Origin: Sphingomonas jeddahensis
Lineage (GTDB): Bacteria; Pseudomonadota; Alphaproteobacteria; Sphingomonadales; Sphingomonadaceae
Direction of reading: 5' to 3'
Assembly: GCF_001981525.1 (NCBI RefSeq)
Contig: NZ_MPSB01000008.1
Span: forward strand, 62,001-126,000
Length of the DNA: 64,000 nt
The translations under genes were made by a program, and so were the position numbers. Shown piece by piece: positions 1 to 64,000 of this stretch. The notes under the pieces were generated by a model. The model was not told where the DNA came from, did no database searches, and saw only the letters and a program-made list of their open reading frames with translations. The first letter of the stretch is position 1, and the number at the start of each line of letters is the position of its first letter.

Positions 1-593
1 GGCGGCACCAGCACGATCGACAGCGCCACTTTGGCAATCATCTGTCCGACCATCAGTTCGCCGATCGGGAACACGCCATAAAAGGCGATCGTCACGAACA
101 GCAACGTATCCACCACCTGCGACAGCACGCTGGCGATCGCTGCACGCAGCCACAGCAGCCGCCCGCCCTCGCGCCCCTTCAGCGCCGCGAAGATCGTTAC
201 GTTGAGCGTCTGCGACGTGCCGTAAGCGACAATCCCGCCCATCCAGATGCGCGGCGTGCCCGTCATCATCAGGTCGAACGCGGCCAGCCGCTCCGGCTCC
301 ATGGCGGACGATGCCGGCACCGCAAGTACCACCAGCGTCAGCAGCAGCGAGACAATCAGCGGAACAAAGCCGATCTGCACCAGCCGATTCGCGACATGCC
401 GACCATGCAGTTCCGCAATCGCGCTGGACGTGACGACCAGCAGCAGAAAGGCGAAGATCCCCGCCTCCACCGCCAGCGGCCCGAGCGCGACCTGCTTGTT
501 GCCGAGCACCCCGGCGATGCACACCATGCCCCCGTAAAAAATCGAGAAGGCGAAGAGCGAGCGCGCGATCGGCGCGGGAGCGCGTGATTCCAT
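1..593 (-). CDS. yhhQ: Queuosine precursor transporter (YhhQ/DUF165 family), 3' end cut by window edge
   Basis: An inner-membrane carrier that imports deazaguanine precursors (preQ0/preQ1) for queuosine tRNA modification. Translating the minus strand from the ATG at 593 gives about 197 residues without a stop: MESRAPAPIARSL, then several hydrophobic helices, with family-like stretches VLGNKQVALG, AELHGRHVANRLVQIGF, YGTSQTLNVTIFAALKGR and SQVVDTLLFVTIAFYG. The family is about 210-220 residues, so only the C-terminal end is missing. It stands alone; the queuosine enzyme queF lies about 52 kb away. Substrate is inferred from family. Confidence 0.85.
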   Translation of the reverse strand, partial: MESRAPAPIARSLFAFSIFYGGMVCIAGVLGNKQVALGPLAVEAGIFAFLLLVVTSSAIAELHGRHVANRLVQIGFVPLIVSLLLTLVVLAVPASSAMEPERLAAFDLMMTGTPRIWMGGIVAYGTSQTLNVTIFAALKGREGGRLLWLRAAIASVLSQVVDTLLFVTIAFYGVFPIGELMVGQMIAKVALSIVLVP

Positions 594-664
594 CCGCTTG
601 CCGGTACATCGCGCGTGCGCAAGGGGAAAGCCGGATGTTGGCCGTGCATCATCCCACTCGAACC

Positions 665-770
665 GTCATCCCGGCCTTGAGCCGGGATCCAAGGCTCCGC
701 GAGCGCCATGGCTCGATCCAAAGGACAGCGTTCGTGGCGTGATGGATCCCGGCTCAAGGCCGGTATGACG
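665..770. repeat. Intergenic palindromic repeat, type B
   Basis: Two hairpins facing each other. The left half reads GTCATCCCGGCCTTGAGCC and the right half ends with the reverse complement (GGCTCAAGGCCGG, then TATGACG). It lies in the gap between the divergent yhhQ and nucleoside transporter genes; the rest of this roughly 290-bp gap shows nothing else clear. It belongs to a family seen at eight or more places in the window. Confidence 0.8.
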
Positions 771-886
771 CTGGATGATGAGGACGGCCGCAACCATCCA
801 CTGTCCCGCTTGTCGAACAGCCGCCGCCTTCCCTATGAAGGCACACGGAAAAAACATCCGGCGGCAAGCTCCGCCCGTAGCGGGAA

Positions 887-2230
887 GTGTCGCAGTTGAG
901 CCGTTTTCTCATCGGCATCGCCGGTATCATCGTGATCCTCGCGCTGGCGGTGGCGCTATCCACCGATCGCCGCGCGATCCGGCCGCGAGTGGTGCTCAGT
1001 GCCTTTGCGCTTCAGGTCGGCATCGCGGTGCTCGTCCTTTACGTCGATTTCGGCAAGCGCATCCTCTCGGGCATGTCCGCCGGCGTGTCGCACCTGCTTG
1101 GTTATGCCAAGGCGGGGGTGGATTTCCTGTTCGGCCCGCTCGCGTCACCTGAGATCGGCGGCAACAGCTTTGCCATCGCCGCTTTGCCGGTGATCATCTT
1201 CTTCGCCAGCCTGGTCTCGATCCTTTATTATCTCGGCGTGATGCAGTTGATCGTCCGCTGGCTGGGCGGCGCGATCGAAAAGGTGATCGGCGTATCCAAG
1301 GTCGAGAGCCTGTGCGCCGCCGCCAACGTGTTCGTCGGACAGAGCGAATCGCCTTTGGTGATCCGCCCCTATCTGGCCGGGCTCACCCCGCCGCAGCTGT
1401 TCACGGTGATGACCAGCGGCATGGCGGGCGTGGCCGGCACCATCCTTGCAGCTTATGCCTCGATGGGCATCCGCATCGACTATCTGCTCGCGGCCAGCTT
1501 CATGGCGGCGCCGGGCGGCATCCTGATGGCGAAGATCATCATGCCGGATCGGACCGTGCCGCCCGAAGGCGAACTGCCGCTCGGCGACCTGCCCGACCCC
1601 GACCGCGAGATCGAAGTGTCGGAAGCCCGGATCGCCGGGGCGAGCATCGCCGCCTTGCCGAACGAACTCACCCCCGGCGAGCCGATGCCGCAAGCGACGC
1701 ATGACGAGGAAAAGCCCGCAAACCTGATCATGGCGGCGGCGCAAGGCGCGCAGACCGGCGTGCGGCTGGCGGTCGCGGTCGGCGCGATGGTGCTGGCGTT
1801 CGTCGCGCTGGTCGCGCTCGCCAACGGCCTGCTCGGCGCGTTCGGCGGGCTGTTCGGCCGGCCCGACCTCAGCTTTCAGATGCTGCTCGGCTATGTCTTT
1901 GCGCCGGTGATGTTCCTCATCAACGTGCCCTGGGACGAAGCGCTGCGTGCGGGCGGGCTGTTCGGCCAGAAGATCGTCCTGAACGAGTTCGTCGCCTATA
2001 TCGATCTCGGCCGACAGGCGGATGTGCTGTCGCCGCGCACGGTCGCGATCGTGACCTTCGCGCTGTGCGGCTTTGCCAATTTCTCGTCCATCGCGATCCA
2101 GATGGCGGTGACCGGCAACCTCGCCCCCAACCAGCGCCCGATGATCGCCAAGCTCGGCATCCGCGCGCTGCTGGCGGGTAGCCTGGCGAACCTCATGTCG
2201 GCGGCGTTGGCGGGGCTGCTGATCGTTTGA
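887..2230 (+). CDS. Concentrative nucleoside transporter (CNT/NupC family)
   Basis: Imports nucleosides in symport with H+ or Na+ across the inner membrane. The 447-residue protein has a hydrophobic N-terminal helix, the gate-like stretch PVIIFFASLVSILYYLGV, the family signature VFVGQSESPLVIRPY with GMAGVAGTILAAY, a hydrophilic loop of about 60 residues near residues 220-285, and C-terminal helices with NEFVAY and ALCGFANFSSIAIQ. The start is GTG at 887 behind the purine-rich GCGGGAAG; a TTG three codons on is possible. Monocistronic and flanked by repeats. Confidence 0.93.
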   Translation: MSQLSRFLIGIAGIIVILALAVALSTDRRAIRPRVVLSAFALQVGIAVLVLYVDFGKRILSGMSAGVSHLLGYAKAGVDFLFGPLASPEIGGNSFAIAALPVIIFFASLVSILYYLGVMQLIVRWLGGAIEKVIGVSKVESLCAAANVFVGQSESPLVIRPYLAGLTPPQLFTVMTSGMAGVAGTILAAYASMGIRIDYLLAASFMAAPGGILMAKIIMPDRTVPPEGELPLGDLPDPDREIEVSEARIAGASIAALPNELTPGEPMPQATHDEEKPANLIMAAAQGAQTGVRLAVAVGAMVLAFVALVALANGLLGAFGGLFGRPDLSFQMLLGYVFAPVMFLINVPWDEALRAGGLFGQKIVLNEFVAYIDLGRQADVLSPRTVAIVTFALCGFANFSSIAIQMAVTGNLAPNQRPMIAKLGIRALLAGSLANLMSAALAGLLIV

Positions 2231-2282
2231 ACAGGCGCGGGCGCCGCAAGTCGCGCGACCTCGCCAACCGCTGCAACCTTCC

Positions 2283-2372
2283 GTCACCCTGAACTTGTTT
2301 GGGGGTCCACCGCTCCGCAAGCCCAGCCACCGCTGGTGGCGCGATGGATGCTGAAACAAGTTCAGCATGGCG
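2283..2372. repeat. Intergenic palindromic repeat, type A
   Basis: Starts GTCACCCTGAACTTGTTT and ends GCTGAAACAAGTTCAGCATG, with a variable centre. It matches three other copies, near 14.3, 27.4 and 43.9 kb. It lies just after the nucleoside transporter gene; the remainder of the gap to 2655 shows no gene I can support. Confidence 0.8.
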
Positions 2373-2655
2373 GCTGCGTGGCACGACTGCTTACGCCCAA
2401 GGTCAGCCATGCAGTGGATCGGTACAGCGTTCCAGAACCCGCCATGCGGGCCTATCCCGGCCGTCTCTTTCACATTGAACGGCCGAGCTTAGCACGGAGC
2501 CGCAGATTGGCGGAGGACGCTAAACAATGGCGCCAAGCGCCCGGCTTTCGAGCTCTCTTAGAGACTGCCCCGCTGCTAGATCCATTGGCACGGATGTTGC
2601 TTCCTTTGATTTGTCGTCGGGGAGAACGTCTCGACCGAGTCAAAGGGGGGCATCG

Positions 2656-3606
2656 TTGAACAAATATCATAGCGCCGGGAGCGGCATCGCATTGGGTGAC
2701 CGCCGCGTTCTACAGTCCGGCCGTCTGCGCTGGCTGCGCAGCTTGGCCTGGATGGTCGGTCTCTTCGCCCTAGTCCTACTTGCTATCGGGCCGGGGATGA
2801 CAATGGTGCGTCACATCTTACCGACCGGAACGCCGCAACTCGCATTCCTTGCTAATGTGATCAGCGGCGCGATCGCCGTGATTGTATATGCCCTGATGGT
2901 CCGTCTCGGAGAAGATCGTCACCCGGACGAACTGGCCATCAAGGTAGCGCCCGCGCAGCTCACGGCAGGGCTGACCTTGGGCGCAGCCATGTTCGGGACG
3001 GTTATGGCGATCCTGATGACCTTCAATCTCTACACGGTCGATTGGCTTGGTCCTGCGCCGGCATGGCGTGCAGGAGGACACGCCATCCAGGCGGCGCTGA
3101 TCGAAGAAACGCTCGTTCGCGCTATCCTTTTCCGGTTACTGTGGCGGGCATTCGGCCCAGTGCTCGCATTCAGCGGGTCAGCGGCGGTATTTGGCGTGAG
3201 CCACATCTTCAATCCGGGCGCGACCATCGTGAGCGTGCTGTGCATCGCGCTTGAAGCGGGGATCATGCTTGGTGCGCTTTACGCGCTGACGGGGCGTCTG
3301 TGGGTTTCGATCGGCGTTCATGCCGCGTGGAATTTTACGCAGGGGTACGTGTTTGGTGCTGCGGTCTCGGGCCGGGATGCCGGACCGGCGCTGGCGCATA
3401 GCATAGCGCGGCCGGATGCCAGCGTCCTTCTGACTGGCGGAAGCTTTGGACCGGAGGCATCTCTCCCAGCATTGCTTGTCTGCGCTAGTATCGGCATCGG
3501 TACGTTGTGGCTGGCGTGGAAGCGTCACCGCCTTGAGATCGCGACCGGCTCCATCTCGGATGGGCGTATGGGGTCGGAAGCGGCGCCCACGGTAGCCGCC
3601 GCCTGA
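2656..3606 (+). CDS. CPBP family intramembrane glutamic endopeptidase
   Basis: A multi-pass membrane protein of the CPBP (CAAX/bacteriocin-processing, Rce1-like) family. Its motifs are in order: EETLVRAILFRLLWR (the EExxxR motif) near residue 150, SHIFNPG with the second-motif histidine, and HAAWNFTQG with the third His/Asn motif. The frame is open back to 2527, but TTG at 2656 has a strong AAAGGGGGG six bases upstream, giving 316 residues, so I chose it. The gene is visibly lower in GC than its neighbours and uses codons such as TTA and CTA that are rare around it. Substrate unknown. Confidence 0.8.
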   Translation: MNKYHSAGSGIALGDRRVLQSGRLRWLRSLAWMVGLFALVLLAIGPGMTMVRHILPTGTPQLAFLANVISGAIAVIVYALMVRLGEDRHPDELAIKVAPAQLTAGLTLGAAMFGTVMAILMTFNLYTVDWLGPAPAWRAGGHAIQAALIEETLVRAILFRLLWRAFGPVLAFSGSAAVFGVSHIFNPGATIVSVLCIALEAGIMLGALYALTGRLWVSIGVHAAWNFTQGYVFGAAVSGRDAGPALAHSIARPDASVLLTGGSFGPEASLPALLVCASIGIGTLWLAWKRHRLEIATGSISDGRMGSEAAPTVAAA

Positions 3607-3744
3607 ATGCGTGAGCGGATCATCGGCTTTGGCTTGCCAAACTTACCGTCTTATCCGGACGGCAGCTATCATCGGCTGCCGTCCAAAGCCGACGGTCGGC
3701 TATCCACCCATTTCCGGCCGCCCCCCCTGCCAGCGCTCCCCTCA

Positions 3745-4518
3745 CTATCCCCGCCGCATTCGCTTGCGCACCGTGCCCGGCATCCAGCGCGACGCGAAGG
3801 CCAGCCGTCGCGCGGTCTTGCCAACCAGCGTGTGCAGCCGATCGCCATGCACGGCGGCCCATGCCGCCTCGGCGACCGTCTCGACGGGCGTGAACTCCAG
3901 CCCCGCCTCGACCACCGTTTCGCGCACGCTGCGGTTCGATCCGCCCACGGCCGCGGTCAGCAGCGGCGTGTCGATGAACCCGGGCATCAGGCTGCGCACC
4001 CGAATGCCGTCCGCCGCCCATTCGCCGTCGAGCGCCTCGGTGAGGCCGCGCACCGCGAACTTGGTTGCCGAATAAATTGCCGCCCCCGCCGTGCCGTAGA
4101 TCCCGGCGGCCGACGCGGTGTTGAGCAGGCACGATCCGGGCGTGGCAGCGAGATACGGATGCGCCAGCCGCGCGCCGTACAGCACGCCCTTGAAGTTCAC
4201 ATCCACCGCCCGGTCGAGATCGTCGAGCGAGGCCGCGCCGAATGGCCCGCCCACCGCGACGCCGGCGTTGTTGAACAACACGTCCAGCCGCCTGCCGCTC
4301 GCCCCCGTGAACTCCGCGAGCACTTCCTCCCAATCCTCGGGCGAGCGCACGTCCATGACATGGCGGCTGGTGCGATCAGCCGGCAGCGTCGCCGCCGTGT
4401 CGAGCAGCGCGGCGGGATCTCGATCGGCGAGCCCTACGCGCCAGCCGCGCGCGGAAAATAGCTGCGCCACTGCGCGCCCGATGCCCGAACCACCGCCGGT
4501 GATCAGGATCGCCTTCAT
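3745..4518 (-). CDS. Short-chain dehydrogenase/reductase (SDR)
   Basis: A classical cytoplasmic NAD(P)-dependent SDR of 257 residues. The Rossmann glycine motif is TGGGSGIG at residues 7-14, the structural motif is NNAG, and the active site is S-x(n)-YSATK (catalytic Ser in NTASAAG, then Tyr and Lys); SLMPGFIDTPL is the usual PG motif. The start at 4518 (MKAILITGG) is preceded by GAGGGG; an upstream in-frame ATG would add 15 unconserved residues. About 140 bases separate it from the quinone oxidoreductase on the same strand. Substrate cannot be told from sequence. Confidence 0.88.
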   Translation of the reverse strand: MKAILITGGGSGIGRAVAQLFSARGWRVGLADRDPAALLDTAATLPADRTSRHVMDVRSPEDWEEVLAEFTGASGRRLDVLFNNAGVAVGGPFGAASLDDLDRAVDVNFKGVLYGARLAHPYLAATPGSCLLNTASAAGIYGTAGAAIYSATKFAVRGLTEALDGEWAADGIRVRSLMPGFIDTPLLTAAVGGSNRSVRETVVEAGLEFTPVETVAEAAWAAVHGDRLHTLVGKTARRLAFASRWMPGTVRKRMRRG

Positions 4519-4660
4519 TGTCTGCCCCTCGCCTCTGCCCTTGCGCTCAACCTTCGGCGGCATCTCGCGTCCCCGCGCGATGCCAGCGGAACCACCCCGG
4601 GGCCGCAGCGTCTGCCGCCTCGGACGCGCCCTTCGACAAGCCCGAGGCGGACGGCGCGGA

Positions 4661-5662
4661 TCACCCCATCGTCAGCACGATCTTCCCTACGTGATCGCCG
4701 GCCTCCATCCGCCGGTGCGCTTCCGCAGCCTCGGCCAGCGGGAAGGTCTTGTCGATCACGGGCTTCAGCCGCCCGGCCTCCACATGCGGCCACACCGTGC
4801 GCGCCAGTTCGTCGGCCACCATTGCCTTGAAGCTGGTGTCGCGCGCGCGCAGCGTCGATCCGGTCAGCGTCAGGCGGCGCATCATCAGCGCGAAGATCGG
4901 GATCGTCGCGGTCGGCCCGCCCTGCACCGCGATCGAGACGTGGCGGCCGTCCTCCGCCAGGCATTTGAGATTGCGCGCGACATAATCACCGCCGACCATG
5001 TCGAGCACCGCGGCAACGCCCTTGCCGCCGGTGATCTCCTTCACCCGCTCGACGAAATCCTCGGTCTTGTAGTTGATCGCATGGTCGGCGCCGAGCGCCT
5101 TGGCCGCGGCGACCTTCTCGTCCGATCCCGCCGTCACGATGATCGTCACGCCAAAGATGTTGCACAGCGAGATCGCCATCGTGCCGATGCCGCTGGTGCC
5201 GCCATGCACCAGCACGGTATCGCCTTCCATCGCAAAGGCGCGCTCGAACAGGTTCGTCCACACGGTGAACAGCGTTTCGGGGATCGCCGCGGCCTCGACC
5301 ATCGAGAGCAATTCGGGCACCGGCAGGCACTGGCCTGCGGGCGCCGCCACATATTCGGCATAGCCGCCGCCCGCCACCAGCGCGCAGACCGGCTGGCCCA
5401 CCATCAACTGATCGACGCCCTCGCCCAGCGCCACGACCTCACCCGACACCTCAAGGCCATAGATGGTCGGCGCGCCCGGCGGCGGCGGATAGGCACCCTT
5501 GCGCTGCATCACGTCGGGCCGGTTGACGCCGGCGGCGGCAACGCGGATCAGCACCTCGCCGGGCTGGAGCTGCGGCACCGGGCGCTCGACCAGGACCAGC
5601 ACTTCCGGGCCACCCGGCGCTTCGGGATCGATCGCCTGCATCGTTGCCGGAATGTCGCTCAC
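4661..5662 (-). CDS. NAD(P)H quinone oxidoreductase, PIG3/QOR type (zinc-free MDR)
   Basis: A medium-chain dehydrogenase/reductase lacking the zinc ligands, like quinone oxidoreductases of the PIG3 group. The N-terminal GroES-like fold includes GVNRPDVMQRKGAYPPPPG, and the NADPH site is VLVHGGTSGIGTMAI. The C-terminal segment AEAAEAHRRMEAGDHVGKIVL is typical of the family. I prefer GTG at 5662 because AAGGGGG lies just upstream; ATG at 5680 has no ribosome site. Length is about 333 residues. It presumably reduces quinones one electron at a time, which is family knowledge only. Confidence 0.88.
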   Translation of the reverse strand: MSDIPATMQAIDPEAPGGPEVLVLVERPVPQLQPGEVLIRVAAAGVNRPDVMQRKGAYPPPPGAPTIYGLEVSGEVVALGEGVDQLMVGQPVCALVAGGGYAEYVAAPAGQCLPVPELLSMVEAAAIPETLFTVWTNLFERAFAMEGDTVLVHGGTSGIGTMAISLCNIFGVTIIVTAGSDEKVAAAKALGADHAINYKTEDFVERVKEITGGKGVAAVLDMVGGDYVARNLKCLAEDGRHVSIAVQGGPTATIPIFALMMRRLTLTGSTLRARDTSFKAMVADELARTVWPHVEAGRLKPVIDKTFPLAEAAEAHRRMEAGDHVGKIVLTMG

Positions 5663-5731
5663 TATCGCCCCCTTAACCATGCCCGCGCGGCCTTATTGAC
5701 TTCGTAACCTCAAGGGTCAACGATACAGGCC

Positions 5732-5929
5732 ATGGATCTGGACGATATCCTCGGGTCCCGGCCCGACGATCCGCTGAGCGTGCTGCTGCGCGAGGATCTC
5801 GATCGCCTCTCGGTGGCGGAGCTGGAGGCGCGGATCACCGCGCTGGAGGGCGAGATCGCCCGCAGCCGCAAGAAGATCGATCATGCGGTGAATCATCGCA
5901 ACGTCGCGGACGCGCTGTTCAAACGATGA
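5732..5929 (+). CDS. DUF1192 family small protein
   Basis: A 65-residue acidic, soluble protein matching the alphaproteobacterial DUF1192 family (MDLDDILGSRPDDPLSVLLREDLDRLS). The second half (ELEARITALEGEIARSRKKI) is a short coiled coil. It is divergent from the quinone oxidoreductase gene with about 70 bases between starts. Function is unknown for the family; oligomerisation through the coiled coil is an inference. Confidence 0.8.
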   Translation: MDLDDILGSRPDDPLSVLLREDLDRLSVAELEARITALEGEIARSRKKIDHAVNHRNVADALFKR

Positions 5930-6105
5930 TGCTCGCCGCATCGGCCGCGCGCCACGCGACATGCCGATGCGGGGCTCCGATGGACTTGCCCTCAACACTG
6001 ACGGGCGCGCTTCTTGATGCGGCCCGCCCCAATCACGACATTGTAGCAAAGGGCCAGGCGCCTGCCCCCAAGGCGTCACTCCATGGCCCCCTAGGAGTAC
6101 CCTGA

Positions 6106-8427
6106 ATGCCATCCTTTGCCAGCGCTCTCGAGACCACGCTGCACAAGGCGCTCGAGGCCGCGTCGTCCCGGCGCCACGAATATGCCACGCTTGAACATCT
6201 GCTGTTCGCGCTCGTCGATGACGAGCATGCCAGCCAGGTGATGACGGCGTGCGGCGTCGATCTCGGCGAGATCAAGACCACCGTCGCGCATTATCTCGAT
6301 ACCGAGCTGGGCGCGCTCAAGGTCGATCAGCAGACCGACCCCTCGCCCACCAGCGGCTTCCAGCGCGTCGTCCAGCGCGCAATCCTGCACGTCCAATCGT
6401 CCGGCCGCGATGAAGTGACCGGCGCGAACGTGCTCGTCGCGCTGTTCTCCGAGCGGGAAAGCTACGCCGTTTACTTCCTCCAGCAGCAGGACATGAGCCG
6501 GCTGGATGCGGTGAGCTTCATCAGCCACGGCGTCGGCAAGGGCGTGTCCACGCCTGAAACCGCGGCCAGCCCCAAGGGCGCCGAGGACAAGGAAGAGAAG
6601 AAGCCGGCGGAGAAGGGCGCCAAGGGCGAGAGCGCGCTTAAGCAATTCACCGTCGATCTCAACGAGAAGGCGAAGAACGGCAAGGTCGATCCGCTGATCG
6701 GCCGCGGCCCCGAGGTCGATCGCACGGTGCAGATCCTGTGCCGCCGGTCGAAGAACAACCCGCTCTATGTCGGCGATCCCGGCGTCGGCAAGACCGCCAT
6801 CGCCGAAGGGCTCGCGCGCAAGATCGTCGAGGGCGACGTGCCCGACGTGCTCAAGCCGGCCGTCATCTACTCGCTCGACATGGGCGCGCTGCTGGCCGGC
6901 ACGCGTTATCGCGGTGACTTCGAGGAGCGGCTGAAGCAAGTCGTCAACGAGCTGGAGAAGCTGCCAGACGCGGTGCTCTTCATTGATGAGATCCACACGG
7001 TAATTGGCGCTGGCGCTACGAGCGGCGGCGCGATGGACGCGTCCAATCTCCTCAAGCCAGCACTCTCGGGCGGCACGATCCGCTGCATCGGCTCGACCAC
7101 GTACAAGGAGTTCCGCAACCACTTCGAGAAGGATCGCGCCTTGCTGCGCCGGTTCCAGAAGATCGACGTCAACGAGCCGACGATCGAGGACACGATCAAG
7201 ATCCTCGCCGGGCTGCGCTCGGCGTTCGAGACGCATCATGACGTGAAGTACACGCCCGACGCGATCAAGTCGGCAGTGGAGCTCAGCGCGCGCTACATCA
7301 ATGACCGCAAATTGCCCGACAAGGCGATCGACGTGATCGACGAAGTCGGCGCGATGCAGATGCTGGTGGCGCCGTCCAAGCGCAAGAAGACGATCACGCC
7401 CAAGGAGATCGAGCAGGTCATCGCGACCATGGCGCGCATTCCACCGAAGAGCGTGTCGACCGACGACAAGAAAGTGCTCGAAACGCTCGACACCGATCTC
7501 AAGCGTGTCGTGTTCGGTCAGAACAAGGCGATCGAGAATCTGTCGTCGGCGATCAAGCTCAGCCGTGCGGGCCTGCGCGATCCGGAGAAGCCGATCGGCA
7601 ACTACCTCTTCACCGGCCCCACCGGCGTCGGCAAGACGGAAGTCGCCAAGCAGCTCGCGACGATCATGGGCATCCCGCTCCAGCGGTTCGACATGTCCGA
7701 GTATATGGAGCGCCACTCGGTGTCGCGGCTGATCGGTGCCCCCCCGGGCTATGTCGGGTTCGACCAGGGCGGTTTGCTGACAGACGCGGTCGACCAGAAT
7801 CCGCATTGCGTGCTGCTGCTGGACGAAATCGAGAAGGCGCATCCGGACCTGTTCAACATCCTGTTGCAGGTGATGGATAACGGCCGCCTGACCGACCAGC
7901 ACGGCAAGACGGTCGATTTCCGCAACGTCATCCTGATCATGACGACCAATGCGGGCGCAAGCGACATGGCGCGCGAGACGCTGGGCTTCGGCAATCTCTC
8001 CCGCGAGGGCGAGGACGAGCAGGCCGTGCAACGGCTGTTCACGCCGGAATTCCGCAACCGTCTCGATGCGATCGTGCCGTTCAGCTACCTGCCGACCGAA
8101 GTCGTTTCGCGAGTGGTGGACAAGTTCATCCTTCAGCTGGAGCTTCAGCTGGCGGACCGCGACGTCCACATCAAGCTGGACGACGAGGCGCGCCAGTGGC
8201 TCACCGCCAAGGGCTATGACAAGCTCTACGGTGCGCGCCCGATGGGCCGCCTGATCCAGGAGAAGATCAAGCAGCCGCTCGCCGAGGAACTGCTGTTCGG
8301 CAAGCTCGTCCACGGTGGCGAAGTCGTGGTGAAGCTGAAGGACAATGCGCTGGCGTTCGAAATCGTTGGCGCGGCGCCCAAGAAGCCCAAGCGCAAGGGC
8401 GGCAAGGCGAAGGTCGTCGCGGAGTGA
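6106..8427 (+). CDS. clpA: ATP-dependent Clp protease ATP-binding subunit ClpA
   Basis: The AAA+ unfoldase that feeds substrates into ClpP. At 773 residues it has the family's usual length. An N-terminal Clp_N domain (about 1-140) is followed by a charged linker rich in Lys/Glu near residues 155-180. D1 has Walker A GDPGVGKTAIAEG near residue 225 and Walker B VLFIDEIHT; D2 has Walker A GPTGVGKTEVAKQ near 504 and LLLDEIEKAH near 571. The LGF tripeptide in ARETLGFGN corresponds to the ClpP-docking loop. The adaptor gene clpS, often just upstream, is not there; the 176-base upstream gap shows no gene. Confidence 0.97.
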   Translation: MPSFASALETTLHKALEAASSRRHEYATLEHLLFALVDDEHASQVMTACGVDLGEIKTTVAHYLDTELGALKVDQQTDPSPTSGFQRVVQRAILHVQSSGRDEVTGANVLVALFSERESYAVYFLQQQDMSRLDAVSFISHGVGKGVSTPETAASPKGAEDKEEKKPAEKGAKGESALKQFTVDLNEKAKNGKVDPLIGRGPEVDRTVQILCRRSKNNPLYVGDPGVGKTAIAEGLARKIVEGDVPDVLKPAVIYSLDMGALLAGTRYRGDFEERLKQVVNELEKLPDAVLFIDEIHTVIGAGATSGGAMDASNLLKPALSGGTIRCIGSTTYKEFRNHFEKDRALLRRFQKIDVNEPTIEDTIKILAGLRSAFETHHDVKYTPDAIKSAVELSARYINDRKLPDKAIDVIDEVGAMQMLVAPSKRKKTITPKEIEQVIATMARIPPKSVSTDDKKVLETLDTDLKRVVFGQNKAIENLSSAIKLSRAGLRDPEKPIGNYLFTGPTGVGKTEVAKQLATIMGIPLQRFDMSEYMERHSVSRLIGAPPGYVGFDQGGLLTDAVDQNPHCVLLLDEIEKAHPDLFNILLQVMDNGRLTDQHGKTVDFRNVILIMTTNAGASDMARETLGFGNLSREGEDEQAVQRLFTPEFRNRLDAIVPFSYLPTEVVSRVVDKFILQLELQLADRDVHIKLDDEARQWLTAKGYDKLYGARPMGRLIQEKIKQPLAEELLFGKLVHGGEVVVKLKDNALAFEIVGAAPKKPKRKGGKAKVVAE

Positions 8428-8434
8428 TCGCGAG

Positions 8435-8470
8435 GGGCGCTGGTCTGTTGCGAGGCCGGCGCCCTTTTTC
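8435..8470 (+). terminator. Rho-independent terminator after clpA
   Basis: Arms GGGCGCTGG and CCGGCGCCC (nine pairs, one G-T) enclose a 12-base loop and are followed directly by TTTTTCTC, eight bases past the clpA stop. Confidence 0.7.
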
Positions 8471-8472
8471 TC

Positions 8473-8555
8473 GTCACCCCGGCCTTGTGCCGGGATCCCG
8501 CTTCTTCCTGACGCCGCGATAGGCAGCGGGACCCCGGATTAAGTCCGGGGTGACG
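8473..8555. repeat. Intergenic palindromic repeat, type B
   Basis: Starts GTCACCCCGGCCTTGTGCC and ends CCGGGGTGACG, with inner arms GGGATCCCGC and GCGGGACCCC. First of three consecutive copies filling the gap between clpA and the next gene. Confidence 0.8.
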
Positions 8556-8582
8556 GTGCTTAGGTGAGCGGATACCCGCTAC

Positions 8583-8688
8583 GTCATCCCGGCCTTGTGC
8601 CGGAACCCAACTATCCTCGGATGCTGCGTGACACGATGGACGTCAGCGCTCGCGGCGCCATAACCCCCGGCTCAAAGCCGACGTGACG
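8583..8688. repeat. Intergenic palindromic repeat, type B
   Basis: Starts GTCATCCCGGCCTTGTGCC; the right half is degenerate (CCCCCGGCTCAAAGCC, then GTGACG). Second of three consecutive copies. Confidence 0.7.
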
Positions 8689-8717
8689 TCGGTTATCGTG
8701 GAAAGTCAGCCGCATAC

Positions 8718-8812
8718 GTCATGCCGGGCTCGTCCCGGCATCCACCGTGCCGCCTCTCCTACGATCGTTGGATGAGCGAACGGCTGGATGCCGGGACAAG
8801 CCCGGCGTGACG
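8718..8812. repeat. Intergenic palindromic repeat, type B variant
   Basis: Starts GTCATGCCGGGCTCGTCC and ends GGGACAAGCCCGGCGTGACG. Same layout as the two preceding copies but with a diverged stem; a close match is found near 56.1 kb. Confidence 0.75.
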
Positions 8813-8841
8813 ATGATAATCTTAGGTGACTGGCGAGAAAC

Positions 8842-9072
8842 TCACCCCTGCGGGGCAGCCTTGCCCTTGCTCACCCACTGCGGCCCATTCGCACGGCAAG
8901 CCGCGCTGATCACCGGAAACGACAGGTCCGTATTGCGCGCCAGCGCGGCCGGCGCGGCGGCCTGGCATTGCTGCACGGTGGCATAGCGAACCGGCTCGAT
9001 GCGCGCCTCTGCGCAGCCCGACTGGTCGTCGCCGCAGCCCATGATCGCCAGCACGAAGAAAATCGGTTGCAT
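8842..9072 (-). CDS. Small cysteine-containing exported protein of unknown function
   Basis: A 76-residue protein starting MQPIFFVLAIMGCGDD: a short hydrophobic N-terminus ending in Cys, resembling a degenerate lipoprotein signal (IMGC rather than the usual LAGC). The mature part holds three more cysteines and the stretch YATVQQCQAAAPAALARNTDLSFPVISAAC. The ATG at 9072 follows GGAGGCGGGA, a strong ribosome site. It stands alone, divergent from the ABC transporter. I recognise the pattern as a conserved small sphingomonad protein, but no function is known to me. Confidence 0.6.
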   Translation of the reverse strand: MQPIFFVLAIMGCGDDQSGCAEARIEPVRYATVQQCQAAAPAALARNTDLSFPVISAACRANGPQWVSKGKAAPQG

Positions 9073-9201
9073 TCCCGCCTCCACTCTGCCTATTCAACGC
9101 GTTGATCAGCCGGACTGTTCCGCCGTTAACGATCATTTGCACAGGCTGTCGCATCGACGCGGCCATTGCACCGGCACCGCATCGCGCCGACATAAGCGTC
9201 A

Positions 9202-11028
9202 ATGCCTCCATCCGATCTGACGACGCGCAGCAGCGAGCGCCCGCTTGGCCCCACGCTGCGCCGCTTCCTTCCCTATCTCTGGCCAGCCGATGCGCCCGGC
9301 ATGAAGGCGCGCGTCGCGGGGGCGATGACGCTCGTCGTCCTGTCGAAGCTGGTGCAGGTCTATGGCGCGCCCTTCGCGCTACAGGGGGCGGTCGATGGCA
9401 TGGCGTCGCTGCCGCGGTCGCCCGCGACGCTCGTGATCCTGCTGGTGGCGGGCTATGCCGCCGCGCGCTTCGGCAGCACCTTGTTCGACAATCTGCGCAA
9501 CACCGTATTCGAAAAGGTCGGGCAGGAAGCTACCCGCCGCCTTGCCGCGCAGGTGTTTCGCCACCTTCACGATCTGTCGCTTCGCTTCCACCTCGAACGG
9601 CGCACCGGCGCGGTCACCAAGGTGGTCGAGCGCGGCACCAAGAGCATCGATACGATGCTCTACTTCCTCCTGTTCAACATCGCGCCGACCGTGCTCGAGC
9701 TGACGCTGGTGCTCGGCATCTTCTGGGTGAAGTTCGGCTGGCCGCTGGTCGCCGCGACGCTGGCGATGGTGGTCGTCTATATCTGGTTCACGCGAAAGGT
9801 GACCGACTGGCGCGCAAGCCTTCGCGAGCGGATGAACGATCTCGACACCGGCGCGGTGGCGCATGCGGTGGATTCGCTGCTCAACTTCGAGACGGTGAAA
9901 TATTTCGGCGCCGAGGACCGCGAGGCCCGGCGCTACGATGCCGCGATGCAGGCCTATGCCGGCGCGGCGGTGAAGTCCGAGAACAGCCTCGCCTGGCTCA
10001 ACATCGGCCAGGCCGCGATCACCAACCTGATGCTGGGCGCCGGCATGGCGTTCGTCGTCTGGGGCTGGGCGCAGGGCCGCTTCTCGGCCGGCGACGTGGT
10101 GCTCGTCTCGACGCTCCTGTCGCAGCTGTTCCGCCCGCTCGACCTGCTCGGCATGGTCTATCGCACGATCCGCCAGGGCGTGATCGACATGGGGGCGATG
10201 TTCGATCTGGTCGACACGCCGTCCGAAGTGGTCGACGCGCCCGGCGCCACGCCGCTCGCGATCGACACCGGCCATCTCCGCTTCGAGGACGTCCGCTTCG
10301 GCTACGATCCCGAGCGTGAGATCCTGAAGGGCATCACGCTCGACATTCCTGCCGGCAGCACGGTTGCGGTAGTGGGGCCTTCGGGAGCCGGCAAGTCGAC
10401 GCTCGCGCGGCTGCTGTACCGTTTCTACGATCTCACCGGCGGCCGCATCACGCTCGACGGGCAGGACATATCACGGGTGACGCAGGCGTCGCTGCGCGGC
10501 GCGATCGGCATCGTCCCGCAGGATACGGTGCTGTTCAACGACACGATCGGCTACAACATCGCCTATGGTCGCGAGGGTGCCGACGAGGCGGAGATCAAGG
10601 CGGCGGCACGCGGGGCGGCGATCGCCGGCTTCATCGAGCGCCAGCCCGACGGCTATGACACCCGCGTCGGAGAACGCGGGCTGAAGCTGTCGGGCGGCGA
10701 GAAGCAGCGCGTCGCGATCGCCCGCACCCTGCTCAAGAACCCGCCGGTGCTGATCCTTGACGAGGCGACATCGGCGCTCGACAGCCGCACCGAGGCTGAC
10801 ATCATGGCGACGCTGGAAGCGATCGAGCGCGGTCGAACGACGATCGTCATCGCCCACCGCCTGTCGACGATCGTCCACGCCGACAAGATCGTCGTGCTTG
10901 AGGCTGGACGCGTGGTGGAACAAGGCACGCACGACGAACTGCTGCGCGCCGGTGGCACCTATGCCGAGCTATGGACTCGCCAGGCCAGCGAGCGGCGCGA
11001 GGCGGAAGCAGAAGCGGTCGCCAACTAA
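9202..11028 (+). CDS. ABC exporter of the Atm1/HMT type (fused membrane and ATPase domains)
   Basis: A 608-residue half-transporter acting as a homodimer in the inner membrane. Residues 1-340 form the six-helix exporter domain, including FHLERRTGAVTKVVERGTKSI and the Atm1-like MNDLDTGAVAHAVDSLLNFETVKYF regions. The ATPase domain has Walker A GPSGAGKSTLARLL near residue 395, the signature LSGGEKQRVAIA, Walker B ILDEATSALD and the H-loop IAHRLST. Bacterial Atm1-like exporters move glutathione-linked metal or sulfur compounds; that substrate is inferred from family similarity. No accessory gene lies next to it. Confidence 0.88.
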   Translation: MPPSDLTTRSSERPLGPTLRRFLPYLWPADAPGMKARVAGAMTLVVLSKLVQVYGAPFALQGAVDGMASLPRSPATLVILLVAGYAAARFGSTLFDNLRNTVFEKVGQEATRRLAAQVFRHLHDLSLRFHLERRTGAVTKVVERGTKSIDTMLYFLLFNIAPTVLELTLVLGIFWVKFGWPLVAATLAMVVVYIWFTRKVTDWRASLRERMNDLDTGAVAHAVDSLLNFETVKYFGAEDREARRYDAAMQAYAGAAVKSENSLAWLNIGQAAITNLMLGAGMAFVVWGWAQGRFSAGDVVLVSTLLSQLFRPLDLLGMVYRTIRQGVIDMGAMFDLVDTPSEVVDAPGATPLAIDTGHLRFEDVRFGYDPEREILKGITLDIPAGSTVAVVGPSGAGKSTLARLLYRFYDLTGGRITLDGQDISRVTQASLRGAIGIVPQDTVLFNDTIGYNIAYGREGADEAEIKAAARGAAIAGFIERQPDGYDTRVGERGLKLSGGEKQRVAIARTLLKNPPVLILDEATSALDSRTEADIMATLEAIERGRTTIVIAHRLSTIVHADKIVVLEAGRVVEQGTHDELLRAGGTYAELWTRQASERREAEAEAVAN

Positions 11029-11031
11029 CCC

Positions 11032-11124
11032 CTCATCCCCGCGCAGGCTGGCATCCATAACCGCGGCCGAACTGGCTCCTACGAAGACCTGCGCGTCTGG
11101 ATCCCCGCCTTCGCGGGGATGACA
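11032..11124. repeat. Intergenic palindromic repeat, type C
   Basis: Starts CTCATCCCCGCGCAGG and ends GGATCCCCGCCTTCGCGGGG, then ATGACA. It fills the space between the ends of the convergent ABC exporter and GNAT genes. Confidence 0.75.
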
Positions 11125-11149
11125 CCAGATGTGGTGGAGCCGAACCGCC

Positions 11150-11422
11150 TCAGGCCAGCAGATCCCGGTACGCCGGATGCTTGTCGATATAGGCCTTCAC
11201 GAATTGGCATTGCGGGATCACCCGCAACCCCTGGTCGCGCGCGCTGTCGAGCGCGGCTCGGATCAGCTTGGAACCGACCCCCCGCCCTTCGATCTCGCGC
11301 GGCACCACCGTATGCGTGAAGACGATCCGCTCGCCTTCCCGCTGATAGGCGGCAACGGCGCGGTGGCCATCGACGTCCAGTTCGAATTCCTGTTCGGCGC
11401 GATTGTCTCGGACGGTGTTCAT
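11150..11422 (-). CDS. GNAT-fold N-acetyltransferase, small YidJ/YjdJ-like type
   Basis: A 90-residue, single-domain member of the small GNAT group. The core FTHTVVPREIEGRGVGSKLIRAALDSARDQGLRV contains the acetyl-CoA pyrophosphate loop (GRGVGSKL), and the C-terminus ends IDKHPAYRDLLA, as in relatives. Start ATG at 11422 (MNTVRDN). Its upstream region runs directly into a partial palindromic repeat and then recQ on the other strand. Substrate unknown. Confidence 0.8.
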   Translation of the reverse strand: MNTVRDNRAEQEFELDVDGHRAVAAYQREGERIVFTHTVVPREIEGRGVGSKLIRAALDSARDQGLRVIPQCQFVKAYIDKHPAYRDLLA

Positions 11423-11452
11423 GACGTGAAGATAGGAGCCGTGCTCGCGTCC

Positions 11453-11479
11453 GTCATCCCGCCGCACGCCGGGGTGACG
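11453..11479. repeat. Partial palindromic repeat (single hairpin)
   Basis: GTCATCCCGCCGCACGCC, then GGGGTGACG: one compact hairpin framed by GTCA and TGAC, apparently a solo unit of the larger repeats, in the divergent GNAT/recQ promoter region. Confidence 0.5.
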
Positions 11480-11512
11480 AACAGGCCGCACCCGCGTAGA
11501 GCCTCAAGCCGA

Positions 11513-13276
11513 ATGGCCGCCGATCCCGTCTCCGTCCTCCAGAAGCTGTGGGGCTATCCCGATTTCCGCGGTGTCCAGCGCCAGGTGGTCGATCGCGTCC
11601 TCGGCGGCCAGTCGACGCTCGCCGTGATGCCCACCGGCGCCGGCAAGTCGCTGACCTACCAGCTTCCCGCCACCATGCTCGACGGCACCGCGATCGTCGT
11701 TTCCCCGCTGATCGCGCTGATGCACGATCAGCTGCGCGCCGCCGAAGCGGTCGGCATCCGCGCCGCCACGCTCACCAGCGTCGACGAGAACAAGGCCGAA
11801 ACCCGCGGCCGTTTCCTCGATGGCGAGTTGGACCTGCTCTACATCGCCCCCGAACGCGCCTCCACTTCCGACTTCCGCGACTTGCTCGAGCGCGGCCGCG
11901 TTGCCCTCTTCGCCATCGACGAGGCGCATTGCGTCAGCGAATGGGGGCATGATTTCCGCCCCGATTACCGCCTGCTTCGCCCGCTTCTCGATCGCTTCCC
12001 CGGCGTCCCGCGCCTCGCGCTGACCGCCACCGCCGACGAGCATACCCGCGCCGACATCCTCGATCAGCTCGGCATCCCGCATGACGGCATGATCGTCGCC
12101 GGCTTCGACCGGCCTAATATCCGGTATTCGATCAGCCCCAAGGACAATACCACCCGCCAGATCGCCGATCTGATCCGCGACACGCCGGGCGCTGGCATCG
12201 TCTATGTCCAGTCGCGCGCCGGCACCGAAAAGATGGCCGATACGCTGCGCACCGCCACCGGTCGCCCGGTACGCGCCTATCACGCCGGGCTCGACCCCGA
12301 GGTACGCCGCCGCAACCAGGCCGATTTCGTCGCTAGCGAAGACATGGTGATCTGCGCCACCGTCGCGTTCGGCATGGGCATCGACAAGCCCGACGTGCGC
12401 TTCGTCGCGCATGCTGGCCTGCCCAAGTCGATCGAAGCCTATTACCAGGAGACCGGCCGCGCCGGCCGCGACGGCGATCCAGCTGTGGCGCATCTCTTCT
12501 GGGGCGCGGAAGATTTCGCCCGCGCCCGCCAGCGCATCGGCGAGGTAGAGCCGGCGCGGCAGCCCGGCGAGCGCCAGCGCCTCAATGCGCTCGGCGCGCT
12601 CGCCGAAACCGCCGGCTGCCGTCGCCGCATCCTGCTTGCGCATTTCGGCGAGACACCGCCGGAGGCGTGCGGCAATTGCGACAATTGCCTCTCGCCCCCG
12701 GCCGCGGTCGACGCCACCGAGACGGCGCGCAAATATCTCTCCGCCGTCTTCCGCACCGGCCAGAGCTTCGGCGCGACGTACATCGAGGAAGTACTCACCG
12801 GAAAATCGAGCGAACGCAGCCTGATGAACGGCCACGAGGCGCTGTCGGTGTGGAACATCGTCGATGGTGAGGAAGTCGCGATGTTGAAGCCTGTCGGACG
12901 CGCGCTGCTGCTCCGCGACGGCTTGCGCACCAACCCGCATGGTGGCCTCGAGTTCGGCCCCGCCGCCCGTGGGCTGATCAAGGGCGAGGACACGCTCAAG
13001 CTGGTCATCCCGCCCAAGCGCGAACGCCGCCGCCGCGGCGATCAGGCGGCCAACCCCGTCAACGATCCGCTCTTTGAAGCGCTGCGCACGCGCCGCCGCG
13101 AGCTGGCGCAGGAGGCCGGCGTGCCGCCCTATGTGATCTTCCACGATTCGGTGCTGCGGGAAATGGCCGCGGTCCGCCCTACGACGCTCCACGCGCTCGG
13201 CCGCCTCACCGGTATCGGGCAGCGCAAGCTCGACGCTTATGGCGAGCCGTTCCTGCGCGTCATCCGCGAGAACTGA
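11513..13276 (+). CDS. recQ: ATP-dependent DNA helicase RecQ
   Basis: A 3'-5' DNA helicase of recombination and fork repair. Walker A is MPTGAGKSLTYQLP near residue 38-52 and the DEAH-type box is AIDEAHCVSEWGHDFRPDY. The helicase C domain carries MGIDKPDVRFVAHAGLPKSIEAYYQETGRAGRDG; the zinc site is the cluster of cysteines in ACGNCDNC with an upstream Cys; a C-terminal HRDC domain begins near PLFEALRTRRRELA. The protein is 587 residues from ATG 11513. The frame is open far upstream, but that part is repeat-derived and unconserved. Confidence 0.96.
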   Translation: MAADPVSVLQKLWGYPDFRGVQRQVVDRVLGGQSTLAVMPTGAGKSLTYQLPATMLDGTAIVVSPLIALMHDQLRAAEAVGIRAATLTSVDENKAETRGRFLDGELDLLYIAPERASTSDFRDLLERGRVALFAIDEAHCVSEWGHDFRPDYRLLRPLLDRFPGVPRLALTATADEHTRADILDQLGIPHDGMIVAGFDRPNIRYSISPKDNTTRQIADLIRDTPGAGIVYVQSRAGTEKMADTLRTATGRPVRAYHAGLDPEVRRRNQADFVASEDMVICATVAFGMGIDKPDVRFVAHAGLPKSIEAYYQETGRAGRDGDPAVAHLFWGAEDFARARQRIGEVEPARQPGERQRLNALGALAETAGCRRRILLAHFGETPPEACGNCDNCLSPPAAVDATETARKYLSAVFRTGQSFGATYIEEVLTGKSSERSLMNGHEALSVWNIVDGEEVAMLKPVGRALLLRDGLRTNPHGGLEFGPAARGLIKGEDTLKLVIPPKRERRRRGDQAANPVNDPLFEALRTRRRELAQEAGVPPYVIFHDSVLREMAAVRPTTLHALGRLTGIGQRKLDAYGEPFLRVIREN

Positions 13277-13340
13277 AAACCCCCTCATCATGGCCTCGTG
13301 CCGGCATGACGAGAAAACAGACGGCACCCCACCTGTCCTC

Positions 13341-13433
13341 GTCATCCCCGCGCAGGCGGGGATCCATAACCGCAACGTCCTGTAAGAGCCGCCACGCCGG
13401 CGGCCATGGATTTCCGCCTTCGCAGGAATGACG
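13341..13433. repeat. Intergenic palindromic repeat, type C
   Basis: Starts GTCATCCCCGCGCAGGCGGG and ends TTCCGCCTTCGCAGGAATGACG. A half-copy (CTCATCATGGCCTCGTGCC, then GGCATGACG) precedes it at about 13283-13311, so the recQ-DUF442 gap is mostly repeat. Confidence 0.75.
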
Positions 13434-13474
13434 AAGGAGAAGACGAACACTGCAACCTGCGCTATCGCCCCAAT

Positions 13475-13909
13475 ATGCTCGACATCCGCCGCATCGACGA
13501 CCGCGTCTCGGTCGCCCCGCAGATTGCCCCAGAGGATATTGCCGCGATCAAGGCGGCGGGCTTCGTCGCGATCGTCAACAACCGCCCCGATGGCGAGGAA
13601 AGCAGCCAGCCGACCGGCGATTCGATCCGCGCCGCCGCCGAGGATCACGGCCTCGCCTATACCGCCATTCCCGTCACGGGCGCCGGCTTCTCGATGCCGC
13701 AGGTCACCGCGATGATCGACGCGCTGGGCGCCGTGGGCGGCCCGGTGCTGGCTTATTGCCGTTCGGGCACGCGCTCGTGCAACCTGTGGGCACTGTCGCA
13801 GGCTGGCCTCGGCGCCGATCCGGAGACGTTGACCGAGCAGGCGCGCGGCGCTGGTTACGATCTCACCGGCCTGCGCCCGCTGATGGATGCGGTGGCGCCG
13901 CCGAAATGA
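13475..13909 (+). CDS. TIGR01244/DUF442 family phosphatase-like protein (BLH domain)
   Basis: A 144-residue cytoplasmic protein with the beta-lactamase-hydrolase-like (DUF442) fold related to cysteine phosphatases. It begins MLDIRRIDDRVSVAPQIAPED; the phosphate-binding loop is YCRSGTRSCNLW (Cys-x5-Arg) near residue 95, preceded by NNRPDGEESSQP. Relatives fused to persulfide dioxygenases are linked with sulfide metabolism; this one is stand-alone, so that link is only inference. Its stop overlaps the next gene's start (ATGA). Confidence 0.82.
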   Translation: MLDIRRIDDRVSVAPQIAPEDIAAIKAAGFVAIVNNRPDGEESSQPTGDSIRAAAEDHGLAYTAIPVTGAGFSMPQVTAMIDALGAVGGPVLAYCRSGTRSCNLWALSQAGLGADPETLTEQARGAGYDLTGLRPLMDAVAPPK

Positions 13910-14301
13910 TCTGGATCCTGGCGGGCGCAGCGCTCGCCGCGGTTGTTCTTCTGGGCGCGCTCGGCTGGCGTCTGACGCGGCCGCGCGCCACCCACCGGAT
14001 GGACGCTCCCGAAGAAGCGATGCAAGCTGCCGAGCAATCGCTGGCGGGCTTTGCTGCGCTGTCGGCAGTGGTCGGGCAGGATGGCCAGGCCGCGCTGGTC
14101 TTCGGCGACGGGCTGCGTGTTGCGGTGCTTAAGATCCGCGGTCACGCCATTGCGGCGCGCGAGATCGTCTGGCGCGACGTCCGCGCGACTCGCGAAGGCC
14201 TTCTCGTCGCCACCAATGATCGCCGCTTCGGCACCGTGCTGATCGCCGGCATCGACAATCTCGACGTCCGCCGACTCGCCCCGCAACTGACGCGCGGCTA
14301 G
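13906..14301 (+). CDS. Hypothetical single-pass membrane protein
   Basis: 131 residues starting MIWILAGAALAAVVLLGALGW, an N-terminal membrane anchor, then a soluble domain (DGQAALVFGDGLRVAVLKIRG, and near the end LIAGIDNLDVRRLAPQL) that looks like a small all-beta fold. It is coupled to the DUF442 gene by a 4-base ATGA overlap, so the two are surely co-translated. No family recognised. Confidence 0.7.
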   Translation: MIWILAGAALAAVVLLGALGWRLTRPRATHRMDAPEEAMQAAEQSLAGFAALSAVVGQDGQAALVFGDGLRVAVLKIRGHAIAAREIVWRDVRATREGLLVATNDRRFGTVLIAGIDNLDVRRLAPQLTRG

Positions 14302-14322
14302 CCGACCGCCCCCAGCGCCGCC

Positions 14323-14411
14323 GTCATGCTGAACTCGTTTCAGCATCACCGCGCCACAAGCAACGGCATGCCAGCAGGACAGGTGGACCCTGAAACAAGT
14401 TCAGGGTGACA
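14323..14411. repeat. Intergenic palindromic repeat, type A
   Basis: Starts GTCATGCTGAACTCGTTTCA and ends CCTGAAACAAGTTCAGGGTG. It lies between the ends of two convergent genes. Confidence 0.8.
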
Positions 14412-14453
14412 GCGTGGTGCGGAAAGGTGCGCCCCGCCAAACCCGCCTACCCT

Positions 14454-16058
14454 TCACGTCACCAGCCGCTGCAACGCCGCCAGCGTATCGGCCTCTGCCG
14501 CGGGCTTGTCCGTGCGAATCCGCGCGATCCGCGGGAAGCGCATCGCCACGCCCGATTTGTGCCGCTTCGACGCGTGGATCGAATCGAACGCCACCTCCAG
14601 CACCAGCGTCTTTTCCACCTCGCGCACCGGCCCGAAGCGGTTGAGCGTGTGCGTGCGCACGAACTTGTCGAGCTGCTTCAATTCCTCGTCGGTAATCCCC
14701 GAATAGGCCTTGCCCACCGGCAGCAGCTCGCCGTCTTCGGTCCAGCAGCCAAAGGTATAGTCGCTGTAGAAGGATGATCGCCGCCCGTTGCCGCGCTGCG
14801 CGTACATCATCACGCAATCGGCGGTCAGCGGATCGCGCTTCCACTTGTACCACAGGCCGACACGCCGCCCCGTGACATAGGGCGAATCGCGCCGCTTCAG
14901 CATCACGCCCTCGATCGCTGCATCGCGCGCGCGCGCGCGAATGCCCTCCAGCTCGGTGAAATCCTCCGCCTCGATCAGCGCCGACACATCGAACCGCTCG
15001 GGATCGAGCTTGGCCGCGAACGCCTCCAGCCGAGCGCGCCGCTCGTGCCACGGCCGCTCGCGAAGGTCCTCAGCGCGATCGAACAATATGTCGTAAAGCC
15101 GCACAAACGCCGGCGCTTCCTCCAGCATCTTCGCCGAAACGACCTTGCGCCCCAGCCGCTGCTGAAGCGCGTTGAAGCTCGCCGCTCCGCCACCATCCTC
15201 AAGCGCACCGCCCTGCGCCTCGCCTTTCACCAGCAGTTCGCCGTCCACGACGCCATGCGCGGCAAAGGCCGCCGCGACATCCGGAAAGGCGCGAGTCACA
15301 TCGTCGCCGGTCCGGCTGTACAGCCGAGTCTCGCCCCCCTCCGCATTGGGCACATGGACGATCTGGACTCGGATCCCGTCCCACTTCCACTCGGCCGCAT
15401 AATCGGCAAGGTCGACGCGCAGATCCTCCAGCGGATGCGCCAGCATGAAGGGGCGAAACACCGGCACGTCGGCCGCGGTCGGCTGGCTTCCGCGCCCCTC
15501 GACCCAGTCGAACAGCGACGCATAAGGCGGCTCGATCCCGTGCCACACCTCTTCCACCGCCTCGACATCGACGCCGAACGCATCCGCCAGCGCCTGCTTG
15601 GCGAGCCGCGCCGACACACCCACGCGCAAGCTGCCGGTCGCCATCTTGAGCAGCGCGAACCTTTCGTCGGCATCGAGCTGGTCCAGCATCCGCGCCAGCG
15701 CCGCCGGCGCTTCGCTGCGCGACAGGTGCATCAGCCGGTCGATCACCGCCGAGACGGACAGCGGCTCCGCTTCCACCGGCCCTTCGGGCGCGGGCCACAG
15801 CAGCGCCACCGTCTCTGCCGAATCGCCCACGAAGTCGCGGCTCATGCGGTACAGCACCGGATCGACGCGTTCCTCGATCAAGCCGCGGATCACCGCCGGC
15901 TTCACGCCCGGGATGTCGAGGTCGCCCGTCAGCGCCGCCATCGCCCAGCCGCGGTCGGGATCGGGCGTGGCGCGCAGATAATCGCCGATCAGCTTGAGCT
16001 TCGTGAGCCGCGAACGGGTGTAGATCAGCGAATCGAGTAACTGCGCAAAGGCGTGCAT
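14454..16058 (-). CDS. ATP-dependent DNA ligase, cisplatin-damage-response type
   Basis: A 534-residue ATP-dependent DNA ligase. The nucleotidyl-lysine motif is EWKWDGIRVQ with Lys at residue 225. Other nucleotidyltransferase motifs are YSRTGDDVTRAFPD, VDGELLV, EGVMLKRRDSPYVTGRR and LWYKWKRDPLTADCV; the OB-fold follows. The N-terminal alpha-helical domain (MHAFAQLLDSLIYTRSRLTKLKLIGDYL) is that of the group annotated as cisplatin damage response ligase. In other genomes that group usually sits with a ligase-associated exonuclease, DEXH helicase and PdeM nuclease; none is adjacent here. Confidence 0.9.
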   Translation of the reverse strand: MHAFAQLLDSLIYTRSRLTKLKLIGDYLRATPDPDRGWAMAALTGDLDIPGVKPAVIRGLIEERVDPVLYRMSRDFVGDSAETVALLWPAPEGPVEAEPLSVSAVIDRLMHLSRSEAPAALARMLDQLDADERFALLKMATGSLRVGVSARLAKQALADAFGVDVEAVEEVWHGIEPPYASLFDWVEGRGSQPTAADVPVFRPFMLAHPLEDLRVDLADYAAEWKWDGIRVQIVHVPNAEGGETRLYSRTGDDVTRAFPDVAAAFAAHGVVDGELLVKGEAQGGALEDGGGAASFNALQQRLGRKVVSAKMLEEAPAFVRLYDILFDRAEDLRERPWHERRARLEAFAAKLDPERFDVSALIEAEDFTELEGIRARARDAAIEGVMLKRRDSPYVTGRRVGLWYKWKRDPLTADCVMMYAQRGNGRRSSFYSDYTFGCWTEDGELLPVGKAYSGITDEELKQLDKFVRTHTLNRFGPVREVEKTLVLEVAFDSIHASKRHKSGVAMRFPRIARIRTDKPAAEADTLAALQRLVT

Positions 16059-16108
16059 GGCGGGTGCAACGCTTGGCGGGTGCGATGCGCTCCGGCTACC
16101 GGGGGCCG

Positions 16109-16948
16109 ATGAGATCCATGTTTCGCTTTATCGGCTGGTTCCTGCTCGTCGGCTGCTGCGTCGGCGGGGCGTTGCTTGGTTTTGCGTGGCGCGAGGCTCA
16201 CCGCGATCCCATTGTGCGGCGCGCGACCATCGCGCTTCCGGATTGGCCCGCCGGCAAGCCGCCAGTCACCGTTGCGCTGGCGAGCGACATCCATGTCGGC
16301 GGCGGCGCGATGGATGCGGCGCGGCTCAGGCGGATGGCGGCGCGGATCGCCGCGACCCGCGCCGATCTCGTCGTGCTCGCGGGCGATTTCATCGACGGAC
16401 ACGAACCACGCACGGCGCGCGCCAATGCTCCCGTGCTCACCGCCGCGCTGAAGCATCTGCGTCCACCGCTCGGCACCATCGCGGTGCTTGGCAATCATGA
16501 CAATGACAGCGATCCCCGCGCAGTCGCCGCGGCGCTAGCCGCCGCCGGCATCTCCGTGATCGAGAATGACGCCGTCACGCGCGGCCCGCTGGCCGTTGGC
16601 GTGGTGGGCGATTCGTACAGCAGGCATGACGATCTTCCCGCCACCTTGCGCGCCATGCGCAGCGTGCCGGGCGCCCGCCTGGTCGTCACGCACTCCCCCG
16701 ACATAGCCCCGACCCTCCCCGACGATACGCCGCTGCTCCTCGCCGGTCACACGCATTGCGGCCAGGTCGTGTTTCCGCTCGTCGGGGCGCTCTGGATTCC
16801 GTCGGGACTGGGCGAACGCTACCGCTGCGGCCTGATCCGTGACGGGACGCGCACCGTGGTGGTCGGCGCCGGCCTGGGCACCAGCATGCTCCCCATCCGC
16901 CTCGGCGCGCCGCCGGACTTGTGGCTGCTGACGCTCGGCCCGCGTTGA
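16109..16948 (+). CDS. Membrane-anchored calcineurin-like metallophosphoesterase (YaeI-like)
   Basis: A 279-residue protein with one N-terminal membrane helix (MFRFIGWFLLVGCCVGGALLGF) and a binuclear metallophosphoesterase domain with motifs in order: SDIHVG, GDFIDG, GNHDND, THSPD and GHTHCGQ. YaeI-like relatives act on lipid or nucleotide phosphodiesters at the membrane; substrate here is unknown. It is divergent from the DNA ligase gene with 50 bases between. ATG at 16109 or 16118 could be the start. Confidence 0.85.
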   Translation: MRSMFRFIGWFLLVGCCVGGALLGFAWREAHRDPIVRRATIALPDWPAGKPPVTVALASDIHVGGGAMDAARLRRMAARIAATRADLVVLAGDFIDGHEPRTARANAPVLTAALKHLRPPLGTIAVLGNHDNDSDPRAVAAALAAAGISVIENDAVTRGPLAVGVVGDSYSRHDDLPATLRAMRSVPGARLVVTHSPDIAPTLPDDTPLLLAGHTHCGQVVFPLVGALWIPSGLGERYRCGLIRDGTRTVVVGAGLGTSMLPIRLGAPPDLWLLTLGPR

Positions 16949-16974
16949 CCCATTCGCACATGGCCCATATATGG
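16945..16974 (+). promoter_or_regulatory. Promoter with palindromic operator for parD-like/map
   Basis: TTGACC at 16945-16950 and TATATG at 16968-16973 are 17 bases apart, a good sigma-70 layout. The -10 box is buried in a perfect 10-bp palindrome CCATATATGG (16965-16974), and AT-rich sequence continues to 16992, unusual in this GC-rich region. An autoregulatory site for the ParD-like protein is an inference. Confidence 0.5.
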
Positions 16975-17005
16975 AACGTATATAGTTATAATGGAGCGTT
17001 CGGGC

Positions 17006-17200
17006 ATGGGCATCGTGAAGATCGACGACGAACTGCATGAACAGGCGCGCCGCGCCAGCACGGTGATGTGCCGCTCGATCAATGCCCAGGCGGAATTCTG
17101 GATGAAGATCGGCATGATCGCCGAAGCCAATCCGACGCTGTCGTTCAACGAGATCGTGAGCCGCGAGTTCGCCGCCGCGCAGCTCCGGGTCGCTGCCTGA
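17006..17200 (+). CDS. ParD-like antitoxin-family protein
   Basis: A small protein (64 residues from ATG 17006, which follows GGAG by nine bases; ATG 16991 overlaps the promoter-like TATAAT) matching the ParD_like family: MGIVKIDDELHEQARRASTVMCRSINAQAEFWMKIGMIAE. The N-terminal part looks like a ribbon-helix-helix DNA-binding segment. No ParE-type toxin follows. Instead the next gene, one base after the stop, is methionine aminopeptidase, so the two form an operon. I infer a regulator of map rather than a true antitoxin. Confidence 0.75.
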   Translation: MGIVKIDDELHEQARRASTVMCRSINAQAEFWMKIGMIAEANPTLSFNEIVSREFAAAQLRVAA

Positions 17201-17201
17201 C

Positions 17202-17975
17202 ATGGTGAAGACGCCGGACGAGCTCGCGCTGATGCGCATCTCGGGCAAGCTGCTCGCCTCCGTGTTCGAAATGCTCGATGGCCAGGACCTTGCCGGCATG
17301 TCGACGCTGCAGGTCAATGACATGGTCGACCGGTTCATCACGGTGGACCTTGCTGCGCGCCCAGCAAGCAAGGGGCAGTACGGCTTCGCCTATGTCCTCA
17401 ACTGCTCGATCAACCACGTCGTCTGCCACGGCGTGCCGAGCGCCGAGGAGATCATCCAGGACGGCGACATCATCAATCTGGACATCACGCTGGAAAAGAA
17501 CGGCTTTATCGCCGATTCGAGCAAGACCTACATGGTCGGCAACACGCCGCCAGCCGCCAAACGGCTGGTGCGCGTCGCGCAGGAGGCGATGTGGCACGGC
17601 ATCCGCCAGGTCCGCCCGGGCGCGCATGTCGGCGACATCGGCTTCGCCATCGAGCGTCACGCTAAGAAAAACGGCTATTCGGTGGTTCGCGAATTCTGCG
17701 GCCACGGGATCGGGCGCGAAATGCATGAAGAGCCGCAAGTGCTCAACTACGGCAGACCCGGCACCGGGCCGAAGCTGCGCGAAGGCATGGTCTTTACCGT
17801 CGAGCCGATGGTTAACCAGGGCAGCCGCAAGGTTTCCACCCAGGACGATGGCTGGACCGTCGTCACCCACGATCGCAAGCTGTCCGCGCAATTCGAACAT
17901 ACCGTTGCAGTGACCGCCAGCGGGGTGGAGGTCCTCACCTTGCGCCGCGACGAAAAGGCGCCGGCGCACGCCTGA
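17202..17975 (+). CDS. map: Type I methionine aminopeptidase
   Basis: Removes the N-terminal methionine from nascent proteins in the cytoplasm. 257 residues with the pita-bread fold. Metal ligands appear as Asp in INLDIT, Asp in FIADSSKTY, His in GHGIGREMHEEP, Glu in VFTVEPMVN and Glu in AQFEHTVAV; the substrate histidine is in NHVVCHGVPS. The ATG lies one base after the ParD-like stop, so translation is probably coupled. An essential enzyme in most bacteria. Confidence 0.95.
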   Translation: MVKTPDELALMRISGKLLASVFEMLDGQDLAGMSTLQVNDMVDRFITVDLAARPASKGQYGFAYVLNCSINHVVCHGVPSAEEIIQDGDIINLDITLEKNGFIADSSKTYMVGNTPPAAKRLVRVAQEAMWHGIRQVRPGAHVGDIGFAIERHAKKNGYSVVREFCGHGIGREMHEEPQVLNYGRPGTGPKLREGMVFTVEPMVNQGSRKVSTQDDGWTVVTHDRKLSAQFEHTVAVTASGVEVLTLRRDEKAPAHA

Positions 17976-17995
17976 TCACGCGCCGGCCCGGCAGC

Positions 17996-18181
17996 TCAGT
18001 GGATCGCGTTCTTCACCTTCTTGCCGGCCACCAGCCCCAGGATCAGCAGCACGACGAAGATCGCGATGGCAACAAAGAACAGGAACTTGGCGACGCCCAC
18101 AGACGCGCCGCCAACGCCGCCAAAGCCAAGCGCGCCCAGCACCAGCCCGACGACCAGAAAGATCAATGCCCATTTCGGCAT
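17996..18181 (-). CDS. DUF1328 (YtjA-type) small membrane protein
   Basis: 61 residues with two hydrophobic helices ([20 protein letters not shown] and [21 protein letters not shown]) and a basic end, the DUF1328 pattern. The start at 18181 lies 13 bases after the dps stop on the same strand, so dps and this gene form an operon. Members are often linked with envelope or general stress; molecular function is unknown. Confidence 0.82.
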
Positions 18182-18194
18182 GACCGTGGCTCTC

Positions 18195-18707
18195 TTACGC
18201 CCGGCGGCTTGCTTCAAACAGGAACCAGGCGCGCTCCTCGGCTTGATCGGTCCACTCGTCCACGACGCCGCTAGTGGCATTGTCCTTGGCGTCCTCCGCC
18301 GCTTCTTTCACCGCGCGGAAGCTCTCCACCAGCTTCAGATTGTCGTCGCGCAACTCGGCCAGCATCTCCTCCGCCGACACAAAGTCGCGATCATTGTCGA
18401 CGATCGTCTGGCGGCGCGAAATGTCACCGATCGAGCGCAGCGTGACGTTGCCGGTCTTGCGCACCCGCTCTGCAATCGCGTCGGTCACGCCGAGGATCTG
18501 CGCCGCCTGTTCGTCGAGCATCAGGTGGTAATCGCGGAAGTGCGGGCCCGAAACATGCCAGTGGAAATTCTTGGTCTTGAGGTACAGCGCGTAGCAATCC
18601 GCCAGCGACGAATTCAGCGCATCGGCCACCGAGCGGGTATCGTTGCGCGGCAGGTCGGACGGGGTCTTCAGGTCGGGGGCGATGTCGGCCACGGTGGTGC
18701 GCTCCAT
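18195..18707 (-). CDS. dps: Dps-family ferritin-like DNA-protecting protein
   Basis: A 170-residue Dps protein that oxidises and stores iron and shields DNA in stress. The intersubunit ferroxidase site is visible as [22 protein letters not shown] (His, then Asp and Glu). Start chosen at 18707 ([12 protein letters not shown]): the upstream in-frame ATG at 18755 would lie inside the likely promoter. It heads a two-gene operon with DUF1328. Confidence 0.92.
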
Positions 18708-18728
18708 GATGTAGGGATTTGTTGCGGT

Positions 18729-18753
18729 AACGGATCGACCGCAGAATCGCTCC
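18729..18753 (-). promoter_or_regulatory. EcfG-like (general stress) promoter for dps
   Basis: On the minus strand GGAGC, 16 bases, CGTT, one mismatch from the alphaproteobacterial EcfG consensus GGAAC-N16/17-CGTT. It ends 21 bases before the dps start. Dps genes are common general-stress targets in this class. Confidence 0.4.
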
Positions 18754-18787
18754 ATCGGGAATCGCGATCACGGTAAGCGGGTCGGCC

Positions 18788-19354
18788 TCACACCAGTTGA
18801 AGCGCCCTCAGTCCCATGATGATGCCGACCAGCGTCAGCAGCACTGCCGTTCCGATGCGGATCGTCGGTTGCGGCAGGGCGAGCCACTGGCGTTCGCCGA
18901 GCAACGCGGCCGGCCCCGCCACCGCCAGCGCGCCGATCGTCCCCCCAACGGCGGCGAGCCAGGGCAGCTCGCTTCGCACTGCCAGTCCGACGACGACAAA
19001 TTGCATGCGATCGCCAAAGATCATGATGGCCAGCCCCAGCGCGCTGGTGCCGAACGCCCCGAGCCGCCACCCTTCCAACCGATCGGGCGAGCGCGATCGA
19101 AGCGTGGTGCTCAACCCCGCCAGCACCAGCGCCAGCGCGAGCAGCAACAGCCGCGCATTGGGCGTCATCATCGGCGCGATCAGCAAAGCAGCGACCACGC
19201 CGAGCGCATAATTGCCCGCCAAGGCCATGGCGGTGGCCGCGATCACCAGCCAGGGCCCGCGGAATCGATCGGCAAGGATCGCGGCAAGCCATGGCGTCTT
19301 GTCCCCCGCCTGGCAGATCGCGCCCAGCACCAGCGCGGCCATCAACGCATCCAT
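18788..19354 (-). CDS. TMEM165/GDT1 (UPF0016) family membrane protein
   Basis: 188 residues with six hydrophobic helices in two similar halves. The GDT1 hallmark appears as QAGDKTPW in the first half and FGDRMQF in the second; both diverge from the usual ExGDKS/T at the acidic position. Family members export Mn2+ or exchange Ca2+ with protons, so manganese handling is the likely role, with caution because of the altered motifs. Monocistronic. Confidence 0.75.
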   Translation of the reverse strand: MDALMAALVLGAICQAGDKTPWLAAILADRFRGPWLVIAATAMALAGNYALGVVAALLIAPMMTPNARLLLLALALVLAGLSTTLRSRSPDRLEGWRLGAFGTSALGLAIMIFGDRMQFVVVGLAVRSELPWLAAVGGTIGALAVAGPAALLGERQWLALPQPTIRIGTAVLLTLVGIIMGLRALQLV

Positions 19355-19535
19355 TCGCTCGACCTCCTCGCTGCGCTATGGCCGCGGAGCCTTGAAGACC
19401 ATGTTAAGCGCCGCGGCGTCGCGCGACTGCTGCGTCTTGACTTCACGGGCGCCATCCGCCAATGCCCGCCCGATGAAAGCGGCGCGCCCACGCTCGCCGC
19501 TCTTTTTTGTTTTCTAATCACAGGATTCGCGGGTC

Positions 19536-19703
19536 ATGGCCAAGCCGACCACCGTCAAGATCAAGCTCGTCAGCTCGGCCGATACCGGCTTCTTCTACGT
19601 CACCAAGAAGAACCCGCGCACCAAGACCGAGAAGCTGAGCTTCAACAAATATGATCCCGTCGTGCGCAAGCACGTCGAGTTCAAGGAAGCGAAGATCAAG
19701 TAA
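19536..19703 (+). CDS. rpmG: 50S ribosomal protein L33
   Basis: A 55-residue protein starting [19 protein letters not shown] and ending in Lys-rich sequence ([11 protein letters not shown]), clearly bacterial L33 of the type lacking the zinc-ribbon cysteines. It is preceded by an AT-rich tract (TTTTTTGTTTTCTAATCACAGG). TTGACT at 19437-19442 may be its -35 box. Stands alone between convergent or divergent genes. Confidence 0.95.
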
Positions 19704-19745
19704 GGCTGATGCCTGCGTGCGCTTCAGCGTGCGCGGGCTCTCTTA

Positions 19746-20471
19746 CTACCAGCCGGTACGTGCCGCGCCCTGACGCCGCGTACCGCAGCTGACCGGGCCG
19801 CCGCCCGGTGCGCGCACCACACATGTCGCTGCGCCGCTGATCGTCACCTTGCCTAGCCCGGTGTTCGTCACCCGCGCGGTGTGGCGTGCATTCGCACGAG
19901 TCTCGCCTGGCCCGCCGAGCATCACGGTCAGATCGTTGACCGTCATTGCCGAGGCATCGATCATCCCGCTGCCGTCGGTGGTCAATTGCGAGCGATTGGC
20001 GCGCCCGCCCGCGGTCAGCGTGCCTGCGCCCAGTACCGACGCGCTGAACTGATCGGCCTCGACTCGCTCCACCGCCAGACTTCCCGAGCCAGCAACGGAA
20101 ATCGCCACCTGCTGCGAGGTCAATCGGTTGACGCTGACGCGAGCGCCGGCCGAAATCGCCAGCGCCGTGAGTCGCGGCGTGGACAGGGTGATCACCGGGG
20201 CTGTGGCATTGTCCTTTCGAAACGCCTCGCCCCATCCGCCCGAGCCAAGCCGCACCGTCAACGTCGTACCGTTTACCGCGATCGCCACTCGCTCGATCAA
20301 CTGGCGGTCGCCAGCCACCTTCGCGCGCGGCGACCCGCCAGTGACGATGCGCACCTCGAACGGGCCATCGACTCGCACCTTCTCAAAGCTGCCAACCGAG
20401 AACACGCGATCCGCCGCGACGGCCGGGACGGGTGCAAGCAGCAGGACGAGCGGCGCGAGGCGAACGATCAT
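19746..20471 (-). CDS. Exported GIN-domain (DUF2807) protein
   Basis: 241 residues with a signal peptide (MIVRLAPLVLLLAPVPAVAAD) and a DUF2807/GIN head domain: FSVGSFEKVRVDGPFEVRIVTG, then repeats such as VAGSGSLAVERVEADQFSASVLGAGTLTAGG typical of a right-handed beta helix. GTG at 20486 is an alternative start. It lies 51 bases after the lipoprotein paralogue at 20523-21245 in the same direction, so they are likely co-transcribed. Role unknown; envelope or adhesin-like function is a family-level guess. Confidence 0.78.
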   Translation of the reverse strand: MIVRLAPLVLLLAPVPAVAADRVFSVGSFEKVRVDGPFEVRIVTGGSPRAKVAGDRQLIERVAIAVNGTTLTVRLGSGGWGEAFRKDNATAPVITLSTPRLTALAISAGARVSVNRLTSQQVAISVAGSGSLAVERVEADQFSASVLGAGTLTAGGRANRSQLTTDGSGMIDASAMTVNDLTVMLGGPGETRANARHTARVTNTGLGKVTISGAATCVVRAPGGGPVSCGTRRQGAARTGW

Positions 20472-20522
20472 GCCCGCAAGCGTCACAGCATCCGCCGGGA
20501 CGGCGCAAGAGGCGAGTCGAGA

Positions 20523-21245
20523 TCAGCCGCCGCAGCGCACGTCGCCGCTGCCCATCTTGCTGATCTTGCAGCGTGCCTTGGGGCCGAGATCGACGTCGCC
20601 CGATCCCATCATCGATACGGACGCGTCGCCGTTGACCGCCGCACGCACGCTGCCCGATCCAGCGATGTCGACCTTCGCCTGCGACGCTCGCAGTCCGCCC
20701 GCGTCAACATCGCCCGATCCGGCGATCGACACGCCCAGCGACCCCGCCTCCCCGCTCGCGGCAGCACTGCCCGAGCCGGCGATCGATAGCTTAAGGGCTT
20801 CCACCGCCACGCGGCCGAGCATCAGATTGCCCGAGCCTGCAATGTCACCGTGGAAGCTGACGCCCTCAACACGATCGATCGACATGTTGCCGGAACCCGC
20901 CAGCCCCGCCGAAGCGATCCGCGGCATGGTGACATAGATTTTCGCGGCGCCCGAGTTCAGGTTGAACCCGCGTTCGCGACCGATGCGAAGTCGATCACCG
21001 TCACGTACGATCCGGATGCTTGCCAGCACCTTTTCGTCACCTTCGGCGCGAACCGAGAACCCCGAGCCGACCCGCACGTCCACGTCATCGGGCCCGCGCT
21101 GTTCCACCTTGGCAAAGTCGGCGACCGCATAGCTGCGCGACCCGCCCGAACCGCTTCCCGCCACGCCCGGCGCTTCGTCGTCGCCCGACCAACCGTTGCC
21201 GCACGCCGCAATCGGCAGCAGCAGCGCAAAAGCTAAGGCACGCAT
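20523..21245 (-). CDS. GIN-domain (DUF2807) lipoprotein
   Basis: 240 residues with a lipoprotein signal (MRALAFALLLPIAAC) and a GIN head domain followed by about seven turns built on AGSG/MGSGD: LAGSGNMSIDRVEG, IAGSGNLMLGRV, IAGSGSAAASGE, IAGSGDVDAGG, IAGSGSVRAAV, MMGSGDVDLG and KMGSGDVRCGG. This is a regular beta-helix. The ATG follows AGGAGGAGG, a very strong ribosome site. It is first in a pair with the paralogue downstream, and its promoter carries an operator-like inverted repeat. Confidence 0.82.
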   Translation of the reverse strand: MRALAFALLLPIAACGNGWSGDDEAPGVAGSGSGGSRSYAVADFAKVEQRGPDDVDVRVGSGFSVRAEGDEKVLASIRIVRDGDRLRIGRERGFNLNSGAAKIYVTMPRIASAGLAGSGNMSIDRVEGVSFHGDIAGSGNLMLGRVAVEALKLSIAGSGSAAASGEAGSLGVSIAGSGDVDAGGLRASQAKVDIAGSGSVRAAVNGDASVSMMGSGDVDLGPKARCKISKMGSGDVRCGG

Positions 21246-21259
21246 GGCATCCTCCTCCT

Positions 21260-21298
21260 GTGTATTGCCATACTAATACACTCGGAAGAGACCCGCAA
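21260..21298 (-). promoter_or_regulatory. Promoter and 22-bp operator upstream of the GIN-domain genes
   Basis: On the minus strand TTGCGG (21298-21293), 17 bases, TAGTAT (21275-21270). The -10 lies inside an inverted repeat GTGTATT-N8-AATACAC (21260-21281), which ends just before the AGGAGGAGG ribosome site. The site resembles one over the start of the GntR gene at 44.4 kb. Confidence 0.6.
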
Positions 21299-21323
21299 GC
21301 TTGGTCGCGTCGGCCATAACGAC

Positions 21324-21404
21324 GTCACCCCGGCCTTGAGCCGGGGTCCCGCTTAGTCCCTTCACCGGAAGGAAGCGGGACCCCGGATCAAGTCCGGGGT
21401 GACG
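21324..21404. repeat. Intergenic palindromic repeat, type B
   Basis: Starts GTCACCCCGGCCTTGAGCC and ends CAAGTCCGGGGTGACG, with inner arms GGGTCCCGCTT and AAGCGGGACCCC. Lies just beyond the carD stop. Confidence 0.8.
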
Positions 21405-21431
21405 ATCATGCTAGAGATTGAGGACCAGCGC

Positions 21432-21965
21432 TTACGCCGGCACCTTGTCCTTGTTGTAGATCGCGGCGGCAGCGCGGAGGATCTCCAGGATCTTTTCCTG
21501 AGCGGCCGGCTCGTCGATCTGCTCCATCGCGGCGAGTTCGCGCGCCAGACGGCTGCACGCACCCTCGAAGATCTGCCGCTCGGAATAGCTCTGCTCGGGC
21601 TGGTCGTCGGCGCGGAACAGATCACGGACCACTTCGGCGATCGACACCAGGTCGCCCGAATTGATCTTCGCCTCATACTCCTGCGCGCGGCGCGACCACA
21701 TGGTGCGCTTCACCTTGGGCTTGCCCTTCAGCGTTTCCATCGCCTCGCGCATCGTCTTGTCCGACGACAGCTTGCGCATGCCCACGCTCTCCGCCTTGTT
21801 GGTCGGCACGCGGAGCGTCATCTTTTCCTTTTCGAAGCGCAGCACGTAGAGCTCGAGCTGCATGCCGGCGATTTCCTGTTTCTGCAGCTCGATCACACGG
21901 CCAACGCCATGCTTCGGGTAAACAACATAATCACCGACATCGAAATGCAGCAGCTTGGCAGCCAT
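21432..21965 (-). CDS. carD: CarD family transcriptional regulator
   Basis: A 177-residue RNA-polymerase-binding regulator. The N-terminal Tudor-like RNAP-interaction domain reads LHFDVGDYVVYPKHGVGRVIELQKQEIAGMQLELYVL (shown in part), and the helical C-terminal domain contains KRTMWSRRAQEYEAKI, holding the tryptophan that wedges at the promoter bubble. CarD stabilises open complexes, notably at rRNA promoters. The upstream gap (21966-22287) contains an AT-rich TATATA at 22103-22108 and a half-repeat at 22234-22260. Confidence 0.93.
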   Translation of the reverse strand: MAAKLLHFDVGDYVVYPKHGVGRVIELQKQEIAGMQLELYVLRFEKEKMTLRVPTNKAESVGMRKLSSDKTMREAMETLKGKPKVKRTMWSRRAQEYEAKINSGDLVSIAEVVRDLFRADDQPEQSYSERQIFEGACSRLARELAAMEQIDEPAAQEKILEILRAAAAIYNKDKVPA

Positions 21966-22233
21966 AGGAACCGGATCCTCCGGGTTGGATCACGCCATCG
22001 GCACGACCGTGCGGACGATATCGCCCGCTGAGCCTGTTCATGGTGACGTGAAGGGTTAGCGACTCCAGCGGACGCGCGAGAACGATGCGTCCGTCACGGG
22101 CTTATATAGCAGCGTTGCAAGAATATTACCAGCGGCGATGTGTCAGCAGCGCTGGCGCTTTATGGTGGGTGAGCCGCGACGATCGCCGTCGCCAAGCGGG
22201 GGACGCATCGGCCCGAAACGTTTGCGGAACCTT

Positions 22234-22260
22234 GGACCCCGGATCAAGTCCGGGGTGACG
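22234..22260. repeat. Half palindromic repeat, type B
   Basis: GGACCCCGGATCAAGTCCGG, then GGTGACG: identical to the right half of the copies near 8.5 and 21.4 kb, without a left half. It lies 3' of fdxA. Confidence 0.65.
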
Positions 22261-22287
22261 AAGTTCGCGACATCAAACGCCGCCCGC

Positions 22288-22629
22288 TCAATCCCCGGTG
22301 CCGGGCTCCGGCGAGAAATATTTGTCGTACTTGCCTTCGACGCCCTTGTGCTCATCCGCGTCCGCCGGCGTCTGGTCCAGCTTGCGCGTCACATTGGGCC
22401 ATTGGCCCGAGAAGGTCGCGTTCAGCTCCAGCCACTGCTCCAACCCGCTCTCGGTATCGGGCAGGATCGCCTCGGCCGGGCATTCCGGCTCGCACACGCC
22501 GCAGTCGATGCACTCGCTAGGATTGATGACGAGCATGTTCTCGCCCTCATAGAAGCAGTCGACCGGGCAGACCTCGACGCAATCCATATATTTGCAACGG
22601 ATGCACGCGTCGGTGACGACATAGGTCAT
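22288..22629 (-). CDS. fdxA: 7Fe ferredoxin FdxA
   Basis: 113-residue seven-iron ferredoxin. The first cluster motif is [21 protein letters not shown] and the second is [12 protein letters not shown]; together they bind one [3Fe-4S] and one [4Fe-4S]. The C-terminal extension ([17 protein letters not shown]) is typical of alphaproteobacterial FdxA. Soluble electron carrier, often essential. It is downstream of the S4 protein gene on the same strand. Confidence 0.95.
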
Positions 22630-22695
22630 GGCCGGGAAAACTCCTCCATCGATCGGCAGACTGGGCGACGCAGCTAGGCGCGCGGCCTGCGGGCG

Positions 22696-22989
22696 TCAAT
22701 TGCCGGGGCTATTGTGCGATTCACTCTCGTTTGTCGCCCCGATTTGTAGTTCGGTGTAGCAAAGCTGCGCTTCTGGCGCCGGTCCGCGCCGCCTGGGCAG
22801 CGCCTCCACCCGCACCACGCGCACCGCGCCGGCCTTGGCGAAGGTCAGGATGTTGCCGACTCGCACCAGCGCATGCGCCCGGTCGATCACCCGCCCATCG
22901 AGCCGAAGCCGCCCCTCAGCCGCCATCACCTGCGCCACGTCGCGCGTCTTGGCGAGCCGCGTGAACCACAGATAGCGGTCCAGCCGCAT
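22696..22989 (-). CDS. S4-domain RNA-binding protein (HslR/Hsp15-like)
   Basis: 97 residues starting MRLDRYLWFTRLAKTRDVAQVM, an S4 RNA-binding domain with RLRLDGRVIDRAHALVRVGNILTF, like the ribosome-rescue heat-shock protein Hsp15. The ATG at 22989 follows GAGGGCGAG and lies ten bases after the stop of the SUV3-like helicase, so the two RNA genes are co-transcribed. Confidence 0.85.
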   Translation of the reverse strand: MRLDRYLWFTRLAKTRDVAQVMAAEGRLRLDGRVIDRAHALVRVGNILTFAKAGAVRVVRVEALPRRRGPAPEAQLCYTELQIGATNESESHNSPGN

Positions 22990-22999
22990 CGTCTCGCCC

Positions 23000-25462
23000 T
23001 CACCCAAGGCCAAGCTCCGCCAACGCGGCGAAGGCATTGTCCGGCCTCGGCGCCACCGCCTTGGCCGGCGGCCGCCCACGCCACGCCCAGCGCCCCTCGG
23101 GCAAGGGCCGGAAGCCCAGCTCGATCATCAGCCGGGCGATCGTCCCCGCCTCCAGACCCATCGACGTGGCAAGCGCGGGATCGGGCAAGAACGGCGCCCG
23201 TCCTTTTCGTGCATCATGAGCCGCCCGTGCGATCCGCTCGACCAGATCGATCCGCACCGCTTGCGCGCCGAGCGGCCGAAAACCGGCGGCCAGCGTCGCA
23301 CCCGGCGCCCCGCGCGCCAGCACCGCCGCGCCCTCACGCGCTGCCGCCGGCACGGTCTGCCCCGCCGCCGCCAGCAACGCCTCGCGCCACGGCCGCGCCC
23401 GCGCCTTCAGCAGCCGCGGATCGAACAGGTCAAGCGCGCCGATCGTCACCCCAGCCTTGCGCAGCGCCAACCGATCGGGCGGCGTCAGCGCCTCAACCGC
23501 GGCGCGCACGGCCAAGCGTTGCGCGATCCCGCCGCCACCCACGATCGCCCCTGCGACACTGCGCAGTGCCGGAGTCGCCGCCGGATCGCGCGCCATCTCG
23601 GCCAGCCGCGCGATCACCGGCAGCTGTGCGCCGATCGCATCGTCCACCCAGCGCTGCACCCGCTCGTTCGCCGCGCGGCGCAGCGGCGGATCGAGGCAGT
23701 CGAGCGCATCGTCCAGCGCCGCCACCGGCCGCCCGACCGACCGCCCGCGCGTGAGCCGCGCAACGGCATGGCCTTGCCACGTCACCACACCGCCGCTCGT
23801 CAGCGCAAAGGCGTCATTCTCTGCCAAGACCAGCGCATTGCCGCGCGCCGCACGCTCTTTCGCCAGCCTTTTCTCCGCAGTGGAGAGCAACAGCCGCTTG
23901 TCCGCCGCCCTTGCCTCGGCTGCGACAACGAAGCGGAATCCCTCGAGCCGCCCGATCGCATGCGTGTCGATCGTCACTTCGCCTTCCGCGCCGATCTCCA
24001 CCGGCAGCGCGCCCGCGCCCGCACCGATCTGCTTCATCAGCGCGCTGGTGCGCTTGTCGACGAAACGCTGCGTCAGGCTGGTGTGGAGCGCGTCGGACAG
24101 CCGCTCCTCCACCGCCTGGGTCCGCGCCTGCCAATGTGCCGGGTCCGCCAGCCAATCGCCGCGCTGGGCGATATAGGCCCAGGTGCGGATCGCCGACACG
24201 CGCCCGGCGATCGTCTCCACATCGCCATCCACCCGGTCGAGCCGCGCCACTTCGTCGGCGAACCACTGATGCGGCAGATAGCCGTCGGACAGATAACCAA
24301 ACACACGCGCCACGAACCGCGCATGCGGCTCCACCCCCAACTTCTGAAAATCGGGGATCCCGCACGTCGCCCACAGCCGCGCGACCTGCCCCTTGGCCCG
24401 CGCGCGGATCGCCGGATCCTCCGCCAGCCGCCGCAGCACGGCGAGATCAACCGACTCGGGCGCCGCCCGGAGAGTCTCGTGGCTCGGCGGCGCGGATAGC
24501 GACCCGATCAGCGCATCCACGCTCGACAGATCGGGGTCGCCCTCGCGCCAATACAGCCAGTCGAGCGTCGGAAAGCGATGCCCTTCGATCGCCAGCACTT
24601 CCTCCGGCAGGAACGCGTCCGGCCCTTCTTCGGAAACGCCGCCGAATGTGCCATCACGCTGGTGCCGCCCCGCGCGCCCGGCGATCTGGGCCATCTCCGC
24701 CACCGTCAGCCGCCGCCGTCGCTTGCCGTCGAACTTGTGCAGGCCCGCGAAAGCGACATGCGCCACGTCCATGTTGAGGCCCATGCCGATCGCATCCGTG
24801 GCGACGAGATAATCCACCTCGCCCGCCTGGAACATCGCCACCTGCGCGTTGCGGGTGCGTGGTGACAGCGCCCCCATCACCACTGCCGCCCCGCCACGCA
24901 ACCGCCGCAGCATCTCGGCGACGGCATAGACTTCCTCGGCGCTGAACGCGACGATCGCCGATCGCCGGGGCAAGCGGCTGATCTTCTTCGCGCCGGCATA
25001 GGAGAGGTCCGAAAACCGCGGCCGCTCCACGATCTCCACGCCCGGCACCAGCGACCGCACCACCGGCTTCAGCGCCGCCGAGCCGAGGATCATCGTTTCC
25101 TCCCGTCCGCGCGCATGAAGCAGCCGATCGGTGAAGACATGCCCGCGCTCGGCATCCGCGCCCAATTGCGCCTCGTCCAGCGCCACGAAGGCGACATCAC
25201 GATCCACCGGCATCGACTCAGCAGTGCACAGGAACCAGCGCGCGTCCTTGGGAACGATCCGCTCCTCCCCGGTGATCAGCGCCACCCGCTCCGGCCCCTT
25301 CATCGCCACGACGCGGTCGTACACCTCGCGCGCCAGCAAGCGCAGCGGAAAGCCGATCATGCCGCTGGAATGCGCCACCATCCGCTCGACGGCGAGGTGG
25401 GTCTTGCCGGTGTTGGTCGGCCCCAGAACCGCAGTGACGCGGCGGTTGTCATCGCGAGACAT
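23000..25462 (-). CDS. SUV3-like (mitochondrial-type) RNA/DNA helicase
   Basis: An 820-residue superfamily 2 helicase. Walker A is GPTNTGKTHLAVERM near residues 14-20, followed by GFPLRLLAREVYDRV, the DExH-type box FVALDEAQLGAD, ATDAIGMGLNMDVAHVAF, and QIAGRAGRHQRDGTFG (motif VI). This is the SUV3 arrangement; SUV3 works with RNA-degrading enzymes in mitochondria, and the alphaproteobacterial proteins are its bacterial relatives. The C-terminal 400 residues are less conserved. Start chosen at 25462 (MSRDDNRRVTAVLG); ATG 25522 adds 20 unconserved residues. RNA turnover is inferred from SUV3. Confidence 0.85.
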   Translation of the reverse strand: MSRDDNRRVTAVLGPTNTGKTHLAVERMVAHSSGMIGFPLRLLAREVYDRVVAMKGPERVALITGEERIVPKDARWFLCTAESMPVDRDVAFVALDEAQLGADAERGHVFTDRLLHARGREETMILGSAALKPVVRSLVPGVEIVERPRFSDLSYAGAKKISRLPRRSAIVAFSAEEVYAVAEMLRRLRGGAAVVMGALSPRTRNAQVAMFQAGEVDYLVATDAIGMGLNMDVAHVAFAGLHKFDGKRRRRLTVAEMAQIAGRAGRHQRDGTFGGVSEEGPDAFLPEEVLAIEGHRFPTLDWLYWREGDPDLSSVDALIGSLSAPPSHETLRAAPESVDLAVLRRLAEDPAIRARAKGQVARLWATCGIPDFQKLGVEPHARFVARVFGYLSDGYLPHQWFADEVARLDRVDGDVETIAGRVSAIRTWAYIAQRGDWLADPAHWQARTQAVEERLSDALHTSLTQRFVDKRTSALMKQIGAGAGALPVEIGAEGEVTIDTHAIGRLEGFRFVVAAEARAADKRLLLSTAEKRLAKERAARGNALVLAENDAFALTSGGVVTWQGHAVARLTRGRSVGRPVAALDDALDCLDPPLRRAANERVQRWVDDAIGAQLPVIARLAEMARDPAATPALRSVAGAIVGGGGIAQRLAVRAAVEALTPPDRLALRKAGVTIGALDLFDPRLLKARARPWREALLAAAGQTVPAAAREGAAVLARGAPGATLAAGFRPLGAQAVRIDLVERIARAAHDARKGRAPFLPDPALATSMGLEAGTIARLMIELGFRPLPEGRWAWRGRPPAKAVAPRPDNAFAALAELGLG

Positions 25463-25668
25463 GATTGGCTGAACATCGGGCCCAACCGCCCCCAAATCAA
25501 CAGCTTGAATCAACCCTTCCAATTCACCGCATCAGCCGAACGGCTCATCGAAAGCCGAGTCATTGAAGCGCCGGGTTAATTTGACTTTAGCACCTTGCCC
25601 CCACAACGCTCCCACCTGCGCCGGGGGTGGTCGGCGACGTTGATGCGTTTGGGGGCGCTTCTCTCGCC

Positions 25669-27144
25669 GTGTTCTTGCGCGAGCAGCCTGGATTGGAACT
25701 GGCCGGCGGTGCCGGCGCGCGCAGCTTCGGCCGTGCCGTGGCGCCTGTGCCCGTCGTCACCTGGCAGGATCGCCTGCGCGCCACGCTCCACCAGACCGAT
25801 TGGGTGCCCGATCTCGGCGCCCGCATCGGCAGCCTCACCTGGTGGCGCGGCCTTGCCACCTGCACCGGCCTGATTGCCGCCGCCACGCTCACCGCGCCGG
25901 GTGTCAAGCCGATCCCCGGCTTCGTCGCCACCGGCATGACCGGCGCGGAGCGCGAGGAAGCGCGCACGCTCTCGATCGCGCCACTCGGCCTCGGCGCTTC
26001 CACCGGCCGACGCATGGCGGCGAACGATCTCGTTCGCCCGCTCGCCGAGACGCCCGAGCGCCCGGTGATCGAGCTCACCGCCACGCTCGGCAGCGGAGAC
26101 AGCTTCGGCGCCGCGCTCCAGCGCGCCGGGGTCGGCCGTGCCGATGCCGCGCGCGCCGCCGATCTGGTCGCGGGCGAAGTGAACCTCGCCGATCTCAAAC
26201 CCGGCACCGTGCTCGATCTCACGCTCGGTCGCCGCCACGACCGTCGCACCGCGCGCCCGCTCGATCGGCTCGCGTTCCGCGCCCGCTTCGATCTCAACCT
26301 CGCACTCCACCGCGAGGGCGAAGGCTTGACGATCGAGCGCCGCCCGATCGCGATCGACCATACGCCGCTGCGCATCCAGGGTCTCGTCGGCTCCAGCCTG
26401 TATCGCTCGGCCCGCGCCGCCGGTGCCCCCGCGAAGCTGGTCGAGGCATACATCAAGGCGATCGCCGCGCGCACCTCGATTGGCGGCATCGGCGCCGACG
26501 ACCGGTTCGACATCATCGCCGATCACGCCCGCGCCGCCACCGGTGAGGTGCAAGTCGGCCAGCTCCAATATGCCGGCCTCGACCAAGGCAAGAAAAAGCT
26601 TCGCCTCGTCCGCTGGGAAGAGGGCGACGGCAATGGCGGCCAGTTTTGGGACGCCAATGGCCAGTCCAAGCGTAGCGGCTTCATGGGCATGCCGGTCGCT
26701 GGGCGTATCTCCTCCACCTTCGGCATGCGGCGTCACCCGCTGCTCGGCTTCCTGCGCATGCACAAGGGCCTCGACCTCGCCGCGCCGAGCGGCACGCCGG
26801 TCTATGCGCCGATCGACGGGCGCGTGGTGCTGGCCGGGCGCAACCGCGGCTACGGCAATTTCATCAAGCTCAACCACGCCAGTGGCATTTCGAGCGGCTA
26901 CGGCCATTTGAGCCGCTTCGCCGTGCGCGCGGGCCAGCAGGTCTCGCGCGGCCAGGTGATCGGCTATGTCGGCTCCACTGGCATGTCGACCGGCCCGCAC
27001 CTCCACTGGGAAGTTTGGAAAAACGGCCAGAACGTGAATCCGCGCTCCATCTCACTGTCCAGCGTCGCCACGCTCTCGGGCGAAAAGCTGCGCGCGTTCA
27101 AGGCGAAGATCGCCAACCTGCTGGCGGTTCCTGCGGCGCGTTGA
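25669..27144 (+). CDS. M23 family (LytM-type) peptidoglycan endopeptidase
   Basis: A cell-wall hydrolase of about 491 residues, with an N-terminal cytoplasmic stretch, one membrane segment (WWRGLATCTGLIAAATLTAPG), a periplasmic region and a C-terminal M23 domain. Zinc-site motifs are HKGLDLAAPSGTPV (His-x3-Asp) and GPHLHWEV (His-x-His). GTG at 25669 has GGGGG ten bases upstream and gives MFLREQPGLELAGG; GTG at 25627 is an alternative. It is divergent from the SUV3-like helicase. The domain order resembles that of cell-shape or division LytM proteins. Confidence 0.87.
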   Translation: MFLREQPGLELAGGAGARSFGRAVAPVPVVTWQDRLRATLHQTDWVPDLGARIGSLTWWRGLATCTGLIAAATLTAPGVKPIPGFVATGMTGAEREEARTLSIAPLGLGASTGRRMAANDLVRPLAETPERPVIELTATLGSGDSFGAALQRAGVGRADAARAADLVAGEVNLADLKPGTVLDLTLGRRHDRRTARPLDRLAFRARFDLNLALHREGEGLTIERRPIAIDHTPLRIQGLVGSSLYRSARAAGAPAKLVEAYIKAIAARTSIGGIGADDRFDIIADHARAATGEVQVGQLQYAGLDQGKKKLRLVRWEEGDGNGGQFWDANGQSKRSGFMGMPVAGRISSTFGMRRHPLLGFLRMHKGLDLAAPSGTPVYAPIDGRVVLAGRNRGYGNFIKLNHASGISSGYGHLSRFAVRAGQQVSRGQVIGYVGSTGMSTGPHLHWEVWKNGQNVNPRSISLSSVATLSGEKLRAFKAKIANLLAVPAAR

Positions 27145-27156
27145 GCAGCGCCACCC

Positions 27157-27286
27157 CTTCCTCCCCCGGAGGGGGAGGGGGTACCAGCGAAGCTGGTGGA
27201 GGGGTAATTTCCTCAAAAGATACCGCCTGCGTGCGGAACCCTACCCCTTCACCGCCCGCGGCGGTCCCCCTCCCTTTCCAGGGAAG
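27157..27286. repeat. Long inverted-repeat element, type D-like
   Basis: The left arm contains CCTTCCTCCCCCGGAGGGGG and the right arm CCCCCTCCCTTTCCAGGGAAG; inside, GGTGGAGGGGTA pairs with TACCCCTTCACC. A nested, pyrimidine-rich palindromic element of about 130 bp, similar in style to the one inside ileS. Confidence 0.6.
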
Positions 27287-27355
27287 AACAGGCAGCATCC
27301 CGCGACCTTCGCCCGGCCCGCCACGCTCATCTCCCGCCGACCTGATCAACAGCCC

Positions 27356-27441
27356 GTCACCCTGAACTCGTTTCAGGGTCCACCGCTCCGCAGGCGCCGC
27401 GGCTCGCGGTACATGGATGCTGAAACAAGTTCAGCATGACG
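27356..27441. repeat. Intergenic palindromic repeat, type A
   Basis: Starts GTCACCCTGAACTCGTTTCA and ends GCTGAAACAAGTTCAGCATG, then ACG. With the preceding element it accounts for most of the 376-base gap between the M23 peptidase and MATE genes. Confidence 0.8.
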
Positions 27442-27520
27442 CAGCATCTGTAGAGCATCGCGCCGCACATCCGCAGCCCACCTTTCCTCCCGCCCCAATC
27501 CCGCCTACCCCGCACCGGCC

Positions 27521-28927
27521 ATGGAAATCGCCGCGAATCCTCCTCTGACCGGCGCTCGCCCTGCCAACGATCGGGCGGAACTGTCCGCCCTCGCGCGCCT
27601 TGCCGGGCCGCTGGTCGGCGCGAATCTGCTCCAGATGGCGGTCAGCGCGGTGGACGTGATCTTTGTCGCGCGGCTCGGCACCGTCGATCTCGCCGCCGCG
27701 ACGCTCGGCGTCTTCATGTTCAACCTCAGCATGTATGCGCTGATCGGCCTCACCAGCGCCGCCGCGCCGCTGATCGCCGCCGAGCTCGGCCGCCGCAAAC
27801 ATGCCGTGCGGGAGGTGCGGCGCAGCGTCCGCATGGCGCTATGGGTCGGCGCTGCCGGCGCGCTGCCGGTGCTGCTGATCCTCGCGCATGGTGAAACGTT
27901 GCTGCTTCTGGCCGGGCAGGATCCCGAAGTGTCGCGACGGGCGGGGCGCTTCCTCGACATCATCCTGATCGCCATCATTCCCGGCACCGCTGCGGGGATC
28001 ATGCGCACTGCTGCCGCGGCGCTCGGTCGCCCCGGTTGGGCATTCGTGGTAACCGGTCTGGCGCTGGCGGTCAGCATCCTCACCAATTGGATGCTGGTGT
28101 TCGGCAATCTCGGCGCGCCCGCCCTCGGGCTCGAAGGCTCCGCGCTCGCCAGCGTGATCAGCCTCACCGCCATGGCGCTGGCCTATGCCGCCATCTTCCG
28201 CTTCGACCAACGGCTGCGCCGCTATCGCCTGTTCGGCCGCTGGTGGGTCACCGAATGGTCGCGCTTCCGTGAGATCATCCGTCTTGGCGTGCCGATCATG
28301 CTGACCTGGATCTTCGAAGGCGCATTGTTCGGTGGCGCGGCGGTCTTGATGGGGCTGATCGGCGTCAACGAAGTCGCGGCCCATGCGGTCGCGCTCAACA
28401 TCGCCGCCATCGCCTTTCAGGTGCCGTTCGGTATCGCCCAGGCCGCCACGATCCGCGTCGGCATGGCCTATGGCGCGCGCGACCGCGACTGGATCGCCCG
28501 TGCCGGCCGCGTCGCGCTGATCCTCGGCATCGGCTTCATGGGGCTGACCGCCGCAGCAATTTGGGCCACCCCGCGGCTGTTCGTCAGCGCCTATGTCGAT
28601 GTGGACGCGCCGCAGAACGCGGTCGTGGTTGGCTTGGCGGTGCAATATCTTGCCCTCGCCGCGATGTTCCAGCTCGTCGATGGCGCTCAGGCGGTGGCGG
28701 CGGGCGTGTTGCGCGGGCTTCAGGACACGCGCGTGCCGATGCTCATTGCCTTGTTCGGCTATTGGGTAATCGGCTTCGGAACCTCGATCCTGCTCGGCTT
28801 CCAGGCGGGCTGGGCGGGCGTCGGCATCTGGACCGGTCTTGCCGTCGGTCTGCTCGCGGTTTCGATCCTGCTGATGTGGCGCTGGTACGCCCGCGAACGG
28901 CTCGGCCTGCTGCCACGCACGGCCTGA
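27521..28927 (+). CDS. MATE family multidrug efflux transporter
   Basis: 468 residues with twelve hydrophobic segments in two related bundles. It begins with a hydrophilic tail, then LSALARLAGPLVGANLLQMAVSAVDVIFVARLG, the first MATE helix. The acidic residue of helix 1 (VDVIFVARLG) and the second-half start WSRFREIIRLGVPIMLTWIFEGALF are as in NorM-type proteins. Exports cationic drugs in exchange for Na+ or H+. Monocistronic. Confidence 0.92.
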   Translation: MEIAANPPLTGARPANDRAELSALARLAGPLVGANLLQMAVSAVDVIFVARLGTVDLAAATLGVFMFNLSMYALIGLTSAAAPLIAAELGRRKHAVREVRRSVRMALWVGAAGALPVLLILAHGETLLLLAGQDPEVSRRAGRFLDIILIAIIPGTAAGIMRTAAAALGRPGWAFVVTGLALAVSILTNWMLVFGNLGAPALGLEGSALASVISLTAMALAYAAIFRFDQRLRRYRLFGRWWVTEWSRFREIIRLGVPIMLTWIFEGALFGGAAVLMGLIGVNEVAAHAVALNIAAIAFQVPFGIAQAATIRVGMAYGARDRDWIARAGRVALILGIGFMGLTAAAIWATPRLFVSAYVDVDAPQNAVVVGLAVQYLALAAMFQLVDGAQAVAAGVLRGLQDTRVPMLIALFGYWVIGFGTSILLGFQAGWAGVGIWTGLAVGLLAVSILLMWRWYARERLGLLPRTA

Positions 28928-28959
28928 CGAACGGTTCCGATTTTTTCCGCCGGCGCCCG

Positions 28960-28988
28960 TTGACGGTGCGTGGAGCGAGCCACATATG
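28960..28988 (+). promoter_or_regulatory. Promoter of groES-groEL
   Basis: TTGACG at 28960-28965 and CATATG at 28983-28988 are 17 bases apart, directly upstream of the CIRCE operator. Confidence 0.55.
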
Positions 28989-28996
28989 CCGAGCGC

Positions 28997-29021
28997 TGGC
29001 ACTCGACTTGGGCGAGTGCCA
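28997..29021 (+). promoter_or_regulatory. CIRCE operator (HrcA binding site)
   Basis: Perfect 8-bp arms TGGCACTC and GAGTGCCA around a 9-base spacer, matching CIRCE (TTAGCACTC-N9-GAGTGCTAA) except at the outer bases. It lies 38 bases upstream of groES, immediately after the -10 box, so HrcA repression of groESL is strongly indicated. hrcA is not in the window. Confidence 0.9.
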
Positions 29022-29059
29022 AGAAACTGTCACACACCGCTCAAAAGAGGGTAACAGCC

Positions 29060-29347
29060 ATGAACTTCCGTCCGCTGCACGATCGCGTGCTCGTACGCCG
29101 CGTCGAGGCCGAGGAAAAGACCGCCGGCGGGATCATCATCCCGGACACCGCCAAGGAAAAGCCGCAGGAGGGCGAAGTCGTCGCCGCCGGTTCCGGCACC
29201 AAGGCTGAGGACGGCAAGATCACTCCGCTCGACGTCAAGGCGGGCGACCGCATCCTGTTCGGCAAGTGGTCGGGCACCGAGGTCAAGGTCAACGGCGAAG
29301 ACCTGCTGATCATGAAGGAAAGCGACATTCTCGGCATCCTCGCCTGA
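29060..29347 (+). CDS. groES: Co-chaperonin GroES
   Basis: 95 residues, starting [29 protein letters not shown], with the mobile loop ([10 protein letters not shown]) that docks on GroEL and the conserved [14 protein letters not shown]. The ATG at 29060 follows AAGAGGG. An upstream in-frame ATG at 28970 lies inside the promoter and is ignored. First gene of the groESL operon. Confidence 0.97.
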
Positions 29348-29419
29348 CGCGAGTGGCTCGGCATCCGAGCCTGAGAAACCCCGCTTTCGTCTCAACTTCC
29401 TCAACATTCGTTCATTTGA

Positions 29420-31069
<1,650 letters not shown>

Positions 31070-31188
31070 TTTCGGACGGGCGCAGCCACGGCTGCGCCCG
31101 ACACGAAATCAGAACGGCCAGCCAGCCGGCGTAAGCCGGACTGGTATGACGTCCAGCAGCGGCTCCGCCGCTGCCCGTTCGAAACAAG

Positions 31189-31228
31189 GAAGGGCCGGGT
31201 GCACCACGCACCCGGCCCTTCTTTTGTT
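31189..31228 (+). terminator. Strong rho-independent terminator of groESL
   Basis: Thirteen-pair perfect stem AAGGGCCGGGTGC / GCACCCGGCCCTT with loop ACCAC, followed by CTTTTGTT. It lies 120 bases after groEL and just before the Uma2 gene, isolating the two units. Confidence 0.85.
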
Positions 31229-31253
31229 GGCGCGGAGAATGTATATCGCCGCC

Positions 31254-31823
31254 ATGGCAAGCGTCGCGCTCGACCCCGCCTATCGCCGCATCACCGTCGA
31301 GGAATTCCTCGCGATGAATCTCGGCGATGCGAAAGCGGAACTGGAAGACGGTCTCATCTACATGATGACCGGCGGCACCTCGCAACATGCAATGATTGCC
31401 GGAAACATCTACTTCGCGTTGCGCTCGCGTCTCAATGGAACGGGATGCCGTCCGTTCAATTCGGATCTGGGCGTCCGCACGGCGGAGCAGAACGTGCGCT
31501 TCCCCGATGTAAGCGTCTATTGTCGCGATCCTGACGAGGTGATTGATCCTCGCGCACAATTGATCGGCGATCCTACCGTGGTGTTCGAAGTGCTTTCGCC
31601 ATCGACGGCGCATCACGACCAGAACACGAAACTCGCGGAATATCGGAGCATTCCGGGTCTTCAAGCTGTCGTTTTTGTCGATCCCACCGATGACCGCGTC
31701 CGGCTGGTCGCGCGAACCGGGCCGGAGAATTGGGCGGACGATTGGCTCAAGCCTGGTGAAGACCTCCACCTATCCGCGCTCGGCCTCACCATCCCCCACG
31801 CCGAAATCTTCGCCCGCGATTAA
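31254..31823 (+). CDS. Uma2 family (DUF820) PD-(D/E)XK endonuclease-like protein
   Basis: 189 residues. The fold's active-site pattern is visible: FPDVSVYCRDPD (Asp), VVFEVLSPSTAHHDQNTKLAEY (Glu then Lys), preceded by YRRITVEEFLAM and AELEDGLIYMM. Uma2 proteins are numerous in cyanobacteria and scattered elsewhere; their role is unsettled and nuclease activity is inferred from the fold. ATG 31254 is chosen; ATG 31239 is possible. Solitary, downstream of the groESL terminator; it overlaps the convergent EamA gene by four bases. Confidence 0.8.
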   Translation: MASVALDPAYRRITVEEFLAMNLGDAKAELEDGLIYMMTGGTSQHAMIAGNIYFALRSRLNGTGCRPFNSDLGVRTAEQNVRFPDVSVYCRDPDEVIDPRAQLIGDPTVVFEVLSPSTAHHDQNTKLAEYRSIPGLQAVVFVDPTDDRVRLVARTGPENWADDWLKPGEDLHLSALGLTIPHAEIFARD

Positions 31824-32707
31824 GCCTGCTCCCGCTCCGCCAGCAGCGCACTCTTGGGCCGCGAGCGGAGCGCCACCACCAACACCCCGGCCAGCGCAAG
31901 CAGCGCCCCCGCCGCCATCCGCGCATCGACCCGATCGCCCGTCAGCGCGACACCAAAGGCGATCGTGAACAGCGGCGTCATCAGCGTCAGCGGCGCGAGC
32001 AAATTCGCCTCATATTTCCGGATCAGCCCGTAATAGCTGGTATGCCCCAGCACCGAGACGACCAGCGCCGCAAACAGCACCGCGGCCACGAACGGCCAGC
32101 CAACCGCCGCCGCGCTCGCCCATTGCCCCGTCTCGAACAGTGCGGAGGCGAGCGTCAGCGGCACGAACGACACCAGCCCCACCCACGCCTGGAAGCGCAA
32201 CGGCGAGACGTCTTCCACCTGCTTCATCAACACCGCGCCGAGCGATCCGGTGAACGCCGCCGCGACCACGAACCACAGCCCGGCAGACAGGTCGAGCCCC
32301 TCAGGGTTCCACACCACCAGCACCACGCCAGCGAGCGTCAGCGCGATGCCAAGCCCGCGCCGCCAATGGATCCGCTCGCCCAGCATCACCACCGACAGCA
32401 GGGTCGTGAACGGCACGCCAATCTGGATCACCACCGCCGCGGCGGAGGGCGATGCAGTCTGCAAGCCGACGAACAGCAAGGCGAAATTGCCCGCCCCCAT
32501 CAGCAATCCGATTATCACGATCCGCCAGCGCGGCCGCGGCATCGGCAGCAGCCACGGCAGCGTCGCCGCGATCACCACGGCAAAGCGGACCGCGGCGAAG
32601 AACAAAGGCGGCACCGCCCAATTGCCCACCACGATCTTGCTCAGGACGTTGCTGTAGCCCCACACCAGGCAGACGAAGACCAGCAGCAGGAAATCGCGAA
32701 TCTTCAT
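31820..32707 (-). CDS. EamA/DMT family permease
   Basis: 295 residues with ten hydrophobic helices in two EamA repeats, starting MKIRDFLLLVFVCLVWGYSNVLSKIVVGNW; the second repeat begins around GLWFVVAAAFTGSLGAVLMKQVED. Drug/metabolite transporters of this type export amino acids, metabolites or drugs; no specific substrate can be given. Its 3' end overlaps the Uma2 stop. Confidence 0.88.
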   Translation of the reverse strand: MKIRDFLLLVFVCLVWGYSNVLSKIVVGNWAVPPLFFAAVRFAVVIAATLPWLLPMPRPRWRIVIIGLLMGAGNFALLFVGLQTASPSAAAVVIQIGVPFTTLLSVVMLGERIHWRRGLGIALTLAGVVLVVWNPEGLDLSAGLWFVVAAAFTGSLGAVLMKQVEDVSPLRFQAWVGLVSFVPLTLASALFETGQWASAAAVGWPFVAAVLFAALVVSVLGHTSYYGLIRKYEANLLAPLTLMTPLFTIAFGVALTGDRVDARMAAGALLALAGVLVVALRSRPKSALLAEREQA

Positions 32708-32817
32708 GTCGCATCCCGTGGCAGAGGCGCCCGCCCGATGCCAGCGCCCATCGCGGCAACGGCCGCTGCGCGCAACATGCTTGGCGCATCGCTCCCCCGC
32801 CCCTATCTGCCGCGGTC

Positions 32818-34596
32818 ATGGTAGCCCCGATCCTAGCGTACGAAGACCTCGGCCTCATCCAGGGCGCCGGCTGGCTGTTCCGCAACCTCAATTTCTACGT
32901 CGGCCCGCGCGATCGGCTCGCGCTGATCGGCCGCAACGGCGCCGGCAAGACGACGCTGCTGAAGCTGATCGCCGGCACGATCGACAGCGACGAGGGCCGC
33001 CGCACGATCGTGCCCGGTACGCGTGTCGTGCTGCTGGAGCAGGATCCCAATCTCGCCGGCTTCCAGACGCTGGCCGATTACGTCCTCTCCGGCGACGACG
33101 CCCCACAGCATTACGAAGCGGAGGCGATCGCCGACCAGCTCGGCATCGATCTGTCCCGCGAAGCCGCGACCGCTAGCGGAGGCGAGCGCCGCCGCGCCGC
33201 GATTGTCCGCGCGCTGGCGCAGGATCCGGACGTATTGCTGCTCGACGAGCCGACCAATCACCTCGATATCGGCGCGATCGAATGGCTCGAAGAATGGCTC
33301 GGCCGGTTCCGCGGGGCGTTCGTCGTCATCAGCCACGACCGCACCTTCCTCACCCGCCTGACCAAGCAAACCCTGTGGCTCGATCGTGGCAATCTGCGGC
33401 GCGCCGAGGTCGGGTTCGGCGGATTCGATGCCTGGACCGAACAGGTCTATGCCGAGGAGCAGCGCGCCGCGGAGCGCCTCGACGCGCGGCTCAAGCTGGA
33501 GGAACATTGGCTGCTGCGCGGCGTCACCGGCCGCCGCCGCCGCAACCAGGGGCGCCTGACCAAGCTCAAGGAAATGCGCGCCGAACGCGCCGCGATGATC
33601 GGCCCTCAGGGCGGCGCCGCGCTCGCGGTCGGCAGTGACGACAACAAGACCAAGGTGGTGATCGACGCCAAGCACGTCACCAAGGCCTATGACGGCCGCA
33701 CCATCATCGGCGATCTCACCCTGCGCGTCACGCGCGGTGACCGGATCGGCATCGTCGGCCGCAACGGCGCGGGCAAGACGACGCTGCTGCGCATGCTGAC
33801 CGGCGAACTCGCGCCCGACAGCGGCGAGGTAAAGCTGTCCAAGACGCTCGACGGCATCGTCATCGATCAGCAGCGCAAGCTGATGGCGCCGGACAAGACG
33901 GTGCGCGAGGTGCTGGCCGACGGCGGCGACTGGATCGACGTGATGGGCTCGAAGAAGCACATCCACGGCTATCTCAAAGAATTCCTGTTCGATCCCTCGC
34001 TGACCGAAGCGAAGATCGCCTCGCTCTCGGGCGGCGAACGCTCTCGGCTGCTGCTCGCCCGAGAGTTCGCCCGCCCGTCCAACCTGCTGGTGCTGGACGA
34101 GCCGACCAACGATCTTGATCTCGAAACGCTCGATCTGCTGCAGGAAGTGATCGCCGATTACGAGGGCACGGTGCTGATCGTCAGCCACGATCGCGACTTC
34201 CTCGATCGCACGGTGACCGTGACGCTCGGCCTCGACGGCTCCGGCAAGGTCGATGTGGTCGCCGGCGGCTATGAGGATTGGGAGCGCCAACGCGCACCGC
34301 GGATCGAGGCCAAGAAAGCCGCTTCCAAGCCTGCCGCCGCGCCTGCGCCGGTACAGGCCCGGACCAAGCTCAGCTACAAGGACCAGCGCGATTACGACCA
34401 GCTGCCCGCCCGCATCGAAGCGCTCGACAAGGCGATTGCCCGCGATGAGGCGCTGCTGGCCGATCCCAACCTCTACACCCGCGATCCGGCCGGTTTCGAT
34501 AAATTGATGAAGGCGATCGCCGCCGCGCGCGAGGAAAAGGATGCCGCCGAACTACGCTGGCTGGAACTCGCCGAGACGGCCGAAGCGCTGGGCTGA
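32818..34596 (+). CDS. ABC-F family ATPase (Uup-like)
   Basis: A cytosolic twin-ATPase protein of 592 residues without membrane segments. Domain 1 has Walker A GRNGAGKTTLLKLIAG, signature ASGGERRRAAIVRALAQDPDVLLLDEPTNHLD; domain 2 has GRNGAGKTTLLRMLTG and LSGGERSRLLLAREFARPSNLLVLDEPTNDLD. The ~35-residue linker between them carries RGVTGRRRRNQGRLTKLKEMR, and the end is a coiled coil with KLSYKDQRDYDQLPARIEALD, as in Uup. ABC-F proteins act at the ribosome E site; role in ribosome quality control is inferred. Confidence 0.9.
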   Translation: MVAPILAYEDLGLIQGAGWLFRNLNFYVGPRDRLALIGRNGAGKTTLLKLIAGTIDSDEGRRTIVPGTRVVLLEQDPNLAGFQTLADYVLSGDDAPQHYEAEAIADQLGIDLSREAATASGGERRRAAIVRALAQDPDVLLLDEPTNHLDIGAIEWLEEWLGRFRGAFVVISHDRTFLTRLTKQTLWLDRGNLRRAEVGFGGFDAWTEQVYAEEQRAAERLDARLKLEEHWLLRGVTGRRRRNQGRLTKLKEMRAERAAMIGPQGGAALAVGSDDNKTKVVIDAKHVTKAYDGRTIIGDLTLRVTRGDRIGIVGRNGAGKTTLLRMLTGELAPDSGEVKLSKTLDGIVIDQQRKLMAPDKTVREVLADGGDWIDVMGSKKHIHGYLKEFLFDPSLTEAKIASLSGGERSRLLLAREFARPSNLLVLDEPTNDLDLETLDLLQEVIADYEGTVLIVSHDRDFLDRTVTVTLGLDGSGKVDVVAGGYEDWERQRAPRIEAKKAASKPAAAPAPVQARTKLSYKDQRDYDQLPARIEALDKAIARDEALLADPNLYTRDPAGFDKLMKAIAAAREEKDAAELRWLELAETAEALG

Positions 34597-34652
34597 CCGC
34601 GACGTAAATCCCATCCCAAGCGCGGCTTGGCTGGGAATTTACGTGTGATGGA

Positions 34653-35459
34653 TCACACCGCCTTCCCCGCCCTCCCCGCAAGATCCAGCACATATTGCCA
34701 CGCCACGCGCCCCGATCGACTCCCCCGCTTGGTCGCCCAAAGCAGCGCATCCTGCGCATCGAATCGCAGATCGTAACGCGCCGCATAGCCGCGCACGATG
34801 TCGAGATAGAGTGGCTGGTCCACGACATGAAAGCCTAGGCTCAGCCCGAAGCGATCCGCCAATGCGAGATGATCGTCCACCGCGTCGCGCGGATTGATCG
34901 CGCTTTCCTGCTCCTTGATGTCGCGCGGGATCAGGTGCCGCCGGTTCGATGTCACCACCAGCCGGGCATTCGCTGGCCGCGCTTCGGCCCCGCCCTCCAG
35001 CAGCGAACGCAACGTCCGCGCATCCGCCGCGGCGTCGAAGCCGAGATCATCGAGGAACAGCACAAACGCCCGCGGCACGTCCGCAATCACGTCGAACAAC
35101 GCCGGCAGGCTGTCGAGCCGATCCGCCGCCACTTCGATCAGCGCCAGCGCGCCGCCCGCCGCCTGAACCGCGCCGACACATGCCTTCACCAGCGCCGACT
35201 TGCCTGTGCCCCGCGCGCCCCACAACAGGCTGTCCTGCGCCGCGTGCCCGGCCGCGAGCCGTTCGAGGTTGGCGAGCAGCGCGGCGCGCTGTGCCTCCAC
35301 CCCATGCAGCAGGTCGATCGGTAGTGGCGCAAACGCTCGCGCCGCAACCAGTCCGCCGTCGCGCCAGACATAGGCCGCGTGCGCGAGCGGATCGGCGCTC
35401 GGCGGCGGCGGTGGCGCAAGCCGCTCCAGGGCGGCGGCGATACGAGCCAGATCATCCAT
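34653..35459 (-). CDS. DUF815 family AAA-type ATP-binding protein
   Basis: 268 residues. Walker A is LLWGARGTGKSALVKAC near residue 80-95, Walker B FVLFLDDLGFD, then VVTSNRRHLIPRD (sensor 1) and the DUF815 hallmark AINPRDAVDDHLALADRFGLSLGFHV. Function is unknown; relatives are common in proteobacteria. It lies between the ABC-F gene (convergent) and the end of the polysaccharide-regulation operon, about 90 bases away. Confidence 0.87.
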   Translation of the reverse strand: MDDLARIAAALERLAPPPPPSADPLAHAAYVWRDGGLVAARAFAPLPIDLLHGVEAQRAALLANLERLAAGHAAQDSLLWGARGTGKSALVKACVGAVQAAGGALALIEVAADRLDSLPALFDVIADVPRAFVLFLDDLGFDAAADARTLRSLLEGGAEARPANARLVVTSNRRHLIPRDIKEQESAINPRDAVDDHLALADRFGLSLGFHVVDQPLYLDIVRGYAARYDLRFDAQDALLWATKRGSRSGRVAWQYVLDLAGRAGKAV

Positions 35460-35552
35460 GGAGCCAGCAGCTACGGGGAGCCGCCCGCCCGCGCAATCGC
35501 AAGCCTGTTTCGTCGCTCTCGCCTCGTCAAGCGCAGCAGGCTCAGCCGCAAC

Positions 35553-37667
35553 CTACCCGCCAAGCGCCTTCAGCAGCGCCGTGGCGGGGCGCCGATCCTG
35601 GAACGCCGGATCGCGCAGCGCCAGTCCGATCGACCGCCTCGCCTCGGCTGTGCGCCCCGCTTCGGCAAGCGCCTGCGCCAGGTGCCAACGAATGCCGGCA
35701 TGCGCAGGTGCCAGCGTCGCCGCTTTCTCCAGCAACTGAAGCGCCGCCGCCGTCTCCCCGCGCTCGTACAGCGCCCAGCCATAAGCATCCGACACCGCTG
35801 GATTCATCGGCAGCAGCCCATAAGCCGCGCGCGCATAGGCGGCCCCGGTCGCCGGATCGCCAGCGCCGGTATAGGCATAACCAAGCTGCGCCAGCAGCAA
35901 CGCGTCGCGGTTCCCGCCGGGGGCTCGCAGCACTTCCAACGTGTCGGCGGCTGCCTCCCAATCCCGCACGCCCAGTTGCAGATTGGCGAGCGCCCGACGC
36001 GCGACCATGCTCTGCGGGCTTTGCGATAGATAAAGCGCCAGCGCCTCGGCGCCCTGCGTGCGCTGCCCCGTGCGGACTGCGGCTTCCACAAGGCGCAGCA
36101 TAACCGGCGCGTCGAAGCGCAGATCGGCCGCTCGGCGATATCGCGCCAGCGCCGGTCCGAACTCGCCCGTTGCGGCATAAGCGTCACCGGCCAGCAACTG
36201 CGCCCCCGGCGCGCCGGGCGAGGCATCGGCGACCGCCCCCGCCTGGCGCAACGCCCCCGCTCCATCCCCGGCATCGATCAGGCCGCGGACATAAGCGACC
36301 GCCGCTGCGGGATCGTCTGGCGCCTTGGCCACGATATTGGCCAGCGCCGCCGGCCCTGCATCGCTGGCAAATGGCCGCGGATCGCCAAGCATCGGCCGTG
36401 CCGCGCGGTCGAGCAGGCGGGCCGCCCAATCGCGCTCGCCCGTCGCCTCGAAGGCCCGTCCCGCCAGCATCAGCGTGTAGCTGTCCGCATCCGCCCGCAC
36501 CGCCATCGGCCGAAGCGCCTCCAGCGCGGCGCGCGCATCGCCCGATCGCAGCAACGAGGCGCCGAGCAGGCGGCGCGCGACGAGGTTCATCGGCTGCCGA
36601 TCGATCAGTTCGCCGAAGCTGATCACCGCTTGCTCATAGCTGCCGTCGGCATAAGCGATGAGCCCCGCCAACAGCACCACGCCCGGCACGTTGAACCCGG
36701 CATCTCCGGTTCGCCCGATCAACGTGCGTGCTAGCTCACGCTTGCCGGCCCGCGCCGCCAATACGGCCTGGAGGTATAGCGCTTGCGGGCTGTTCGGTCG
36801 TGCCGCCAGCGCGCGGCGGCTGGCCTCCAGCATGATGCCATATTGCCCGAGGTCGCCGGCGGTCGCGGCATATTCGATCAGCGCGGGATGATAGTAAGCG
36901 TCGCGCTCCAGCGCCTTGTTGAACCACGGCATTGCGGCCCGCAGCCCATAGCGACTGCGCACCACTTCCCCGGCCAGCACAATCGCATCGAGATTGGCGG
37001 GGTCGAGCGCCAGCGCGCGCCGCGCCGCCACATCCGCGCCAAGCACATCGCCAGAATCGAAGCGAATGCGACCAAGATCACCGAAAGCGCCTCCATCGCG
37101 CGGGTCGCGATCGACCAGGCGTTCCAGCAACACCACCGCGCCGGGCACGTCCCCCTTCGCCGCCAGCGCACGCGCGCGCACCCGTTCGGCGGGTCCGGCA
37201 TAGCGGGGAGCCGCGCGCGCCGCTTCGGCAAGCGCGCGATCAGCATCGCCCTGCAACAGATAGGCTTCGGCAAACAGCTGATGCAACCGATCCGCCGGCA
37301 TGCCAGCCGCAACCGCGCGGGTCAGCGCCCCCTCGGCCGCCACACCCCGGCCCATCAGCAGGTCCACGCGGCCGAGCACCGCATTGGCCGCTGCCGCATC
37401 CGCGCCAGTGACGGCGACCAAAGCATGATTACGGGCCGCGCTGTAATTGCCACGCTTGAGTGCCGCGAGGCTTTCGGCAAGCGCCGCGCGCGGATCGGGT
37501 GCGGCTGCCCGGCGAGCAAGAACAACGATCCCGCCCAGCACCAGCGCCAGCACGGCCAGCGTCAGCGCGATCCGGATCGCGCGTGCGCTCGGCCGGGGCG
37601 AGCCACCCGCTTGCCCGCGCCGTCGCTTGCTTCGCAGCAACGGATAGCGATGCGGCTTATCAAGCAT
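35553..37667 (-). CDS. Membrane-anchored TPR protein of the PEP-CTERM/EPS locus (PrsT-like)
   Basis: 704 residues. After a basic start, one membrane helix (AIRIALTLAVLALVLGGIVVLA) leads into about 15 tetratricopeptide repeats covering the rest, for example LAEAYLLQGDADRALAEAARA and YAYTGAGDPATGAAYARAAYGLL. It is the last gene of a four-gene operon and overlaps prsR by eight bases. Position and architecture resemble PrsT, the TPR protein of PEP-CTERM systems, though it is shorter than typical PrsT and lacks its lipoprotein signal, so the match is inferred. Probably periplasmic scaffold for polysaccharide export. Confidence 0.7.
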   Translation of the reverse strand: MLDKPHRYPLLRSKRRRGQAGGSPRPSARAIRIALTLAVLALVLGGIVVLARRAAAPDPRAALAESLAALKRGNYSAARNHALVAVTGADAAAANAVLGRVDLLMGRGVAAEGALTRAVAAGMPADRLHQLFAEAYLLQGDADRALAEAARAAPRYAGPAERVRARALAAKGDVPGAVVLLERLVDRDPRDGGAFGDLGRIRFDSGDVLGADVAARRALALDPANLDAIVLAGEVVRSRYGLRAAMPWFNKALERDAYYHPALIEYAATAGDLGQYGIMLEASRRALAARPNSPQALYLQAVLAARAGKRELARTLIGRTGDAGFNVPGVVLLAGLIAYADGSYEQAVISFGELIDRQPMNLVARRLLGASLLRSGDARAALEALRPMAVRADADSYTLMLAGRAFEATGERDWAARLLDRAARPMLGDPRPFASDAGPAALANIVAKAPDDPAAAVAYVRGLIDAGDGAGALRQAGAVADASPGAPGAQLLAGDAYAATGEFGPALARYRRAADLRFDAPVMLRLVEAAVRTGQRTQGAEALALYLSQSPQSMVARRALANLQLGVRDWEAAADTLEVLRAPGGNRDALLLAQLGYAYTGAGDPATGAAYARAAYGLLPMNPAVSDAYGWALYERGETAAALQLLEKAATLAPAHAGIRWHLAQALAEAGRTAEARRSIGLALRDPAFQDRRPATALLKALGG

Positions 37668-39006
37668 GCAGGCCGTAGCTCTTGAGCAGGTCATACAGCG
37701 TCGGCCGGCTCACGCCGAGCAGCCGCGCGGTCTGTGAGATATTGCCGTCCGCCCGCGCCAACGCCTGGCGGATCGCGCGCCGGTCCGCCGTTTCTCGCAC
37801 CGCGCGCAGGTTGATCGGCATCGTGTCGGGATCCGTCAGGTCGAGATCGGCCGCGGTCACCGCCTTGCCATCGGCCATGATCACCGCCCGCTTCACGCGG
37901 TTTTCCAGCTCGCGCACATTGCCCGGCCAGTCATGCGCATCGATGGCAGCGCGAGCGTCGGACGATAGGCCGGTCACCGCCGGGTTCATCGCTGCGGCGT
38001 AGCGGGTGACGAAATGCTTGGCGAGCAGCGCCGCATCCCCTGGCCGCTCCGCCAGCGCTGGGATGCGCACCACGATCTCGGCCAATCGATAATAAAGGTC
38101 TTCGCGGAACGAGCCGTCGGCGACCATCGCGTCCACGTCACGATGCGTGGCGCACACGATCCGTGTGTCCACCGGGATCGCGCGCCGCCCCCCGATCCGC
38201 TCGATCACCCGCTCCTGCAGGAAACGCAGCAGCTTCACTTGCAGCGGCAGCGGCACGTCGCCGATCTCGTCCAGGAACAGCGTGCCGCCCCCTGCCTGCT
38301 CGATCTTGCCCGGCGTGGTCTTCACCGCCCCGGTAAACGCGCCCTTCTCATGCCCGAACAACTCGCTTTCGAGCAGCGTTTCGGGGATCGCGGCGCAGTT
38401 GATCGCGACAAACGCGCCGCCAGAGCGCGGCGAGGCATCGTGCAGCCCACGCGCCAGCAATTCCTTGCCCGTACCGCTTGCCCCCAGCAGCATCACCGAT
38501 ACGTCAGCCGGCGCGACCCGCTCGACCGTGCGCATCACCTTGATCATCTCGGGCGCCGCGGTGATTAGCCCGCCCAGCGCCGGTGCCGCGCCGCTCGCCG
38601 CCAGCCGGCGGTTCTCCACCTCCAGATCATGGACGTGGAAAGCCCGCTCGACGATCAGCCCCAGCGCATCGATGTCGATCGGCTTCTGGTAAAAGTCCCA
38701 TGCGCCATCGGCGATCGCCTGCAGCGCGCTTTCCCGCGCGCCATGCCCGGAGGCAACGATCACCTTGGTCGAAGGCTTCAACTGCAGGATCTCGGCGAGC
38801 AGCGCGAAGCCCTCGCTGGTTCCGTCGGGATCGGGCGGCAGGCCAAGGTCCAGCGTCACCACCGCCGGCTCCTCCGCGCGCAATGCCTCGATGGCGCCAG
38901 CCCGATCGCCCGCGACGATCACGTCATAGCCGTCATAGGCCCAGCGCAATTGCCGTTGCAGCCCCGGATCGTCCTCCACGATCAACAGCTTGCGTGCGCC
39001 CGTCAT
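37660..39006 (-). CDS. prsR: PrsR-type sigma-54-dependent response regulator
   Basis: 448 residues in three parts. Receiver domain: phospho-Asp in VVTLDLGLPP, Lys in FYQKPID. Sigma-54 activator AAA+ domain: LLGASGTGKELLARGLH, the GAFTGA loop (HEKGAFTGAV) that contacts sigma-54, and FLDEIGDVPL. C-terminal Fis-type helix-turn-helix: ISQTARLLGVSRPTLYDLLKSYGL. It overlaps prsK by four bases (ATGA). In other bacteria PrsR activates PEP-CTERM and exopolysaccharide genes from sigma-54 promoters. Annotated by similarity to TIGR02915. Confidence 0.85.
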   Translation of the reverse strand: MTGARKLLIVEDDPGLQRQLRWAYDGYDVIVAGDRAGAIEALRAEEPAVVTLDLGLPPDPDGTSEGFALLAEILQLKPSTKVIVASGHGARESALQAIADGAWDFYQKPIDIDALGLIVERAFHVHDLEVENRRLAASGAAPALGGLITAAPEMIKVMRTVERVAPADVSVMLLGASGTGKELLARGLHDASPRSGGAFVAINCAAIPETLLESELFGHEKGAFTGAVKTTPGKIEQAGGGTLFLDEIGDVPLPLQVKLLRFLQERVIERIGGRRAIPVDTRIVCATHRDVDAMVADGSFREDLYYRLAEIVVRIPALAERPGDAALLAKHFVTRYAAAMNPAVTGLSSDARAAIDAHDWPGNVRELENRVKRAVIMADGKAVTAADLDLTDPDTMPINLRAVRETADRRAIRQALARADGNISQTARLLGVSRPTLYDLLKSYGLHA

Positions 39007-41063
39007 GCCGCCATCCCCATCTCGCCCGCGTTCGGCCGGGCGAGCGGCAGCGCGACTTGAAAGCACGTGCCCTCCCCTTCGCGACTGGTGACGCTGACCG
39101 CACCGCCCATCGCCTCGGCCAATTGGCGCGCCTCGAACGCCCCCAGCCCGAACCCGCCCGGCTTGCCCGAGACGAACGGCCGGAACAGCTGGTCGCGCAC
39201 AAAGCCAGGGCTCATCCCGCGTCCCGTGTCGGTCACCGCAATTACCCCCCGCCCGTCTGCCATGCTGACGTGCAGCGACACCTCGGCCGCGCTCGCACTC
39301 GCCTCGATCGCATTTTGCACCAGATGGCTGACCAAGGTCTCCAGCGCCGCCGGATCGGCCATCGCGCGCACCTCACGGTCGCCTGTCGCTACCACCGGAT
39401 GCTGCGCTCGGCGCCCCGCCGCGATCCGCTCTGCCAGCGCAAGCAGCGGCACCGGTCGCACCGCTTCGCCGCGGCTGCCATGATGCTGCGACAGCCTTGC
39501 CAGCAAGCCGTTCATCCGATTGGACGAGTCGGTCAGTGTCGCCACCATGTCGGCGCGAAAGGCCGGATTGTCGGCGTGCCGCTCGGCATTGCGCGCCACC
39601 AAGGTGAGTTGGCTCACCAGATTCTTCAGGTCGTGCATGATGAACGCAAACCGGCGGTTGAATTCGTCGAAGCGCTGCGCATCGGACAGCGCGGCATGCG
39701 CGCGCGCCTCCGCCAGATAGCTCGCCGCCTGCCGCCCAGCCACGCCAAGCAGGTCGAAATCCTCCCAGTCGAGCGCCCGATCGACCAACGGCCGCCCCAG
39801 CACAATCGCGCCGGCAAGCCGACCGAAGTGAAGCAGCGGCACAACCGCCCAAGCATCGGTGCAGTCGCGCAGCCATGCTGAAGTGCTGGCCTGATCCGCG
39901 GTGTCGGCCGCTTCCCCGCGCACCGCATCCAACTCGATGATCCGGCCGGAGACGGAAAGGTGCGCGAACAGCGCCTCGTCGGGCCGCTCGGCGCGCGGCG
40001 CATCCGGCCAGTTCCACGCCGTTCCGGTATCAAGCGCCGCCCCGTCCGCCACCAGCAACAGCCCGCTGGGGGAACTGGTCAGGTCGGCGATCGCCTTTAC
40101 CACCCGTTCTTCCAGCGAAGCCGCACCCGGCGTACCCAGCGTTTCGGTGAAGCGCAGCCACTCGCTGCGGTAATCATAGCGGTGGCTGAACAGATGCTTG
40201 GCGATCACCACCTTCGCCCAGGCGCGCGTCCACGGCGTCGACACCAGGGTCAGCAGCGCCGCCGTCGTGCCGAAGATCAGCGCGGTCTGCACGACCCGGG
40301 CATAGCTGCCCCCCACTGACCCGACGATCGCCGTCGCCAGCGCGGTCACCGCCACGTACAGCCCGATCGCTACCACCGCGAGCGAGATCAGCGCCACGGT
40401 GCGCGACACCTGCACCTTGCGCTCATCCCCCTTCTGCACGGCCAGCCCGAGCAGCGGCGCGAGCACCACGGTCACCGCGCCGCGCATGTCGATCAGCCCT
40501 GCCGGCCAGTAAGCCGCGAACCAGATCGTGCCGTACAGCGCCAGATCGACCGCCCACATCAGCACCATCGCGACCGCCACGATGCGCACGCCCGCCCGCA
40601 CGCGCCACAAGGCGCCGAACCGCAAGCGATAGACCAGGATCAGCGCCGCAACGGTCATCAGCATCTGCAACAGCGCACGCGTCTTGGCGAAAGCCCCGCT
40701 GGTCGCCGGATCGTCAACCATCGCAGCGGCAACTGCCAGCCCGCCGATGATCACCACCACTATCGCGACCGCGGCATAGACCATGTGCAGCGATGGCCAG
40801 GCGGGATCGGCCCGATCACGCCTGGCGAGCGCATATAAGAACCCCAGCCACGCCAGATTACGCCCGCATTCGCCCAGCCGCGTCGCCACATCGCGCGCGT
40901 CCAGCCCGGCCACCGCCAATGCCCACAACGCCGTCGCAAACAGCGCCACCACGAACGGCACGCGCGGCAGCGCACCGCCGCCATGCCGTTGCGACAGCGC
41001 CAGGGTGCTGAACAGCAACGCCGCCAGCGCATGCGTCCACAAGGTAATCGGCGCCGCGATCAT
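39003..41063 (-). CDS. prsK: PrsK-type membrane histidine kinase
   Basis: 686 residues. About eight to ten N-terminal membrane helices (roughly 1-290) are followed by a GAF-like domain, then a kinase core. The histidine box is unusual, FAFIMHDLKNLVSQLTL (His followed by DLKN), as in PrsK kinases; the ATPase domain has VQNAIEASA (N box) and VTDTGRGMSP (G1). It overlaps the sugar transferase gene by four bases upstream and prsR downstream, so it is the cognate sensor of PrsR. Signal unknown. Confidence 0.85.
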   Translation of the reverse strand: MIAAPITLWTHALAALLFSTLALSQRHGGGALPRVPFVVALFATALWALAVAGLDARDVATRLGECGRNLAWLGFLYALARRDRADPAWPSLHMVYAAVAIVVVIIGGLAVAAAMVDDPATSGAFAKTRALLQMLMTVAALILVYRLRFGALWRVRAGVRIVAVAMVLMWAVDLALYGTIWFAAYWPAGLIDMRGAVTVVLAPLLGLAVQKGDERKVQVSRTVALISLAVVAIGLYVAVTALATAIVGSVGGSYARVVQTALIFGTTAALLTLVSTPWTRAWAKVVIAKHLFSHRYDYRSEWLRFTETLGTPGAASLEERVVKAIADLTSSPSGLLLVADGAALDTGTAWNWPDAPRAERPDEALFAHLSVSGRIIELDAVRGEAADTADQASTSAWLRDCTDAWAVVPLLHFGRLAGAIVLGRPLVDRALDWEDFDLLGVAGRQAASYLAEARAHAALSDAQRFDEFNRRFAFIMHDLKNLVSQLTLVARNAERHADNPAFRADMVATLTDSSNRMNGLLARLSQHHGSRGEAVRPVPLLALAERIAAGRRAQHPVVATGDREVRAMADPAALETLVSHLVQNAIEASASAAEVSLHVSMADGRGVIAVTDTGRGMSPGFVRDQLFRPFVSGKPGGFGLGAFEARQLAEAMGGAVSVTSREGEGTCFQVALPLARPNAGEMGMAA

Positions 41064-42448
41064 CGCGCCCCCGACGGCCAGAGCACAACCCGCAGCGTCT
41101 GAAGGAGGATCAGCAGGTCAAGGAACGGCGAATAGTTCTTGGCGTAGTAAAGGTCATATTCCAGCTTGTGGCGCGCATCCTCGATCGACGCGCCATAAGG
41201 GTAGTTGATCTGCGCCCAGCCGGTGATCCCCGGCTTCACCATATGCCGCTCGGCATAATAAGGCAGATGCTGTTCCAGCTCGGTGACGAACTGCGGCCGC
41301 TCGGGGCGCGGGCCGACGAAGCTCATTTCGCCCTTCAGCACGCTCCAGCATTGCGGCAGTTCGTCGATCCGAACCTTGCGGATAAACCGGCCGATGCGCG
41401 TGATCCGCGGGTCGCGCTCCGCCGCCCACACCGCTTGCCCGGCGACTTCGGCATCCTGCCGCATCGATCTGAGCTTCGGAATGTCGAACGGCTCGTTGTA
41501 CAGTCCCACCCGCCGCTGACGGTAAAACGCCGGGCCGCGGCTCTCCAGCTTGATCGCGATCGCCGTCAGCGCGATCACCGGCGCCGCAACCAGCAACAGC
41601 GCCGCGCTGACGACAATATCGAACCCGCGCTTTGCGATGGCCGACAGCATCCGGCCCGAGGCGAAACCGTCCGAGAAGATCAACCAGGAAGGGTTGACGC
41701 TCGCCAGGTCGATCCGCCCCGTCTCGCGCTCCAGAAATGTCGAATATTCGCTGACATGGACGCCCGTGGTCTTGATCCGCAGCAGGTCCTTGAGCGGCAA
41801 TGCATTGCGCCGCTCCTCGATCGCCAGCACTACCTCCAGCGCCTCGCGCTCAACCACGAACGCGGCCAGGTTCGGGATATCGGCGCGCGCGACCGCACCA
41901 TCCACCGCAATCGCCGGCTCTCCCATCGCGACATAGCCCGCGATCAGGAAGCTCGCGCCGTTCGCCCGCTCCAGCGTACCGAGCCGCGCCGCGCGACTGC
42001 CCGCGCCAAGCACGATGATGCGCCGCCGAAAGCGCTCGCCCCCCAGCATGCGCCCGAACAACAGCCGCACCGCGACCAGACCGACGATCGAGAACAGCAT
42101 CGCGTAGAACAGGCTCGATCGCCAGAAGGTGACCGAGGGAAAGAAGAAGAACAGCAGGCTGAGGAAGATCACCCCCAGCGACACCGCTACCATCAGCCGC
42201 ATCACCGCCTGCCGCACCGATACGAGCACATCGGCCTGATAAGCGCCCACCGCCACCATCGCGATTTCGAGCGGGACCGCAAAGGTCGCCAGCTGCGGCA
42301 GGCGCGTCCAGATCGGCTCGGGCGCCATGTCGATCTGCCAGGCGCGCAGCTGCCAGCCCAGTTCTGCCGCAACGAGCAGGATCACGACATCGATCAGCCC
42401 AAGCAACGCAACCGCGTTGGGCACATAATGTTTGAAGATCCTGATCAT
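41060..42448 (-). CDS. Polyprenyl-phosphate sugar-1-phosphate transferase, PEP-CTERM-associated (TIGR03013-like)
   Basis: 462 residues. Four or five N-terminal membrane helices, a nucleotide-binding-like middle domain (RRIIVLGAGSRAARLG), a further helix (KRGFDIVVSAALLLVAAPVIAL) and the bacterial sugar transferase domain with FDIPKLRSMRQDAE, RKVRIDELPQCWSVLKGEMSFVGPRPERP and KPGITGWAQINYPYGAS. It transfers the first sugar-phosphate to undecaprenyl phosphate to start polysaccharide assembly. First in the operon with PrsK, PrsR and the TPR protein. Confidence 0.9.
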   Translation of the reverse strand: MIRIFKHYVPNAVALLGLIDVVILLVAAELGWQLRAWQIDMAPEPIWTRLPQLATFAVPLEIAMVAVGAYQADVLVSVRQAVMRLMVAVSLGVIFLSLLFFFFPSVTFWRSSLFYAMLFSIVGLVAVRLLFGRMLGGERFRRRIIVLGAGSRAARLGTLERANGASFLIAGYVAMGEPAIAVDGAVARADIPNLAAFVVEREALEVVLAIEERRNALPLKDLLRIKTTGVHVSEYSTFLERETGRIDLASVNPSWLIFSDGFASGRMLSAIAKRGFDIVVSAALLLVAAPVIALTAIAIKLESRGPAFYRQRRVGLYNEPFDIPKLRSMRQDAEVAGQAVWAAERDPRITRIGRFIRKVRIDELPQCWSVLKGEMSFVGPRPERPQFVTELEQHLPYYAERHMVKPGITGWAQINYPYGASIEDARHKLEYDLYYAKNYSPFLDLLILLQTLRVVLWPSGAR

Positions 42449-42784
42449 TGCCTGCGCCCGTCCATCCGCCCTTCAGGATCCGATCCATTGTAAGGGAATC
42501 CGACAGGAACCGTGTCGCAGCAAATGGCAAAGAAAGGCTGAACGCTGCCGATGGGACGCGCGCCGGCTTGCTCCCTTCGTTCCGAGCGAAGCCGGGGGAC
42601 TGGCCATCAGCCACACCGCGCGTCGCACGCGCCTCAACCCTCGACACGAACGAGAGCGGAGGTTCCTGCCGATATGGATCGATTCCGCGTTTAATGCATT
42701 TAGCCGCGGGGCATCTTCCACTTTCCAACACGCGGCCAGATCGCCCATCGGGTCGCGCCCATCATCTGTGAGGAGCTACTGCGC
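42449..42784. other. Divergent intergenic region, sugar transferase operon / manC
   Basis: 336 bases without a gene I can support. It must hold promoters for both directions. I looked for a sigma-54 site (TGGCAC-N5-TTGC) on both strands and saw none that keeps the invariant GG and GC. A TACAAT hexamer occurs on the minus strand near 42490, with no convincing -35 partner. The manC ribosome site is GAGGAG near 42770. Confidence 0.5.
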
Positions 42785-43834
42785 ATGACGTCGATCGTCC
42801 CCGTGATCCTGTCCGGCGGGTCGGGCACGCGGTTGTGGCCAATGTCGACGCCGGAGCGCCCCAAGCAGATGCTCCCGCTCACGGCCGAACAGACGATGCT
42901 TCAGCTAACTGCCGCGCGTGCCTGCGGCGAGCGTTACGATGCGCCGATCGTCGTCGCCAACGCGCGCCACACCGACATGATCGAGGAACAGCTGGCCGCG
43001 ATCGGCTGCCGCCCGCAGGCGCTGATCCTCGAACCCATGGGCCGCAACACCGCCCCCGCCATCGCACTTGCCGCACTGTGCGCCACCAATGCAAGCGCGC
43101 CCCTGCTGGTGATGCCATCGGACCACGTCATTGAGGATGTCGAGGCGTTTCGCGCCGCCATTGAGTCCGCGCTGCCGATGGTTGAGGAGGGCTGGCTGGT
43201 GACGTTCGGCATCACCCCCGACGCGCCGGAAACCGGCTATGGTTATATCAAGATCGGTGAGCCGATCGCACCGGGTGTCAACCGCGTCGACCGCTTCGTT
43301 GAAAAGCCGCCGCGTGCGACTGCCGAAGAGATGCTGGCGAGCGGCGGCTACGCCTGGAACGGCGGGATCTTCCTGTTCCGCGCCGATTATTTCCTCGATG
43401 CACTGGCGCAGCACGAGCCGGCGATGCTGGAGGCAGTACGCCGCTCGGTCGCAGAGGGCGAGCGCTCAGGCACCCATATCCGCCCTTCGACCCGCGCCTT
43501 CGCCGAAGCCACCAGCCAGTCGATCGACTATGCTGTGATGGAGAAGTCGGATCGCGTCGCCGTGGTGCCCGTCACCATGGGGTGGAACGATGTCGGCAGC
43601 TGGGATGCGCTTCACGCGATCAGCACTGCCGACGCCTCGGGCAACGCGATCCGCGGCGAGGTGATCGCGCTGGACACCAACAATTGCCTTGTCCGCAGCG
43701 ACGGCTTGCGGATCGCCATGGTCGGCGTCAGCGACCTGATCGTGGTCGCCTCCGGCAACGACGTCCTGATCCTCCCCCGCGGCCGCAGCCAGGAGGTCAA
43801 GACGTTGCTCGAAGCGATCAAGGGCACGCAATAA
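42785..43834 (+). CDS. manC: Mannose-1-phosphate guanylyltransferase
   Basis: Makes GDP-mannose from mannose-1-phosphate and GTP. 349 residues: the nucleotidyltransferase signature is PVILSGGSGTRLWPMS, with PERPKQMLPL, then EPMGRNTAPAIALAA, MPSDHVI and the FVEKP loop. It lacks the C-terminal phosphomannose isomerase domain of bifunctional ManC/AlgA. Divergent from the polysaccharide operon, which suggests GDP-mannose supply for that polymer; the GT4 enzyme at 49.8-52.1 kb may also use it. Confidence 0.92.
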   Translation: MTSIVPVILSGGSGTRLWPMSTPERPKQMLPLTAEQTMLQLTAARACGERYDAPIVVANARHTDMIEEQLAAIGCRPQALILEPMGRNTAPAIALAALCATNASAPLLVMPSDHVIEDVEAFRAAIESALPMVEEGWLVTFGITPDAPETGYGYIKIGEPIAPGVNRVDRFVEKPPRATAEEMLASGGYAWNGGIFLFRADYFLDALAQHEPAMLEAVRRSVAEGERSGTHIRPSTRAFAEATSQSIDYAVMEKSDRVAVVPVTMGWNDVGSWDALHAISTADASGNAIRGEVIALDTNNCLVRSDGLRIAMVGVSDLIVVASGNDVLILPRGRSQEVKTLLEAIKGTQ

Positions 43835-43872
43835 AGCGCTCATCGATCCGGACGTAAACTCCAAACGCGTCC

Positions 43873-43961
43873 GTCACCCTGAACTTGTTTCAGGGTCCAC
43901 CCGTCCACGCTGGCGACCGATCCTTGGGAAAGGTGGATGCTGAAACAAGTTCAGCATGACG
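43873..43961. repeat. Intergenic palindromic repeat, type A
   Basis: Starts GTCACCCTGAACTTGTTTCA and ends GCTGAAACAAGTTCAGCATG, then ACG. Lies in the gap after manC. Confidence 0.8.
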
Positions 43962-44096
43962 GCAAGAAGGTCATGATGCGCACATCACGGTGGCGGCCGA
44001 AGCGCTTGGAATATACGTATGGCGGGCTCAACAGCGCAGCTCGTCCGGCCGCCGATCCCATCGGCGAGACTTAGTACCTTGGCCGCCTCTGCAGTT

Positions 44097-44453
44097 TCAG
44101 GCCTGCTCGCGCTCCAGCAGCGCCGCGGCATCCAGCCCGAGCAGATCGATATACGCCCGGATTCGCGGCCATTGCTGGCTCACGAAGGCCTCGCGCTCGG
44201 CGACGCACAGCCGCTCCGCGGCGCCCGGCAGAACGAACATGCCCACCCCGCGCCGCACCTCGACATAGCCTTCGTCCTGGAACGACTGATATGCCTTGGC
44301 GACGGTCAGCGGGTTCGCGCCATGTTCGGCCGCCAGCGCGCGAACCGAGGGCAGTTGATCGCCAGCCCGATAATCGCCGCGCAGAATCCCTGCAGCGATC
44401 GTGCCGCGCAATCGGATATAGACCGGGCTGTCTTCGCTGTTCAGCGCTGTCAT
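44097..44453 (-). CDS. GntR family transcriptional regulator, YtrA type
   Basis: 118 residues. N-terminal winged helix (PVYIRLRGTIAAGILRGDYRAGDQLPSVRALAAEHGANPLTVAKAYQSFQDEGYVEVRRGVGMFVL, shown only as family match) with the short C-terminal helical dimerisation domain that defines the YtrA subfamily. YtrA-type repressors usually control ABC or envelope-stress genes; no such gene is adjacent. The start codon lies inside an operator-like site, so autorepression is likely. Confidence 0.87.
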   Translation of the reverse strand: MTALNSEDSPVYIRLRGTIAAGILRGDYRAGDQLPSVRALAAEHGANPLTVAKAYQSFQDEGYVEVRRGVGMFVLPGAAERLCVAEREAFVSQQWPRIRAYIDLLGLDAAALLEREQA

Positions 44454-44468
44454 GCTGCCTTAATACAG
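44447..44468 (-). promoter_or_regulatory. Operator-like site over the start of the GntR gene
   Basis: A 22-bp site, CTGTATTA-N10-ACAG on the minus strand, overlapping the ATG at 44453. TTGGCT, 17 bases, TATTAA forms a promoter whose -10 is inside the site and ends six bases before the ATG, so the mRNA may be nearly leaderless. The TGTATTA and ACA ends match the site upstream of the GIN-domain genes. Confidence 0.5.
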
Positions 44469-44500
44469 CAAAGGGCAGCAAAAGCCAATCCTAACCGCCC

Positions 44501-45790
44501 TTAATCGAGGATGTGCATCCACAAGGGCTCGCCCGCCAGACTCTGCGAACCACGTAGCCGCTCGAGCGCGGCGCCGATGTTCGACTCGGGCGCCTCATGC
44601 GTCACGATCACCACCAGCGCCGTGCCATCGGCAGACGCAGCGCGCTGGATCAGGCTCTCGATCGATACATTGGCGTCCCGCATTGCCGCCGCGATCTCGG
44701 CCAGCACGCCCACCCGGTCGGCAACGGCAAAGCGCAGATACGCCCGCCCGCGCCGGTCACCCGCCGGTGCCGCCGACGCTTCGGTCAGCGCAGCCACCGG
44801 CATCGCATAGGGCGGACCATATTCACCGCGCGCGATGTCGATCAGGTCGGCGACCACGGCGCTCGCAGTCGGCCCATCACCAGCGCCCGCACCCTGGAAC
44901 AGCAGCCGCCCGACAAAATTGCCGTCCGCCACCACCGCGTTGGTCGATCCGGTGACATGCGCCAAGGGGTGACCGTTCGACACCAGATGCGCGTGCACGC
45001 GCTGGAACAGCCCGCCCGCGCCCGCCTCCGCCATGCCGACCAGCCGTATGCGATAGCCAAGCGCCGCCGCCTCCGCGATGTCGGCTGCGGTGACGTGGCG
45101 GATGCCGCTGATCGCGGCATCACCGAACGCAGGCCGCGTCCCGAACGCGACGGAGGAGAGGATCGACAATTTGTGCGCGGCATCCACGCCATCGATGTCG
45201 AACGACGGATCTGCCTCGGCATAACCAAGCGCCTGCGCCTCGGCGAGCACGTCGGCGAAATCGCGCCCCTCCGCCTCCATCTTGCTCAGGATGAAATTGC
45301 AGGTACCGTTCAGGATTCCGTAGACGCGCTCGATCGCATTGGCCGCCGCGCCCTCGCGTAGTCCCTTGATCACCGGGATCCCGCCGGCCACCGCCGCTTC
45401 GAACTTGAGTGGCACCTTGGCCGCTTCCGCCGCTTCCGCCAACTCCAGCCCGTGATAGGCGAGCATCGCCTTGTTCGCGGTCACGAAGCCCTTGCCGCCC
45501 GCCAGTGTCGCCCGCGCCAGCGCCAGCGCGGGCCCGTCCGCACCGCCGACCAGTTCAACCACGACGTCCGCATCGCAACGTGCCAGCGCCGTGGTGTCGT
45601 CGACCCACTCGAACCCGCTGATGTCGACGCCGCGATCCTTGGTGCGGTCGCGCGCGGACACGGCGACGATCTCGATCGGCCGCCCCGCCCGGCGCGCGAT
45701 CAGGTCACGATTCGCTTCCAGCACGCGAATAACGCCGCCGCCCACCGTCCCGAGCCCCGCCAGTGCCACCCGCAATGCAGTCGTCATCAT
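44501..45790 (-). CDS. hom: Homoserine dehydrogenase
   Basis: 429 residues. Reduces aspartate semialdehyde to homoserine for threonine and methionine. NAD(P)-binding motif ALAGLGTVGGGV; catalytic region VTANKAMLAYHG, AAVAGGIPVIKGLREGAAAN and ILNGTCNFILSKM; substrate stretch EADPSFDIDGVDAAHK. A C-terminal ACT domain (YLRFAVADRVGVLAEIAAAM) gives feedback control by threonine. The start follows GAGGGGG. Probably monocistronic; about 48 bases separate its stop from the GntR start region. Confidence 0.96.
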   Translation of the reverse strand: MMTTALRVALAGLGTVGGGVIRVLEANRDLIARRAGRPIEIVAVSARDRTKDRGVDISGFEWVDDTTALARCDADVVVELVGGADGPALALARATLAGGKGFVTANKAMLAYHGLELAEAAEAAKVPLKFEAAVAGGIPVIKGLREGAAANAIERVYGILNGTCNFILSKMEAEGRDFADVLAEAQALGYAEADPSFDIDGVDAAHKLSILSSVAFGTRPAFGDAAISGIRHVTAADIAEAAALGYRIRLVGMAEAGAGGLFQRVHAHLVSNGHPLAHVTGSTNAVVADGNFVGRLLFQGAGAGDGPTASAVVADLIDIARGEYGPPYAMPVAALTEASAAPAGDRRGRAYLRFAVADRVGVLAEIAAAMRDANVSIESLIQRAASADGTALVVIVTHEAPESNIGAALERLRGSQSLAGEPLWMHILD

Positions 45791-45894
45791 AACCCCCTCG
45801 TCGAACCTTGCGACCTAGGGGCTCGCAGCGAGCGTGTCGACCGCGCAACTTGTGCGAAAACAATGCACGGAACGGACTAATCGACATCGTCTCA

Positions 45895-46012
45895 CCCTTT
45901 TGGGGGATGCGCCGCCATCCAGGTTGAGCGACAACATAGCTGCGACCCAAGCTCGTGAAGTTCACGGGCACCTGCCCGGCGCTCCCCCCAGAGCGCCGGG
46001 CACTTCTTTTTG
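45895..46012 (+). ncRNA. Candidate small RNA with strong terminator
   Basis: In the 223-base gap between hom and the PspC gene (both minus), the plus strand folds into three hairpins: GGATG/CATCC at 45905-45920, GCTCGTGA/TCACGGGC with loop AGT at 45951-45969, and an 11-bp perfect terminator stem GCCCGGCGCTC/GAGCGCCGGGC at 45974-46001 followed by ACTTCTTTTT. The T-tract exists only on the plus strand, and no plus-strand gene lies upstream. The 5' end is a guess; no confident promoter was seen. Family not recognised. Confidence 0.45.
45974..46011 (+). terminator. Rho-independent terminator of the candidate small RNA
   Basis: Eleven perfect G-C-rich pairs with a six-base loop, then CTTCTTTTT. 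On the opposite strand the stem is not followed by T residues, so it does not serve the PspC gene. Confidence 0.75.
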
Positions 46013-46013
46013 G

Positions 46014-46307
46014 TCACGCCGCCTTGGCGAACACCAGCTCCTCGGGCTCATTGCCCGCCATCGGCAAGCGCGCTGTCGATCGCTGCACAGCGGCCGCACG
46101 ACGACTGGGAAAGGCTATTCGCGACACCAGCACGACCAATCCAAGCGCCAGATAGGTCACGATCACTCCGATCGGCTGAATCACGAACGTCGCGCCCAGT
46201 GCCAGGCGCAGCCACAAGGGGTTGAAGCCGAAATCCTCGCCCAGCGCATTGCAGATGCCCAGCAGATTGTCCTTGGGGGCGGCGAGCGGCGTGCTGTTGG
46301 TCGTCAT
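46014..46307 (-). CDS. PspC-domain membrane protein
   Basis: 97 residues. PspC fold: NLLGICNALGEDFGFNPLWLRLALGATFVIQPIGVIVTYLALGLVVL (shown as family match), with one or two membrane helices, then a basic tail. PspC proteins sense or respond to envelope stress; without pspA/pspB neighbours its partner is unknown. Its 3' end abuts the candidate small RNA terminator. Confidence 0.82.
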   Translation of the reverse strand: MTTNSTPLAAPKDNLLGICNALGEDFGFNPLWLRLALGATFVIQPIGVIVTYLALGLVVLVSRIAFPSRRAAAVQRSTARLPMAGNEPEELVFAKAA

Positions 46308-46525
46308 GATCTATCGGCTCCGGTCGGGAACGGCGCATCGCCGTTCGATTGCCCAAGCCAGTGCAGCAACCATGCCAGATAGGATTGCGCTGGAGAAACA
46401 ACCTCTTACCCGCAAGCTCAACGACAGCCCGTGCGCCATGGTGGCAAATCGCGCCAGATAGTGGCGCCGCACACACCAATGTTGCTGCTTGGCCGATCGC
46501 GCAACCGCCGTGTAACAGCGACGCC

Positions 46526-48487
46526 ATGAGCGCGCCCTCCAAGCCGATCGCCGAACTCACGCTGCGCAGCATCCTGCTCGGCGGGTTGATCACCCTCTTG
46601 TTCACCGCCGCCAACGTGTACCTCGGCCTGAAGGTCGGGCTGACTTTCGCAACATCGATCCCGGCGGCGGTGATCTCCATGGCGATCCTGCGCCACTTCA
46701 GCGGCTCCTCGATTCTCGAAAACAACATCGTCCAGACGATCGCGAGCGCGGCCGGCACGCTGGCGGCGATCATCTTCGTGCTCCCCGGGCTCGTCATCAT
46801 CGGCTGGTGGCAGGGCTTCCCGTTCCATCTCACCGCCGGCATCACCGCATTGGGCGGCGTGCTCGGTGTCATGTTCTCCGTCCCGCTGCGCCGCGCACTC
46901 GTGGTCGAAAGCGACCTGCCCTATCCCGAAGGGCGCGCCGCGGCCGAGGTGCTGGAGGTCGGCGCTGGATCGCGCGAGGGCGCGGCGGAAAGCGCCGCCG
47001 GGCTGCGCCTGCTCGTCAGCAGCGGCATCGCCTCGGCCGGCTTCGCGATCCTCACGCAGATGCGCCTCGCCGTCGCCGAGGCCGGCACCTGGTTCCGCGT
47101 CGGCAGCGGCGCGACCGGCATTGCCGGCGGGCTGTCCTTCGCGCTGTTCGGCGTCGGCCATCTTGTCGGCCTGTCGGTCGGCCTCGCCCAGCTCGTTGGT
47201 CTCATCACCGCCTGGTTCATCCTCCTGCCGCTGCTCACCGCCGCGCGGCCGATGCCGGGTGAGGTCGAGGCCTGGGCCGGCACCGTCTTCAGCCAGGACG
47301 TGCGCTTCTTCGGCGCGGGCGTTATCGGCGTCGCGGCGGTGTGGACGCTGGTGCGGATCGCGCGCCCGGTGATCGGCGGGATCGCCTCCGCGCTTGCCGC
47401 GAGCCGCGCGCGCCACGCCGGCGAAGTGCTGGCGCTTGAGGAGCAGGACCTGCCGATCGGCGTCGTCGCGGGCGTGTCGCTCGCGCTACTGCTGCCGATC
47501 GCGTGGCTGTTGTGGAGCGTGGCCAGCACCGGCCCGATCGCCGGCTCGGCCGCCGTGCTGGTCGCTGGCGCACTGGTCTTCGTGGTCGTGATCGGGCTGA
47601 TGATCGCCACCGTCACCGGCTATATGGCGGGCCTGATCGGCGCGTCCAACTCGCCCGTCTCGGGCATCGGCATCCTGTCGATTCTCGCCGCGTCTTTGCT
47701 GCTCGTCGGGCTGTTCGGGCGCGACCTGCCGCCGGACACCACCGCCGCGCTGGTTGCCTATGCGCTGATCGTCACCGGCCTCGTTTTCGGCATCGCGACC
47801 ATCGCCAACGACAATCTGCAGGATCTGAAGACCGGCCAACTCGTCGGCGCCACCCCATGGAAACAGCAGGTGGCCTTGGTGATCGGCGTCATCTTCGGCT
47901 CGATCGTGGTGCCGCCCGTGCTCGATCTGCTCAACACCGCCTTTGGCTTCGCGGGCGCACCGGGCGCCGGGCCGAACGCGCTCGCCGCACCACAGGCGGG
48001 GCTGATCTCCTCGCTCGCCAAGGGCGTGCTCGGCGGCGATCTGAACTGGTCGATGCTGCGCTGGGGCGCGCTCGCCGGCCTGGGCTTCGTCGCGCTGGAC
48101 GAGGCGCTCGGTAAGGCGGGGCGGATGCGCCTGCCGCCGCTCGCCGTCGGCATCGCCATCTATCTGCCGATGGCAGTCATCCTGCCGGTGGTGCTCGGCG
48201 CGCTGATCGGCGCGGCTTATGATCGCTGGGCCGATCGCACCGCCGATCCCGAACGCGCCCGCCGCATGGGCACGCTCACCGCCACCGGCATGATCGTCGG
48301 CGAAAGCCTGTGGGGCGTCGGCTTCGCGGGCATCGTCGCCGCCACCGGCAGCGATGCGCCGCTCGCCATCGTCGGCGAAGGCTTCGCACCCGTCGCCCTG
48401 ATCGGCGGCACCGCGCTGTTCGCGGGCCTGATCGGCTGGCTCTACCGCGGCACCCGCCGCGCCGTCACATCAATGCCAGCAGCTTAG
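46526..48487 (+). CDS. OPT family oligopeptide transporter
   Basis: 653 residues with about 14-16 hydrophobic helices. The N-terminus matches OPT: LTLRSILLGGLITLLFTAANVYLGLKVGLTFATSIPAAVISMA (family match), and ESDLPYPEGRAAAEVL is the hallmark loop; the second half has NSPVSGIGILSILAASLLL and NDNLQDLKTGQLVGATPWKQQ. Imports peptides or metal chelates with protons. ATG 46526 is preferred; the open frame further upstream is unconserved. Its end overlaps the convergent GH130 gene by 23 bases. Confidence 0.93.
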   Translation: MSAPSKPIAELTLRSILLGGLITLLFTAANVYLGLKVGLTFATSIPAAVISMAILRHFSGSSILENNIVQTIASAAGTLAAIIFVLPGLVIIGWWQGFPFHLTAGITALGGVLGVMFSVPLRRALVVESDLPYPEGRAAAEVLEVGAGSREGAAESAAGLRLLVSSGIASAGFAILTQMRLAVAEAGTWFRVGSGATGIAGGLSFALFGVGHLVGLSVGLAQLVGLITAWFILLPLLTAARPMPGEVEAWAGTVFSQDVRFFGAGVIGVAAVWTLVRIARPVIGGIASALAASRARHAGEVLALEEQDLPIGVVAGVSLALLLPIAWLLWSVASTGPIAGSAAVLVAGALVFVVVIGLMIATVTGYMAGLIGASNSPVSGIGILSILAASLLLVGLFGRDLPPDTTAALVAYALIVTGLVFGIATIANDNLQDLKTGQLVGATPWKQQVALVIGVIFGSIVVPPVLDLLNTAFGFAGAPGAGPNALAAPQAGLISSLAKGVLGGDLNWSMLRWGALAGLGFVALDEALGKAGRMRLPPLAVGIAIYLPMAVILPVVLGALIGAAYDRWADRTADPERARRMGTLTATGMIVGESLWGVGFAGIVAATGSDAPLAIVGEGFAPVALIGGTALFAGLIGWLYRGTRRAVTSMPAA

Positions 48488-49745
48488 AAATTTCGACGAA
48501 CGCAAAGCCGACCGAGCTGTCCGCGATGCCATAAGGCATGAACAATTTGTCGCCGTGCCGCATCGCCCCGCAGGTATAAACAACGTTCGGCACATAGCCT
48601 TCACGATCCTGATCGGCCGCGGCAAGGATCGGCTCGCGCGTCCGGCCGAGCACCTTGGAAGGATCGTTCTTGTCGAGCAGCGCCGCGCCGATCGAATATT
48701 TCCGCATCGCTCCGACGCCATGCGTCAGCAGCAGCCAGCCCTCGTCCACCTCGATCGGCGGGCCGCAATTGCCGATCTGCACCAGTTCCCAGGGGAAGGC
48801 GGGCGTCAGGATCAGCTCGCCATCATCCCAATGGTCGAGCCGGTCCGAACGCAGCAGATACAGGTTCTCGCCGTCCTGCCGCCCGATTGATAGATATTCG
48901 CCGTTCACCGGGCGCGGGAACAAGGCAATGCCCTTGTTGCGCGCGGCCGAGCCGGTCATCGGCACCAGATCGAACGCCCGGAAATCGCGCGTGCGCATCA
49001 ACTCGGACTGGATCCTGGAGCCGTTATAGGCGGTATAGGTGCCCAGCCACTCGGTCGACCCGTCGTCATGGGTGAAGTGGACGAGGCGCAGATCCTCCAG
49101 CCCCTTGGCCTGCGCCTCGGTGATCGGGAAGATTACGGTGCCCGACAGCGTTGAATCGCGGTTGCGATGCACCGTCACCGGCCCGGTCGGCATTTCGGGG
49201 CCGTCGATGCCATGCGCGTCGGCAGCGGTGGCGAACGGCGGCTCCGGCGCCAGCTTCAGCTGGTTGTCGGCGGTGATGATGCCTTCACGGAAAGCGACCG
49301 AGGAAATGTGTCCCTCGCCAACCGCGCGGCAGCTCAGCACGATGCGCTGCGACCCCGGCGGCATGCCGGACTGGTCGAAATGCGGCACCGCGCTGGGATT
49401 GGTCAGCGCCGCCGCGGCATAGCTATATTCGTGGCAGAAGTAGGCGCCGATCAACTGACGCTTTTCCTCGTCGATATCGCCGTTCAGCCCGTGGATCTCG
49501 GCAATCTCTTGGTAGCGGGTCATGAACACGCGCCGCGTCTGCCAGTGGCGCGCCTCGAAATCCTTGAGCACCACGGCAAGCTGCTCGCCCGCCTCCTCGG
49601 CCGACATCGCGAGCACCGCGTCGATCATGCGCTGCGATCGGCTTTGCCCCTGCCCGTTGATCGCAGCGCTCGAGATATGGAACGGCCGCACGACAACGCG
49701 CGACGGATCGGCGGTCAGCCGCAGCCGGTGATTGAACAGGTCCAA
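48465..49745 (-). CDS. GH130 family glycoside phosphorylase/hydrolase (mannoside-active)
   Basis: 426 residues with a five-bladed propeller as in GH130: EDLRLVHFTHDDGSTEWLGTYTAYNG, RNKGIALFPRPVNGEYLSIGRQDGEN and IGNCGPPIEVDEGWLLLTHGVG are characteristic blocks, with the catalytic Asp region in EDLRLV. GH130 enzymes phosphorolyse beta-1,2- or beta-1,4-mannosides, releasing mannose-1-phosphate. It follows the GT4 gene by 48 bases on the same strand. Linkage specificity cannot be told. Confidence 0.88.
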   Translation of the reverse strand: MDLFNHRLRLTADPSRVVVRPFHISSAAINGQGQSRSQRMIDAVLAMSAEEAGEQLAVVLKDFEARHWQTRRVFMTRYQEIAEIHGLNGDIDEEKRQLIGAYFCHEYSYAAAALTNPSAVPHFDQSGMPPGSQRIVLSCRAVGEGHISSVAFREGIITADNQLKLAPEPPFATAADAHGIDGPEMPTGPVTVHRNRDSTLSGTVIFPITEAQAKGLEDLRLVHFTHDDGSTEWLGTYTAYNGSRIQSELMRTRDFRAFDLVPMTGSAARNKGIALFPRPVNGEYLSIGRQDGENLYLLRSDRLDHWDDGELILTPAFPWELVQIGNCGPPIEVDEGWLLLTHGVGAMRKYSIGAALLDKNDPSKVLGRTREPILAAADQDREGYVPNVVYTCGAMRHGDKLFMPYGIADSSVGFAFVEISKLLALM

Positions 49746-49793
49746 GGAGAAGGCCTCGCGTTGCGGTCCGTTTTATCGACGCGCCAGAGCGGG

Positions 49794-52061
49794 TTATGCG
49801 ACAGCGCGCCCCGTTCCTGCCACGCCTTGTGCAGACTTTGAAAGCCCCGAAATCGCGCAGCTCGACAATTGCAGCGCCAGGATCGATTCGGCGCCCTGGT
49901 TGCGATTGAGCCCGGTCGGCATCAGCCCGTCAAAACAGCCGCCATCCTGAACCGTGGCAAGCGGCAGATCGAGATCGTTCAGGCCGAGGTACCAGCCATA
50001 GGCCCGCTCCGCCTCGGCACGCCACTTCTCGTCGCCGGTCGCCGCATAAGCGGCAACGCACGCTTCAACCGTGGCTTGCGCCTCCAGCGGCTGCTGATCG
50101 AACGGCAGCGGCGGCGCGTAAGGGCGCCCAAAGCTTTCCGAGCCCACCGCGCGGAAACGCCCCTCGGGGCTCTTCTGCTGCTCGATGATCCATTCAAGCG
50201 TCTCGAGCCCGGTCTCCACCACATCGCGGCGAGCCAGCGCCTGCCCGGCGCGGATCAGAGCCTCGGGCAGGCGGGCGTTGTCATAGGCCAGCACTACCTC
50301 GAACCACACCCAATCGGGCCGGCGCGCGGTGTCTAGCAACGCTTTGTGTTCGTCTGGGAAACGGGTGAGGATCGAATGCGCCAGCTGATGCCCCGGCGAT
50401 GCTTCCAGCATCGCCGCAGCGCCTAGCATCGCGAAGCTCTGCGCACGTGGACTGCCCAGCTCAAAGGCCAGGCTTGCCGTCATGTCGAACATCATCGTCG
50501 CCCAGTCGCGATGCTTGCGGCTGCGCGCGTCGCGGGCGGTGACGCCCAGCGACCATAGCGCGCGACCGTTCGAATCCTCCGACCCCGTCTCCTCGCACCA
50601 GGTGCGATCGAAGTTCATGAAGTTGCGGAAGCGGCGCTTGTCCGGGTTCCAGGCATATTGCACGAACGAGGCATAGACCGTGGTCCATTTGTCGCGTGTT
50701 GCGTCGTCCAGATCCTCCATCGCGCTCATCAGGATCAGCGCGCGGGCATTGTCGTCGATGCAATAGCCATGGCGGCGATCCGGCACCGAATAGATCGAAT
50801 GCTGGAGCATGCCGGTGGAATCGCTCATCCGCTCGACCGCGGAAAGGTCGGGCTTCAGCGGCTTGACCGGCGCGGAGGACGCGATCCGTTGCGGGCGGGC
50901 ATCAACGATCGCATTGATTTCGTTCATCGCTCGCTCCGCTACCCGTGACCAGGTCATCGTCCGTCCACGCTCATAGGCCCGCTGCGACAGGCGGGTGCGA
51001 TTGCGCTCGCTGCCCAGCAGATCGTTGATCTCACGCGCAAAGGCCGCGACGTCACGGAAATCGACCAGCACGCCATGGCCATCCGCCAGAATCTCGGTGG
51101 CATGCACATAAGGCGTTGAGATCACCGCCTTGCCGACGCCCACCGCATAGGACAGCGTCCCGCTCGTGATCTGCGCGGGGTTCAGATACGGCGTGACGTA
51201 GAGATCAGCCGCCTGCAGATAGTCGATCAACTCGTCCTGCTCGACGAAGGCGTCGACAAAGAGGACGTTCTTCTCGATCCCCTTTTCGCGCACCAGCGCA
51301 TTCAGGCTGTCGCGATACTTCTCGCCTTCATGCGCCACCAGGTTGGGGTGAGTCGCGCCCAGCACGACGTACATCGCTTCGGGATGCTGTTCGACCACGC
51401 TCGGCATCGCTTCGATGACGGTCTCGATCCCCTTGCCCGGCGCCAACAGGCCGAACGTCAGGATCACCTCGCGCCCGTCCCAGCCGAAGCGCGGCTTGAA
51501 CGCTGCCGGATCGGCAAACTCGCGGTCCGGGACGCCGTGCGGAATGGTGACGATCGAGCGCGGGTTGGCGCCATGGACACGCGTCAGGATCTCGCGCCCG
51601 CGCTCGGCCATCACGATGATCTTGGCGGCGCGGCGCAACAGGCCTTCCATGACCGACCGCTCGTCCGCGCTCGGCTTTTCCAGCACGGTATGAAGCGTCA
51701 CGATCAGCGGCAGCGTGGTGCGATCGAGCAGCGCCAGGATATGCTCGCCCGCCGCGCCGCCATAGATGCCATATTCGTGCTGCACCCAGATCGCCTGCGC
51801 GCCCGATGCCTCGATCGTGCGCGCGGTTTCCAGATAGGCCGAACGGTCGTTCTGCGGGATCGTGCCGGTCACCTCCGGCGGATAATCGTAGCGGCCGGGG
51901 TGATCGTCCATCGCATAGACGTCAACCGCCAGGTCCGGAAAGCGACTGATCAAGGCGTTGTACGTATCGGTCGTGAACGTGGCCAACCCACATTTGCGCG
52001 GCAGGAAATTGCCGATCAGCGCAATGCGCTTGATGCTGTCCGATGCGACCGCCTGGTTCAT
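49794..52061 (-). CDS. GT4 glycosyltransferase with C-terminal glycosidase-like helical domain
   Basis: 755 residues in two parts. Residues 1-390 are a GT-B retaining glycosyltransferase of family 4 (GNFLPRKCGLATFTTDTYNAL, then ILTFGLLAPGKGIETVIEAM and NPAQITSGTLSYAVGVGKAVISTPYVHATE). Residues 420-740 form an alpha-toroid-like region (HGYCIDDNARALILMSAMEDL, ... NGRALWSLGVTARD) resembling (alpha/alpha)6 glycosidases. Paired with GH130 in an operon. Sugar donor is likely GDP-mannose by context, an inference. Confidence 0.85.
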   Translation of the reverse strand: MNQAVASDSIKRIALIGNFLPRKCGLATFTTDTYNALISRFPDLAVDVYAMDDHPGRYDYPPEVTGTIPQNDRSAYLETARTIEASGAQAIWVQHEYGIYGGAAGEHILALLDRTTLPLIVTLHTVLEKPSADERSVMEGLLRRAAKIIVMAERGREILTRVHGANPRSIVTIPHGVPDREFADPAAFKPRFGWDGREVILTFGLLAPGKGIETVIEAMPSVVEQHPEAMYVVLGATHPNLVAHEGEKYRDSLNALVREKGIEKNVLFVDAFVEQDELIDYLQAADLYVTPYLNPAQITSGTLSYAVGVGKAVISTPYVHATEILADGHGVLVDFRDVAAFAREINDLLGSERNRTRLSQRAYERGRTMTWSRVAERAMNEINAIVDARPQRIASSAPVKPLKPDLSAVERMSDSTGMLQHSIYSVPDRRHGYCIDDNARALILMSAMEDLDDATRDKWTTVYASFVQYAWNPDKRRFRNFMNFDRTWCEETGSEDSNGRALWSLGVTARDARSRKHRDWATMMFDMTASLAFELGSPRAQSFAMLGAAAMLEASPGHQLAHSILTRFPDEHKALLDTARRPDWVWFEVVLAYDNARLPEALIRAGQALARRDVVETGLETLEWIIEQQKSPEGRFRAVGSESFGRPYAPPLPFDQQPLEAQATVEACVAAYAATGDEKWRAEAERAYGWYLGLNDLDLPLATVQDGGCFDGLMPTGLNRNQGAESILALQLSSCAISGLSKSAQGVAGTGRAVA

Positions 52062-52120
52062 CCTCTGATGCCTTCGCTGATGATAAAGATCGCCTTGTTC
52101 ACAGGGCGTTCAGCCCACAT

Positions 52121-52145
52121 AACGGGCAGAAAGCGGCTTGGTTGC
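52121..52145 (-). promoter_or_regulatory. EcfG-like promoter for the GT4-GH130 operon
   Basis: GCAAC-N16-CGTT on the minus strand, one mismatch from GGAAC-N16/17-CGTT, 60 bases before the GT4 start (which has AGAGG as ribosome site). Confidence 0.35.
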
Positions 52146-52188
52146 GTGATCTGCTGCAATGCAATGCGAAAGCCGCGTTTGATCGAGA

Positions 52189-52632
52189 TCAACCGCGTCC
52201 GCGGTACGATGGAACGCCCTGGTCGGGCACCCACAGGTCCGCCGGTGGCGCGCCAGTTTGCCAGAATACGTCGATCGGAATGCCGCCGCGCGGATACCAA
52301 TAGCCGCCGATGCGCAGCCATAGCGGCTTCATCTCCGCCACCAGCCGCTCGCCGATGCCGACGGTGCAATCCTCATGGAACGCCGCATGATTGCGGAAGC
52401 TGCCCAGGAACAGCTTCAGCGACTTGGATTCGACGATCGTCTCGCCCGGCACATAGTCGATCACGATATGCGCGAAATCCGGCTGGCCGGTCACCGGGCA
52501 AAGCGACGTGAACTCCGGCGACACGAACCGCACTAGGTAATTGCGGCCGATCCGCGGATTGGGAACATAGTCGAGCACCGCTTCTTCCGGCGTGGTGGGA
52601 AGCGGGCTGGTCTTGCCGAGATGAAGTGTCAT
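52189..52632 (-). CDS. queF: NADPH-dependent 7-cyano-7-deazaguanine reductase QueF
   Basis: Reduces preQ0 to preQ1 in queuosine synthesis. 147 residues, the short unimodular type. The catalytic cysteine is in [21 protein letters not shown] and the QueF motif [22 protein letters not shown] binds NADPH; the conserved ending [11 protein letters not shown] is present. Start ATG 52632, divergent from the sulfurtransferase operon. The transporter yhhQ at the left edge of the window serves the same pathway. Confidence 0.95.
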
Positions 52633-52718
52633 GCCCGCCAGATAGGGGCGCGGGTGCGATCATGCCAGTTCGCGCGCGCCGCTTCGACAAACCGCTGCCG
52701 GCGGCTAAGACAAGGGCC

Positions 52719-53555
52719 ATGGAAACGCTTGCCTCGACCGAATGGCTCGCCGACGAACTCGGTGCACGTGATCTCAGGATCGCCGACTGCAGCTGGTTCC
52801 TGCCTGGCGAACCCCGCAACGCGCGCGCGGAATATGACACGGCGCACATCCCCGGTGCCGTCTTCCTCGACCTCGCCGAGATCGCCGCCACCGACACCGA
52901 TCTGCCGATGATGCTCCCCGGCCCGGAGAAATTCGCCAGCCGCATGGGCAAGCTCGGTCTCGGCGACGGCACGCGCATCGTCCTGTACGACGATTCGCCC
53001 CACCACACCGCCGCGCGCGGCTGGGCGATGCTGCGCAGCTTCGGCATCAGCGACGTGGCGATCCTTGACGGCGGCCTGGAGAAATGGCGCGCCGAGGGCC
53101 GCCCGCTCTCCGCCTACACGGAAACGCCCAAGCCCCGCCACATCACCCCCCGCACCCACGGCGCCGGCATCCGCAATCTCGCGCAGATGCAGGCGGCGGT
53201 CGCCAGCGGCAGCGAGCAGATCGTCGACGCCCGCTCCCCCAGCCGCTTCGCCGGCGCCGAGCCCGAGCCGCGCCCCGGCGTCACGCCCGGCCACATCCCC
53301 GGCTCGACCAACCTTTACTACGCCCGCTTCTTCAACGCCGACGGCACATGGAAGCGCGCCGACGCCCTGCGCGCGCTGTTCGACGAAGCCGGCATCGACC
53401 TCGACCGCCCGACGGTCGCCACTTGCGGCTCGGGCGTCACCGCCGCGGTGATCGCCTTCGCCGCGCAGCTGCTCGGCCGCGAGGTGCCGATCTACGATGG
53501 CAGCTGGGCCGAATGGGGCGCCCACCCCGCTACTGCCAAGGAAACCGGCGCATGA
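52719..53555 (+). CDS. 3-Mercaptopyruvate-type sulfurtransferase (two rhodanese domains)
   Basis: 278 residues. Inactive N-terminal rhodanese domain (YDTAHIPGAVFLDLAEIA) and active C-terminal one with the persulfide loop CGSGVTA near residue 230, the form typical of 3-mercaptopyruvate sulfurtransferase (thiosulfate enzymes have CRKGVTA). RSPSRFAGAEPEPRPGVTPGHIPGS is the usual linker. ATG 52719 follows AAGGG. First gene of a tightly overlapping three-gene operon with metC and mscS. Confidence 0.92.
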   Translation: METLASTEWLADELGARDLRIADCSWFLPGEPRNARAEYDTAHIPGAVFLDLAEIAATDTDLPMMLPGPEKFASRMGKLGLGDGTRIVLYDDSPHHTAARGWAMLRSFGISDVAILDGGLEKWRAEGRPLSAYTETPKPRHITPRTHGAGIRNLAQMQAAVASGSEQIVDARSPSRFAGAEPEPRPGVTPGHIPGSTNLYYARFFNADGTWKRADALRALFDEAGIDLDRPTVATCGSGVTAAVIAFAAQLLGREVPIYDGSWAEWGAHPATAKETGA

Positions 53556-54745
53556 GCGAAGACCGCACAATCGCCGACGCCACCCGCGTCGTCACCGCCG
53601 GCCGCCGCCCCGAATGGACCCAAGGCATCGTCAACCCGCCCGTCTGGCGTGCCTCGACCCACCTCTACGGCTCGGTCGCCGAACTCCGGGCGAACGGCGC
53701 CCGCGACACCCACCACCGGCTGTTCTACGGCCGTCGCGGCGGCCCCACGCAATGGAGCCTCGCCGACGCGCTAACCGAGCTCGAACCCGGCGCCGAGGCG
53801 ACCTTCCTGTACCCCTCCGGCGTCGCCGCGATCGCCGCCGCCCTGCTCTCGGTCCTTTCGCCCGGCGACGAACTGCTCGTCCCCGACACGGCCTATGATC
53901 CCACGCGATCAATGACCACCGGGCTCCTGAAACGCTTCGGCATCACCACCCGCTTCTACGATCCGCTGATCGGCGGAGGCATCGTCGATCTGATCGCCGA
54001 CACCACCCGCGCGATCTTCATGGAGAGCCCCGGCAGCCTCACCTTCGAGGTGCAGGACGTCCCCGCGATCGTCGCCGCCGCCAAGGCCCGAGGCGTCACC
54101 ACGATCCTCGACAACACCTGGGCCACCCCCCTCTTCTTCCGCGCGATCGAGCACGGCGTCGATCTCACGATCCTCGCCTGCACCAAATATGTCGTGGGGC
54201 ATTCGGACGTGATGCTCGGCAGCGTCACCGCCGCCCCGTCGCACTGGCGCAAACTGCGCGAAACCAGCTTTCAGCTCGGTCAGGTCGCCAGCCCTGACGA
54301 CGCCTGGCTCGGCGCGCGCGGCCTGCGCACCATGGCCGTCCGCCTTGCGCAACATCAGGCGAGCGCACTGCAGATCGCCCGCTGGCTAGACACCCGCCCC
54401 GAAGTGGCCCGCGTCCTCCATCCCGCGCTCCCCTCCTGCCCCGGCCACGAGACGTTCGCGCGCGATTTCACCGGCTCAAGCGGCCTGTTCTCCTTCGTCC
54501 TCGACGGCGGCGACGAGGCCTCACGCGCCGCGCTGATCGACAGCCTGCACCATTTCGGCATCGGTTATTCCTGGGGCGGCTTCGAAAGCCTCGTCACCCC
54601 TGTCGATCCCGAACGTCACCGCACCGCCACCACGCCCGACTTCCCCGGCCCGCTCGTCCGCCTGCAGATCGGCCTGGAAGATCCCGGCGACCTGATCGCC
54701 GATCTCGCCCAGGCGCTCGACCGCTTCCGCGAGGCACGCGGGTGA
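53552..54745 (+). CDS. metC: Cystathionine beta-lyase (Cys/Met PLP enzyme)
   Basis: 397 residues. Cleaves cystathionine to homocysteine in methionine synthesis. YGRRGGPTQWSLADALTELE is the phosphate/substrate region, LYPSGVAAIAAAL a PLP phosphate loop, DNTWATPLFF the PLP-aspartate, and CTKYVVGHSDVMLG holds the PLP-binding lysine. Ends YSWGGFESL...R-LQIGLED, typical of MetC. Starts by ATGA overlap with the sulfurtransferase stop. Sequence alone does not exclude a related gamma-lyase. Confidence 0.9.
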   Translation: MSEDRTIADATRVVTAGRRPEWTQGIVNPPVWRASTHLYGSVAELRANGARDTHHRLFYGRRGGPTQWSLADALTELEPGAEATFLYPSGVAAIAAALLSVLSPGDELLVPDTAYDPTRSMTTGLLKRFGITTRFYDPLIGGGIVDLIADTTRAIFMESPGSLTFEVQDVPAIVAAAKARGVTTILDNTWATPLFFRAIEHGVDLTILACTKYVVGHSDVMLGSVTAAPSHWRKLRETSFQLGQVASPDDAWLGARGLRTMAVRLAQHQASALQIARWLDTRPEVARVLHPALPSCPGHETFARDFTGSSGLFSFVLDGGDEASRAALIDSLHHFGIGYSWGGFESLVTPVDPERHRTATTPDFPGPLVRLQIGLEDPGDLIADLAQALDRFREARG

Positions 54746-56058
54746 ATTCGCTCGAAACCTGGCTCGACATGAACGGCCTCGCTTTGCCTTCGCGCTTCGA
54801 TGCGCTGGAGGCGGCGATCGCCGGCGCGCTGATGATCGTCGCGCTGGCCTGCGGCGTGTTCGCCGGCCGCAAGTTCGGCCCCACCGCCGCCGAGCTATGG
54901 AAGACGCATGTCGCCCATCATGGCGAGGGATTGTGGGAGCGAATGCCCGCGATCATCCGACACGGCACCGCCGCGCTGATCGCTGCGATCGTCATGGCGG
55001 CTTATGGTTGGTCGACTTGGGGTGGCCTCCCGATCGGCATCGCGCTGGGCAGCGCGGCCGCACTGACCGGGCACCAGGTGCTGCGCGGGCTCGGCATGCC
55101 GCGCTGGGCCGGCTGGCTCGTCGCCGTCGTCCTGTTCGTCGCACTGTTCAGCCGCGCGGTCGGCGGCCTGGACGCAATCACGTCGACGCTCGACGGCGTC
55201 GGCGTCGACATCGGTCGCCGCCGGCTGTCGCTGCTCGCGATCATCACCGCCCTGCTCGTCATTGTCGTCATCGTTGCGGTGGTCCGCCTTGCGAACCGAG
55301 TCGTCAGCCATGCAATCAGCCGCACCCAAACGCTCGATGCGACGCAGAAGCTGCTCGGCCAGAAACTCGCCACGATCGCCATCGTGGTCGCTGCCTTTTT
55401 CTTCTCGATTGATCTGCTCGGCATCGATCTCACCGCCTTTGCCGTCTTCTCCGGCGCGCTCGGCCTCGCGGTCGGCTTCGGCCTGCAAAAGACCGTCGGC
55501 AATCTGATCGCGGGCATCATCCTGCTGATGGATCGCTCGATCAAGCCGGGCGACGTGATCGTGGTGGGCGACAGCTTCGGCTGGGTGAACAAGATCGGCG
55601 TGCGCGCCGTCAGCGTCATCACCCGCGACGGCAAGGAGCATCTGATTCCCAACGAGAATCTGATGACTCAGGAGGTGGAGAACTGGTCCTTCTCCGATCG
55701 CAACGTCCGCGTCCGCATCCCCGTCGCGGTCAGCTACGATTGCGATCTCAGGCTCGCGCAGGAATTGATGTTCGCCGCCGCCAAGGAGTCCCCGCGCGTC
55801 CTTTCCAGCCCCAAGCCCAATGTCTGGCTGACCGCATTCGGCAATGACGGCGTCGAGCATGAGATCCTCGCCTGGATCAGCGACCCCGAAAGCGGTGTCG
55901 GCAACGTCCGCTCCGACGTGCTCAACCGCTTGTGGTGGAAGTTCAAGGAAGCCGGTATCGCCATCCCGTTCGCGCAGCGCGACATCTACGTTAAGGAATG
56001 GCCGCGCGGGCCGTTGACGGTGGGTGGCGATGGTTCGCCAGAAGCGTCCACCGCCTGA
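54742..56058 (+). CDS. MscS-family mechanosensitive channel
   Basis: 438 residues. Several N-terminal helices, then the pore region TAFAVFSGALGLAVGFGLQKTVGNLIAGIILLMDRSIKPGDVI (family match), and the cytosolic beta and alpha/beta vestibule (NEIL-type VPVxxN region GKEHLIPNENLMTQEVENWS). Gated by membrane tension to relieve osmotic shock. Starts at GTG 54742, overlapping the metC stop (GTGA), so it is translated from the sulfur-amino-acid operon, an odd pairing. Confidence 0.9.
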   Translation: MNSLETWLDMNGLALPSRFDALEAAIAGALMIVALACGVFAGRKFGPTAAELWKTHVAHHGEGLWERMPAIIRHGTAALIAAIVMAAYGWSTWGGLPIGIALGSAAALTGHQVLRGLGMPRWAGWLVAVVLFVALFSRAVGGLDAITSTLDGVGVDIGRRRLSLLAIITALLVIVVIVAVVRLANRVVSHAISRTQTLDATQKLLGQKLATIAIVVAAFFFSIDLLGIDLTAFAVFSGALGLAVGFGLQKTVGNLIAGIILLMDRSIKPGDVIVVGDSFGWVNKIGVRAVSVITRDGKEHLIPNENLMTQEVENWSFSDRNVRVRIPVAVSYDCDLRLAQELMFAAAKESPRVLSSPKPNVWLTAFGNDGVEHEILAWISDPESGVGNVRSDVLNRLWWKFKEAGIAIPFAQRDIYVKEWPRGPLTVGGDGSPEASTA

Positions 56059-56095
56059 CCCACGGCTGATCGTCGGGAACGCGCGCCACCCACCC

Positions 56096-56181
56096 GTCAC
56101 CCCGGCCCCGTGCCGGCTCCGCTCCTCCGCAAACCCAAGAGTGCGCGGCCAGGTGGATGCCGGGACAAGCCCGGCATGACG
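56096..56181. repeat. Intergenic palindromic repeat, type B variant
   Basis: Starts GTCACCCCGGCCCCGTGCC (degenerate left half) and ends GCCGGGACAAGCCCGGCATG, then ACG, matching the copy at 8718. It lies between two converging transcription units. Confidence 0.75.
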
Positions 56182-56224
56182 AAATAGGCTAAGGCAACCG
56201 CAGCCTACTCGGCCCCCAAACCCC

Positions 56225-56635
56225 TCACTTCGGCGCGTTCGCCCGAGCGTCCTGCCCGTCGCCTTCCGGCGCCGCGATGATGTCGCGGGTGGTCTGTCCC
56301 TTGTCGACCACGTTGGTCTGCGGATCGCCGACCGACGAACGGATGCCGGCATCCGCCGAATCCTCGCCAGCCGCCTGAAGCGCCGCGGTCTCGCTCGCGC
56401 TGCGCGGCGCGCTGCCGAACAGCGCCTCCAGCGTCTGGGCCTGTGCGGCGCCGGCGGACTGCACGCGCGCGGCGCCCGGCGTCGGCGGCACCAAGGCGAA
56501 ATCGGGCGGGATGATCAGCGACGGCTGGCGCGCCACCGCGAATTCGTCCGGCCGGTCGCGGTTCAGGCCGTTGCTCGCGCATCCGGCCAGCAGCACCGCC
56601 GACGCCGCGAGCGCCGCACCCACGAACTTACGCAT
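56225..56635 (-). CDS. DUF3035 family lipoprotein
   Basis: 136 residues with lipoprotein signal MRKFVGAALAASAVLLAGC. The mature part LNRDRPDEFAVARQPSLIIPPDFALVPPTPGA is the DUF3035 hallmark (proline-rich). Found beside lspA in many alphaproteobacteria; function unknown. It overlaps lspA by eight bases, and LspA would process its signal. Confidence 0.85.
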   Translation of the reverse strand: MRKFVGAALAASAVLLAGCASNGLNRDRPDEFAVARQPSLIIPPDFALVPPTPGAARVQSAGAAQAQTLEALFGSAPRSASETAALQAAGEDSADAGIRSSVGDPQTNVVDKGQTTRDIIAAPEGDGQDARANAPK

Positions 56636-57140
56636 TCACATTCTCCGTCATTCGCGCCGGCTTATCGCGGATCAGCAGCGCGCGCACCAGCAGAATGAGC
56701 ACGCCCACCGTGATCGCGGCATCGGCCACGTTGAACACCAGAAACGGCCGCCATTCGCCGAAGTGCAAGTCCGCGAAATCGACGACATAGCCCAGCCGCA
56801 CACGATCCAGGATGTTGCCGATCGCCCCGCCCAGCACCAGGCCAAGCGCGATCTTGTCCGCGCCCTTTTCCTCGCGCCACATCCAGAAGGTGACGGCAAC
56901 CGCGATCGCAGCGGTCATCGCCACCAGTGCCCAGCGCGCCACATCGCTTTCCGCGCGCAGCAGCCCAAGGCTAACCCCCATGTTCTGCACGAACCTGAGA
57001 TCGAAGAACGACACCACTTCACGCGATGCGCCGAGAAAGTTGATACCCAGCGGCCCGGTGACGATCCACTTGGTCAACTGATCGATTACGAACACCGCGC
57101 CCGCGACGATCAGCCCGATGATGGGCGTGCGGCGGGTCAC
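56628..57140 (-). CDS. lspA: Lipoprotein signal peptidase (signal peptidase II)
   Basis: 170 residues with four membrane helices. The aspartyl dyad is in GAIGNILDRVRLGYVVDF and VFNVADAAITVGV; FVIDQLTKWIV is the N-terminal motif. Cleaves lipoprotein signal peptides ahead of the acylated cysteine in the inner membrane. Starts by four-base overlap with ileS. Confidence 0.95.
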   Translation of the reverse strand: MTRRTPIIGLIVAGAVFVIDQLTKWIVTGPLGINFLGASREVVSFFDLRFVQNMGVSLGLLRAESDVARWALVAMTAAIAVAVTFWMWREEKGADKIALGLVLGGAIGNILDRVRLGYVVDFADLHFGEWRPFLVFNVADAAITVGVLILLVRALLIRDKPARMTENVNA

Positions 57141-60079
57141 GCCGCCACCTCTTCGCCCACGACGGACTCACAGCGCGCGCACAAGCCATTGTCTTCGGCC
57201 ACTTCGGGCAGCAACCGCCAGCAGCGGCCGCATTTGTGATAGTCGGTCCGGCTCACCGTCACCGTATCGCCCGCCGACACCTTCGCCACGATGAACGCCT
57301 CCGCCAGTTCCGCTTCGGGCAGCGGCGCCTCTGTCACCGTCACTTCGGCTTCCAGGCTGGAGCGCACGACCTTCTCGCGCCGCAACGGCTCGATCGCCTC
57401 GGTCACCCGCTCGCGAAGCCCGCGCACCGCGAGCCAGCGCGCGCTGACATCCTCACCCGCTTCCGCCGGCAGCTCGGGCCAGTCGAGGAAATGCACCGAG
57501 GTGTCCTCACCCGGGAAGCGTGCCTGCCACACCTCTTCTGCGGTGAACACCAGCACCGGCGCCGCCCACCGCGTCATCGCGTGGAACAGCACGTCCAGCA
57601 TCGTGCGATACGCCCGCCGCTTCACGTCGCCGGCCGCGTCGCAATAGAGCGAATCCTTGCGGATATCGAAGAAGAACGCCGACAGATCCTCATTGGCGAA
57701 ATCGGTCAGCAACCGGACATAGCCGTTGAAATCGAACGCCTCGATCGCGGTCTTCAACTGCTTGTCGAGCGCATGGACGAGGTGGAGCATGTACCGCTCC
57801 AGCTCGGGCCATTCGCCCACCGGCAGCCGCTCCGCCTCCTCGAACCCGTCGAGCGCGCCGAGTAGGTAACGGAACGTGTTGCGCAGCTTGCGATACTGGT
57901 CCGCCACTCCGGCGAGGATCTCCTTGCCGATGCGGTGATCCTCGGTGAAATCCACCGACAGCGCCCACAGCCGCAGGATATCCGCGCCATAATCGCGCAT
58001 CAGATCAAGCGGATTGATCGTGTTTCCAAGCGACTTGGACATCTTCATGCCCTTGGCGTCCATCGTGAAGCCGTGCGTCAGCACCGCATCATAAGGCGCC
58101 CGCCCGCGCGTCCCGCAGCTTTCCAGCAGCGATGACTGGAACCAGCCGCGATGCTGGTCCGATCCCTCGAGATAAAGGTCCGCCGGCCACGACAGCTCCG
58201 GCCAGCGCCCGCTCTCCAGCACGAAGGCGTGGGTGCAGCCCGAATCGAACCACACGTCGAGGATGTCGGTAACCCGCTCGTAATCGGCGGGATCACGCTC
58301 CGGCCCCAGCAGCGCCGGCATCGCCGCCTCGCTCCACGCATCCACGCCGCTTTCCCTGAACGCCGCCACGATCCGCGCATTCACCTGCGCATCGACCAGC
58401 GGCAGCCCCGTCCGACGATCGACGAACAAGGCGATCGGCACACCCCAGGCGCGCTGGCGCGAGATCACCCAGTCCGGCCGCCCCTCGACCATCGCGCCAA
58501 TGCGATTACGCCCCTTCTCCGGCACGAATCGCGTCGCCGCAATCGCGGCCATCGCGCGGTTACGAAGCGTGTCTCCTTCTTCTCCCCTCCCGCTTGCGGG
58601 AGGGGTCGGGGGAGGGCTTGTCGAGACGGCAGCGTCCGCGGACACGCCCTCCCCTAGCCCCTCCCGCAAGCGGGAGGGGGACTGGATCGGCTTGTCCACC
58701 GCAATGAACCACTGCGGCGTACACCGGAAGATCACCTTCGCCTTCGACCGCCACGAATGCGGATAGCTATGCTTGAAGTCGTCGCTCGCCGCGACCAGCG
58801 CGCCAGCTTCGCGCAGATCCGCACAGATCGGCCCATCGCTCGCCACGAACTTCTTGTTGATAACGCTCCCCTGCCCGCCGAGCCACGCCCAGTCCGCGCG
58901 GTACATGCCCGCGGCATCGACGGCGAACACCGGTTCGATCCCGTTCGCCTTGCACAAAGCGAAATCGTCCTCGCCATGGTCGGGCGCCATGTGAACCAGC
59001 CCGGTGCCCGCATCGGTGGTGACGAAAGCGCCCGCCAGCAACGGCCGCGGCCGCGCGAAGAAATCGCCCAGCGCGTGCATCGGATGTCGCGCCACCGCGC
59101 CCGCCAGCTTGTCGCCGGTAAACGCCGCCAGCACCGTCACCGTGCCCGCCGCATCGCCGATCTTCACCACCACGGGATGCCCGATCCGCGCGCCGAAGCT
59201 CTCCAGCAGATCGCGCGCCACCAGCAAGGTGCGTGGCCCTTCCGCCATGTCGTCGAACCGCGCGAGGACGTATTCGACCTCCGGCCCGTACGCCAACGCC
59301 TGGTTCACCGGAATCGTCCACGGCGTCGTGGTCCAGATCACCGCATGCGCACCGACCAGCTCGGGCAGGAGCGGCGCCTCTACGATCTCGAACGCGACGT
59401 CGATCTGAGTCGACACCACATCCTCATATTCCACCTCGGCCTCGGCCAGCGCAGTCTTTTCCACCGGGCTCCACATCACCGGCTTGGCGCCGCGATACAG
59501 CTGTCCCGTCTCGGCGAACTTCATCAACTCGGCAACGATCGTCGCCTCCGCCGCAAAGTCCATGGTGAGGTACGGCTTGTCCCAATCACCGTTGATGCCC
59601 AGCCGCTTCAGCTGCTCGCGCTGCGTGTTCACCCAGCCTTGCGCATAGGCGCGGCATTCGGCGCGGAATTCCTCCGCGGGCACCTCGTCCTTGTTGCGCT
59701 TCTTTTTCCGATATTCCTCCTCGACCTTCCACTCGATCGGCAGGCCGTGGCAGTCCCAGCCGGGCACGTAGGGCGCGTTCTTCCCCAGCAAAGTCTGGGT
59801 GCGCACCACCATGTCCTTCAGGATGTGGTTCAGCGCATGGCCGATATGCATATCGCCATTGGCATAGGGCGGGCCGTCGTGGAGGATGAACTTGGGCCGA
59901 TCGGCGCGCTGTTCGCGCAGCCGCTGGTACAGCCCCAGCTTCTGCCAGCGCTCCAGAATCGCCGGCTCTTTCTGCGGCAGCCCCGCCTTCATCGGAAAGT
60001 CGGTCTTCGGCAGGAAGACGGTGTCGCGCCAATCCTTGGTTTCGGAAGCGGGCGCTGCGGGGGGAGTGTCGTCGGCCAT
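57137..60079 (-). CDS. ileS: Isoleucyl-tRNA synthetase with an in-frame repeat insertion
   Basis: 980 residues (start ATG 60079, MADDTPPAAP; a longer ATG at 60118 is unlikely). Charges tRNA-Ile. HIGH motif as GDMHIGHALNHILKDM, the CP1 editing domain, KMSKS as GMKMSKSLGN, and the C-terminal zinc finger CGRCWRLLPEVAEDNGLCARC. It is about 40 residues longer than usual: residues ~467-498 come from a palindromic repeat (see 58584-58679), lying after WFIAVDKP and before LRNRAMAAIAATRFVPEKGRNRI. First of the ileS-lspA-DUF3035 operon. Confidence 0.96.
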   Translation of the reverse strand: MADDTPPAAPASETKDWRDTVFLPKTDFPMKAGLPQKEPAILERWQKLGLYQRLREQRADRPKFILHDGPPYANGDMHIGHALNHILKDMVVRTQTLLGKNAPYVPGWDCHGLPIEWKVEEEYRKKKRNKDEVPAEEFRAECRAYAQGWVNTQREQLKRLGINGDWDKPYLTMDFAAEATIVAELMKFAETGQLYRGAKPVMWSPVEKTALAEAEVEYEDVVSTQIDVAFEIVEAPLLPELVGAHAVIWTTTPWTIPVNQALAYGPEVEYVLARFDDMAEGPRTLLVARDLLESFGARIGHPVVVKIGDAAGTVTVLAAFTGDKLAGAVARHPMHALGDFFARPRPLLAGAFVTTDAGTGLVHMAPDHGEDDFALCKANGIEPVFAVDAAGMYRADWAWLGGQGSVINKKFVASDGPICADLREAGALVAASDDFKHSYPHSWRSKAKVIFRCTPQWFIAVDKPIQSPSRLREGLGEGVSADAAVSTSPPPTPPASGRGEEGDTLRNRAMAAIAATRFVPEKGRNRIGAMVEGRPDWVISRQRAWGVPIALFVDRRTGLPLVDAQVNARIVAAFRESGVDAWSEAAMPALLGPERDPADYERVTDILDVWFDSGCTHAFVLESGRWPELSWPADLYLEGSDQHRGWFQSSLLESCGTRGRAPYDAVLTHGFTMDAKGMKMSKSLGNTINPLDLMRDYGADILRLWALSVDFTEDHRIGKEILAGVADQYRKLRNTFRYLLGALDGFEEAERLPVGEWPELERYMLHLVHALDKQLKTAIEAFDFNGYVRLLTDFANEDLSAFFFDIRKDSLYCDAAGDVKRRAYRTMLDVLFHAMTRWAAPVLVFTAEEVWQARFPGEDTSVHFLDWPELPAEAGEDVSARWLAVRGLRERVTEAIEPLRREKVVRSSLEAEVTVTEAPLPEAELAEAFIVAKVSAGDTVTVSRTDYHKCGRCWRLLPEVAEDNGLCARCESVVGEEVAA
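58584..58679. repeat. Palindromic element (type D) inserted in frame inside ileS
   Basis: 96 bases (32 codons). Left and right 34-base arms are near-perfect inverted repeats (three mismatches). Each arm itself contains a palindrome with 10-bp arms CCCCTCCCGC/GCGGGAGGGG around TT or AA. Central 28 bases are unpaired. Translates without stop to residues such as SRLREGLGEGV and SPPPTPPASGRGEE. Looks like a mobile palindromic element of the kind that inserts into genes. Confidence 0.85.
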
Positions 60080-60140
60080 AGAGCGCCGCGCATTAGCGCG
60101 CCTCGCGAGGCAAAACAAACGCCGTAGCCAAGCAAGCTAC

Positions 60141-60225
60141 GTCACCCCGGACTTGATCCGGGGTCCCGCTTCTTCTTCTGGCCACGGGCAAGGCAGCGGG
60201 ACCCCGAGTCGAGCCCAGGGTGACG
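60141..60225. repeat. Intergenic palindromic repeat, type B
   Basis: Starts GTCACCCCGGACTTGATCC and ends CGAGCCCAGGGTGACG, with inner arms GGGTCCCGCTT and GCAGCGGGACCCC. Lies between the ribF stop and the ileS start. Confidence 0.75.
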
Positions 60226-60233
60226 AAGCAACG

Positions 60234-61175
60234 TCAGCGCGCCAGCACTACCCGCGCCCGCTCGCAATCCCGCTCCATCTGCGCCTTGAGCGCCTCCAGC
60301 GTGTCGAACTTCGCTTCCGGCCGCAGATAGTCGATCAGCGCCACCTCGATCACCTGGCCGTAGAGATCCTCGGAAAAATCGAACAGATACGGCTCCAGCA
60401 ATTCCTTGGGCGGGTCGAAGCTCGGTCGGATGCCCAGGTTCGCCGCCCCGTCCACCACCCGCCCATCGGCCAGGGTCACGCGCACCGCATAGATGCCGTA
60501 CGCCGGCCGGAGGTAATTGCCGAGATCGACGTTCGCAGTGGGATAACCGATCTCGCGCCCCAGCTTGTCGCCATGCCGCACCTCGCCCGCGATCGCGAAC
60601 GGCCGGGTCAGCAGCGCCGCGGCATCGCGCGGCCGCCCGTCGCGCAGCGCAGCGCGGATGCGCGTGGAGGAAACGGTCTCACCGCCCAGCTCCACCGCCC
60701 CTACCGTGTCGGTCGAAAAGCCATGCGCCCGCCCGAGCATACCCAGCCCCGCGACGCTGCCCGAACGGCCCTTGCCGAAGGTGAAATCCTCGCCCGTCAC
60801 CACGCCTGCGACGCCCAGCTGCCCCAGCAGCCGCTCATGAACGAACGCCTCGCTCGACAAGTCCGCCATGGTTTCGTCAAAGGCGAGCACCAGCACCGCA
60901 TCCACGCCCGCCGCGCGCATCAGGGCGGCGCGCTGCTCCAGCGTGGAGAGGCGGAACCACGGCGTGTTCGGCTTGAAATAGCGCATCGGATGCGGATCGA
61001 ACGTCGCCACCAGCGCCGGGCGCCCTTCCGCACGGGCCCGCTCGACCGCCCGGCCCACCACCGCCTGATGCCCGAGGTGAAAGCCGTCGAAATTGCCCAG
61101 CGCGACGATGCCGCCGCGAAGATCCTCGGGCAGCGTCGCGCTACCGTCCAGCCGAATGATCCCGTGCTGCTCCAT
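60234..61175 (-). CDS. ribF: Bifunctional riboflavin kinase/FAD synthetase
   Basis: 313 residues. The N-terminal FAD synthetase domain has ALGNFDGFHLGHQAVV and TFDPHPMRYF, plus EDFTFGKGRSGSV and VSSTRIRAALRDG; the C-terminal flavokinase domain has GREIGYPTANVDL, GIYAVRV and ANLGIRPSFD. Makes FMN then FAD. Start chosen at 61175 (MEQHGIIRLDG); ATG 61187 or 61205 is possible. Downstream of folA on the same strand, 54 bases apart. Confidence 0.95.
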   Translation of the reverse strand: MEQHGIIRLDGSATLPEDLRGGIVALGNFDGFHLGHQAVVGRAVERARAEGRPALVATFDPHPMRYFKPNTPWFRLSTLEQRAALMRAAGVDAVLVLAFDETMADLSSEAFVHERLLGQLGVAGVVTGEDFTFGKGRSGSVAGLGMLGRAHGFSTDTVGAVELGGETVSSTRIRAALRDGRPRDAAALLTRPFAIAGEVRHGDKLGREIGYPTANVDLGNYLRPAYGIYAVRVTLADGRVVDGAANLGIRPSFDPPKELLEPYLFDFSEDLYGQVIEVALIDYLRPEAKFDTLEALKAQMERDCERARVVLAR

Positions 61176-61229
61176 GCAACGGCGCATAGCCGCGCCCGTC
61201 CGCACACACCAGTGTCGGCGCGGTCCCGT

Positions 61230-61709
61230 TCAGCGATGCAGGGTCACGAAGCTGTACGCCGGGCGATCACCCTCTGCCGCATGATCCTCCCGGAACACCT
61301 CGTGCCAGCCGGTGAACGCCGGCACGACCGTGTCTCCAGCCGGCGCGGCATGAACCTCGGTCAGTTCCACCCGGTCGGCGCGGTCGAGAAACAGCGCGAA
61401 CACCTCGGCCCCGCCGATCACCGCCGCATCCGCGCCGCCCCCCACATCGGCCAACGCCAGCGCTGCGTCCGGCGTGTGCGCCACCTCCGCGCCCGTCGCC
61501 GCCCAGCCGCGATCGCGCGTCAGGACAATGTGGCGCCGCCCCGGCAGCGGCGCGGGAAAGCTCTCAAACGTCCGTCGCCCCATGATCATCGGTCGACCCA
61601 GCGTCTGTGCCTTGAAGCGCTTCAAGTCCGCCGGCAAATGCCATGGCAGCCCGCCGTCGCGCCCGATCACACCGTTGCTGGCCCGCGCGAGATGAAAGCT
61701 GATCGTCAT
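61230..61709 (-). CDS. folA: Dihydrofolate reductase
   Basis: 159 residues. Reduces dihydrofolate with NADPH. ARASNGVIGRDGGLPWHLPADLKRFKAQT holds the substrate loop (shown as family match), GRPMIMGRRTFESF the NADPH site, IGGAEVFALFL the C-terminal cofactor loop. Start ATG 61709 overlaps (ATGA) the stop of a 40-codon upstream ORF, so translation may be coupled. Confidence 0.94.
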   Translation of the reverse strand: MTISFHLARASNGVIGRDGGLPWHLPADLKRFKAQTLGRPMIMGRRTFESFPAPLPGRRHIVLTRDRGWAATGAEVAHTPDAALALADVGGGADAAVIGGAEVFALFLDRADRVELTEVHAAPAGDTVVPAFTGWHEVFREDHAAEGDRPAYSFVTLHR

Positions 61710-61828
61710 CGCGTCGCGATAGCAGCCGAAACGGTGGCAACGCCACCGGCGCAGGCCGGGGGTGCCCCCGCCTGCAACAGCCAAGCCGCCAAAGTGGCCG
61801 TGGTAATGGTGACAAGATAGTCCCGCAT
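61706..61828 (-). CDS. Small ORF (40 codons) upstream of and overlapping folA
   Basis: MRDYLVTITTATLAAWLLQAG, then APPACAGG and a short tail. It starts behind a strong ribosome site (GGGAGAGAG) and ends at an ATGA overlap with folA. Moderately hydrophobic, no family recognised. Because the palindromic operator and promoter lie just upstream, it may be a leader or small regulated gene. Could also be a non-coding leader. Confidence 0.4.
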   Translation of the reverse strand: MRDYLVTITTATLAAWLLQAGAPPACAGGVATVSAAIATR

Positions 61829-61838
61829 GGCGCTCTCT

Positions 61839-61867
61839 CCCTATCGACTACGGTTGTAGTCGTCAAC
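61839..61867 (-). promoter_or_regulatory. Promoter with palindromic operator for the small ORF and folA
   Basis: TTGACG (61867-61862), 17 bases, TAGGGA. A perfect 18-bp palindrome CGACTAC-N4-GTAGTCG (61845-61862) fills the spacer. It lies about 17 bases before the small ORF start. The TAC...GTA pattern resembles BlaI/MecI/CopY-type operators; identity of the repressor is unknown. Confidence 0.5.
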
Positions 61868-62025
61868 GCTGAACGCCGGATGAACTCGCCGAACTCCGAC
61901 CACGTCGGTCGGGCCGCAGCCTCACCAGCGACATCCGATGCGGATCATGTTCCCCGCCGGCCGCCTCGACGCCCGAACGACAAACAGGCACTCCGGGCAC
62001 GCAGATCACATCCAGAAAGAGTGTC

Positions 62026-62736
62026 ATGCCCAGCATCCAAGGATTGGCGCGCCGGACGTATAACGGGTTCAACAAGGGGCTGGCGCGCGTCGTCATCCCG
62101 CGCCTTCTGGCAGAGCCGGGCAAGAGCCTCGCGCTGCGCGCCCTGGGCGAAGGCGCCGGCGCCTGGACCGTCCCTGCGTCGCTGATCACGCCGGATTGGA
62201 TCTGCTATTGCGTCGGCGTCGGGCTGGACGCGACGTTCGATATGGACCTGGCCGAACAATGCGGCGCTCAGGTCATCAGCTTCGATCCAACGCCTCGCGC
62301 CGTCGCCTATATGGAAGGGCTGGCGCACCGGCGCCCCAACCACCGGTTCGAACCGGTGGCGGTGTGGAACAGCAACACCACCCTGCAATTCTACGCGCCG
62401 ATGAACAACAACCACGTCAATCTTTCCACACGCGACATTCACGCCACCGGAAAGTACGTGCTGGTTCCCGCCGAAACCCTGCCCTCGATCATGGCCCGCC
62501 TCGGGCATGACCGGATCGATCTGCTCAAGATCGATATCGAGGGATCATGGGACATCGTGATCGCCGATCTCGCGGAACGGCGGATCGCGCCCAAGGTGCT
62601 TTGCGTCGAGTTCGACACCCCCACCTCCCCGGCCAAGGTGCGCCGCGCGGTCCGCTCGCTCGCCGGCCTCGGCCTCAGGCCGATCTACCAGCAACGCGAC
62701 AACGTCCTGTTCGTGCGCGACGATCTGCTTCGGTAA
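62026..62736 (+). CDS. FkbM family methyltransferase
   Basis: 236 residues. SAM-dependent methyltransferase: YCVGVGLDATFDMDLAEQCGAQVISFDPTPRAVAYME contains motif I and the acidic ribose-binding residue (family match), and LLKIDIEGSWDIVIADL is the FkbM signature. FkbM proteins methylate sugar hydroxyls in polysaccharides or antibiotics; the acceptor is unknown. The gap between 61829 and 62025 upstream holds only the operator. Monocistronic. Confidence 0.85.
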   Translation: MPSIQGLARRTYNGFNKGLARVVIPRLLAEPGKSLALRALGEGAGAWTVPASLITPDWICYCVGVGLDATFDMDLAEQCGAQVISFDPTPRAVAYMEGLAHRRPNHRFEPVAVWNSNTTLQFYAPMNNNHVNLSTRDIHATGKYVLVPAETLPSIMARLGHDRIDLLKIDIEGSWDIVIADLAERRIAPKVLCVEFDTPTSPAKVRRAVRSLAGLGLRPIYQQRDNVLFVRDDLLR

Positions 62737-62751
62737 TCGGCCCGCTCGCAC

Positions 62752-62778
62752 AAAAAAAGGGGCCGCCGAAGCGACCCC
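62752..62778 (-). terminator. Rho-independent terminator of the TonB-dependent receptor gene
   Basis: On the minus strand GGGGTCGC-TTCG-GCGGCCCC (eight pairs, one G-T wobble) with a stable TTCG loop, followed by TTTTTTT. It lies 28 bases past the receptor's stop codon. Confidence 0.85.
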
Positions 62779-62805
62779 CCTCTCTCATTCCATCGATCGA
62801 TGCGA

Positions 62806-64000
62806 TCAGTACTTCACGTTGACGCCGGCGTAGAAATACCGGCCGGTCACCGGGAAGATCGAGCTGACGTTCGCGTCGCCCGAACCGGTGCCGGTCAGGC
62901 CATATGGCGGCAGCTGATCACCGATATTGTCCACACCGAAGTACAGGCGGAACTGGTCGTTCGCGCGGATGCCGAACTGGACATCGTGGATGAACACGTC
63001 GGGGTAGTAGAGGAACGGGTTGCGATCCGCGTTCGTCGGCGGACGGTCCTGCTCGGTGTGCTGGACGTTCCACGCGTCGATCGACTGCTTGCCGATATAC
63101 TGGCTGGTCAGCGCGATATCGAACGGCCCCGCCTGCAGGTTAGCCGACAGCAGGCCGCGCCACTCGGGATCGCCCAGCGTGCTCTTGAAGCGGGTGTAGC
63201 GATCCGGATCGTTCAGGAAGGTGAAACGATTGCGCGTCGCCAGCCAGCTCGCCACCGCGCGCAGGTTCAGCTTGATGTCGGGCGTGAACTCATGCGTGTA
63301 GGCGGCGGCCGCATCGATGCCGCTCGTCTTCAGGCTCGCATAGTTGAACGGGCTGTTGGTGAAGCCGTTGCCGACGATCCCGACGTTGAAATCGGGGAAA
63401 CCGGCAAAGCGGCGGCCCTGCTGGCCCGCAAAGGTATAGTCCGCGATGCCATCGGCCGAGCGACGACGATTGACCAGCGGACAGAACTGGTTGTTCAGCC
63501 CGACCGGATCGTCATAGCAACGGTTGACCAGCTGCTGCGGCGAAATCACGTCGATCGCATTGTTGATGCGGATGTTGTAATAATCGACCGTCAGCGAGAA
63601 GCCGGGCAGGAAGCGCGGCTGCAGCACCGCACCGACCGTGAAGCTGTAGCTGGTTTCCGGCTCCAGCAGCGAATTGCCGCCATTGGTGCCCAGGATGCCC
63701 GAGGTCGGCGCATTGGTCCACGGGCGCACCGTGCCATCCGGCAGGGTGATCGTGGTCGGCACGCCGGCCGCAGCGCAATTGCGAGCGCGGTTCGGATCCT
63801 GGTTGATCACGTCCTGGCTGCACGGATCGATGAAGTTGTTGGCGAACGTCTGGCTGGTGCCACCGTACAGGTCGTCCAGGTTCGGTGCGCGCACCGACTT
63901 GCCGTAGTTCACGCGGAAACGAATGTCTGGGATCGGCGCAAAGACGCCGCCCGCGTTCCACGTGTACACGGGATCGCTGAGGAAGTTGTACTTCGACACG
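62806..64000 (-). CDS. TonB-dependent receptor, C-terminal part (5' end beyond window)
   Basis: At least 397 residues of an outer-membrane beta-barrel, open to the right edge. Typical features: alternating aromatic strands (RFRVNYGKSVRAPNLDDLYGG, LTVDYYNIRINNAIDVISPQQLVNRCYD), and the end RYFYAGVNVKY with the terminal aromatic residue for barrel assembly. Substrate could be a siderophore, vitamin or oligosaccharide; the plug domain is not visible. Confidence 0.9.
   Translation of the reverse strand, partial: VSKYNFLSDPVYTWNAGGVFAPIPDIRFRVNYGKSVRAPNLDDLYGGTSQTFANNFIDPCSQDVINQDPNRARNCAAAGVPTTITLPDGTVRPWTNAPTSGILGTNGGNSLLEPETSYSFTVGAVLQPRFLPGFSLTVDYYNIRINNAIDVISPQQLVNRCYDDPVGLNNQFCPLVNRRRSADGIADYTFAGQQGRRFAGFPDFNVGIVGNGFTNSPFNYASLKTSGIDAAAAYTHEFTPDIKLNLRAVASWLATRNRFTFLNDPDRYTRFKSTLGDPEWRGLLSANLQAGPFDIALTSQYIGKQSIDAWNVQHTEQDRPPTNADRNPFLYYPDVFIHDVQFGIRANDQFRLYFGVDNIGDQLPPYGLTGTGSGDANVSSIFPVTGRYFYAGVNVKY

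Follow-up and report, generated by a model that had tools for sequence, protein, structure and literature searches.

A YtrA-type GntR regulator of Sphingomonas jeddahensis very probably recognises, as judged from comparative genomics, the same 22-bp site at two loci: its own gene and, 23 kb from it, the GIN-domain genes. Both loci lie in the stretch of 64,000 nucleotides analysed here (the window), for which an initial annotation had proposed that the regulator controls both its own gene and the distant GIN operon; our comparisons strongly support that proposal. We base this reading on the regulator being the sole GntR protein above the Pfam cut-off in the genome and on the YtrA-like architecture of the site, on conservation of the site at both genes across Sphingomonas, and on the presence of the operator at orthologous gntR promoters together with the co-occurrence of regulator and motif across genera. 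The best explanation for the whole, which we consider highly likely, is that a YtrA repressor controls the GIN promoter, its own promoter and a wider envelope set, and that its ABC transporter has been lost.

In the proposed mechanism, the 118-aa YtrA-subfamily repressor would bind as a dimer to a 22-bp inverted repeat, GTGTAYTR-N6-YARTACAC. Binding would be tight at the promoter of the two-gene GIN operon and weaker at the regulator's own, possibly leaderless, promoter, and the bound protein would block RNA polymerase at the -10 element of both. Its targets would be the GIN lipoproteins and, to go by the recurring operator, TelA, a small Lys-rich protein and small membrane proteins. The repressor would come off the DNA in response to an envelope or membrane-active signal.

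The regulator, the GIN genes and their predicted operators

The following features of the window are relevant here.

19746 to 20486, minus strand: gene of the second GIN-domain protein (P0003, 246 aa; PF10988, E 9.7e-32)
20523 to 21245, minus strand: gene of a GIN-domain (DUF2807/Toastrack) lipoprotein (P0002, 240 aa; PF10988, E 2.2e-38; lipobox-like LLPIAAC)
21260 to 21281, minus strand: strong predicted operator GTGTATTAGTATGGCAATACAC, 14 bp ahead of the GIN lipoprotein start codon
44097 to 44453, minus strand: gntR, YtrA-type GntR regulator (P0001, 118 aa; from its translation and PF00392)
44447 to 44468, minus strand: degenerate 22-bp predicted operator CTGTATTAAGGCAGCATGACAG at the start of gntR, running across the -10 and the start codon
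44460 to 44465, minus strand: putative gntR -10, TATTAA (read from the sequence; TATTA conserved in relatives)
44483 to 44488, minus strand: putative gntR -35, TTGGCT (17-bp spacing to TATTAA; -35-like block conserved in relatives)

A Pfam profile search placed the winged helix-turn-helix (wHTH) of the regulator at residues 18-74 (PF00392, E 2.2e-14), with only 44 residues of the 118 beyond it; the C-terminal domain of YtrA is very short, about 50 aa (PMC4494728). The best solved relative, the GntR protein 3tqn, is likewise small (113 aa). The protein thus has the N-terminal GntR wHTH and very short C-terminal domain that define the YtrA subfamily, and its predicted operator is, as in that subfamily, a long palindrome with GT/AC far from the centre (GTGTA-N12-TACAC, 22 bp). 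The ABC-transporter operon of the subfamily was lacking, with an ABC permease homologue in none of the 37 Sphingomonas genomes. Such an operon is usual for most YtrA members and is not a strict requirement. No other GntR-domain protein scored above the Pfam cut-off in the whole 3.1 Mb genome. The neighbour of gntR in the window, a homoserine dehydrogenase gene, was close by in just 4 of 80 loci of named relatives, which are Sphingomonas species; the location of gntR is therefore incidental, in agreement with the earlier remark that nothing near the gene is an obvious target.

The P0003 gene begins 36 bp downstream of the P0002 gene on the same strand, and the two probably form one operon. They encode the only DUF2807 proteins in the genome, both of which match PF10988 and lie downstream of the conserved predicted operator; the proteins look like exported lipoproteins. 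Separately, we noticed an inverted repeat with CCCCGGATCAAGTCCGGGGTGAC between a CarD-like gene and the GIN operon (window 21320-21405). A second, partial copy lies at window 22230-22262, and the element looks like a dispersed intergenic repeat.

The two 22-bp sites with a common TGTATTA and ACA, on which the link had originally been based, were both recovered on the minus strand. In gene orientation they have in common TGTATTA at positions 2-8, GCA at 14-16 and ACA at 19-21. Exact TGTATTA-N10-ACA occurred in the window at these two sites only, and not once in 6.4 Mb of simulated window-like sequence (first-order Markov). The GIN site, previously called a near-perfect palindrome, is in fact a perfect one, GTGTATT-N8-AATACAC, with both 7-bp arms fully paired. 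It is the only match in the window at up to three mismatches (0.18 expected), and the perfect form occurs a single time in the 3.1 Mb genome.

The gntR copy is degenerate, with mismatches to the palindrome at 4 of the 14 arm positions. When we scored the window with a matrix trained on the GIN promoters of other species, the GIN site received 33.6 bits and the gntR site 8.0 bits, which ranked second in the 64 kb. A score as high as the latter is expected by chance 0.16 times per 64 kb and about 8 times per genome, so the significance of the gntR site lies in its position and conservation. The link originally drawn from the short similarity thus stands through comparison with other genomes, the similarity being weak alone. 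At up to three mismatches the own genome held 13 matches versus 15 for the control; we left these matches out of the evidence, and weaker sites are therefore individually uncertain.

The TATTAA lies 6 nt upstream of the gntR ATG, which suggests a leaderless mRNA. Together with TTGGCT at 17 bp, it makes plausible the claim that the gntR site overlaps a -10 box, an overlap that is still a prediction from sequence.

Conservation of the site and its link to the regulator

We found the palindrome at 29 of 30 Sphingomonas GIN loci, 33-71 bp upstream of the start codon; at the remaining locus the operator stood ahead of an upstream gene. Across the aligned promoters both arms are conserved, the centre drops and the flanks are near background, which delimits a 22-bp block. 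Judged by its columns, this profile is the pattern of a protein-binding site.

At gntR, the site was kept in all 77 distinct upstream sequences from the 80 named relatives, with the consensus [CG]TGTATTA-N6-CATGRCAG and few departures, and relatives have a -35-like element at a spacing of about 17-18 bp. The start codon falls in the right half and the -10 in the left, so conservation within Sphingomonas alone does not prove an operator. The GIN operator could accordingly be real and bound by the GntR protein while the gntR site is simply a -10 box followed by leaderless first codons, with self-control absent in Sphingomonas. The TATTA at -10 spacing, the reading of ATGRCA as Met-Thr/Ala and the low score of the site all fit such a view. 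However, the TG ahead of TATTA is invariant (77 of 77). In other genera of the family the gntR ATG often lies further downstream, and at 38 such loci, whose site does not reach the start codon, the conserved block comprises the same 22 positions and ends exactly at position 22, with a right half of TGANGCAC that is similar to TAATACAC. Furthermore, the gntR promoter has an operator with 0-1 mismatch where the ABC operon is retained. We therefore consider it rather unlikely that self-control is absent, and the conserved block at the 38 loci led us to reject the shared TATTA as a full explanation of the gntR site. Autoregulation in Sphingomonas is what we infer from the conserved, degenerate candidate operator at the start of the gene.

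In other genera (for example at loci L302 and L305) a frequent form of the degenerate gntR site is CTGTATTATGGCACTGATGCAC. This contains the right-half-like blocks TATGGCAC and TGATGCAC 8 bp apart, and there may be two binding registers.

The direction of control is not readable from sequence, so that the regulator might activate the GIN genes instead of repressing them. We regard activation as very unlikely, since the operator is placed for blocking, on the predicted -10 and 33-71 bp ahead of the start codon, and since B. subtilis YtrA (PMC8060467) and its Sulfolobus homologue (PMC6746942) are repressors. Known YtrA behaviour and the position of the site are also the grounds on which we infer physical binding, repression and the inducing signal.

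The regulator and the motif are also linked outside Sphingomonas. Sister families have the orthologous gntR as the first large gene of an operon that also encodes an ABC ATPase and an ABC permease (gntR-ABC), and the promoters of these operons carry the operator with 0-1 mismatch. Three Sphingomonadaceae genera that keep the ABC genes (loci L327, L330 and L335) have operators with 0-1 mismatch at gntR as well. In one sister-family genome (G037) the operator occurs at gntR-ABC and also ahead of a GIN gene cluster.

Two further features of the sister-family operons were observed. Between the operator and gntR there is a short Arg-rich ORF of about 45-50 codons (among others at L106, 4021-4158; L109, reverse strand, 5353-5493; L110, 4258-4401), whose product may serve as a leader peptide or as a small partner of another protein. 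The long leaders of some gntR-ABC operons contain short blocks such as ACGACAGCGAGGA repeated many times (L107, 3869-4400; L108, 4011-4680; L122, 3244-3700).

Next, co-occurrence was scored in 69 Sphingomonadaceae genomes, one per genus, with the motif defined at up to one mismatch. Of the 61 genomes with the regulator 40 had the motif, against none of the 8 without it (Fisher p = 0.0005, shared ancestry ignored); in the other 21 genera with the regulator no motif was found within one mismatch. In one Sphingomonas draft genome (G019, 86% complete) motif matches were present and the regulator was undetected. Since the pairing is by association and 21 genera with the regulator lack a near-perfect motif, the GTGTATT-N8-AATACAC sites might be bound by another transcription factor that is co-distributed with the GntR protein. 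This is highly improbable given that the motif occurs at the orthologous gntR operon promoter in several families, fits the known architecture of YtrA operators and is missing in all genera without the regulator.

Equal abundance of the site in random sequence, which the initial annotation had named as a result that would count against its proposal, did not hold. Matches at one mismatch were far above a reversed-pattern control in the genome comparison, and of 190 genomes drawn from across the class only two had the strict motif, namely this genome and another of the same family. There is next to no chance that the likeness of the two sites is a coincidence between AT-rich promoters: their common bases are few and both hold TATTA, but the site is conserved at both loci in dozens of species, as well as at the orthologues of other families, which already contradicts a coincidence.

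Genes downstream of the operator

The regulon proposed originally consisted of gntR and the GIN operon. Both are kept, and the regulon appears wider, because operators recur at other genes. Among Sphingomonas operators at up to one mismatch, whose downstream genes we clustered, GIN lipoproteins accounted for 24 matches (one from a sister family), followed by a multi-pass membrane protein beginning MYSESD (9), TelA-family proteins (PF05816; 5), a small Lys-rich protein (4), a small lipoprotein divergent from an MFS transporter (3) and S9 peptidases (2); DUF5694 proteins were found too. GIN, MYSESD, TelA and S9-peptidase genes and a small MLNI membrane protein recur at operators in other genera. 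In the own genome, sites with one to two mismatches to the palindrome lie at the following places.

C7:95845: gene of the small Lys-rich protein
C11:55565: gene of the TelA protein
C5:181872: gene of the MLNI protein
C3:213784: sppA (named from its translation; no support from other species here)
C8:33071: a pcm-like and then a tolC-like gene (named from translation; no support from other species here)

The MYSESD protein, which has no Pfam match, was not found by search in the own genome and is therefore probably outside the regulon of this strain. No PspA or PspC was noticed among the genes adjoining operators. Based on the protein families of the targets, the motif-preceded genes (GIN lipoproteins, TelA and small membrane proteins) look like a dispersed envelope regulon.

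Other operators were seen in further genera. In a genome from another genus of the family (G204, locus L164, 1501-1522) a strict operator lies just ahead of a gene with a YidC-like start, YidC being a membrane insertase. In two genera (L260 and L275) the operator directly precedes the genes of mutually homologous proteins, each about 500 aa long, which may belong to the envelope.

Known YtrA systems and evolution of the arrangement

The small GntR repressor YtrA of B. subtilis controls ytrGABCDEF and ywoBCD through a long inverted repeat, AGTGTA-13 bp-TACACT (PMC8060467). The Sphingomonas regulator resembles it in having its own gene and a distant operon as predicted targets. It differs in the spacer of the GTGTA/TACAC halves, which at 12 bp is one base shorter, and in that the ABC transporter operon is absent and the targets are GIN lipoproteins, TelA and others. 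The Xanthomonas citri YtrA site, as quoted in PMC6746942 from Zhou et al. 2017, is GGTG-N16-CACC, and in the form quoted there it shares exactly the GTG-N16-CAC spacing found in the Sphingomonas operator. In Sulfolobus acidocaldarius, the targets repressed by YtrA are its own locus and a single remote gene for a membrane protein, with sites that span the transcription start site (PMC6746942); this system differs in being archaeal and in having a 14-bp core motif. PmtR of S. aureus, which accompanies the pmt ABC exporter, is YtrA-type and the sole subfamily member in its genome (PMC5080381), whereas the Sphingomonas regulator has no ABC partner. The sister-family gntR and ABC ATPase scored against the PmtR and PmtA models, far under the equivalog cut-offs.

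Toastrack proteins (DUF2807/DUF4097/DUF2154) have been described as partners of membrane-stress systems, and Toastrack+ABC+GNTR-HTH operons were noted among envelope-stress neighbourhoods (PMC11237479). As in those neighbourhoods, Toastrack/GIN proteins are here tied to a GntR-type regulator; unlike there, the regulator gene lies apart from the GIN genes and the connection is a shared operator. The same work argues for an intracellular Toastrack, whereas the GIN proteins here have the appearance of exported lipoproteins. Our literature search on GIN genes or the 22-bp motif in Sphingomonas found nothing relevant.

An ABC permease homologue was present in 19 sister-family genomes, all of which have the regulator; as it is missing from all 37 Sphingomonas genomes, the regulator is an orphan there. 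The ancestral state would be an autoregulated gntR-ABC ATPase-ABC permease operon, still present in sister families. In Sphingomonas the transporter would have been lost, leaving the regulator alone over dispersed envelope genes.

We see about an even chance that the orphan YtrA repressor has been re-used as the master of a dispersed envelope-stress regulon, that is, a Psp/Lia-like response run by a stand-alone GntR protein, whose members would include the GIN/Toastrack lipoproteins, TelA, small and multi-pass membrane proteins and an S9 peptidase. GIN-domain (DUF2807) proteins are widespread and poorly understood, and the conserved operator connects them with a named regulator as well as with further genes of the envelope. 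Finding what releases the repressor would point to the conditions in which GIN proteins are needed. There is also a clear case here of a local transporter repressor that would have retained a scattered regulon after the loss of its transporter, and living relatives still show the stages.
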